From Cytophagales bacterium (GTDB taxonomy: Bacteria > Bacteroidota > Bacteroidia > Cytophagales > Spirosomataceae), in the NCBI GenBank assembly GCA_004292855.1, contig RDXN01000089.1, positions 1 through 33,517 on the forward strand: 33,517 nucleotides of DNA, written 5' to 3'. The notes beneath the pieces are model-generated. The model was not told where the DNA came from. It did not search any database and saw nothing but the letters and a program-made list of their open reading frames with translations. This document shows positions 1 through 33,517 of this stretch, one piece after another (position 1 is the stretch's first letter; each line of letters starts with the position of its first letter). The position numbers were made by a program, and so were the translations under genes.

Positions 1-98
1 AACGTCCCCATCAGGCGTTAGGGTTTATGACGCCGGTCGAGTATCGACAGGCTGCTTAGACTCCAGTTCAAACTGGCTCATAAAAGGGGGTAAGGACA
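1..98 (+). mobile_element. Right end of an IS3-family insertion sequence (rest lies outside the window)
   Basis: The first 59 bases encode the end of an IS3-type transposase. The stretch up to position 98, read from the outside inward on the minus strand, starts TGTCCTTACCCCC. This resembles the TG-starting terminal repeats of IS3-family elements. The boundary at 98/99 is inferred from this and from where homology to the Rpn protein resumes. The left end and any target duplication lie outside the window, so the exact end is not proven. Confidence 0.6.
3..59 (+). CDS. IS3-family transposase OrfB, C-terminal 18 residues only
   Basis: The frame reads RPHQALGFMTPVEYRQAA and then a TAG stop. The RPHQAL-G-x-x-TP-x-EY signature is the usual C-terminal tail of the DDE integrase-fold transposase (OrfB) of IS3-family elements, just downstream of the catalytic glutamate region. 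Only this tail is in the window, so whether the element is active cannot be judged. It runs toward the truncated nuclease gene and supports reading the boundary near position 98 as an insertion end. The family call rests on this one short motif. Confidence 0.65.
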   Translation, partial: RPHQALGFMTPVEYRQAA

Positions 99-998
99 GC
101 TGATCAGATCGTTCTCGACTCGCTTCAGATCATGAATGGTTCATTCATCGACGAGCATCTGGAGGAACATTTTGCTGATTTGGTTTATGAATGCGCCCTG
201 TCCGACGGGAGTGGTCTTACTATTGCCTTACTTCTCGAACATAAAAGTTACGCCGTAAAGTACCCACAGTTCCAATTAATGCGCTACATGCTCAATTATT
301 GGGAGCAGGATGTAGAGCACAGTAAACGCCCAACACCGATTGTTCCTGTCATTATTTATCATGGAGAGGACCGGTGGATACCGGCAACATTGTACGAACA
401 GATGGAGTACCCACCGGCTTTTCTGCACCGGTTCGTACCCAATTTCGATTATTTATTGATCGACTTCTCCAAAATACCCGACGAACAGTTGTTCAATTTG
501 CGGAGCAGGTTCCTGGCCGTATCGGCTTCTTTATTGAAACACAGCGATAAGCGTAAATTAAAAGCGTTTGTATTGAAGCAATTCTCCATGTTGCTTCGCT
601 CTATTGACAACAGGACTCTGGAACAATTTGTAAGCCCTGTCTTCCGCTATATTTACGAGCAATCAAACTTGACTGGTGTTGAAATTGTTGGTATTTTTAA
701 ACGTATTTCACTCGAAAAAGAGCATATAGCCATGACCGTTTATCAACAAGAAACTTTGCTTTTCCGTAGAGAAGGGCTGGAAATAGGTCGATTGGAAGGT
801 TTACAGCAGGGTCTACAAGAAGGTATGCAACAGGGTATGCAACAGGGTATTCAGCAAGGTATGCAACAGGGCCGACTGGAAGTGTTGCGAGTTGCCGTGA
901 AAGCGTTGCATGAGGCTGGGCAGACCCCAAAACAGATCGCGGCTCAATTCAAGATAAAAGTAGGCGAGGTGAAGACGTTGTTGCAGCAGGAAGGATAA
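99..998 (+). pseudogene. Rpn-family recombination-promoting nuclease, 5' truncated by the IS end
   Basis: Rpn-family proteins (PD-(D/E)XK fold, once annotated as putative transposases) are nucleases that promote RecA-independent recombination. Homology starts before the first ATG (132): the in-frame codons from about 105 read LDSLQIMNGSFIDEHLEEHF, matching the family's conserved 'SFVDEELREHFSDLLY' region. The usual first 35-45 residues (NPHDxFFKxxF) are absent and the frame runs into the IS end. Visible parts are the EHKS segment of the nuclease core (LLLEHKSY), a helical middle and a Gln-Gly-rich repeat tail before a small C-terminal helical domain. An ATG at 132 could still give a shortened product, but one lacking part of the catalytic domain. 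Converges on the lipid kinase gene with 9 bp between stops. Confidence 0.75.
798..869 (+). repeat. Six tandem 12-bp units encoding a Q/E-G-rich repeat
   Basis: Six consecutive 12-bp units of the form GGTatgCAaCAG encode GLQQGLQEGMQQGMQQGIQQ-type repeats near the C terminus of the Rpn protein. Units at 822-833, 834-845 and 858-869 are identical. Such Gln/Gly/Met repeats are typical of the family and could expand or contract by slippage without a frameshift. Confidence 0.85.
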
Positions 999-1007
999 CT
1001 CCTTTGC

Positions 1008-1886
1008 TCACAATAATACGAGCAAACTCTCTGGCAATACCCGAACGTCACAACAAGATTGAGCAAGCGTCAGCGGTTCGCCGTCGGCGTGGATGAGCAG
1101 CGGTCCGTTGGTTTCGACGGTCGCTTTGGTAATCAGCGAGCTTTGCCAGTACGTCGAGCGATCCAACGACTTGTTGAACAATCGCCAAACCAGCCCCCCT
1201 CCTGCCGATTTTGGAAATGGAACAAGCGCACACTGATCCAGACGACCATCAGCAATATTGGCCGTGGGCGCAATCCAGGCATTGTTGCCAAATTGCCCGG
1301 CATTGGCAAATGTCAGCGAAAACAGTCGCTTTTCTTCTCCATTGATTCGATACAGGCTCGGTTGGTAATTCCAAAACGCCCGGTAAGCCATTCGGGCATA
1401 GGTCGACAGACCCCGCACGGGTTGCTGCGCGAACACATGCGCCACATTGGCCTCAAAGCCAAAGCCTGCTGTACAGAAGAAAGGGTGTTCCCCTATCTCG
1501 CCACTGTCAATCAGCACCGGACGACCACTGAGAGCTTTTTCGATTGCCAACTTGGCGTTTAGGGGCACACCCAGATGCCTGGCTAATCCATTCCCCGACC
1601 CCATCGGCACAATGCCCAATGCGGAGGACGATTGGCGCAATGCTCGTGCTGTTTCGTTGATTGTACCATCACCCCCAATTGCTAACACGCGCCCGATTCC
1701 CAGTCGAACAGCTTCGGTGGCAAGTTCGGTTGCATGACCCGCGTGGGTGGTCACGACAATTTCGGCGGCATAGCCTGCGGCTTGTGCTTTTTGGGTCAGA
1801 TAGTGCCGTAGCTGTTCTTTCTGCGCTGGCGTTGCCGTACCCGACAACGGATTTATAATGGCCAGCAAACCAGGTTGATGGGCCAT
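1008..1886 (-). CDS. YegS/DagK-like lipid (diacylglycerol) kinase
   Basis: Predicted cytoplasmic or peripheral kinase of 292 residues that phosphorylates a lipid alcohol such as diacylglycerol, feeding phospholipid recycling. The N-terminal INPLSG segment, the nucleotide-binding GGDGTINE motif at about residues 71-78 and the PMGSGNGLARHLG motif near residue 105 are the hallmarks of the DAGK catalytic domain. The C-terminal part resembles the all-beta domain of YegS/DgkB, ending in IHADGEPL. I chose the ATG at 1886 because homology begins at once (MAHQPGLLAIINP). An upstream in-frame ATG at 1925 would place the start inside the small membrane-protein gene. The start lies 1 nt beyond that gene's stop, so the two are probably translated together. 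The physiological substrate cannot be read from sequence. Confidence 0.88.
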   Translation of the reverse strand: MAHQPGLLAIINPLSGTATPAQKEQLRHYLTQKAQAAGYAAEIVVTTHAGHATELATEAVRLGIGRVLAIGGDGTINETARALRQSSSALGIVPMGSGNGLARHLGVPLNAKLAIEKALSGRPVLIDSGEIGEHPFFCTAGFGFEANVAHVFAQQPVRGLSTYARMAYRAFWNYQPSLYRINGEEKRLFSLTFANAGQFGNNAWIAPTANIADGRLDQCALVPFPKSAGGGLVWRLFNKSLDRSTYWQSSLITKATVETNGPLLIHADGEPLTLAQSCCDVRVLPESLLVLL

Positions 1887-1887
1887 T

Positions 1888-2001
1888 TTAGGAGAAGAAA
1901 ACAAACAGGCAAAGGATGAACACAATTATAAACACGTAGTACCAACCATCCGAAAAAACGTAGGGTTTGTACTCGCTGTAAAAGTCACGGAGCCATTTCA
2001 T
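1888..2001 (-). CDS. 37-aa single-pass membrane protein
   Basis: An unlisted small gene of 37 codons. The product begins MKWLRDFYSEYKPYVFSDGW and ends with about 15 hydrophobic residues (YVFIIVFILCLFVFF) and a serine. This gives one membrane helix, probably with the positively charged N terminus inside. Support comes from tight packing: its TAA ends one base before the lipid kinase ATG, and it starts 19 bp after the preceding stop. A perfect TAnnTTTG element (TATCTTTG) sits 4 nt before the ATG. It resembles in layout the 42-aa protein at 28254-28382. No function can be assigned; partnering the lipid kinase at the membrane is a guess from position. Confidence 0.7.
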   Translation of the reverse strand: MKWLRDFYSEYKPYVFSDGWYYVFIIVFILCLFVFFS

Positions 2002-2005
2002 GGCG

Positions 2006-2013
2006 CAAAGATA
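2006..2013 (-). promoter_or_regulatory. TAnnTTTG promoter -7 element upstream of the 37-aa gene
   Basis: The minus strand reads TATCTTTG, matching the Bacteroidota -7 consensus, four nucleotides before the ATG at 2001. Transcription from it would give a very short or absent leader. No clear -33 TTTG at 19-23 bp spacing is visible, so the element is only tentative. Confidence 0.4.
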
Positions 2014-2020
2014 GCCTAGA

Positions 2021-2404
2021 TCAAAGGTCCACCCACATAACCATGTCGTAGGCAATCTCGTAATCTAACTCTTCAAGCGGCACCGTGCCCACAAACCGGG
2101 CGTTTTCATCGATGCGCACCGCGTGCCAGAGGCCCGTTGCATCGCGCAACAGAATCCGGTAGCCGTAGAGCGGGTGCATCGTTCCGTCGTCGTAGCGGTG
2201 ATCCCAGCCGGTTTGTAGCTCAATGCCAAACCCAATACGTTCGAGCAGGTCAGGCATCTGGCTCAACAGGCTGTTATCGCTGCTGAGGTCTTCAATCCAA
2301 AGTACCAGCCCATCGGTGCCCCAATTATAGTGCAAAGCTGAGGGCGAAACCGTCAGCACGGTCAGCGTGCTGGTCATGGGTGGTTCAATCGTGAAGGTTT
2401 CCAT
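2021..2404 (-). CDS. Hypothetical protein, 127 aa, last gene of the nuclease cluster
   Basis: I do not recognise this family. The ATG at 2404 was chosen because it follows the nuclease stop by 16 bp; longer versions would overlap the nuclease gene. The protein is acidic, rich in Trp, Asp and Leu, with no signal peptide or membrane segment. The middle contains HRYDDGTMHPLYGYRILLRD, suggesting a compact beta-rich fold. Its tight spacing behind the PD-(D/E)XK nuclease and the 227-aa protein suggests all three act together. A small accessory or inhibitor-like subunit is one possibility, with no direct evidence. Confidence 0.65.
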   Translation of the reverse strand: METFTIEPPMTSTLTVLTVSPSALHYNWGTDGLVLWIEDLSSDNSLLSQMPDLLERIGFGIELQTGWDHRYDDGTMHPLYGYRILLRDATGLWHAVRIDENARFVGTVPLEELDYEIAYDMVMWVDL

Positions 2405-2420
2405 ATGGTTGAGTGTAAGG

Positions 2421-3161
2421 TTAATCCTGCTCCTGCCACTTGCGTAGCCAGAAACGGTACTTCTTGCGTCCGTAATCCAGAAATCCCGGAATCGACGTAG
2501 CATCAACGGCAAACAGCCGGTGCGGGCTTTGCTTCATCACGCCCACAAACACGAACCGGAACTGGCGCGTTGTTGCCCATTCGTCGCCCGCGTAACGAAG
2601 GCTGTCGAAATAAAAAGCGGCCTGCCGATCATAATCGTAATCGTAGCAGCTTTGCAGAAACTGCGATTGCGTGCGGGCTGAAGTGGTCTTAAAGTCGAGC
2701 ACGAGCGCGTTCTGTCGCTTCGGACTCATGTATACCAAATCGAGCCGAGCCTTGCAATGTACGCCTGTAGTGGGTTCGGTAAACAACACCACCCGCTCCT
2801 TCTCCGACTGCCGCAAATACCGCCGACAAAAACCATCCTGCCGGATGGTGTTCATCAGATGCCCCAACCGTTCCGACTGACGGGCATCCAGACGCGGGTC
2901 GAGTTGGCCGGGCGCGAGCAGGTCGGGCATGAGTTGCTGCATAACGGTGCCCAGCGTTTCAGGTTCGAGCAGATGCTGGTGGAACGCCTTTCCAAACGTC
3001 CGGGTCTTGTCGGTGGCAAAGTGCATGGAAGCCTCATTACCATAACCGAGGTGTTCTTCCTTCAACCGGGTCAGGTCGGAGTTCGACACACGCGGGATAG
3101 CCCGGTAATCGCCAAAGGGCGTTAAAAAGGGAGATTTTATGAGAGAATGTTGAGCGAGCAT
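2421..3161 (-). CDS. PD-(D/E)XK nuclease of the RecE/Cas4/RecB type
   Basis: Predicted 246-residue DNA exonuclease. The ordered motifs of the RecB-like PD-(D/E)XK superfamily are visible: SNSDL at 27-31, the motif-I histidine in GKAFHQHL (H61), the metal-binding Asp in KARLDLV (D141), the catalytic D-x-K in VLDFKTT (D156, K158), and a Q-x3-Y motif (Q180, Y184) in DRQAAFYFD. This pattern is closest to RecE C-terminal and Cas4-like nucleases, which make 3' single-stranded tails for annealing recombination. There is no helicase domain. It is the middle gene of a minus-strand group, preceded by a 227-aa protein of unknown fold and followed by a 127-aa protein. In phages such nucleases usually sit beside a single-strand annealing protein. 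Phage, integrative-element or defence roles are all possible. Confidence 0.78.
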   Translation of the reverse strand: MLAQHSLIKSPFLTPFGDYRAIPRVSNSDLTRLKEEHLGYGNEASMHFATDKTRTFGKAFHQHLLEPETLGTVMQQLMPDLLAPGQLDPRLDARQSERLGHLMNTIRQDGFCRRYLRQSEKERVVLFTEPTTGVHCKARLDLVYMSPKRQNALVLDFKTTSARTQSQFLQSCYDYDYDRQAAFYFDSLRYAGDEWATTRQFRFVFVGVMKQSPHRLFAVDATSIPGFLDYGRKKYRFWLRKWQEQD

Positions 3162-3184
3162 AAATTCAGAAAACAGAGATCAAC

Positions 3185-3251
3185 GAACAGCTACCAACTA
3201 TTAATCGACTCTAGCTAGCAGGGGCTGCTCACTGGTAGCTGTTGGCTGTTC
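3185..3251. repeat. Imperfect inverted repeat spanning the stop of the 227-aa gene
   Basis: GAACAGCTACCA at 3185-3196 is the inverse of the outer parts of 3233-3251 (TGGTAGCTGTTGGCTGTTC); a 7-nt piece in the right arm is unpaired. The right arm encodes part of the C-terminal tail of the 227-aa protein, and the left arm lies after its stop. The same 'GAACAG' vocabulary occurs in the palindromes at 19620 and 21012, so this is probably one dispersed repeat family. Confidence 0.6.
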
Positions 3252-3884
3252 ACTGTAAAAGGGGTTATAGTAGTTGTAAGCCGTTTTGATGTTGGCGATG
3301 TCGGTGAGGGTCTCTTGCCGGAACACCTTCACCTGTTGAGCGTAGTGCTTCAGTTCGGCAGTGCGGGCGGGGTCGCCTAGTTTGTAGGCAAACTGGGCAA
3401 TGTAATACACCCCCTTCGGCTGAATCTTGTTATTTTCTTTCTTGTCGGCGGTCGCCGTGATCACTACATCGGCCAGGGTCATGTCATCGTAGTATAGTGG
3501 CTCGATCAACCGAAAAATATTGTCGACTGAATAGCCGTGGAACAATACCGCTGACAAGCAATTTTTCTCGTCGATGAAGAAAAGTTCAGCCCAATTTTTG
3601 GTGCCCATGTTCAGAATATTATCTGTGAAAATGCGCCAAGCAATGGGTTGAAAGGTGAGTGTTCTACCTAGTTTCTCCACGCCGTTAATGTTGAACACGC
3701 CCTCTTTTGCATCGAAGCGATACTGACGTGGGTGCCCTTCAAGATACTTACACGAGCGGGCCGTTACTCCATCAAAGTGGGTGCTGTTGGTCAGTTGTCC
3801 GTCTGACTCACCAAATTTTTGGTCAGCTTTCAACACCAAACCATTTTGATTTGTCTCAGCGATGTTTTTGTTTTGCGTGTTCAT
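3201..3884 (-). CDS. Hypothetical protein, 227 aa, first gene of the nuclease cluster
   Basis: I do not recognise this protein. The ATG at 3884 is preferred over one at 3923 because it follows the A/T-rich stretch and gives a normal polar N terminus (MNTQNKNIAETNQ). After about 45 polar residues comes a folded domain with FQPIAWRIFTDNILNMG, WAELFFIDEKNCLSAVLFHG and YSVDNIFRLIEPLYYDDMTL. The tail is polar and partly derived from an inverted repeat. No signal peptide or membrane helix. It is divergent from the HTH regulator and followed 39 bp later by the RecE-like nuclease. By analogy with phage exonuclease/annealase pairs it might bind or anneal single-stranded DNA, but no motif proves this. 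Confidence 0.7.
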   Translation of the reverse strand: MNTQNKNIAETNQNGLVLKADQKFGESDGQLTNSTHFDGVTARSCKYLEGHPRQYRFDAKEGVFNINGVEKLGRTLTFQPIAWRIFTDNILNMGTKNWAELFFIDEKNCLSAVLFHGYSVDNIFRLIEPLYYDDMTLADVVITATADKKENNKIQPKGVYYIAQFAYKLGDPARTAELKHYAQQVKVFRQETLTDIANIKTAYNYYNPFYSEQPTATSEQPLLARVD

Positions 3885-3895
3885 TAGTATTTGTT

Positions 3896-4120
3896 GTTTA
3901 CTGTTCAAGCAGGGGGCCCACATTGCGGTCCCTTTTGCCTTTTACAGGGGGTTCATTTAACAAGTAAAAATACATAGTTTACTGTAAATTTCAAAACAAA
4001 CAGAACGCAGATTTTTATGATTACTAAGATAAATTATGGTTGTTTTTGATTTCAGAGAGATCATAATTAATCCTAACAATCCTAATGATCTGCGTTCTAT
4101 CGCTTTACACAGTTTACTGT
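3896..4120. promoter_or_regulatory. Three copies of an operator-like site, GTTTACTGT, in the divergent promoter region
   Basis: The 9-mer GTTTACTGT occurs at 3896-3904, 3977-3985 and 4112-4120. The second copy lies in TTTACTGTAAA, a perfect 5+1+5 palindrome; the third is TTTACTGTAAT, with one mismatch. One site lies just before the 227-aa gene and another ends 10 bp before the HTH gene ATG. Placement on both sides of a divergent gap next to a small HTH protein gene is the layout of a self-regulating repressor. Binding itself is inferred. Confidence 0.5.
4002..4098. repeat. Long imperfect palindrome (MITE-like) between divergent genes
   Basis: AGAACGCAGAT at 4002-4012 is exactly inverted at 4088-4098. 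Similarity continues inward for about 28 more bases per arm (roughly 20 of 28 match), giving arms of about 39 nt around a 19-nt centre. The flanking operator-like sites lie 12-16 nt outside each arm, so symmetry extends over roughly 3977-4123. The gap is AT-rich and has no reading frame of interest. It could be a non-autonomous transposon remnant or a large cruciform regulatory site. Confidence 0.6.
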
Positions 4121-4130
4121 AATTTTCACC

Positions 4131-4508
4131 ATGACTATTCACGTCCGACTACAGCAGTTAATCGAAGCTCTTGATGTAAGCGTTCTGGAGTTTGCCCGCC
4201 AGTTAGGCGAAAATCGTGGCGAAAAAGTTTACCATGTTTTACACGGTCGGTTAAAACCACGTTACGATACCCTCGAAAAAATTCTGGTGGCGTTTCCCCA
4301 CGTCAACGGCGATTGGCTCATTCGAGGAGAGGGCATGATGTTTCGGTCGTTGCCCGCTTCCCCCTCTGCCGCCGTTACGACCGACGAGCGGCTCCGCAAC
4401 ATGGAATTTCTCTTGTTCCAACTCAACGAGCGCGTTCGAGTCTTGCAAGAGACAGCCGATGACCTGCGGGCCGAACTACAAGCCCATCGGCGTGAAAACG
4501 CTAATTAA
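4131..4508 (+). CDS. Small XRE-like HTH regulator with C-terminal coiled coil
   Basis: A 125-residue putative DNA-binding repressor. Residues 5-60 look like a lambda-repressor-type HTH of the kind common in Bacteroidota phages and integrative elements: LIEALDVSVLEFARQLGENR, then VYHVLHGRLKPRYDTLEKIL. It continues into the characteristic VNGDWLIRGEGMMF segment. Residues 85-120 form a heptad-rich helix (MEFLLFQLNERVRVLQETAD), suggesting dimerisation by coiled coil. It is divergent from the 227-aa/nuclease cluster, and copies of GTTTACTGT lie near both starts, so it probably represses itself and that cluster. A strong start context is lacking; the ATG chosen is the first in frame. Confidence 0.75.
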   Translation: MTIHVRLQQLIEALDVSVLEFARQLGENRGEKVYHVLHGRLKPRYDTLEKILVAFPHVNGDWLIRGEGMMFRSLPASPSAAVTTDERLRNMEFLLFQLNERVRVLQETADDLRAELQAHRRENAN

Positions 4509-4550
4509 ATTTCAAACATTGATTCACCGGGCCAAGTTATGGGAGCATGG

Positions 4551-5060
4551 ATGTCGAATCCTGAATCACTCAACGATATGGCTACGAAATCGAAATTTGA
4601 CCCGGATGAGGTCGATGGTGAGTTCTACTCGCAAAACCCAAATCAACATGGTGACTCCGACTATGGTCGGGTGTCGGAGGGCGTTGGTACAAACGCTTTT
4701 AAAGATTCAACGTCGGGCATGGATATGGAAGTTGGTAATCGCAACACCACCTATGCCACCCGCGAAGCCAATATAGGCGAAGGCAAACCCGAACTGCCCG
4801 AAGGCGAGAATTATGGCACAACGCAGGGATGGGATGTTGACCCGAAGACTATGCAAGAAGGTGAGCAGACAGGACGGATGATGTCGGATGAAGCGGCTCA
4901 GAAACTTAAGAGTGTTTCGGAGAACCCATCTGATGAGGCCCTTTTCAAACGAAATGACGCAACGTATCTGGAAGAGGGAGACGACCCTAACCAAGGATAC
5001 GACCCCCACAATAAGGGTTACGATAACAACCCAAAGGAGCAAGGCTCCGACAAGCAATAA
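4551..5060 (+). CDS. Acidic, disordered hypothetical protein, 169 aa
   Basis: I do not recognise it. The product is highly polar, rich in Asp, Glu, Gly, Asn and Gln, with almost no hydrophobic core, and ends with DPNQGYDPHNKGYDNNPKEQ, so it is probably disordered. The start is uncertain: ATGs at 4539, 4551 and 4578 are all in frame; I take 4551 (MSNPESLND). It lies 42 bp after the HTH gene stop, could be cotranscribed with it, and is followed by a strong terminator. Composition resembles hydrophilin-like stress proteins, but that is a comparison, not an assignment. Confidence 0.6.
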   Translation: MSNPESLNDMATKSKFDPDEVDGEFYSQNPNQHGDSDYGRVSEGVGTNAFKDSTSGMDMEVGNRNTTYATREANIGEGKPELPEGENYGTTQGWDVDPKTMQEGEQTGRMMSDEAAQKLKSVSENPSDEALFKRNDATYLEEGDDPNQGYDPHNKGYDNNPKEQGSDKQ

Positions 5061-5086
5061 CAGAAGTAGAGCGCTGTTAGTAATCG

Positions 5087-5130
5087 AGCGGCTGAGGACA
5101 CAGGAGTCTTCAGCCGCTTTTGTTTTTTTT
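5087..5130 (+). terminator. Strong intrinsic terminator
   Basis: AGCGGCTGAGGAC and GTCTTCAGCCGCT form a 13-bp stem with one G-U pair and a six-base loop. It is followed by TTTTGTTTTTTTT. It closes the transcript of the acidic protein gene. Confidence 0.85.
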
Positions 5131-5139
5131 GGATTCAAA

Positions 5140-5218
5140 GACGTTAGACATTGGACGTTGAACTATTTTTTATAGATTGACAACCTGTTTATTGATTTAA
5201 GTCCGACGGTCTAACGTC
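5140..5218. repeat. Inverted repeat with GACGTTAGAC arms
   Basis: GACGTTAGAC at 5140-5149 is inverted at about 5209-5218 (GTCTAACGTC), and the adjoining TTGGAC and GTCCGA segments extend the match imperfectly. The intervening AT-rich stretch precedes the glucuronokinase TTG start, so the kinase promoter probably lies within or beside this repeat. Confidence 0.5.
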
Positions 5219-5237
5219 CCTAATCCAGTATCAAATT

Positions 5238-6233
5238 TTGATTATCGAAACCCGCGCTTATGCCCGTGCCGGGCTGATGGGCAACCCGTCGGATGGCTTC
5301 TTCGGCAAAACGATCTCGATCAGCGTCCGCAACTTCGGTGCATCGGTTACGCTCTACGAATCGCCTGAACTCAATATTGAACCCCAGCCACAAGACACGA
5401 ATCAGTTTCGGTCGGTGTATGACCTGCGCGATGCCGTGAGCACCTTGGGGTATCATGGGGGCGTGCCGCTTCTGAAAGCCGCCATAAAAACCTTTGTCGA
5501 CCATTGCGACCGCGAGGGCATCCGACTGGCCAACCGCAATTTCTCGGTCCGCTACAACACCTCAATCCCGCGCCAGGTGGGTTTGTCGGGGTCAAGCGCG
5601 ATTATTGTGGCGGCTTTTCGGGCACTCATGGCGTTCTACAAGGTCGAGATTCCACTGCCTATCCTGCCTAATCTTGTGCTCGGCTCCGAAATGGACGAAC
5701 TGGGCATTACGGCGGGTTTGCAAGACCGTGTGATTCAGTGTTACGAAGGTTGTGTGTACATGGACTTCAACCGCGACACCATGCAGCAACAGGGTCACGG
5801 CAACTACGAACCCATTAACCCAGTCCTGCTGCCAAAGCTCTACATTGCCTACGATACCGACCTCGGCAAACAGTCGGGAAAGGTGCATAACGATGTGCGG
5901 GCGCGCTGGCTCAAAGGCGACGAACTCGTGGTGCAAACCCTCGCCGACATCGCCGACGTGGCAAGGCAAGGCCGAGATGCAATCCTGAACGGCAACACAC
6001 CCCTTGTTCACGAACTGGTAAACCGTAACTTCGATCTCCGCACGAAAATCTATACCATTTCGGAGCGCAACATCGCCCTCATTCAGGCCGCACGAGCCTG
6101 CGGGGCATCGGCCTCATTCACGGGTTCGGGTGGGTCGATTATTGGTGTGTATGAGGACGATGCGATGCTCAACCAATTATTTGTCGAACTAAAGAAGTTA
6201 AATGCACGGGTAATAAAGCCTTTTATTAATTAG
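5238..6233 (+). CDS. Glucuronokinase-like GHMP kinase
   Basis: Predicted cytoplasmic sugar kinase of 331 residues making a sugar-1-phosphate, most likely glucuronate 1-phosphate. The N terminus ETRAYARAGLMGNPSDGFFG closely follows plant glucuronokinase (RAYARIGLLGNPSD-type). The GHMP ATP loop GLSGSSAI is at 115-122, followed by LPNLVLGSEMDELGITAGLQ, the GKVHNDVRARWLKGD segment also typical of glucuronokinase, and the C-terminal GHMP motif FTGSGGS near 294-300. It starts with TTG: no in-frame ATG exists between the preceding in-frame stop (5193) and 5238, and homology begins at residue 4. The next gene, 85 bp on, encodes a UTP-sugar-1-phosphate uridylyltransferase, so the pair could run glucuronate to UDP-glucuronate salvage. 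Other GHMP substrates (for example heptoses) cannot be excluded. Confidence 0.8.
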   Translation: MIIETRAYARAGLMGNPSDGFFGKTISISVRNFGASVTLYESPELNIEPQPQDTNQFRSVYDLRDAVSTLGYHGGVPLLKAAIKTFVDHCDREGIRLANRNFSVRYNTSIPRQVGLSGSSAIIVAAFRALMAFYKVEIPLPILPNLVLGSEMDELGITAGLQDRVIQCYEGCVYMDFNRDTMQQQGHGNYEPINPVLLPKLYIAYDTDLGKQSGKVHNDVRARWLKGDELVVQTLADIADVARQGRDAILNGNTPLVHELVNRNFDLRTKIYTISERNIALIQAARACGASASFTGSGGSIIGVYEDDAMLNQLFVELKKLNARVIKPFIN

Positions 6234-6235
6234 CG

Positions 6236-6304
6236 ATTGAGCGAATGAGTGATTGAGTGAACAGCTTCGGCTAACCATATCACTCAACCGCTCATTCACT
6301 CAAT
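6236..6304. repeat. Inverted repeat of TGAGTGA-like units between kinase and uridylyltransferase
   Basis: The 25-mer at 6236-6260 matches the inverse of 6280-6304 at 22 of 25 positions, with a 19-nt loop. The arms are built from 7-9 bp variants of TTGAGTGA/ATGAGCGA, and the right side continues with two more units to about 6312. It fills most of the 85-bp gap, so it lies in the mRNA leader of the uridylyltransferase gene if the pair is an operon. Confidence 0.75.
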
Positions 6305-6318
6305 CACTCAATACGTAC

Positions 6319-7185
6319 ATGATAAGAAAAGCTGTTATTCCGGCTGCGGGGCTGGGCACTCGGTTTCTGCCCGCCACCAAAGCCCAACCCAAAGAGATGT
6401 TGCCGATTATCGACCGGCCCACCATTCAGTATGTGGTGCAGGAGGCCGTCGATTCGGGCATTGAGGATATTCTGATTATCACCGGCAAGGGCAAACGGGC
6501 TATTGAGGACCACTTCGACCGAAACTTTGAACTGGAGGGTCGTCTTGAAGAGAAAGAAGACGCCCTGCTGCTCAACGAGATGCGCCGACTGTCCGACATG
6601 GCCAACATTCATTACGTTCGGCAACGGGAGCTAAACGGCCTGGGCGACGCCATTCGATACGCCCGGCATCACGTTGGTAACGAGCCATTTGCGGTGTTAT
6701 TGGGCGACACTATCATGGACTCGGTAATTCCCGTAACACAGCAACTGCTCGACACCTACGAGCAATTTGGCGGATCGGTGATTGCCGTGGAAGAGGTGCC
6801 TCATGAGAAAGTGAACCGATACGGAATCGTCGGTGGAAAACCCATTAGCGACCGGATTCTTGCTCTCGATCAATTGGTTGAGAAGCCCGCCGTGAAGGAC
6901 GCTCCGTCGAATCTGGCCATTGCGGGCCGGTACGTGCTGACACCGGGTATTTTTGCCGCCCTCGACCAGACTGAGATGGGCAAAAATGGCGAAATTCAAC
7001 TCACTGACGCCCTGCAGTTGCTACTTCGGCGCGAAAGCCTGTATGCACACCGCATCGAAGGTAAGCGGCACGACATTGGCAATAAACTTGATTTTTTGAA
7101 AACAACCGTTGAGTTTGCCTTAAAACGACCCGAATTTGCCGAGCCATTCAGGAAATATTTACAAGAATTATTGGCACGCGGATGA
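6319..7185 (+). CDS. galU: UTP-glucose-1-phosphate uridylyltransferase (GalU-type)
   Basis: Converts UTP and a sugar 1-phosphate (normally glucose 1-phosphate) to UDP-sugar and pyrophosphate in the cytoplasm. The 288-residue protein is of normal GalU length and has the nucleotide-binding GLGTRFLPATKAQPKEMLPI block (11-30), the LLGDTIMD Mg-binding region, the VEKP segment, and the GKRHDIGNKLDF sugar/phosphate-binding motif near the C terminus. The ATG at 6319 starts exactly at the usual MIRKAVIPAAG N terminus; an upstream in-frame ATG lies inside the repeat. The last codons (LLARG, stop) are encoded by the left arm of a perfect 16-bp palindrome. Adjacent glucuronokinase suggests it, or a relaxed form of it, may also accept glucuronate 1-phosphate; this is inference. 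Confidence 0.9.
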   Translation: MIRKAVIPAAGLGTRFLPATKAQPKEMLPIIDRPTIQYVVQEAVDSGIEDILIITGKGKRAIEDHFDRNFELEGRLEEKEDALLLNEMRRLSDMANIHYVRQRELNGLGDAIRYARHHVGNEPFAVLLGDTIMDSVIPVTQQLLDTYEQFGGSVIAVEEVPHEKVNRYGIVGGKPISDRILALDQLVEKPAVKDAPSNLAIAGRYVLTPGIFAALDQTEMGKNGEIQLTDALQLLLRRESLYAHRIEGKRHDIGNKLDFLKTTVEFALKRPEFAEPFRKYLQELLARG

Positions 7186-7232
7186 TGCGTTTTTTTGTCA
7201 TCCCGACAAAGGACTGTCATCCGCGTGCCAAT
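7170..7232. repeat. Perfect 16-bp inverted repeat covering the galU stop codon
   Basis: ATTGGCACGCGGATGA at 7170-7185 is exactly inverted at 7217-7232 with a 31-nt spacer containing a T7 run. The left arm encodes the last galU codons and its stop TGA; the right arm ends 11 bp before the DUF1080 gene ATG. It may act as a weak terminator or as an mRNA 3'-end protecting stem, or be a REP-like mobile palindrome. Confidence 0.85.
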
Positions 7233-7243
7233 CCCAAACAAGC

Positions 7244-7945
7244 ATGAAACACCTCAAAAAAACAACCCTCGCTCTGGCAGCCTTCGCGCTGCTCACGACC
7301 GCCGATGCCAAGCCTAAGAAAGGCAAATGGGAAACCTTGTTCGACGGAAAATCATTTGCCGGATGGCACACATTTAAAAAAGCAGGTCAGCCCGTTTCCG
7401 ACAAATGGGCCATCGACAACGGTGCTCTGCACTACACCGGCAACCGGGGCGGTGGCGACCTCGTAACCGACAAAGAATACGGCGATTTTGAGCTGGAAGT
7501 CGAGTGGAAAATTGCCGAAGGGGGCAACAGCGGCATTATTTTCCATGTCAGCGAAGATCCTCAATACGTAGCCACCTACCGCACCGGCCCCGAAATGCAG
7601 GTGCTCGACGACGCCAAGCACCCCGACGCTACAGCGGGCAAATCGGGCAATCATAAAGCCGGATCCTTGTACGATATGCTTCCACCAAGCGACTTTACAG
7701 CCGTGAAGCCTGCTGGGGAGTGGAACAAGGCCAAGCTGATTATTAAAAATGGTCGGGCCGAGCACTACTTAAATGGCAAAAAAATTGTGGAATACCCAAC
7801 GAGCGGCCCCGAATGGGATGCCCTGGTGAAGAACAGTAAGTTTGCTACCTGGGACGGCTTTGGCAAATACGCGAAAGGCCACCTCGCCCTGCAAGACCAC
7901 GGCGACAAGGTCTGGTACCGTAACATCCGAATTCGCGAATTGTGA
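7244..7945 (+). CDS. Exported DUF1080 / 3-keto-disaccharide hydrolase domain protein
   Basis: A 233-residue secreted protein. MKHLKKTTLALAAFALLTTA is a signal peptide, followed by a single DUF1080 concanavalin-like beta-jellyroll: WETLFDGKSFAGWHTFKK, the acidic FELEVEWKIAEGGNSGIIFH strand pair, MQVLDDAKHPDA, and the closing LALQDHGDKVWYRNIRIREL. Some members of this family hydrolyse 3-keto-glycosides; most are uncharacterised. The ATG at 7244 is chosen because the signal peptide starts there. The next gene, same strand, encodes a Tat-exported TIM-barrel sugar isomerase/epimerase-like protein, a pairing common in Bacteroidota. It supports a role in periplasmic breakdown of oxidised sugars, inferred from context. 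Confidence 0.85.
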   Translation: MKHLKKTTLALAAFALLTTADAKPKKGKWETLFDGKSFAGWHTFKKAGQPVSDKWAIDNGALHYTGNRGGGDLVTDKEYGDFELEVEWKIAEGGNSGIIFHVSEDPQYVATYRTGPEMQVLDDAKHPDATAGKSGNHKAGSLYDMLPPSDFTAVKPAGEWNKAKLIIKNGRAEHYLNGKKIVEYPTSGPEWDALVKNSKFATWDGFGKYAKGHLALQDHGDKVWYRNIRIREL

Positions 7946-7951
7946 TTCTTG

Positions 7952-8045
7952 TGTAGAGACGCAATACCTTGCGTCTCCTGACCGGATGGTTTTATCATCC
8001 AATAATTGCTGACGCACAGGAGACGCAAAATTTTGCGTCTCTACA
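7952..8045. repeat. REP/MITE-like element with TGTAGAGACGCAA ends
   Basis: Two 29-nt arms, 7952-7980 and 8017-8045, are inverse copies with three mismatches and a 36-nt centre. Each arm is itself palindromic (GAGACGCAA...TTGCGTCTC). The same TAGAGACGCAA motif is familiar as a dispersed repeat in several bacterial groups. It occupies nearly all of the gap between the DUF1080 and TIM-barrel genes, ending 13 bp before the latter's ATG. Confidence 0.8.
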
Positions 8046-8058
8046 AATTTCAAAACCA

Positions 8059-8970
8059 ATGGCAACCCGCCGAAACGCCCTAAAAACCCTAACTGGCAGT
8101 GCCCTGACACTGTCGTTGACCGAAACCCTCGCCCGCCCGATGGATTCTGAAAAAATCGAAACGTCGAACCGCACCATGCCTGCGCTAAAGGGCAACATTC
8201 GCCATTCGGTTAGCCGGTGGTGTTACGGCAGCATATCGCTCGAAGAACTCTGCGAGGGCTGCAAAGCCATCGGCATCGAGTCGATTGAGTTGACCGGCCC
8301 CAAAGAGTGGGAGGTGCTGAAAAAGTACGGTTTAACCTCGGCAATGGGACAACCCGACGCGTGGCCCACAGGAATGGGCTTGCCCAACTGCTGGAACAAG
8401 CCCAAAAATCACGACACGCTCGTTGCGCTCTACACCGAGCTAATTCCGAAGGCAGCCAGCATGGGCATCAAAAACCTGATCACGTTTTCGGGAAACCGCG
8501 CTGGCCTGGGCGATTACGAGGGGCTATTGAATTGCATGACGGGCCTTAAAAAGATTATGCCCATCGCCGAGAAAAACGACGTGACCATCACGATGGAATT
8601 GCTCAGCTCCCGCGACAGTCACCCCGATTATCAGTGCGACCTGCCGCAATGGGGTGCCGTATTGGCCGAAATGATTGGCTCATCCAAGTTTAAGCTGCTC
8701 TACGACATTTTCCACATGCAGAGTATGCAGGGCGACCATATTCGGAATATCCGCACGTATGGGCAGTATTTCAGCCACTACCACACAGGCGGAATGCCGG
8801 GTCGCAAAGAAATCGACGAAACACAGGAGATTTACTACCCAGCCATTGTGAAGGCTATTGTGGCTTCGGGTTACAAGGGCTACATCGGTCAGGAATACAC
8901 GCCAACGGCCAAAGACAAACCGGGCATGCTCGAATCGCTCAAAAAGGGCGTCCTAATCTGCGACGTGTAG
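8059..8970 (+). CDS. Tat-exported TIM-barrel sugar isomerase/epimerase-like protein
   Basis: A 303-residue protein of the xylose isomerase-like TIM-barrel (AP endonuclease family 2) superfamily, resembling hydroxypyruvate isomerase. The N terminus MATRRNALKTLTGSALTLSL has twin Arg at 4-5 and a hydrophobic stretch, a Tat signal for folded export. Likely metal-site acids are in TITMELLSSR, LLYDIFHMQ, HYHTGGMPGR and YIGQEYTPT, in the usual order along the barrel. The ATG at 8059 is picked because the Tat signal begins there; an earlier frame opening runs through the repeat element. It follows the DUF1080 gene and ends at a bidirectional terminator. The actual substrate is unknown. Confidence 0.85.
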   Translation: MATRRNALKTLTGSALTLSLTETLARPMDSEKIETSNRTMPALKGNIRHSVSRWCYGSISLEELCEGCKAIGIESIELTGPKEWEVLKKYGLTSAMGQPDAWPTGMGLPNCWNKPKNHDTLVALYTELIPKAASMGIKNLITFSGNRAGLGDYEGLLNCMTGLKKIMPIAEKNDVTITMELLSSRDSHPDYQCDLPQWGAVLAEMIGSSKFKLLYDIFHMQSMQGDHIRNIRTYGQYFSHYHTGGMPGRKEIDETQEIYYPAIVKAIVASGYKGYIGQEYTPTAKDKPGMLESLKKGVLICDV

Positions 8971-8981
8971 TGGTATGAAGA

Positions 8982-9027
8982 CAAAGAAAAACGCCCGAGC
9001 CACTGCTGGTTCGGGCGTTTTTCTTTG
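8982..9027. terminator. Bidirectional intrinsic terminator between TIM-barrel gene and hemA
   Basis: CAAAGAAAAACGCCCGA at 8982-8998 is exactly inverted at 9011-9027, giving a 17-bp stem. The GC core is flanked by A-runs on the left and T-runs on the right, so it can stop transcripts from both converging genes. Confidence 0.9.
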
Positions 9028-9035
9028 TATAGACC

Positions 9036-10301
9036 CTACTCCACCGGCTGCCCCTCCAGATTAAACAAGTCGTTGAGCACGTCGATGAGGGTTTCGGCCT
9101 CACCGCGCTTGCAGGCGGCTTTGAGTTGTAACACGGGCAACTTAATAATTTTCTGCATAATGCCCCGCGTGATTTTATCAATCTTCTCCGACTCGTCGGG
9201 GGTGAGGTTTTTCAGATGTCGACCAACCTCTTCGCGCCGAATCTGCTCCAGAGCGTTTTTGAGCTTATTGATCGTGGGCGATACCATCATCTCCTTCGAC
9301 CAATCGCCGAACTCGGCAACGGCCTGAGCTATGATGCCCTCTACCTGCGGAATCGACGCAACCCGGCGGTTCAGAGCCTCGTCGGTGCGGGTGCGGATAT
9401 GGTCGATGTTGTACACGAGTACGCCCGGAATCTGCTCCAGAGCGGCCTCGACCGAGCGCGGCACCGACAGGTCAATGAAATATTTGAACGTCAAGATCGG
9501 CACGTTCTGCAACAGGGCGGGTGTAAACAACGGCTCGTCGCGCTGCACCGACGAGATCACCACGTCGGCCTGTTGAAGTTCGGCGGTCAGTTGATCAAAG
9601 TCGGCAAGATGAAACCCGTATTGCGTGGCCAACGATTCGGCTTTGGCGCGGGTGCGGTTGCAGAGTGTGATGTTTTTAAGATTACGGTCGGCGAGGTTCT
9701 TGCAAACGTCGGTGCCAATCTCGCCCAGGCCCACTACCAGAATCCGGGGTTGCGCCTGATGGCCTACCAGTTCATCAATCAACTCGACGGCGGCATACGA
9801 AACCGAAGCGGCCCCATCGCGGAACGAGGTCTCTTGCGCAACGCGCTTGTTGGTGAAGAAAATGGTGTGCATCAGCCGGTGGAGAAACGGCCCGGCCATT
9901 TCCAAATCAGCCGACCACTGATAGGATTGCTTAACCTGATTCGGAATCTGCATGTCGCCGATTACCTGCGAGTGCAGACCCACGCATACCTCGAACAGGT
10001 GATTGACGGCGTTTGCGTGATCATCGAAGAACTGGAAATAAGGCAGATACGCTTCCGTGTCCGTTAGTCCTTTTTCGATCAGCAACAATTGGGCAATGGC
10101 GCGGTTTTGGTCTTGCGAACCGGTATAATATACTTCGGTGCGGTTACAGGTCGACACCACGAGCAGTTCCGACAAGCCGAAAAAGTCGCGCAGACGGAGC
10201 ATTAACCGCTTGGCTTCTTCTTCGTTGAGTGCAATTAGCTCCCGAACCGCCAACGGAGCGGTTTTATGCGACAGGCTAATTGATTTAAAATTATCGAGCA
10301 T
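9036..10301 (-). CDS. hemA: Glutamyl-tRNA reductase
   Basis: Reduces glutamyl-tRNA(Glu) to glutamate 1-semialdehyde with NADPH, the first committed step of C5-pathway tetrapyrrole synthesis in the cytoplasm. The 421-residue protein has the N-terminal catalytic domain (LSHKTAPLAVRE; catalytic Cys52 in VVSTCNRTEVYY; GLHSQVIGD), an NAD(P)-binding domain (LVVGLGEIGTDVCKNLADR, ITLCNRTRAKAE, ADVVISSV), and the C-terminal helical dimerisation domain. Length and motif order are normal. The ATG at 10301 is supported by homology from residue 6 and by a perfect TAnnTTTG element 22 nt upstream. Transcribed alone, divergent from the histidine kinase gene. Confidence 0.95.
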   Translation of the reverse strand: MLDNFKSISLSHKTAPLAVRELIALNEEEAKRLMLRLRDFFGLSELLVVSTCNRTEVYYTGSQDQNRAIAQLLLIEKGLTDTEAYLPYFQFFDDHANAVNHLFEVCVGLHSQVIGDMQIPNQVKQSYQWSADLEMAGPFLHRLMHTIFFTNKRVAQETSFRDGAASVSYAAVELIDELVGHQAQPRILVVGLGEIGTDVCKNLADRNLKNITLCNRTRAKAESLATQYGFHLADFDQLTAELQQADVVISSVQRDEPLFTPALLQNVPILTFKYFIDLSVPRSVEAALEQIPGVLVYNIDHIRTRTDEALNRRVASIPQVEGIIAQAVAEFGDWSKEMMVSPTINKLKNALEQIRREEVGRHLKNLTPDESEKIDKITRGIMQKIIKLPVLQLKAACKRGEAETLIDVLNDLFNLEGQPVE

Positions 10302-10323
10302 ACCTCAGAATCACTTCACAGTA

Positions 10324-10331
10324 CAAAATTA
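10324..10331 (-). promoter_or_regulatory. hemA promoter -7 element
   Basis: Minus strand TAATTTTG matches TAnnTTTG exactly, 22 nt before the hemA ATG. A TTG triplet lies about 23 bp further upstream and may serve as the -33 element. Confidence 0.55.
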
Positions 10332-10352
10332 CAACCCGATTACTGGACGATG

Positions 10353-10506
10353 AACAAGATGTTTAGCCGATCTTGTTATTTAGAATTAGTTTAAACAAGA
10401 TGGCAATTTCGCGGCATTGTCCTATTTCTGGTACAACAATGCAGAGTCATACCCCGTTCGTTCGTTAGTCGTTAAAAACATCCGAACCGCAAACGGCTTT
10501 ACTTTG
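10353..10506. promoter_or_regulatory. Divergent hemA / histidine kinase regulatory region
   Basis: The 210-bp gap holds AACAAGAT at 10353-10360, its inverse at 10370-10377 (a hairpin with a 9-nt loop) and a third copy near 10393-10400. These could be regulator sites. On the plus strand TTACTTTG (10499-10506) is one mismatch from TAnnTTTG and ends only 5 nt before the kinase ATG, so the kinase mRNA may be nearly leaderless. Confidence 0.4.
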
Positions 10507-10511
10507 CATCC

Positions 10512-11702
10512 ATGCTCAAGTCATTCGACATCTACAGTCAAAACAACATCCTGAAGATCATCGTAGCCCTGAACCTACTTCTGGTTGGAACGGGCGCGTT
10601 GATTTTCATGGACCGAATCATTTATCGACTCGAAGACCGCGAGTTGCAGTATGTTCAGTTGTATGCCAAAGCTCTTAGCCACGTGCAGACGGTTGACATC
10701 AATACGGATGTGAACTTCATTACGCAGGAGGTTCTGGCTGCGAATAAAACTATTCCGGTCATTTACATAAACGCCGAGAATCAGCCCGCTTCCCGACTGA
10801 ACGTCGACTTTCCTGAGGGGTTGTCGTCCGACGAGCAGAGTACCTATTTGCTACAACGCGCCATTGAAATGGGACAGGAGCATGACTCTCTTACCGTTGC
10901 ACTACCCAATGGCAAATTTGGCAGTGTGTACTACAGCAACTCCGATCTGATTCAGAAACTAAACTACTTTCCGTACGCACTTATTCTGGTACTGAGCGCA
11001 TTGGGCGTACTGGCCTATCTTTCCTTTAGTTCATCGCGCCGGGCTGAGCAGAACCGGGTTTGGGTGGGGTTGGCGAAGGAAACGGCCCACCAACTCGGCA
11101 CGCCCCTGTCGTCGCTCATGGCTTGGGTTGAATACATGCGCTCGATGCCGGAGCAGTACGACAACGAAATCACCGACGAGATTGAGAAAGACATCAACCG
11201 GCTCAACACCATAACGGCTCGTTTCTCGAGTATCGGCTCCATTCCCACGCTTAAAGAAGAGAATCTGAGCGAGGTGGTGAAGCACTTTACCGACTACTTG
11301 GCACGGCGTATTTCGACCAAAGTTAAGATGAGCGTGGAAAGTAATTTACCCCCAAACCAAACCGTACGCATCAATCGGTTGCTGTTTGAGTGGGTAATCG
11401 AGAACGTCTGCAAAAATGCCGTCGATGCGATGGCGGGTGTGGGTGAGTTGCGCCTACGCATGATTCCCCTAAACGAAGACGAGGTGGCCATCGACATCAC
11501 CGACACCGGCAAGGGCATTTCGCGCAAAGACCTACAGAAAGTGTTTGCCCCCGGCTTTAGCACAAAAAAGCGAGGGTGGGGCCTCGGCCTCACCCTCGCC
11601 AAACGGATTGTTGAAGAATATCACAACGGGCGGCTCTTCGTGAAAAGCTCCGAAGTGGGCAAAGGCACCACCTTTCGGATCGTGCTGAATAAGGAGGTGT
11701 AA
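10512..11702 (+). CDS. Membrane sensor histidine kinase
   Basis: A 396-residue inner-membrane kinase. Transmembrane helix 1 is at about 14-33 and helix 2 at 155-173; the ~120-residue loop between them is a small periplasmic sensor with no recognised fold. After helix 2 comes a short linker, the H box AKETAHQLGTPLSSLMAWVE (phospho-acceptor His193), the N box WVIENVCKNAVDAM, G1 in ITDTGKGIS, the F box APGFSTKK and G2 in RGWGLGLTLAKRIVEEYHNG. All catalytic parts are present. No response regulator adjoins it: the gene converges on a lipoprotein gene, and the nearest regulator in this region is the NtrC-type protein ending at 13430, a possible partner by proximity only. Confidence 0.9.
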   Translation: MLKSFDIYSQNNILKIIVALNLLLVGTGALIFMDRIIYRLEDRELQYVQLYAKALSHVQTVDINTDVNFITQEVLAANKTIPVIYINAENQPASRLNVDFPEGLSSDEQSTYLLQRAIEMGQEHDSLTVALPNGKFGSVYYSNSDLIQKLNYFPYALILVLSALGVLAYLSFSSSRRAEQNRVWVGLAKETAHQLGTPLSSLMAWVEYMRSMPEQYDNEITDEIEKDINRLNTITARFSSIGSIPTLKEENLSEVVKHFTDYLARRISTKVKMSVESNLPPNQTVRINRLLFEWVIENVCKNAVDAMAGVGELRLRMIPLNEDEVAIDITDTGKGISRKDLQKVFAPGFSTKKRGWGLGLTLAKRIVEEYHNGRLFVKSSEVGKGTTFRIVLNKEV

Positions 11703-12263
11703 TTACTGAACTAATATAGGCACCCAAACGGTATCCGTTTCCACTACATTACTTTCGTTAAGGGCACGATCACGGATTTTTATCTGAAATTTAACTGGTA
11801 CTATTCTGGCACTACGACTATATAAAAAAGACTGCCGAAAATCAAGAATACCTTCAATTGCACCTCTGGAACCTTCCTTCAACTGCGGAAAAAACAGGAC
11901 AGCATTTTCGGACAACTTCAGTTCTTCAAACTTGTTGTTAACTAGTCGAAGTGTCTTGATTTGGTAATTGCCCCATTCCCTGTAGGCGGGGCTATTGATA
12001 AGGATAGAGTCAGCTTTTGTTGGTTTAGTTTTCTGATCGAAAAGGCCCAAATCGCCATCACCGTCTCTATAATTGAGAGTAATTACAATGGAGTCACGTT
12101 CGGCACCACCAACTCCCCCACGAGAAGGCAACCGCTCACTCTTGTCAATGCCTAAATATTCAATCTGTGGCGTATTGCTAAAATCGGGTTCGGGTGTGCA
12201 GCCCGACAGCAGGAGCGTTAGACCGAAGAGGAGCAATACGGGTTGAATTAGTTGCCGGTACAT
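11703..12263 (-). CDS. Outer-membrane-type lipoprotein of unknown function
   Basis: A 186-residue lipoprotein. The N terminus MYRQLIQPVLLLFGLTLLLS then GC forms a lipobox-containing signal peptide (LLSGC), followed by TPEPDFSNTPQIEYLG, a start seen in a family of Bacteroidota lipoproteins of unknown function. The rest is beta-rich: SIVITLNYRDGDGDLGLFD looks like an acidic Ca-binding-like turn, and the end is FQIKIRDRALNESNVVETD. The ATG at 12263 gives a proper signal peptide; earlier starts would overlap the acyltransferase gene. It converges tightly on the kinase gene (stops adjacent) and starts 30 bp from the divergent acyltransferase start. Confidence 0.75.
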   Translation of the reverse strand: MYRQLIQPVLLLFGLTLLLSGCTPEPDFSNTPQIEYLGIDKSERLPSRGGVGGAERDSIVITLNYRDGDGDLGLFDQKTKPTKADSILINSPAYREWGNYQIKTLRLVNNKFEELKLSENAVLFFPQLKEGSRGAIEGILDFRQSFLYSRSARIVPVKFQIKIRDRALNESNVVETDTVWVPILVQ

Positions 12264-12293
12264 GGTGTTGTGTGCGTATCGTAATCTAAAATT

Positions 12294-13433
12294 GTGCAAA
12301 GTTCTCATTTTCACGTATCCACTCAATGGGCCGTCCGGCGCGACGAACTCCGAGGGCGAATTTTGTCGGTCGACGCTGCCGGGTTTGAGCCGTTAGCCCT
12401 CGACATCTTCCGGTATCAGGCCGCGCTGAATCCCAAGTATCAGGCTTACTTAGAGGCCCGCCGTATCGACCCAGCTTCCATCCAAAGCCTGTTAGCGATT
12501 CCGTTTATGCCCATCGGGTTTTTCAAGCAGCACGCCATCGTATCGGCTAGTCAACCCGTTGCCGGGTTGATTGATGAAGCCATCTGCTTTGCCAGTAGCG
12601 GCACCACCGGAGATACTACAAGTCGGCATTATCTGTTCGACACGGGCCTGTATGAAGCGGTCAGTCGGCGGATTTTCGAGGAAACCTACGGCCCGCTGAC
12701 CGACTTCCACATACTGGCGTTGCTGCCCTCGTACCTTGAACGAAATAACTCGTCGTTGGTGTATATGGTTCAGCAGTTTGTGGCCGAAACCGGGTCCGCT
12801 GACTCAGGTTTTTATCTAAACAACACCGCCGAGTTGACGGAGCAAATTCGCCAGTTGCTCACGACCTCGTCGCGCCGGATTCTGCTCATCGGGGTTACCT
12901 TCGCCCTGCTCGACTGGGTCGAGACCACGCCTGACCTCCAGTTCATCGGCGAAAGCGGGCGGGTTGTGGTTATGGAGACGGGTGGCATGAAAGGTCGCCG
13001 TCGCGAGATGATCCGCGAGGAGGTCCACGCCATCCTCACCGACCGGCTGGGCATACCGGCCATCCACTCCGAATACGGCATGACCGAACTGCTCTCGCAG
13101 GGCTACTCAACGGGCGAGGGACTGTTTCAGCCGGGGGCTACCATGCGGGTTTTGCTCCGCGACGTGAATGACCCGTTGACCATTACCCCTCCCCAACCCC
13201 TCCCCAACAGGGAGGGGCTAAAAAATTCTCAAGTCAAAGCCCCTCCCTATTGGGGAGGGGTTGGGGAGGGGTTTCGCACCGGCGGCATTAACGTGGTTGA
13301 CCTCGCTAACCTAGACTCGTGCAGTTTTATCGAGACCAACGACCTCGGACAGTACGGCCCACAACCCGAAAGTTTCCGAGTTATGGGCCGATTTGATAAT
13401 TCCGACGTGCGGGGGTGTAATCTGATGGTTTAG
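12294..13433 (+). CDS. LuxE/PaaK-like acyl-protein synthetase with an in-frame palindrome insertion
   Basis: A 379-residue member of the adenylate-forming LuxE acyl-protein synthetase group, which activates an acyl group using ATP. Visible parts are FMPIGFFKQHAIVS, the P-loop-like FASSGTTGDTTSRH (about 97-110), VVVMETGGMKGRRREMIREE, IHSEYGMTELLSQGYS and the late FIETNDLGQYGPQPESFRVMGRF block. Between NDPLTI and RTGGINVVDL lies a Pro/Gly-rich stretch encoded by an 88-bp palindrome; related proteins would be expected to join there directly. It starts with GTG at 12294; no in-frame ATG is near. The stop overlaps that of the convergent NtrC-type gene by 4 bp. The acyl substrate is unknown. Confidence 0.78.
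   Translation: MQSSHFHVSTQWAVRRDELRGRILSVDAAGFEPLALDIFRYQAALNPKYQAYLEARRIDPASIQSLLAIPFMPIGFFKQHAIVSASQPVAGLIDEAICFASSGTTGDTTSRHYLFDTGLYEAVSRRIFEETYGPLTDFHILALLPSYLERNNSSLVYMVQQFVAETGSADSGFYLNNTAELTEQIRQLLTTSSRRILLIGVTFALLDWVETTPDLQFIGESGRVVVMETGGMKGRRREMIREEVHAILTDRLGIPAIHSEYGMTELLSQGYSTGEGLFQPGATMRVLLRDVNDPLTITPPQPLPNREGLKNSQVKAPPYWGGVGEGFRTGGINVVDLANLDSCSFIETNDLGQYGPQPESFRVMGRFDNSDVRGCNLMV
13185..13272. repeat. 88-bp palindromic element inserted in frame within the LuxE-like gene
   Basis: The outer 23 bp (13185-13207) are exactly inverted at 13250-13272 and the inner 11 bp (13209-13219) at 13238-13248, with one mismatch between them and an 18-nt loop. The arms are built from CCCCTCCCCAA units, a familiar dispersed repeat of this bacterial group. 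The frame stays open through it, adding about 29 residues (TPPQPLPNREG...GGVGEGF). Confidence 0.9.
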
Positions 13434-14581
13434 GCGTACAATGCTACGTCTTCACCCGTAATCGTATCGCCACACATAATCACCAGGCGTTCGATCACGT
13501 TGCGAAGTTCGCGCACGTTACCCGTCCAGGGGAGCGATTGCAGGTAGCGCAGGGCTTCGGGGCTGAGTTCCTTCACGGGGGCACCATATTCGGAGGCAAT
13601 GTCCTGCAAGAACTTATCGGCAAGCAGGCCAACGTCTTCTTTGCGATCCGACAGGGCCGGTACGTGAATCACGATCACGCTCAAGCGGTGGAACAAGTCT
13701 TCGCGGAAGTTACCTTCGGCAATTTCTTTGCGCAGGTCCTTATTGGTAGCCGCAATCACGCGCACGTTCACGCGGATTTCTTTGTCGCCCCCCACACGGG
13801 TAATTTTGCTCTCCTGCAAAGCCCGCAGCACTTTGGCCTGAGCTGACAGGCTCATGTCGCCAATTTCGTCGAGGAACAACGTACCGCCATCCGCCTGTTC
13901 AAACTTACCTGTTCGTTTGGCCATAGCACCCGTGAAGGCTCCTTTCTCGTGACCAAACAACTCACTCTCAATGAGTTCGCCGGGAATAGCCGCACAGTTT
14001 ACCTCCACGAGGGGCATGTTTGCGCGGTTGCCTTTCTCGTGAATCTGCTTGGCCACCATCTCTTTACCCGATCCGTTGGGGCCGGTTACGAGCACACGTG
14101 CCTCCGTTGCGGCCACGCGGTTGATGGTCTCCTTCACCTTCTGAATCAGCGGTGAGTCGCCAACAATCTCATTCAGCTTATAGATGCGCTTACGGAGGGT
14201 TTTGGTCTCCTGCGCCATCTTCGACCGCTCCAGGGCGTTACGCACCGTAACGAGCAGGCGATTCAGATCGGGTGGTTTCGTGATGAAATCAAAGGCTCCA
14301 CGCTTGGTAGCTTCTACGGCGTTTTCGACATTGCCGAACGCCGAAACCATCACAAACTGCGTGCCCCGGCCAGCCTCCCCTGCTTTCAGGAGCAATTCGA
14401 GGCCGTCCATTTTCGGCATTTTAATGTCGCAGAGGGCCACATCGTAGCTCGACTTCATAATCATGTCGAGACCTTCTTCGCCATCCTTTGCTTCATCGAC
14501 ATCATACCCCTCGTACTCTAAAATGTCGCGTAGGGCATCACGTATACTTTTCTCGTCATCAACAATGATGAGTTTGGCCAT
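13430..14581 (-). CDS. NtrC-type sigma-54 activator lacking a DNA-binding domain
   Basis: A 383-residue cytoplasmic response regulator. The receiver domain (1-120) has VDDEKS, phospho-acceptor Asp52 in [11 protein letters not shown] and FDFITKP. The AAA+ domain follows, with Walker A GPNGSGKE, the sigma-54-contacting GAFTGA loop in [15 protein letters not shown], Walker [13 protein letters not shown], and arginine-finger and sensor motifs through [17 protein letters not shown]. The protein stops about 15 residues later (GEDVALYA), so the usual Fis-type HTH is missing. Sequence after the stop belongs to the convergent gene, so no obvious frameshift restores it. Some sigma-54 activators such as Helicobacter FlgR work without DNA binding, acting from solution. 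The ATG at 14581 begins the receiver exactly. Confidence 0.9.
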
Positions 14582-14851
14582 AGTTGCGGTATGTAAAGGG
14601 CTTAATTGCTTCGCGATTTTCAGGAAACAGGACGAATGTAAGCGCAAAGCGAGTCAGTTTGCAACTGGGGCTTGTTTTTTGCCGGAAAAATTCAATAGAT
14701 TCTCATTTGTATACGAACATTGCATACGTCAGCCCACATAGAAAAACGTCAATTTTTTCAGTAGATAGCACAAAAATGCCATCTTTACACAACATCGGGC
14801 GTCCACCAACCCGATATAGTTTCTACTTAATCCATTAAACAACCTAATCGA
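14582..14851. other. 270-bp intergenic region upstream of susC
   Basis: The divergent gap between the NtrC-type gene and susC contains no convincing gene, tRNA or strong hairpin. It is AT-rich toward the susC side, where the susC promoter should lie. I see no clear TTTG-N19-TAnnTTTG match and no sigma-54 GG-N10-GC site. Confidence 0.5.
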
Positions 14852-17800
14852 ATGAAAAAACTAGTACGAATGCTACCAGCAACCCCAATCCGCCTTGCTT
14901 TATGGGTTTTGCTGATGAGTGTGAGCGTGCTTGCTCAAGCACAGGACCGGCGCGTAACAGGCCGAATCACAGGGGGCGACGACAGACCCATCCCTGGTGT
15001 AAACGTTGTTGTTAAGGGCACCCAAAACGGCACCACAACGAATGCCGAGGGTGATTACACGATTACGGTGCCAGGTAGTAACGCGACGCTGATTTTTTCG
15101 GCCATTGGCTATGCCAGTCAGGAAATATCGGTTGGCAACCAAGCCCGCATCAACATTGGTCTTCAAGAGGCCAACCAGAATCTCAACGAAGTTGTGGTTA
15201 CGGCATTGGGGATCAAGAAGGAGTCGAAAACCCTGGGCTACGCTACCGCCAATGTGGCCCCTGAGCAGATCACGGTAAACCGAACCGTAAACTTCATGAA
15301 TGCCCTGCAAGGTAAAATTGCCGGCGTAAACATCTCGGCACTCGGCACCGGAGCAGCCGGTACGAGTAAGATCAGAATTCGCGGGCAATCGTCGTTTTCG
15401 GGACAAAACAACCCACTTATCGTTGTCAATGGGGTACCTATCGACAATACCAACTTTGGGCAAAACACGGGTAACGTGGGGGGCGATGGAGCCATTGGCA
15501 ACCGCGATGCCAATTACTCCGATGGGGGCGACGGGTTGTCGTCGATCAACCCCGACGATATTGAGCAGATGACCGTGCTGAAGGGAGGCACGGCAGCAGC
15601 CCTCTACGGGTCGCGGGCCAAAGACGGGGTTATCATGATCACGACCAAAACAAAAGGAGCAGGTCAGGGCATTGGCGTGACCTACAACACCAACTTTACC
15701 ACCGACCAACCCCTCGATTTCACCGATTTTCAGTACGAATATGGGCAGGGTGAGTACGGTGTTCGGCCACAGGCAGCCAACCCTACATCGGGCGTGTGGA
15801 GTTTCGGCGAGAAGTTTGCCGGACAGTCGCAGGTTCTGTTTGGTGGTTTATCGTTACCCTATGCACCCGTTCGGGATCGGATCAGAACGTTTTATCGGAC
15901 AGGAACCACCTGGACTAACACGGTTCAATTATCGTCGGGCAGCGAAAAAGGCGGCTTCAACCTGTCGGTGGCCAACATGGACAACAAGGGCATTACGCGC
16001 AACAACACGTTCAACCGAAAAACGATCAACCTGGGTTTCAGCTACAACCTGTCGCCCAAGTTGAATATAACCGGAACTATAAACTACTCGAACGAGTACA
16101 ACAAAAACCCGCCACAAATTGCCCAGCAGGACAACAGTACACCAACCGTAGTGTATACGCTGGCTAACTCGATGCCGCTCGACGTACTTGAAGCGAATCA
16201 GATCAATCCGGCTACGGGCAACGAGTTTGTGTATTCGCGGTTTATGAACCGGACCAATCCGTATTTTGTGCTCAACAACAAGTTTGAGAATATTCGGCGC
16301 GACCGGTTGTTTGGCAACCTCACAGCCCGGTACAACTTTACCGACTGGCTTTATGGGCAAGTACGGGTAGGGCAGGATTTCTGGGCACGTGACCAGGACT
16401 ACAACTTCCCTACCGGGCAGGCGTCTTTGGCGGCTGCCCCTGCCGGTTTCGTGAATGGGCGGTATGTACAGGAAGCCCGCCGATTCCGCGAGCTAAACTC
16501 CGATTTTTTGATCGGTGCGAATCGCACATTCGGCAAAATTGGCGCGAACCTCACCGTAGGGGGGAATCAACTCTATCGCCGGAGCGATTTGAACTCCGTG
16601 CAGGCCAACGACTTCATTGTACGCGGGCTATATACCCCCCAGAATGGCCGCGTGAAAGACCCGTTCTACAGCCTCAGCGAGCGTAAAGTAAACTCACTCT
16701 ACGGCTCCCTCGAACTATCGTATGATGGCTTTCTGTTCATAAACGCGTCGGCACGGAACGACTGGTTCTCAACGCTCGCCCCAGCCAACCGGAGCATCCT
16801 GTATCCAGCCATTACCGGAAGCTTCGTGTTCTCACAGGCGTTCGATAGCATGCCTGCCTGGCTGAATTTTGGTAAAATCCGGGGAGCTTATGCCGAAGTC
16901 GGCAGCGATGGCGACGTGGGGCCGTATTCCAACAACCAGTTCTTCGGGGTAAATGCAAACCTGTTTGCGGGTCAGCCGGTGGGCTTCATTACGTCGAACA
17001 CCATTCCGAGTTCTACGCTCAAACCGAGCCGCACCGCCGAAGCCGAAGGAGGTATTGAACTGAAACTGTTTAACAACCGACTGGGTATCGACTTTACGTT
17101 TTACAACAAGATTACGAGCGACCAGATTGTAACGGCGCAGATTTCGGACGGGTCGGGCTATACCAGTACGCTTATCAACAGTGGCCAAAGCCGCAACCGG
17201 GGCGTCGAATTGCTGTTGACTCTTTCGCCCATTCGCACGTCGGCGTTTTCCTGGGACATCAACCTCAATGGCTCCTACAACAAAACCAAACTCCTCCGAC
17301 TCCTGACCGACGACGATGGCACACCCGAAAAAGACTACAACAAAGACAAGCAGCCTGAGCAGATTGTAGTGGGCAACGGCGTGTTTGTTGGCGATCTCCG
17401 GCAGGTGGTTGGCCAAGAGCTGGGCCAGTTGTTTACATTCGGCTATCAGCGCGACGCTCAGGGCCGCGTTATACACGGCGGCAACGGGTTACCCTTACGG
17501 ACTTCATCGCCTATTTCGTTTGGGTCGGCCCTTCCCCGCTATGTGGGTGGTATCACCAATACATTCAACTACAAGGGCGTTAACCTGTCGTTCCTGATCG
17601 ACTTTAAGATTGGCGGCAAAATGATTTCAGGTACTAACCTAAATCTGTTCCGGCATGGGTTGCAGAAAGAAACACTTGCGGGCCGGGGCGAGGCCGACAA
17701 TCGCATGGTTGGCGTAGGCGTTAACGCACAAGGCGAAGCCAACGCGGTTCGGGCGTTCGTGCAGGATTACTACTCGGTGGGTCGGTCGCTCAGTTTGGGC

Positions 17801-18064
17801 GAGCAGGTATTGTATAACGCCAGCTACTCGAAGCTGCGGCAAATCAGCGTCGGCTACGACCTGACCAAGTTCCTGCCTAAGGCGTTTTTCATCAAAGCTG
17901 TTCGGCTCAATGCCGTGGCTAACAACGTGGCTATCCTGAAAAAACATGTACCGAACATCGACCCGGAGCAGTTTGGCTTTAGTTCGGATAACCTCATCGG
18001 ACTGGAGTCGACAGGTTTGCCCACAACCCGCAGCGTAGGCTTCAACCTGAACGTCAAATTCTAA
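14852..18064 (+). CDS. SusC/RagA-family TonB-linked outer membrane transporter
   Basis: A 1070-residue outer-membrane beta-barrel that imports glycans or other large nutrients with its SusD partner, powered by TonB. After a signal peptide (WVLLMSVSVLAQAQ) comes the carboxypeptidase-regulatory-like domain VTGRITGGDDRPIPGVNVVV with GTTTNAEGDYTITVP. Then the TonB box/plug entry LNEVVVTALGIKKESKTLGY, the plug motif IRIRGQSSFSGQNNPLIVVNG, the SusC signature INPDDIEQMTVLKGGTAAAL-YGSRAKDGVI, and a long barrel ending in aromatic VGFNLNVKF. Full length and intact. SusD starts 22 bp downstream. No polysaccharide lyase or glycosidase gene lies beside it, so the substrate cannot be guessed. Confidence 0.95.
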   Translation: MKKLVRMLPATPIRLALWVLLMSVSVLAQAQDRRVTGRITGGDDRPIPGVNVVVKGTQNGTTTNAEGDYTITVPGSNATLIFSAIGYASQEISVGNQARINIGLQEANQNLNEVVVTALGIKKESKTLGYATANVAPEQITVNRTVNFMNALQGKIAGVNISALGTGAAGTSKIRIRGQSSFSGQNNPLIVVNGVPIDNTNFGQNTGNVGGDGAIGNRDANYSDGGDGLSSINPDDIEQMTVLKGGTAAALYGSRAKDGVIMITTKTKGAGQGIGVTYNTNFTTDQPLDFTDFQYEYGQGEYGVRPQAANPTSGVWSFGEKFAGQSQVLFGGLSLPYAPVRDRIRTFYRTGTTWTNTVQLSSGSEKGGFNLSVANMDNKGITRNNTFNRKTINLGFSYNLSPKLNITGTINYSNEYNKNPPQIAQQDNSTPTVVYTLANSMPLDVLEANQINPATGNEFVYSRFMNRTNPYFVLNNKFENIRRDRLFGNLTARYNFTDWLYGQVRVGQDFWARDQDYNFPTGQASLAAAPAGFVNGRYVQEARRFRELNSDFLIGANRTFGKIGANLTVGGNQLYRRSDLNSVQANDFIVRGLYTPQNGRVKDPFYSLSERKVNSLYGSLELSYDGFLFINASARNDWFSTLAPANRSILYPAITGSFVFSQAFDSMPAWLNFGKIRGAYAEVGSDGDVGPYSNNQFFGVNANLFAGQPVGFITSNTIPSSTLKPSRTAEAEGGIELKLFNNRLGIDFTFYNKITSDQIVTAQISDGSGYTSTLINSGQSRNRGVELLLTLSPIRTSAFSWDINLNGSYNKTKLLRLLTDDDGTPEKDYNKDKQPEQIVVGNGVFVGDLRQVVGQELGQLFTFGYQRDAQGRVIHGGNGLPLRTSSPISFGSALPRYVGGITNTFNYKGVNLSFLIDFKIGGKMISGTNLNLFRHGLQKETLAGRGEADNRMVGVGVNAQGEANAVRAFVQDYYSVGRSLSLGEQVLYNASYSKLRQISVGYDLTKFLPKAFFIKAVRLNAVANNVAILKKHVPNIDPEQFGFSSDNLIGLESTGLPTTRSVGFNLNVKF

Positions 18065-18086
18065 GCCGATTCAATTCGATATCATC

Positions 18087-19619
18087 ATGAAAAAAATACG
18101 TTTTATAATCAGTCTCTGTATGCTGCTTGGCTTGGCAAGTAGCTGCGACAAAGGGTTTAACGAGCTAAACGTAAACCCAACGGCTGCCACCGCGTTGAAC
18201 CCGGTATTTTTGTTTAACAATGCCATTGTCAGCGCGTCTTACCCCAACTCAATTCTGATTTTTGAACACTCTATTGTTCAATACATGTATTCGCCAAACT
18301 CCGGCGTATTGGCGGGTGGAAACTACAACGCCGATAACAGGGGGCCTTCTGGTCAAAATGGAGCGATCTGGCGTCAGTATTATCAGAACGTAGTGCGCTA
18401 TCTGATTGCGGTGATGGAACAGACAAAGGCCGATGCCAACCGGGCCAACCTCTATAACATGGCCCGAATCTGGCGGGCGTATGCGTTTATGGTATTGACA
18501 GATACCTACGGCGACGTACCCTACAGCGAAGCCGGTTTGGGCTTTCTGGGGGGCAACACAACACCTAAATACGACACGCAGGAGAGCATTTATAATGACC
18601 TTATCAAAGAGCTAACCGAAGCCTCAGCCGCGCTCGACGCAGCCAAGCCAACCGAAGCGGGCGAGGTGTATTACGGTGGCAACATCCCCCGCTGGAAGCG
18701 ATTTGCTAACTCGTTACTGCTCCGGGCGGGGATGCGGCTTTCCAAGGTGAATCCAACCCTGGCGCAATCGACAGCACAACGGGCCATTGCAGCCGGTCTG
18801 TTACAGTCAAATGCCGATAACGGGGCCATCAAAAACGATGCGCAGTATCAAAGCCCGGTTGGTTCGCTACTCAATTCGACCGAAGCCGCTAACTTTTACC
18901 TGACCAAGTATTTCGTTGATTTGCTCAAGTCGACCGCCGATCCGCGTTTGGCTTCGATTGCTGTTCGGTACGTGGGAGCCAAAAGCGGCCCGGAGCAAAC
19001 AGCCGCCCGCGCTGACCGTACAACTGCCACGCAGATTGGTATGCCGCTTGGCTTCGACAACGGCACGGTTATCGCGCAGGCTACTAAAGATGGACTGGCT
19101 AGTTTCTACGATTATTCGCAGCTAGACCGCACCCGCATGGCCAAGCTGACGGCCCCTAATTTTCAGGTGACCTACGCCCAAACGCAGTTATTGCTGGCAG
19201 AGGCTGCTGTGCGCGGATGGACAACGGGCAATGCCGCCGATTTCTACAACGCTGGCGTAACGGCCCACATGCAGCAACTAGCTGATTTCGATGCCGCTTC
19301 GGCGGTGCCTGCTGCCAGCATCACGGCGTATCTGACCGCAAACCCGTATGCGGCCGCTCGGGGTCTGGAGCAGATCAACACGCAGTATTACATTGCCTCG
19401 TTGATGAACGGCCCCGAAGCATTCGCCAATTTCCGGCGGAGCGGTTTCCCCCGGCTAACCCCCAATCCCTATCCGGGCCGTGAAACAAAAGGGAGCTTCA
19501 TTAACCGCCTGACCTATCCCGACAATGAGTTGGCGGTGAATCGGGCCAAAATTGATGAGGCCATTGCCCGTCAGGGAGCCGACAACCTCGATACACGCGT
19601 TTGGTGGGACAAACAGTAG
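18087..19619 (+). CDS. SusD/RagB-family nutrient-binding lipoprotein (SusD-like 2 type)
   Basis: A 510-residue surface lipoprotein that caps the SusC channel and captures substrate. The signal peptide MKKIRFIISLCMLLGLASSC ends in the lipid-carrying Cys20, followed by DKGFNELNVNPTAAT, typical of the SusD-like_2 branch. The protein is mostly helical, with TPR-like stretches (WRQYYQNVVRYLIAVMEQTK, YNMARIWRAYAFMVLTDTYG-DVPYSEA), and keeps the late RRSGFPRLTPNPYPGRE block. Cotranscribed with susC (22-bp gap). It ends at a 32-bp perfect palindrome shared with the convergent der gene. Confidence 0.93.
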   Translation: MKKIRFIISLCMLLGLASSCDKGFNELNVNPTAATALNPVFLFNNAIVSASYPNSILIFEHSIVQYMYSPNSGVLAGGNYNADNRGPSGQNGAIWRQYYQNVVRYLIAVMEQTKADANRANLYNMARIWRAYAFMVLTDTYGDVPYSEAGLGFLGGNTTPKYDTQESIYNDLIKELTEASAALDAAKPTEAGEVYYGGNIPRWKRFANSLLLRAGMRLSKVNPTLAQSTAQRAIAAGLLQSNADNGAIKNDAQYQSPVGSLLNSTEAANFYLTKYFVDLLKSTADPRLASIAVRYVGAKSGPEQTAARADRTTATQIGMPLGFDNGTVIAQATKDGLASFYDYSQLDRTRMAKLTAPNFQVTYAQTQLLLAEAAVRGWTTGNAADFYNAGVTAHMQQLADFDAASAVPAASITAYLTANPYAAARGLEQINTQYYIASLMNGPEAFANFRRSGFPRLTPNPYPGRETKGSFINRLTYPDNELAVNRAKIDEAIARQGADNLDTRVWWDKQ

Positions 19620-19693
19620 CAGATAACAGCGAACAGCCAGCAACGATCAGTGAGTGTTGAAACTGATCGTTGCTGGCTGTTCGCTGTTATCTG
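19620..19693. repeat. Perfect 32-bp inverted repeat between susD and der
   Basis: The bases 19620-19651 are exactly inverted at 19662-19693 with a 10-nt loop. The palindrome starts directly after the susD stop and ends 4 bp before the der stop, so both converging mRNAs would end in a very stable hairpin. It lacks a clear T-tract. Its AACAGCGAACAG words recall the repeats at 3185 and 21012. Confidence 0.9.
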
Positions 19694-19697
19694 AAAA

Positions 19698-21005
19698 TTA
19701 CTTCTGGCGGAAGAAAATCGTGATCGGAACGCCGTCGAAGCCGAAGTGCGCCCGGAGTTTGTTTTCGAGGAACCGCTCGTAGGGTTCTTTGATGTACTGC
19801 GGCAGGTTGCAGAAAAACACAAACGTGGGCGAGGGCGTTGGCAACTGAATCATGTATTTAATTTTAATCAGCTTGCCCTTGGTTGCCGGGGGCGGGTAGT
19901 TTTCGATCTCGACCTGCATGGCTTCGTTTAGCTTGGAAGTCGAGATTTTTTTGTGCTTGTTCTCGTGTACCTCCATCGCTTTTTCCATTACCTGGAAAAT
20001 CCGCTGTTTCTCATGCACGGACGTGAACAGAATAGGCAGGTAGTCGATGGGGGCCATGCGCCGGTTCATCTCTTTTTTCCAGATGTCGGCGGTTTTGTGG
20101 TCCTTTTCCACGGCGTCCCACTTATTCACCATCACTACCACGCCTTTTTTGGCTTTCACGGCCTGCCCAATAATGGTCATGTCCTGAGATTCCAGTCCAC
20201 GGGTAGCATCGAGCATAACAATACATACATCCGACGACTCCATGGCCTTGATCGTCCGCAGCACCGAATAAAATTCGATGTTGTCGTTCACGCGGGCTTT
20301 GCGCCGAAGGCCCGCCGTATCGGTCAGAATAAAATCTTTCCCGTAAGCTTTGTAGCGGGTGTCGATGGCGTCGCGGGTGGTACCGGCAATGTCGGTCACG
20401 ATGCTCCGATCTTTACCAATCAGCACGTTCAGGAACGACGACTTACCCACGTTGGGCCGACCAATGATGGCAATGCGCGGCACGCCTGCATCGGGGTCTT
20501 CGGGATCATCGAATTTGAAGTGTTTCACCACCTCATCGAGCAAATCGCCGGTGCCACTGCCCGTCTGTGAGGAAATCGGGAACGGATCACCCAGGCCCAG
20601 CGCGTAAAACTCGGCAGCCGCCTGAGCGCGTTCGCCGGTCTCGGCTTTGTTGGCCACCACCAGCACCGGCTTTTTGGACCGGCGCAAGATGTTCGCAAAA
20701 TCCTGATCGAGGCCCGTTAGGCCAGTTCGGGTATCAACCATGAACAGGATAACGGTGGATTCTTCGATGGCGACTTCGACCTGATCGCGGATAGCTTCTT
20801 CGAACACGTCCTCAGAGCCAACCACATAGCCGCCCGTGTCGATCACGGTGAAGCGTTTGTCGGTCCACTCCGCGTATCCATAATGCCGGTCGCGGGTTAC
20901 GCCCGACTGATTGTCCATAATGGCCTGCCGCTGTTCGGTCAGGCGGTTAAAAAACGTCGACTTGCCCACATTGGGCCGACCGACTATTGCAACGATGTTT
21001 GCCAT
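19698..21005 (-). CDS. der: Ribosome biogenesis GTPase Der (EngA)
   Basis: A 435-residue double GTPase required for 50S subunit assembly. GD1 begins [20 protein letters not shown] with DTGGYV (G3) and ANKAE (G4). GD2 carries [31 protein letters not shown] and MVNKWD. A C-terminal KH-like domain ([40 protein letters not shown]) binds RNA. Normal length and all G motifs intact; the ATG at 21005 begins MANIVAIVG as expected. It lies downstream of era on the same strand, separated by a 113-bp gap with repeats. Confidence 0.96.
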
Positions 21006-21011
21006 TTTTCA

Positions 21012-21112
21012 GAGATCAGTGAACAGAGAGCAGTGAACAGAGAGCAACAGCCAAAGAGCAAATGAGGTTACCAGACTTCATCAATCTCTGTTCGTTGGTC
21101 TCTGGTTTTTGT
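21012..21112. repeat. Direct and inverted AACAGAGA repeats between era and der
   Basis: CAGTGAACAGAGAG is tandemly duplicated (21017-21030 and 21031-21044), and the right half (about 21088-21116) carries inverse words such as TCTCTGTTCGTTGG and TTCTCTGTT. The gap can therefore fold into an imperfect hairpin. The word CAGAGATCAACGAACAG near 3173-3190 is similar to its inverse here. Confidence 0.6.
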
Positions 21113-21118
21113 TCTCTG

Positions 21119-22132
21119 TTATTCGTCGTACCCAAACTGCTTAAGCGAACGTTCTTTGTTGCGCCAGTCGGGTTCTACTTTGACGAATGTTTCGAGGAAT
21201 ACTTTTTTATTGAAAAACCGTTCGAGTTCTTCGCGGGCCATAATGCCCGTCTTTTTAATCATTTTTCCGCCCTCACCGAGCAAAATAGCCCGTTGCGTGG
21301 GTCGCTCCACCAGAATCTCCGACGAAATCACGATCATATCGTCGCGCTCCTTGAAGCCCGTAATCACTACTTCGGAGCTATACGGAACCTCCTTCTTGTA
21401 ATTCAGGAAGATTTTCTCACGAATGATCTCCGATGCAAAGAACCGTTCGGGCTTGTCGGTTAGTTCGTCTTCGGGGAAAAACGGCGGGTGGTGCGGCAAC
21501 CGCGTGATGATGGCATCGAACAGACGGTCGATGTTTACCGCATTGAGTGCCGAAATGGGCATTACCTCCGCAGCCTGAATATGTTCCTGCCAGTATGCCA
21601 GCTTCTCCTCCACCTGTTCGGATGTGGCCAGGTCAATTTTGTTGACCAGCAGAATCACCGGAACGTCGGTTTTCTGGAGCCGTTCGAGCACGTCGTTTTC
21701 GTCGTGTTGCTCAAAAATATCAGTCACGAACAAGATCACGTCGGCATCTTCGAGCGACCCGCGCACAAAGCTCATCATCGACTCATGGAGCTTGTACATG
21801 GGTTTGATAATGCCGGGCGTATCGGAGTAGACCAGTTGGAACGGTTCGCCGTTGTGGTTGCCGTTCAGGATGCCCATGATCCGGTGACGGGTGGTCTGGG
21901 CTTTGGCGGTGATGATCGACAGTCGTTCGCCCACGAGTTGGTTCATCAGCGTCGACTTACCCACGTTGGGTTTGCCAATGATACTCACAAACCCCGCCCG
22001 ACCGGGGTAACGAGCGGCTTCCTCAGCGGTCTCGTTGGGGGCCATTTCGTCGTCGGCCAGTTCGATATCGGTCAAGTCGAGGTCGGGAGCGGCCTCTGCC
22101 GATAAATTTTTTTCGTTGTTAGATGATCCCAT
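21119..22132 (-). CDS. era: GTPase Era with an acidic N-terminal extension
   Basis: A 337-residue GTPase that binds the 3' end of 16S rRNA and helps 30S maturation. Residues from about 47 form the G domain (FVSIIGKPNVGKSTLMNQLV; TTRHRIMGI; DTPGI; NKIDLAT), followed by the KH domain (VVITGFKERDDMIVISSEIL, GEGGKMIKKTGIMAREELER, FVKVEPDWRN). The first ~45 residues are an acidic disordered extension (DLDLTDIELADDEMAP) absent from the standard ~300-residue Era. Whether translation starts at 22132 or at a later codon is uncertain, but the extension keeps frame and composition. Next to der, so two ribosome-assembly GTPases are grouped. Confidence 0.94.
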   Translation of the reverse strand: MGSSNNEKNLSAEAAPDLDLTDIELADDEMAPNETAEEAARYPGRAGFVSIIGKPNVGKSTLMNQLVGERLSIITAKAQTTRHRIMGILNGNHNGEPFQLVYSDTPGIIKPMYKLHESMMSFVRGSLEDADVILFVTDIFEQHDENDVLERLQKTDVPVILLVNKIDLATSEQVEEKLAYWQEHIQAAEVMPISALNAVNIDRLFDAIITRLPHHPPFFPEDELTDKPERFFASEIIREKIFLNYKKEVPYSSEVVITGFKERDDMIVISSEILVERPTQRAILLGEGGKMIKKTGIMAREELERFFNKKVFLETFVKVEPDWRNKERSLKQFGYDE

Positions 22133-22157
22133 AGATTGTTGATAACCAATGGCTAGA

Positions 22158-22198
22158 GAAAAAAAGTCCCCTCCGTCAAAACATTTCGGGGAGGGGTC
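22158..22198 (-). terminator. Minus-strand terminator-like hairpin upstream of era
   Basis: On the minus strand ACCCCTCCCCG pairs with CGGAGGGGA across an 11-nt loop and is followed by CTTTTTTTC. It sits between the tRNA promoter and era, so it would stop antisense transcripts from the tRNA locus or act as an attenuator in an era leader. Confidence 0.5.
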
Positions 22199-22222
22199 TC
22201 GTTAATTTTTTTACAAAGGTAG

Positions 22223-22253
22223 TTTGATTTTCTCGAAACACCTACTACTTTTG
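22223..22253 (+). promoter_or_regulatory. Consensus Bacteroidota promoter of the tRNA-fMet gene
   Basis: TTTG at 22223-22226, a 19-bp spacer and TACTTTTG at 22246-22253 match TTTG-N19-TAnnTTTG exactly. The predicted start falls just before the tRNA 5' end at 22266. Confidence 0.85.
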
Positions 22254-22265
22254 CACTCCCAACAG

Positions 22266-22627
22266 CGCGGGATGGAGCAGTTGGTAGCTCGTTGGGCTCA
22301 GCAATGCAACATCAATAGAACAGTCGTAAGAAGCACTAGCTTGCGATTGGCGAGTCGAAAAACTCAGACGTTGATGTTACGGGCAGCGTGAAAGGAAACT
22401 CTCACGTGTATCTTGTCAAATTCGGGGAAGCCGGTTGTGCGGTAATCCCGAGCCAAGCCAAGGCGAAAGCTGCGGAAGGTGTAGAGACTGAATGGCAGGC
22501 ACCCTACCACATAACTGTGCGGGTGAAGAGACAGTCCAGACCACAAACCTTGCAACGGGCAAGGGCAACGAAAGCTGTAGTGGTACGCATAACCCAAAGG
22601 TCGCTGGTTCGAGTCCAGCTCCCGCTA
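22266..22627 (+). tRNA. Initiator tRNA-fMet(CAU), interrupted by a group I intron
   Basis: Exons 22266-22298 (33 nt) and 22588-22627 (40 nt) join to a 73-nt tRNA with anticodon CAU. Initiator features are visible: a non-pairing C1/U72 end, the A11-U24 pair in the D stem, and three consecutive G-C pairs (GGG/CCC) next to the anticodon loop. T arm, variable loop and acceptor stem are all intact. The 3' CCA is not encoded (CTA follows A73). The gene has its own consensus promoter and a strong terminator. Functional initiator tRNA would need the intron to splice; whether another, uninterrupted copy exists elsewhere in the genome cannot be seen. Confidence 0.93.
22299..22587 (+). ncRNA. Group I (IC3-like) self-splicing intron in tRNA-fMet
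   Basis: A 289-nt ribozyme. The only boundaries that satisfy group I rules (exon ending in U, intron ending in G, correct spliced tRNA) place it between U33 and C34. Core elements in order: P (AAATTCGGGGAAGCC, about 22418-22432), Q (AATCCCGAGCCAAGC, 22444-22458), R (GTAGAGACTGAATGGCAGGC, about 22481-22500) and S (AAGAGACAGTCC, about 22526-22537). P2 is CGTGA/TCACG (22387-22406), P9 CCTTGC/GCAAGG (22548-22564). A guide GGC (22382-22384), directly before P2 as in the Azoarcus intron, can pair with the exon end GCU. Between splice site and guide lies an extra stem (22308-22315 with 22371-22378). No reading frame of significance lies inside. Confidence 0.92.
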
Positions 22628-22635
22628 CTAAGCGA

Positions 22636-22666
22636 AAGGTCACTGATTTCTCAGTGACCTTTTTTG
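22636..22666 (+). terminator. Intrinsic terminator after tRNA-fMet
   Basis: AAGGTCACTGA at 22636-22646 is exactly inverted at 22651-22661 with a 4-nt loop, followed by a T run to about 22665. It separates tRNA transcription from the endonuclease gene. Confidence 0.9.
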
Positions 22667-22693
22667 TTTATTTGAGCTTGACTTCTGAAACCA

Positions 22694-23176
22694 ATGCTCA
22701 CTAAACAAAAAGGCGACATCGCCGAGCAAGCCGTTATCCTAAAAGCCCTGCAACTAGGTTTCGGCGTCTGCAAACCCATCGGAGATCGTCTGCCCTACGA
22801 TTTGGTGTTCGATGTGGGGGGACGTTTGATGAAGATACAGGTAAAAAGTGCTTGGTTTGATGAAGGGCGGGGCAATTATGTGATTGATACACGCCGGACA
22901 AAGACCAACCGGCGACAGATGGTACGTTCGACCTATGCTGCTGATGACTTCGACTTTGCTATAGCCTTTATTGAGTTGTTGGGTATTTTCTATATTATTC
23001 CAATTAACATATTCACTAGCTATGGATCAGAAATCCATCTAGTCGAAACTGAAAAGCGGCAACGACAACCCAAATCGGCCTTATATCGTGAGGCTTGGGA
23101 TTTGTTGCTCCTACCCCCGCGTCAACTCGAAAATTGTGATCTCCGGGAGAATACCGACGCGGCCCGGGTAGCCTAG
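22694..23176 (+). CDS. PD-(D/E)XK homing endonuclease of the I-Ssp6803I type, free-standing
   Basis: A 160-residue nuclease matching the small PD-(D/E)XK endonuclease family that contains I-Ssp6803I, the enzyme encoded inside the Synechocystis tRNA-fMet group I intron. Visible catalytic pattern: Glu11 in KGDIAEQA, Asp36 in RLPYDLVFDV, and Gln49-x-Lys51 in MKIQVKSAW. From memory the I-Ssp6803I active site has the same residues at the same numbers. Then come NYVIDTRRTKTN, DFDFAIAFIELLGIFYIIP and a tail. Here the gene is 66 bp beyond the tRNA end, outside the intron and behind a terminator, so it needs its own promoter. Its likely target is the intron-less tRNA-fMet allele. The last 22 codons run antisense to the 3' end of the phosphoesterase gene. 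A general PD-(D/E)XK nuclease role is the alternative. Confidence 0.82.
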   Translation: MLTKQKGDIAEQAVILKALQLGFGVCKPIGDRLPYDLVFDVGGRLMKIQVKSAWFDEGRGNYVIDTRRTKTNRRQMVRSTYAADDFDFAIAFIELLGIFYIIPINIFTSYGSEIHLVETEKRQRQPKSALYREAWDLLLLPPRQLENCDLRENTDAARVA

Positions 23177-24391
23177 ATAACCAAAGCCCCGGTTGACGTA
23201 GAGTTGTTGGTCGCCCTGACGGTATAGGCCTGCCCACTGCTTGTACACGTATTGCGACGGACTCCATTTGAAGCCGCCAATCTCCACACCAAACTGCATC
23301 CCGTGGGTGTGGCCCGCAAACATAGCGTCGATGCCGGGGAATTGGGGGCGAACTTGTGCTTCCCAGTGGCTGGGGTCGTGCGAGAGGAGCAGCTTCACGG
23401 GGTAGTCTTCGGTGCCCCGGTAGGCATTGGCAAGGTTGCCGTATTTGGGCCAACGTTGGCCCGCCCCCCAGTTTTCAATTCCAATCAAGGCAATTTTATC
23501 GCCGTCTTGGGTGAAAATTCGGTGTTCGTCGAGCATCAGGTTCCAGCCTAAGAGTCGGTGGGCTTCCTTCAGGTTACGAAGATTCTGTTGTTTTACCTGT
23601 TGGCTTGGCCACTGCACGTAATCGCCGTAGTCGTGATTGCCGAGGGTGGAATAAACGCCGAGTGGGGCCTTCACGTGCCGGAAAATCGGGATATAGTCCT
23701 GCACCTCGTCGGCGGTGTTGTTGACGAGGTCGCCGGTGAAGAACACCATGTCGGGCTTCTCCTTGAGCAACATTTCGACGCCCCCTTTCACGGCGGTTTT
23801 GTTAAAAAACGAGCCGGAGTGAATGTCAGAGAGTTGGGCAATACGCATCCCCTCGAAGCCTTTGGGCAAGTTTTTCAGGGCCAGCCGAACCCGACGAACG
23901 CGGTAATCGTGGGCACCCGACAGAATACCCCATGAGAAACTCACGAGCGGAATAGCCCCGGCTATGAGGGCCGTTTTCATCAGGAAATCAGAGCGGGGAA
24001 TAGCGTCGGTTTTAGGGATGTCAGTGCGGGCCGCGTCGTTGGCGGTTTTTTGCACGTCGGGTTCGTAGAAAAGCGAGATTATCCACCGGAAAAACCGCCC
24101 GATGTCATCAATCAGCACAAACAGCAGGGCAAACACCTTCGACAAATACGGAATAATCACCCCAGCATACAGAAACGTGCGCGTGTGCCGGTCGAGCAGG
24201 TCGGGGGGCGACAACTGCATGAACAAAAACAGCCCGATGGAGAGTGCCGTGAAACCCCAGTAAACAAGGCCGATAATACGCTGTGTGTCGTCGGAGAGGT
24301 TGCGGCTCACCGTGCGAACGGCCTGATACACATACCAATCAAGGGCCAGAAACACGAGGCCAATCAGGATAAAGAAGAGAATACGGTTCAT
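23111..24391 (-). CDS. Membrane-anchored calcineurin-like metallophosphoesterase
   Basis: A 426-residue protein with an N-terminal membrane region of about four helices (ILFFILIGLVFLALDWYVYQ, IIGLVYWGFTALSIGLFLFM, FLYAGVIIPYLSKVFALLFV, later TALIAGAIPLVSFSWGIL). A C-terminal metallophosphoesterase domain follows: AQLSDIHSG, FFTGDLVNN, STLGNHDYG, LLLSHDPS and FAGHTHGMQFG carry the metal-binding Asp, His and Asn ligands. This architecture resembles YkuE/YaeI-type enzymes, some of which act on UDP-diacylglucosamine or other lipids. The ATG at 24391 starts the first membrane helix; longer starts overlap the LytTR gene. The final 66 nt overlap the endonuclease gene on the other strand. It follows the LytTR regulator by 14 bp, so it is probably in the same operon. 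Confidence 0.88.
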   Translation of the reverse strand: MNRILFFILIGLVFLALDWYVYQAVRTVSRNLSDDTQRIIGLVYWGFTALSIGLFLFMQLSPPDLLDRHTRTFLYAGVIIPYLSKVFALLFVLIDDIGRFFRWIISLFYEPDVQKTANDAARTDIPKTDAIPRSDFLMKTALIAGAIPLVSFSWGILSGAHDYRVRRVRLALKNLPKGFEGMRIAQLSDIHSGSFFNKTAVKGGVEMLLKEKPDMVFFTGDLVNNTADEVQDYIPIFRHVKAPLGVYSTLGNHDYGDYVQWPSQQVKQQNLRNLKEAHRLLGWNLMLDEHRIFTQDGDKIALIGIENWGAGQRWPKYGNLANAYRGTEDYPVKLLLSHDPSHWEAQVRPQFPGIDAMFAGHTHGMQFGVEIGGFKWSPSQYVYKQWAGLYRQGDQQLYVNRGFGYLGYPGRVGILPEITIFELTRG

Positions 24392-24405
24392 ACAGAAGAA
24401 GACGC

Positions 24406-25209
24406 TCAGCCGATCTTGCCGGAGTTGACGTAGAAGTCGGAGAGCAGGCTCAGGAACTCCTCTTTGCGCCGACGCGAGACCTCGACCTCGGTGCTGTCGG
24501 TGAGCCAAACCTGCCCGCCATCGCCCTTCACGTAGCGTTTAATGTGTTCAAGATTGACAATGTTCGACTGGTGAACACGGAAAAAATAGTAATTGTCTAA
24601 AATCTCTTCGTATTCTTTCAACAACCGCGACACCACAATGGGTTTGCCGTTAGTCAAATGGAACTTGGTGTACGACCCCAACGATTCGCACTGGATAATG
24701 TCGGTCATCTGCACAAAGTGGATGCCCTCGGCAGTGGGCAGGGCAATGCGCTGATTGGCGTTGGGCTTACGCTGGTTGAGTCCACTTGGCTGGGGGGCGT
24801 GAATCTGCTCCTGCAAAATGCTCAGTTGCTGCGGGCTAACGGTGGCTAACTGCGTTTTGCTCTTTTGCACGGCGGCCTGTAGCTCGTCGGGGTCGATGGG
24901 TTTAAGCAGGTAATCGATAGCACTGAACCGAAACGCCCGGATAGCGTATTCTTGGTAAGCAGTGGTGAAAACAACGCCAAAATCGGCCTTCTCGAAACTG
25001 GCCAACAGATCGAAACCACTCTTGCCGGGCATCTGAATATCCAGAAACACCAGATTGGGATGGTGATGTCGGATTAGTTCGATCCCTGAATCGACGTTTT
25101 TAGCTTCGCCACAAATCTGCACGTCGGGGCAAAGGTATTGCAGAAGACCCGTCAGGGCTTGCCGGGCATTGGTTTCATCGTCGATCACGACCGCACGCAG
25201 AGCTTCCAT
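24406..25209 (-). CDS. LytTR-family response regulator
   Basis: A 267-residue response regulator. The receiver (1-120) has VVIDDETNAR, phospho-acceptor Asp57 in LVFLDIQMPGKSGFDLL, the Thr in VVFTTAYQEYAIRAF and Lys in YLLKPIDPDEL. After a Gln-rich linker comes a LytTR DNA-binding domain from about 160: ALPTAEGIHFVQMTDIIQCE, SYTKFHLTNGKPIVVSRLLK, FFRVHQSNIVNLEHIKRYVK, ending VEVSRRRKEEFLSLL. It starts 20 bp after the stop of the LytS-type kinase, its evident partner, and precedes the phosphoesterase, which may be a target or simply cotranscribed. Confidence 0.94.
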   Translation of the reverse strand: MEALRAVVIDDETNARQALTGLLQYLCPDVQICGEAKNVDSGIELIRHHHPNLVFLDIQMPGKSGFDLLASFEKADFGVVFTTAYQEYAIRAFRFSAIDYLLKPIDPDELQAAVQKSKTQLATVSPQQLSILQEQIHAPQPSGLNQRKPNANQRIALPTAEGIHFVQMTDIIQCESLGSYTKFHLTNGKPIVVSRLLKEYEEILDNYYFFRVHQSNIVNLEHIKRYVKGDGGQVWLTDSTEVEVSRRRKEEFLSLLSDFYVNSGKIG

Positions 25210-25229
25210 ACAGAGAGAGGATAAGGTTT

Positions 25230-28200
25230 TTAAAGTGGAATAATCATGTTAATGCGGGTTCCGGTGGGTTGGCCCTGCGGGTCGGTTAGGTCCGTCACGT
25301 CAAGGCGGGCGTCGCTGTCTTTCCGGCGCAGCGACTCAAAAATGCCCCGCGTCATCTCCTGACCCCGCGAGATGTGTCCTTCAGAACGGGGTGCAAACCG
25401 CCGACCAACCCCGTTGTCTTCGATTACGCATACAATGTGCCCAGCCTTCACATGCGCCGAAATGGTCAGCTTTTTATCGCCTTCTTTGGGCATCAGGCCG
25501 TGCCAGATCGCGTTTTCCACGTAGGGTTGCAACAGCATCGGCGGCAGCAGGGCGTCCATGAGCGTCTCGTCTGTCTGGTCGATGACAAACTCGTAGGCAA
25601 ACTCATGGTTGAAGCGGAACGACTCAATCTCCACGTACATGCGCAAGGTGTCGACGATCTGCTCGAAAGGCAGGTACTGGTGATTGGAGTTCTCCATGAT
25701 GCGCCGGACGAGTTTAGAGAACTTGGAGAGATAGCGCGCACCTTCAATACCCTGATTAGTAAGCAAATAATACTGCACAGAGTTGAGCGAGTTGAACAAA
25801 AAGTGGGGATTCATTTGACTCTGTAACGCCTTCAGTTTCAGCTCGGTAATCTGTAAATCGAATCGATTCCGTTCGTCGAGGGTGTTTACGCGCCAACGCA
25901 TCAGCCCCACCACCAGCCCCCCCAGCAACACCCCCAGGGCGACCCGAAACCACCAGGTCTGGGTCATATACGGCAACACCGTAAACCGAACCACTCTCGG
26001 CGTTTCGGACCAGATACCACCCGCATTGCCACTGCGGATAGCCAATTGGTACTGATTGGGCGGCAGATTGGTAAACGAAACCGAATGCCGATTGCCCAAA
26101 TCGACCCAGGCCGTGTCGAGGCCTTCGAGCTTGTATTTGTACTGACTTTTCGAGGTCGGCTCAAAGTTGAGCGTCGAAAAGCCGAGCGTGATGGCGTTCT
26201 CGTCGGGGCGCAACACAATCTCTTTCGAGACGTCCTGATGGGCCGGTTTGCCCTTCACCTCTACCGAACTTACTGCTAGCCCCGGCCCGTCGTGCGACTG
26301 ACTGAGGGCGTCGATATCGACCCGATCAATGGCGTTCAGGTGCCCGAGCATCAACTGCCCGGCCCGATTTTGCAGGAAACCCGTGGGATTATTGGTGTTA
26401 AGACCCTCGGTGGTGGTCAGATACCGGACCGTGCGGGTGCGCGGGTTGGCAATGTGCAGGCCCTCACTTGTGTTGAACCAGATGTTGCCCTCGGCATCCT
26501 CGCAAATATTGGAGCAATACGTATCGGCCATGTTGTCGTGTTCAAAGTCGAACGAAGTCACGATCTCGCCCGACGCCGAGATTTTGTTGATCCCACCCCA
26601 GCTAGCCACCAACATCGCCCCGTTTGTGCTCGCCTGCAACGCGTTTACGCAAAGGCCACTCATCGTTTTGGTTTTGTTGATGGGTAACTCCTTCACATTC
26701 ACGAACCGAGCCGTTTGCTCATCAAAATAGAATAGTCCGTTTGGGCAAGTTGCGATCCACATACGCCCGTCGGTGCCTTCGCACAGGGCACGGATGTAAT
26801 TATTTTTCAACAACGACTCGTGGACACCGGGCGACCAAAGCCGGTGTTCGGTTCCGGTTGCGGGGTCCACCACGCGCAGGCCCTGCGTCATGTTGGCAAT
26901 CCAGAACCGCCCTTTTTTGTCGATCACGCCATCGCGAAACTCCGTTGAGGTAAACAGCCGATTGACCAAGGGAAACCGCTCGAAGGCGGCCCCTCTCCGA
27001 ACAAAAACACCCTTGTCGGTAAAGGCCACGGGCTGCCCCCCAATGAGCCGCAGCCGATACGTGTAGGCGTTGGCGGGATAGGGCACCACCCGAAATTGGT
27101 TGGTGGCCGGGAGCCAGTCGAGTGTGCCCGTATGAGACAGGCCAAGCAGATAATGACCCGTTGGAAGTTCCAGAAAGCTGGTTATTTCGGCCAATGACGG
27201 GTTCACCGACAGGGGCACGTCGACGCTGTGAACGCCCAGATTCTGATAGCGGTATTTGAACAAACCCCGGCGCGTGCCGATCCAGATGATGCCATTGGCG
27301 CGGTCGTCGTAAATAGCCCGAACGTGAACACCTTTTTCGTGAAACTCCGGCAAGTGATACACCTTGTTCTGGTCGGGGTAAAACACGCTCAATCCTTTCT
27401 CGGTACCCACTAGAATGAGCTTTTTGCCATTGCCATCGACGGTTTCGCGGGTACAGATCACGTTCAGGTTGGCAAACTCACGGCTTATGAACCGGAACGT
27501 CTCGGTATCGGGCGAAAACCGGAGCAGGCCCTCATCGTAGGCCCCGATCCAGATGGTACCATCGGCCGCTTCGGAGGCTATTTCGAGCCGGACGGGGCGT
27601 TTGTTGCGGGGATTTTTGGCTTCCTTACCGAGCAGGCAGGTGAGTTGATCGGTGGCCCGGTCGTAGCGATACAGGCCTATTTCCGACACGATCCAAAGTC
27701 GTCGTTTGCTGTCTTCAAAAAAAGACGCATCCTGATGACTATTGTCGGACGAGAGCGCGTACAGCTTTAGTTTTTTCTGAGGACGCAGCCAGCGTTTCAC
27801 TGAGGTATAATCCGACAGCCACACCTGATTGTAGGAATCGACAAACACCCGGTCGTGCATGTCGTTGGTATGGTCGGCGTCGGCGTAATTATTGGCCAAA
27901 ACCGTTTCGGTCGCCAGCGTTTGGGGGGTAGTCATACACAACCCCCGCGTGGCCACCGAGGCAAACACCGTCCCGGATGCCTCAGTGGCAATACCCGAAC
28001 AATAGCCCACGCGGGGGTTATCGGGGGTAAAAAACGCGTAGCCATCGTATCGGCAATAGCTGCGGCCCGTACCGATCCACAAAAAGCCCTGTTTGTCTTT
28101 GGTGAAGCACCAGACGTCGTTCGAGGGCAGGCCCTCGCGGATGGTCAGGTGTTCGAGCGGGAGCTTAGGGGCCTGCGCATGCCCTGCCGAATAAGCCAGT

Positions 28201-28232
28201 AAAGCCAGCACAACAAACAGGTAATGACGCAT
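25230..28232 (-). CDS. Two-component propeller sensor histidine kinase (LytS/His_kinase type)
   Basis: A 1000-residue membrane sensor. Signal peptide (MRHYLFVVLALLAYSAGHAQ), then a periplasmic region of two beta-propellers made of 'GFLWIGT..GL.RYD'-type repeats (QGFLWIGTGRSYCRYDGYAF; GTIWIGAYDEGLLRFSPD; NGIIWIGTRRGLFKYRYQ; GRMWIATCPNGLFYFDEQ; GNIWFNTSEGLHIANPR). A Y_Y_Y domain ends the periplasmic part (YKYKLEGLDTAWVDLGNRHS, FTNLPPNQYQLAIRSGNAGG). One membrane helix follows (WWFRVALGVLLGGLVVGLM), then a LytS-type kinase with phospho-acceptor His810 in LQSQMNPHFLFNSLNSVQYY and ATP-binding LLQPYVENAIWHG and VIEDNGVGRRF. Such sensors often respond to glycans. The LytTR regulator follows 20 bp downstream. 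Confidence 0.94.
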   Translation of the reverse strand: MRHYLFVVLALLAYSAGHAQAPKLPLEHLTIREGLPSNDVWCFTKDKQGFLWIGTGRSYCRYDGYAFFTPDNPRVGYCSGIATEASGTVFASVATRGLCMTTPQTLATETVLANNYADADHTNDMHDRVFVDSYNQVWLSDYTSVKRWLRPQKKLKLYALSSDNSHQDASFFEDSKRRLWIVSEIGLYRYDRATDQLTCLLGKEAKNPRNKRPVRLEIASEAADGTIWIGAYDEGLLRFSPDTETFRFISREFANLNVICTRETVDGNGKKLILVGTEKGLSVFYPDQNKVYHLPEFHEKGVHVRAIYDDRANGIIWIGTRRGLFKYRYQNLGVHSVDVPLSVNPSLAEITSFLELPTGHYLLGLSHTGTLDWLPATNQFRVVPYPANAYTYRLRLIGGQPVAFTDKGVFVRRGAAFERFPLVNRLFTSTEFRDGVIDKKGRFWIANMTQGLRVVDPATGTEHRLWSPGVHESLLKNNYIRALCEGTDGRMWIATCPNGLFYFDEQTARFVNVKELPINKTKTMSGLCVNALQASTNGAMLVASWGGINKISASGEIVTSFDFEHDNMADTYCSNICEDAEGNIWFNTSEGLHIANPRTRTVRYLTTTEGLNTNNPTGFLQNRAGQLMLGHLNAIDRVDIDALSQSHDGPGLAVSSVEVKGKPAHQDVSKEIVLRPDENAITLGFSTLNFEPTSKSQYKYKLEGLDTAWVDLGNRHSVSFTNLPPNQYQLAIRSGNAGGIWSETPRVVRFTVLPYMTQTWWFRVALGVLLGGLVVGLMRWRVNTLDERNRFDLQITELKLKALQSQMNPHFLFNSLNSVQYYLLTNQGIEGARYLSKFSKLVRRIMENSNHQYLPFEQIVDTLRMYVEIESFRFNHEFAYEFVIDQTDETLMDALLPPMLLQPYVENAIWHGLMPKEGDKKLTISAHVKAGHIVCVIEDNGVGRRFAPRSEGHISRGQEMTRGIFESLRRKDSDARLDVTDLTDPQGQPTGTRINMIIPL

Positions 28233-28253
28233 GAGTGGGTTACGATTGTCTTG

Positions 28254-28382
28254 TCACAATACCAACGCTACCAAAATCATCCCGGTAACAAGTACCAGAA
28301 TGATCCAGTCGAACCGCTTATCGAGAAACTGATGTAGCCCGCGCGACCAATTTTTTCTTGTAAATCCTCCTCCTCGTTCCAT
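28254..28382 (-). CDS. 42-aa single-pass membrane protein upstream of the propeller kinase
   Basis: An unlisted small gene of 42 codons. It encodes MERGGGFTRKNWSRGLHQFL, then DKRFDW and the hydrophobic IILVLVTGMILVALVL to the stop. The basic, Trp-containing N half and a C-terminal membrane helix fit a tail-anchored peptide with its N terminus in the cytoplasm. The stop lies 21 bp before the kinase ATG on the same strand, and a perfect TAnnTTTG element lies about 36 nt upstream, so it is probably the first gene of the kinase operon. Function unknown; modulating the kinase is a guess from position. Confidence 0.65.
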   Translation of the reverse strand: MERGGGFTRKNWSRGLHQFLDKRFDWIILVLVTGMILVALVL

Positions 28383-28417
28383 CGCTCAATCTCTGTGTTA
28401 GGCCTAATCAATTGGCC

Positions 28418-28425
28418 CAAAAATA
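28418..28425 (-). promoter_or_regulatory. Possible promoter -7 element for the propeller kinase operon
   Basis: Minus strand TATTTTTG matches TAnnTTTG, 35 nt before the 42-aa gene ATG. A matching -33 box is not clear. The remaining gap up to 28535 shows no gene. Confidence 0.4.
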
Positions 28426-28535
28426 CCCTCAACCGATACTACGACACCTGTCGGTTTATATCCGGCGGAGTTTGCCTGTTAATCGGCGGAGGAGACTTGA
28501 TAGCTGGTAACAAGAGTGTCGCGCGTGACTCATCA

Positions 28536-29849
28536 TCACCGATTCGCTTCCGACAGCCAATGAAATTGCCGCTCGGCGAGTTGGAAATGGCGGTTTGTGC
28601 GCCGGAGGGCAACGTGCAGGGAGTCGCCCCGAAACAAGCCGCTCAACAGGAGTCGGTTGGTATCAGGGCGGGTAACTTGTAGTGTGAACAGGGGCAAGCT
28701 GTCCGAAGCCATTTTCCGAACGGCCAAATTGCGGCCCGTGGAATCGAGCGCGTAACTGAAATAGCCACGCCGGTAACGTTGCCGAAACAGGGTATCGGTG
28801 GTGAGAATGCTTCCCATTGCCTGCGTTTCTTCAAACACCACATTTTGCCAGCGAAGCGAGTCAGCGAGCGTTGGGTTAGCCCGGAAGTCGGTCACTTCGT
28901 AAAAACCCGATTTCAGTTTTGGGGGGGTAGGCCCCTCTGAAGAGAACATCGTTTCCCACAAAGGGCCATATAAAGGCACAAGAGCAAATATTCCCACAAA
29001 CGCGACTTTCAGGCCGATACGCGCCCACTGCATCCGGGGGCTTCGCAGCCGAAAATGGGCTTTCGGTTTCGTGGGCTGGTTGAATACAAAAAAATCGAGC
29101 AACCGACCGGTATCGCTCAGGAGCAGCAAGTTGCAGAATGCGAACAGGTGGATGCTGAACAGCTTGACCGGAATATCGTAGCACAGGTTCAGTACCATCA
29201 CATTCATAAACACCGTTGCCCCCACGAACGCGCCGAGGGTGGCCGTACGTCGCCAGAGCAGCAACAGGCCCGTAAGTACCTCAACAGCACCCGAAAAGAA
29301 CTGGTACGGCGCGGAGTAGCCAATAAATAGCCACGAGAACCGCATGGGTAGCAAATCACCGAGGGGCGTGGCTAATTGACTAATCAGCGGGAACGGCATC
29401 TGCTGCCCAAACAATTTGATGATGCCGTAACCAAAGGCAATCATAGCCACGTAGTAGCGCAATACAACCAAAAACCAGTAGGCCAACCGGTCGTAGTTTC
29501 GGCGTCGGTCGAGCAGCGACCAAATCACTGCGCCCACGACAGCCAATAGCGCGAACAGACACAGTTGTGCGTAACCGTAGGAGGTGTCGCCACTGCCGTT
29601 GAGCGGCACGAGTTGGTCTTTAACGTGAAACAGGTGGTCGTTGGCGAACGTCACGAGCCAGCTTTCACCTGCCGAATAATACTCGGCAAGGGTGTTCCCT
29701 ACCGGCCAACTGCCCAGCCATTGCCAGGGCGACATGTAGAGCGCGACGTAAATGAACGTAAACCGGAATAGTAATCGACGCCAGAGTGGCCACTCGGGGG
29801 TGTGACGCCAGAGGTCGGCGGTAAGAGGAAGTGAGTAGGTAGTTTGCAT
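28536..29849 (-). CDS. DoxX-like multi-pass membrane protein
   Basis: A 437-residue integral membrane protein. The N-terminal two thirds hold about seven helices, including LCLFALLAVVGAVIWSLL, LVVLRYYVAMIAFGYGIIKL, the FFSGAVEVLTGLLLLWRR segment typical of DoxX-like proteins, VFMNVMVLNLCYDIPVKLFS and HLFAFCNLLLLSDTGRLLDF. A last helix (VAFVGIFALVPLYGPLW) leads to a ~140-residue soluble domain, probably periplasmic, with FYEVTDFRANPTLADSLRWQ and TNRLLLSGLFRGDSLHVALR. Family members are loosely annotated; no catalytic motif is visible. The ATG at 29847-29849 is the first in frame. Divergent from carB. Confidence 0.7.
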   Translation of the reverse strand: MQTTYSLPLTADLWRHTPEWPLWRRLLFRFTFIYVALYMSPWQWLGSWPVGNTLAEYYSAGESWLVTFANDHLFHVKDQLVPLNGSGDTSYGYAQLCLFALLAVVGAVIWSLLDRRRNYDRLAYWFLVVLRYYVAMIAFGYGIIKLFGQQMPFPLISQLATPLGDLLPMRFSWLFIGYSAPYQFFSGAVEVLTGLLLLWRRTATLGAFVGATVFMNVMVLNLCYDIPVKLFSIHLFAFCNLLLLSDTGRLLDFFVFNQPTKPKAHFRLRSPRMQWARIGLKVAFVGIFALVPLYGPLWETMFSSEGPTPPKLKSGFYEVTDFRANPTLADSLRWQNVVFEETQAMGSILTTDTLFRQRYRRGYFSYALDSTGRNLAVRKMASDSLPLFTLQVTRPDTNRLLLSGLFRGDSLHVALRRTNRHFQLAERQFHWLSEANR

Positions 29850-29941
29850 GGGAGGTAGGAATGTTGGTCTATATTTAGGTTAAAAGAAACAGTCTTTCTG
29901 AATTTTCGCAACATATTCTTCTGATTATGGGCCGAACCCTC

Positions 29942-30013
29942 TAATTTTGCGGGATTTTTGGCCCTACAATTCCACTTGGTGCGGGCCATCATGGTACGTC
30001 CGGGGCGCCGGAC
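29942..30013 (+). promoter_or_regulatory. carB promoter -7 element and leader hairpin
   Basis: TAATTTTG at 29942-29949 is a perfect TAnnTTTG element, giving a leader of roughly 90 nt. The leader contains GTCCGG-GGCG-CCGGAC (29998-30013), a perfect 6-bp stem with a 4-nt loop, without a T-tract. A role in pyrimidine- or arginine-linked control is possible but not shown by any known motif. Confidence 0.45.
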
Positions 30014-30045
30014 CGTCTCACTATCAATTGTACATTCCCGCTGCA

Positions 30046-32922
30046 ATGCCTAAAAATTCTGCCATCCGTTCTGTCCTCATCATCGGCTCCGGTCCTATCG
30101 TTATCGGTCAAGCCTGCGAATTTGATTATGCTGGTTCTCAGGCCGCTCGCTCCATTCGCAACGAGGGAATTGAAGTATCGCTGATCAACTCCAACCCGGC
30201 CACGATTATGACCGATCCGATCAACGCGGACCACGTCTACCTGTTGCCGCTGGAGAAAAAGTCGATTATTGAGATCCTCAAAAAGCATCAGGAGATGGGT
30301 CGGCCTATCGACGCGGTGTTGCCCACGATGGGCGGTCAAACGGCCCTCAACTTGGCCATCGACTGCGAGAAAGCGGGCATCTGGCAGAAATACGGCGTGA
30401 AAATCATTGGCGTGGACATCAAGGCCATCGAGACCACTGAAGACCGCGAGAAATTCCGTTTACTGATGCTCGAACTGGGCGCAGGTGTCTGCAAAGGCCG
30501 CACGGCGCGGTCGTTTCTGGAGGGTAAAGAGATTGCGCAGGAGATTGGTTTCCCGCTTGTGATTCGGCCTTCGTTTACGCTCGGCGGCACAGGCGGGGGC
30601 TTTGTGAACACCCCAGAAGAGTTCGACAAGGCCCTCACGCACGGTCTGCACGCGTCGCCTGTACACGAGGTGCTGGTGGAGCAGAGCGTGATGGGCTGGA
30701 AAGAATACGAGCTTGAGCTACTGCGCGACGGAGCCGGTAATTTCATCATTATTTGCTCCATCGAGAACTTCGACCCGATGGGCGTCCACACGGGCGACTC
30801 CATCACGGTGGCCCCGGCCATGACCCTACCCGACACGCTCTACCAGCAGATGCGCGACCTGGCGATTCGGGTGATGGACGGCATCGGCAAGTTTGCGGGG
30901 GGGTGTAATATTCAGTTCTCGGTGAACCCCGAAACCGACGACATTATCGTGATCGAGGTGAACCCCCGCGTGAGCCGGTCGTCAGCCCTGGCGTCTAAAG
31001 CAACGGGTTACCCGATTGCGAAGATTGCTGCCAAAATGGCCATCGGCTACAACCTCGACGAGTTGATGAACCCCATCACGGGTACGACTTCGGCGTTTTT
31101 TGAACCCGCTATCGACTACGTCATCGTGAAGGTGCCGCGTTGGAACTTCGACAAGTTTCCGGGGGCCGACCGCTATCTGGGTCTGCAAATGAAGTCGGTG
31201 GGCGAGGCAATGGGTATTGGCCGGAATTTCCAGGAAGCCCTGCAAAAAGCCTGTCAGAGCCTCGAAATCCGGCGCAACGGGTTGGGTGCCGATGGCCGCG
31301 AATTGTCGGACATGGCCGCGCTCAAGCACAGCCTGGAGCATCCAAGCTGGAACCGGATGTTCCATATTTACGATGCGTTTAAGGCGGGAATGTCGTTCAG
31401 TACGATTCGCAAGCTGACCCGGATTGATCCCTGGTTCCTGCATCAGATTGAGGAGTTGGTGGAGTTGGAGCGCGAGATCGGTCAATACGACCTCGACGAC
31501 GTTCCGCCCGAACTGATCCGTACGGCCAAGCAAAAAGGCTACGCCGACCGCCAACTGGCGCATGTTCTGCAAGTAAAAGAGAGCAAGATTTATAAGTACC
31601 GGCAGGACCACAATATCCGGCGCGTGTACAAGTGCGTGGATACCTGCGCGGCTGAGTTCGAGGCCAAAACGCCGTACTACTACTCGACCTTCAACAATCA
31701 GTTGCCCATCACGCTCGACCGCCCGGAGCCAGTGTCGGACCTGCCCGGCAACGAGTCGATCCGCTCGAACCGTAAGAAGGTGGTCATTTTGGGGTCCGGC
31801 CCAAACCGGATTGGGCAGGGCATCGAGTTCGATTACTCCTGCGTACACGGCGTTTTGGCGGCCAAAGAGGCTGGCTACGAGACGATCATGATCAACTGCA
31901 ACCCCGAAACCGTCTCGACCGACCCCGACATTGCCGACAAGCTGTACTTTGAGCCGGTGTTCTGGGAGCACGTTCACGCCATCATTCAGCACGAGCAGCC
32001 GGAGGGCGTGATTGTGCAGTTGGGTGGGCAAACGGCCCTCAAAATGGCCGAGAAACTGACCCGCTATGGCATCAAGATTATCGGCACAAGCTGGGAGGCC
32101 CTTGACCTGGCCGAAGATCGGGGCCACTTCTCTGACATGCTCCGGCAACTCGACATTCCGTATCCACCGTTCGGGACGGTGCGCGAGTCGGAGGGGGCCA
32201 TTGAGTTATCGAAAGAGTTGGGCTTCCCGTTGCTGGTGCGGCCAAGCTACGTGTTGGGTGGGCAGTCGATGAAGATCGTGATTAACGAAACCGAACTGGA
32301 ACAGCACGTGATGAAAATTCTGTCGGACATCCCCGACAACAACATCCTGCTCGACCACTTCCTCGAAAACGCCATCGAAGCCGAATCCGACGCCATCTGC
32401 GACGGCGAGAACGTGTACATCATCGGCATCATGGAACACATCGAACCGGCGGGAATCCACTCCGGCGATTCCTACGCCCTGCTCCCCCCCTTCGACCTGA
32501 GCGAGGCCGTGATTACCCAAATCGAGGAGTACACCAAGAAGATTGCCGTTGCGCTGAAAACAAAAGGTCTGATCAACATTCAGTTCGCGATCAAGGACGA
32601 GAAAGTGTATGTAATTGAGGCTAACCCCCGCGCGAGCCGCACGGTGCCGTTCATCTGCAAGGCCTACCAGGAACCTTATGTCAATTATGCCACGAAGGTG
32701 ATGCTGGGCGTAAACAAGGTGACCGACTTTGATTTCAAGCCCGTCAAAAAAGGCTTTGCGATCAAGATTCCGGTGTTCTCATTCAGCAAGTTCCCCAACG
32801 TAAACAAGGAACTCGGCCCCGAAATGAAATCGACCGGCGAGGGCATCTACTTCATCGATGATCTGACCGACGACTTCTTTCAGAAAGTGTACTCCGAACG
32901 GAATTTGTATTTGAGCCGGTAA
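30046..32922 (+). CDS. carB: Carbamoyl-phosphate synthase large subunit, without the allosteric C-terminal domain
   Basis: Makes carbamoyl phosphate from bicarbonate, ammonia (from the CarA subunit) and two ATP, for pyrimidine and arginine synthesis. The two homologous ATP-grasp halves are visible. Half one: SVLIIGSGPIVIGQACEFDY, RPSFTLGGTGGGFVN, IEVNPRVSRSSALASKATGY. Half two: KVVILGSGPNRIGQGIEFDY, RPSYVLGGQSMKIVI, IEANPRASRTVPFICKAYQE. The protein ends at 958 residues just after FSKFPNVNKELGPEMKSTGE. The ~110-residue MGS-like domain that in E. coli CarB (1073 aa) binds UMP and ornithine is missing. Start: the ATG at 30046 gives MPKNSAIRSVLIIG; the upstream frame is leader. carA is not in the window. 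The downstream sequence contains no trace of the missing domain. Confidence 0.94.
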   Translation: MPKNSAIRSVLIIGSGPIVIGQACEFDYAGSQAARSIRNEGIEVSLINSNPATIMTDPINADHVYLLPLEKKSIIEILKKHQEMGRPIDAVLPTMGGQTALNLAIDCEKAGIWQKYGVKIIGVDIKAIETTEDREKFRLLMLELGAGVCKGRTARSFLEGKEIAQEIGFPLVIRPSFTLGGTGGGFVNTPEEFDKALTHGLHASPVHEVLVEQSVMGWKEYELELLRDGAGNFIIICSIENFDPMGVHTGDSITVAPAMTLPDTLYQQMRDLAIRVMDGIGKFAGGCNIQFSVNPETDDIIVIEVNPRVSRSSALASKATGYPIAKIAAKMAIGYNLDELMNPITGTTSAFFEPAIDYVIVKVPRWNFDKFPGADRYLGLQMKSVGEAMGIGRNFQEALQKACQSLEIRRNGLGADGRELSDMAALKHSLEHPSWNRMFHIYDAFKAGMSFSTIRKLTRIDPWFLHQIEELVELEREIGQYDLDDVPPELIRTAKQKGYADRQLAHVLQVKESKIYKYRQDHNIRRVYKCVDTCAAEFEAKTPYYYSTFNNQLPITLDRPEPVSDLPGNESIRSNRKKVVILGSGPNRIGQGIEFDYSCVHGVLAAKEAGYETIMINCNPETVSTDPDIADKLYFEPVFWEHVHAIIQHEQPEGVIVQLGGQTALKMAEKLTRYGIKIIGTSWEALDLAEDRGHFSDMLRQLDIPYPPFGTVRESEGAIELSKELGFPLLVRPSYVLGGQSMKIVINETELEQHVMKILSDIPDNNILLDHFLENAIEAESDAICDGENVYIIGIMEHIEPAGIHSGDSYALLPPFDLSEAVITQIEEYTKKIAVALKTKGLINIQFAIKDEKVYVIEANPRASRTVPFICKAYQEPYVNYATKVMLGVNKVTDFDFKPVKKGFAIKIPVFSFSKFPNVNKELGPEMKSTGEGIYFIDDLTDDFFQKVYSERNLYLSR

Positions 32923-32933
32923 GGGATTGGGGG

Positions 32934-32972
32934 CTTTGTGCGCTGAGCAAAATTTATTGCTGGCGCACAAAG
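32934..32972. terminator. Bidirectional hairpin between carB and the protease remnant
   Basis: CTTTGTGCGC (32934-32943) pairs with GCGCACAAAG (32963-32972), and inside it AGCAA pairs with TTGCT. It can end carB transcripts and overlaps the last codons and stop of the opposing gene. Confidence 0.65.
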
Positions 32973-33439
32973 TCTTTGATTGTTATAGAAATGTCTCCCA
33001 AAAAAGTTAGACTTTCAAGATTTCGTAATAATCTTGAAGCGTACAATATTCCTTTGAACCCCATTTCTGAAATCTCATCGTAAGTATTTATATATTTCTC
33101 TTTCATCTCCGATATACATACAGAGAGAGACTTTTCACTGGTTAGGAACTCAACTATTGCGTGGTTTTCACATTCAATAAATTTTTTACAAAAAGCCTCA
33201 TCTTCATCATCTGGAACATATACTAGCCCCTCATACCCAATAAAAGCTCTACATTGATTATACATAAGTGCTTCGCTCAATTCTCCAGCACTACAGCAAG
33301 CTGTAGTATAGAATAAGGAATTTGAGAAGAAGTAACTGTTTGATGAATTAATATACTCGCCGTGAAAATGTGCTTTTAAATAGCCATTGTCACCATGCGA
33401 AAAGGCAATAAAAACAAAGAGACTGCTTTTTAAACTGTG
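32954..33439 (-). pseudogene. Caspase-fold (CHAT/C14-like) protease, N-terminally truncated remnant
   Basis: The minus-strand frame is open from 33439 to the stop at 32954, but has no good start; a TGA lies at 33440-33442. The first residues, HSLKSSLFVFIAFSHGDNGY, form a hydrophobic strand leading into SHGD, the catalytic-His motif of caspase-like folds. About 30 residues later LFYTTACCSAGEL has the catalytic-Cys strand and turn, then CRAFIGYEGLVYVP and a helical C-terminal half. Both dyad residues remain, while the domain's first strands and anything N-terminal are gone. Base composition is much more AT-rich than the neighbours, suggesting foreign origin. Likely cut by an insertion element at its 5' side. 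Shorter translation from TTG 33280 or ATG 33265 would lose the dyad. Exact family is uncertain. Confidence 0.5.
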
Positions 33440-33517
33440 TCAAGTTCGGGTTTGAATAGAAGGGAAGAAAAACAATTTCCTAATTTCACTCTCATGACTG
33501 ACTATTTCGATTACGAA
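33434..33517 (+). mobile_element. Possible left end of an insertion sequence
   Basis: The protease frame breaks at about 33434-33442, where the sequence AACTGTGTCAAGTTCGGG starts. TGTGTCA-type ends are seen in several IS families. A plus-strand ATG follows at 33494. The element's remainder lies outside the window, so the family cannot be named. Confidence 0.35.
33494..33517 (+). CDS. Start of a possible transposase gene, cut by the window end
   Basis: ATG at 33494 opens MTDYFDYE and runs off the window after eight codons. Its position about 60 bp inside a putative IS end suggests a transposase, but eight residues cannot identify it. Confidence 0.25.

Follow-up and report, generated by a model that had tools for sequence, protein, structure and literature searches.

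The tRNA-fMet gene of a Cytophagales bacterium is split by a group I intron that contains no nuclease gene, and a free-standing homing endonuclease gene of the I-Ssp6803I type follows it. The intron and the downstream nuclease most likely form a chromosomal collaborative-homing pair. Cutting, co-conversion and the harm of intron loss are inferred in this reading, and the support that takes relatedness into account is thin. The window is the whole stretch of DNA that was analysed (33,517 nt, contig RDXN01000089.1). Its relevant features are the following:

22223..22253, + strand: likely tRNA-fMet promoter (TTTG, 19 nt, TACTTTTG), read by eye
22266..22298, + strand: tRNA-fMet 5′ exon, ending in GGGCT (U33), from sequence reading
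22299..22587, + strand: 289-nt group I intron with no nuclease gene in it, located 5′ of the CAU anticodon, with a final G
22588..22627, + strand: tRNA-fMet 3′ exon, starting with CATAACCC, from sequence reading and homology
22634..22669, + strand: intrinsic terminator (hairpin 22634-22663 plus T run) between the tRNA and the nuclease gene
22694..23176, + strand: free-standing homing endonuclease gene, I-Ssp6803I-type PD-(D/E)XK, 160 aa, from ORF, Pfam and PDB matches

The ORF at 22694-23176 matched the Pfam family PDDEXK_5 (PF11645) with 160.3 bits (E = 3.6e-47) over profile positions 1-137 of 138, far above the cut-off of 26.1 bits. The protein also matched PDB entry 2ost (205 bits, E = 4.5e-60), which is titled 'Putative endonuclease' and which we take to be I-Ssp6803I. 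The catalytic residues of the I-Ssp6803I family are E11, D36, Q49 and K51. All four are present in the window protein and invariant in a six-sequence alignment. The ORF is a close homologue of I-Ssp6803I, and its cleavage activity is inferred from that homologue. It is the sole match of its kind in its own genome. The gene starts 66 nt past the 3′-end of the tRNA-fMet. Inspection by eye of the short stretch between the tRNA and the nuclease revealed no separate promoter, so expression of the gene may need read-through of the terminator. The poorly conserved 3′ tail of the gene (23111-23176) overlaps the end of an opposite-strand ORF (23111-24508), which looks metallophosphoesterase-like by eye.

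The tRNA-fMet is interrupted between U33 and C34 (GGGCT^...G^CATAACCC), and homology with intron-less relatives restarts at 22588. ARAGORN missed the split tRNA gene in the window; both halves are plain by eye. The putative promoter elements of the tRNA-fMet, judged by eye alone, would fit the Bacteroidetes consensus. The Rfam model Intron_gpI (RF00028) matched the window intron at a relaxed threshold (47.4 bits, E = 4.8e-11). The Rfam gathering score is 50, so the window intron lies slightly below it and is missed at that threshold. Homologous introns scored above the gathering score in 17 of the 18 loci scanned, the exception being L038. In an alignment of 23 introns, 51 pairs were predicted, and compensatory changes were found in 32 of them. 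The window intron is a group I intron, with U before it, G at its end and a conserved core and structure; its splicing is inferred. No nuclease of the I-Ssp6803I family was found within it, the only match in the genome being the gene at 22694-23176. The terminator hairpin has an energy of -18.2 kcal/mol, and by the script criterion a terminator was present in 36/36 loci of the downstream type, including the window.

The earlier note, made from the sequence alone, had assigned the gene to the I-Ssp6803I family by the pattern E11, D36 and Q49-x-K51, called the tRNA-fMet intron ORF-less, and placed a free-standing gene past the 3′ exon and a terminator. These claims held. The first is supported by PF11645, 2ost and the alignment, the second by the absence of a nuclease gene from the 289-nt group I intron, and for the third the coordinates 22694-23176 were correct. 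The PDDEXK_5 HMM search that it proposed was passed (160.3 against 26.1 bits). Its statement that the founding member lies inside a tRNA-fMet intron agrees with PMC1995217.

Genome contigs, one genome per species, were scanned with a profile made from six copies of the nuclease, four of them downstream of the tRNA and two inside the intron. The scan gave 143 relatives, and the best 80 were kept. With the window and two viral loci added, 83 loci were classified. The nuclease gene was inside the tRNA-fMet intron in 40/83 loci and free-standing downstream in 36/83 including the window (35/80 genome loci), some of which are close relatives. One gene was upstream of the tRNA, two loci were truncated by a contig end, and four (L027, L058 and both viral loci) contained no tRNA-fMet. 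Because the 80 loci are those of the 143 closest to the query, the inside/downstream ratio of 40:35 is not a census. The intron site U33/C34 was identical in all 77 loci with both exons, the window included. All 36 downstream genes are on the tRNA strand. Their starts are mostly 53-133 nt past the tRNA, with exceptions at 216, 239, 808 and 2085 nt. The downstream layout was found in Bacteroidota, Cyanobacteria and a Planctomycete. As it is common to 35/80 genome loci, the layout is not a chance arrangement.

The state of the nuclease was compared with the presence of an intron-less target in two families. The first is family f1, which holds Spirosoma and which we take to be the GTDB Spirosomaceae. 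Its 160 genomes were scanned for the joined-exon target with at most 2 mismatches. The target was found in 121/160 genomes and the nuclease gene in 11/160. None of the 9 genomes with an intact nuclease had the target, compared with 120 of the 149 without the gene (Fisher 1.2e-6). G453 is the only Spirosomaceae genome with both gene and target, and its gene has an in-frame stop. Its visible lesion is this single stop, so intron loss can follow soon after the death of the nuclease, or conceivably precede it. In G469 the nuclease gene is split between frames and the intron is kept. Neither gene nor target match was found in 29 genomes, which were not all classified. They include G227 and G521, in which the intron is present by sequence and the nuclease is absent. 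Many others of the 29 belong to genera whose stem variants are probably beyond the mismatch limit.

The second family is the Nostocaceae, to which Nostoc sp. FACHB-280 belongs, and 192 genomes were surveyed. All 28 intact nuclease genes occur with the intron (28/28; L208 through the wider locus L034), and the intron is also kept with all 7 broken genes. The 11 eroded remnants are all downstream of an intron-less tRNA-fMet (11/11), 10 of them within ~300 nt of it and the remaining one 1.3 kb away. In another seven genomes the intron is present without an adjacent gene of the I-Ssp6803I kind. G669 (masked) and G681 (no match) were unclassified. In the intact genome G554, the target scan matched only a second CAU tRNA, whose stem reads CAGG.

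Intron-less CAU tRNAs with a CAGG anticodon stem are also present in G408 and G554 (intact) and in G420 (broken). They lie at L120, L121 and G554:C7:5401-5431, and in L120 and L121 they stand among other tRNA-like sequences by eye. It is possible that such a tRNA is a resistant target. Many Nostocaceae also carry a distant relative of the nuclease (27-37% identical), with frames mostly >200 aa (e.g., G602:C243:9983-10297). An early target scan with a loose pattern covered 50 of the 80 genomes; most of its hits were noise, and longer patterns were used instead. The sequence GGGCTCATAACCC was absent from all listed loose-pattern hits in these 50 genomes, and L120-L122 gave exact loose-pattern matches through CAU tRNAs with other stems.

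In both families, an intact nuclease and an intact intron-less target never occurred in one genome (0/37). The nuclease genes beside an intron-less tRNA-fMet number 12 (1 in Spirosomaceae, 11 in Nostocaceae), and all of them are broken or eroded. The tRNA-fMet was intron-less with 0/37 intact genes versus 12/20 degenerate ones (Fisher 1.8e-7). This is a graded series: intact genes are without an intact target (37/37), broken genes mostly keep the intron (8/9), and eroded genes are intron-less (11/11). The Fisher tests (1.2e-6, 5e-26 and 1.8e-7) ignore kinship. The absence counts are limited, as the surveyed genomes may be incomplete.

Relatedness was considered on trees. The gene era adjoins the tRNA-fMet in the window and in its family relatives, which indicates that the tRNA-fMet locus is orthologous in the family. 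On an era tree the intron state changed 6 times, and starred branches forced every one of these changes. The era tree for the paired test had 51 rows, after removal of four duplicate named genomes and of loci in which era was incomplete. The intron and the nuclease changed together in 5-6 of 6 independent pairs (sign test, p = 0.03-0.06). The Nostocaceae tree had only 3 supported independent changes of intron state (5 in all), and the sign test was not significant. The sister species G151 and G533 have collinear flanks; G151 has both inserts and G533, a draft genome of 82% completeness, has neither. Homology between them runs up to the 5′ splice site, returns over the 3′ exon plus terminator (92%), breaks off at the nuclease gene (562 nt versus 24 nt) and returns once more beyond it. 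A co-conversion mosaic was looked for in this pair and was not seen. In a second sister pair, G528/G059, a mosaic of upstream sites in G528, set against G059 and G526, fits co-conversion at three cut-offs (p = 0.003, 0.006 and 0.03).

The distances of the nuclease and the intron core were correlated, with r = 0.77 in the downstream class, 0.46 in the inside class and 0.63 overall, and 0 of 2000 permutations were as high. Joint presence and correlated distances could possibly result from plain vertical linkage. The idea of a transfer from Flavobacterium sp. SUN052 (L025) was abandoned, as era and der on its contig are 83% and 88% identical to those of the window. This 8.1-Mb genome is likely a misnamed relative of Spirosoma.

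The genome surveys support the proposal of the earlier note that the pair is a split homing system, in which movement by co-conversion is still an inference. The note regarded the gene occurring widely beside intron-less tRNA-fMet genes as a refutation. Such neighbours were found (1/160 and 11/192), all broken or eroded. The survey of co-occurrence that it suggested gave 0/37 intact nucleases with an intact target and joint change in 5-6/6 pairs. Two corrections are needed: the layout is common (35/80 genome loci) and not a curiosity, and that the joined exons are cleaved is so far an inference from the homologue.

The placement of the gene relative to the intron was also examined on trees. 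Changes of position numbered 6 on the best nuclease tree, 7 on a quick nuclease tree (2 forced by starred branches) and 13 on the intron-core tree (5 forced by starred branches). The nuclease protein tree excludes the viral L089 and two short broken copies, L050 and L060. Position switches on both the nuclease and the intron-core trees indicate that placement is labile, and the number of switches is uncertain. Because the trees are midpoint-rooted, the direction of the moves between inside and outside is unsettled. Had genes moved from inside to outside, remnants of the intron core could be expected after them; none were found after the free-standing genes. Significant core matches in L030 were rejected as a vestige; they belong to its own intron, which is situated after the gene.

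In L027 and L058, the nuclease gene is remote from the tRNA, and an intron-bearing tRNA-fMet lies elsewhere in both genomes. By eye, a copied tRNA-fMet 3′ tip and terminator precede the nuclease gene in L027, L058 and L176 (G468). An element integrated at the tRNA 3′-end may have carried the gene off and split the pair, a possibility that rests on inspection by eye. G468 is apparently the genome of L027, and its nuclease gene is on another contig.

In the phage collection, 20 records matched part of the protein, and none covered 80% of it. The plasmid collection contained no match to the nuclease. The viral contigs contained 2 relatives of the nuclease, and no tRNA-fMet was found in the ~3 kb available around them. 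There is therefore no sign in these collections that the system is phage-borne. The partial matches (31-69% of the nuclease, mostly in the N-terminal half) came from Salmonella, Klebsiella, Vibrio, haloarchaeal and other phages.

According to the collaborative-homing model, the nuclease would recognise the joined anticodon region of the tRNA-fMet, GGGCT^CATAACCC. The target of I-Ssp6803I is the anticodon stem-loop, which fits the intron site. Because the intron splits this target, the tRNA-fMet of the host would be immune. On encountering an intron-less allele, the nuclease would cut it, and repair from the intron-bearing copy would transfer everything from the intron through the 3′ exon and the terminator to the downstream nuclease gene. 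A nuclease encoded outside the intron would stay live after precise intron loss and would then meet an intact target in an essential gene, and the intron would therefore be losable only once the nuclease is dead. The homology, the architecture, the group I structure, the selection on related genes, the joint presence and absence, and the lack of any intact nuclease with an intact target are direct observations. For recognition, cutting and co-conversion there is only inference from the homologue, without biochemistry. Introns without a nuclease exist (7 Nostocaceae, G227 and G521), so the intron can persist without it. A bolder reading is that the intron is the immunity half of a poison-antidote pair, protects the essential initiator-tRNA gene from the adjacent nuclease and cannot be lost until the nuclease dies. 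We lean slightly against this reading; if it is true, the graded series of intact, broken and eroded genes is its signature.

Three other explanations were considered. The first, which we regard as unlikely, is that the gene is a relic, an intron-encoded nuclease that was displaced by rearrangement, is now decaying and does not home from outside. Broken and eroded copies do exist (7 and 11 in the 192 Nostocaceae, 2 in the 160 Spirosomaceae). However, both surveys found more intact than decayed free-standing copies (9 vs 2 in the 160 Spirosomaceae; 28 vs 18 in the 192 Nostocaceae), and the layout is seen repeatedly, in Bacteroidota, in Cyanobacteria and in a Planctomycete. E11, D36, Q49 and K51 are kept in 35/35 full-length downstream copies, the 36th copy (L060) having an early stop. 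The dN/dS was 0.05-0.19 in the downstream-class pairs with computable dS, which also argues against a relic, and 0.03-0.15 in three inside pairs. Among the 18 pairs, dS was saturated in 4, including the window pair, and was >2.5 in two more. Between the window gene and its nearest relative L025, dN was 0.11 and dS was saturated, so the selection on the window gene itself is unmeasured.

The second explanation, also improbable, is that the partners are independent. The gene would home alone into the 3′ flank of the tRNA-fMet, and the intron would merely tolerate it. The introns without the gene (7 Nostocaceae, G227 and G521) speak for this explanation, as do genes that are 0.8-2.1 kb away or at another locus. 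Against it, an intact gene and an intact intron-less target were found together in 0/37 cases, and intron and gene change jointly in 5-6/6 independent pairs. The known site of the I-Ssp6803I family is moreover the intron site. The third explanation, that the host has recruited the gene for another role (e.g., repair or defence) and that its place near the tRNA is a leftover of its history, fits the strong purifying selection in computable pairs but is very unlikely given the patchy distribution within the family (11/160), the decay in many lineages and the association with intron state.

The preferred reading, a collaborative-homing pair, predicts that removal of the intron would be tolerated only without the nuclease. 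One pair occurs in both positions in many phyla (of 80 loci, 40 have the nuclease inside and 35 downstream), and in one family empty, broken and intron-only states are found as well. How the nuclease moved, and in which direction, is therefore testable. Because inside and outside states have switched more than once, existing pairs offer a test of how composite mobile introns arose.

None of the titles and opening abstracts searched reported a free-standing homologue of I-Ssp6803I next to a tRNA intron; most full texts were outside this scope. Prior mention in structural papers on I-Ssp6803I or in Bonocora and Shub 2001 is not excluded. Passages of PMC3943268 and PMC11835236 contained nothing on such a layout. 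Cyanobacterial tRNA introns are discussed in PMC5733544, and the words 'endonuclease' and 'homing' are absent from its main text. The tRNA-fMet of Nodularia spumigena is intron-free (PMC3610870).

The system most similar to the window is I-Ssp6803I of Synechocystis, which shares the nuclease family, the tRNA gene and a homologous intron. It is the PD-(D/E)XK case with the gene inside the tRNA-fMet intron (PMC1995217). The intron of the Synechocystis salina locus L075 sits at U33/C34, as does that of the window. In Synechocystis, the gene lies inside a 655-nt intron (PCC 6803 according to PMC1995217; the L075 intron is also 655 nt), whereas in the window it is separated from the tRNA by 66 nt that include a terminator, and no nuclease gene is present in the intron. 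The T4 Seg-type phage nucleases of intronless homing are likewise outside any intron, but they have no intron partner at the target. They belong to another fold family. Collaborative (trans) homing has been described for two phages, together with a model in which a free-standing nuclease moves into an intron (PMC3984707). It shows the same convergence of a free-standing nuclease and an ORF-less group I intron on one site. The window differs from it in the bacterial chromosome, the tRNA gene, the PD-(D/E)XK nuclease and the existence of inside and outside forms. What is new here, with homing itself inferred, is collaborative homing in a tRNA gene, by a nuclease of the PD-(D/E)XK fold, on a chromosome, and with the inside and outside states of one pair.
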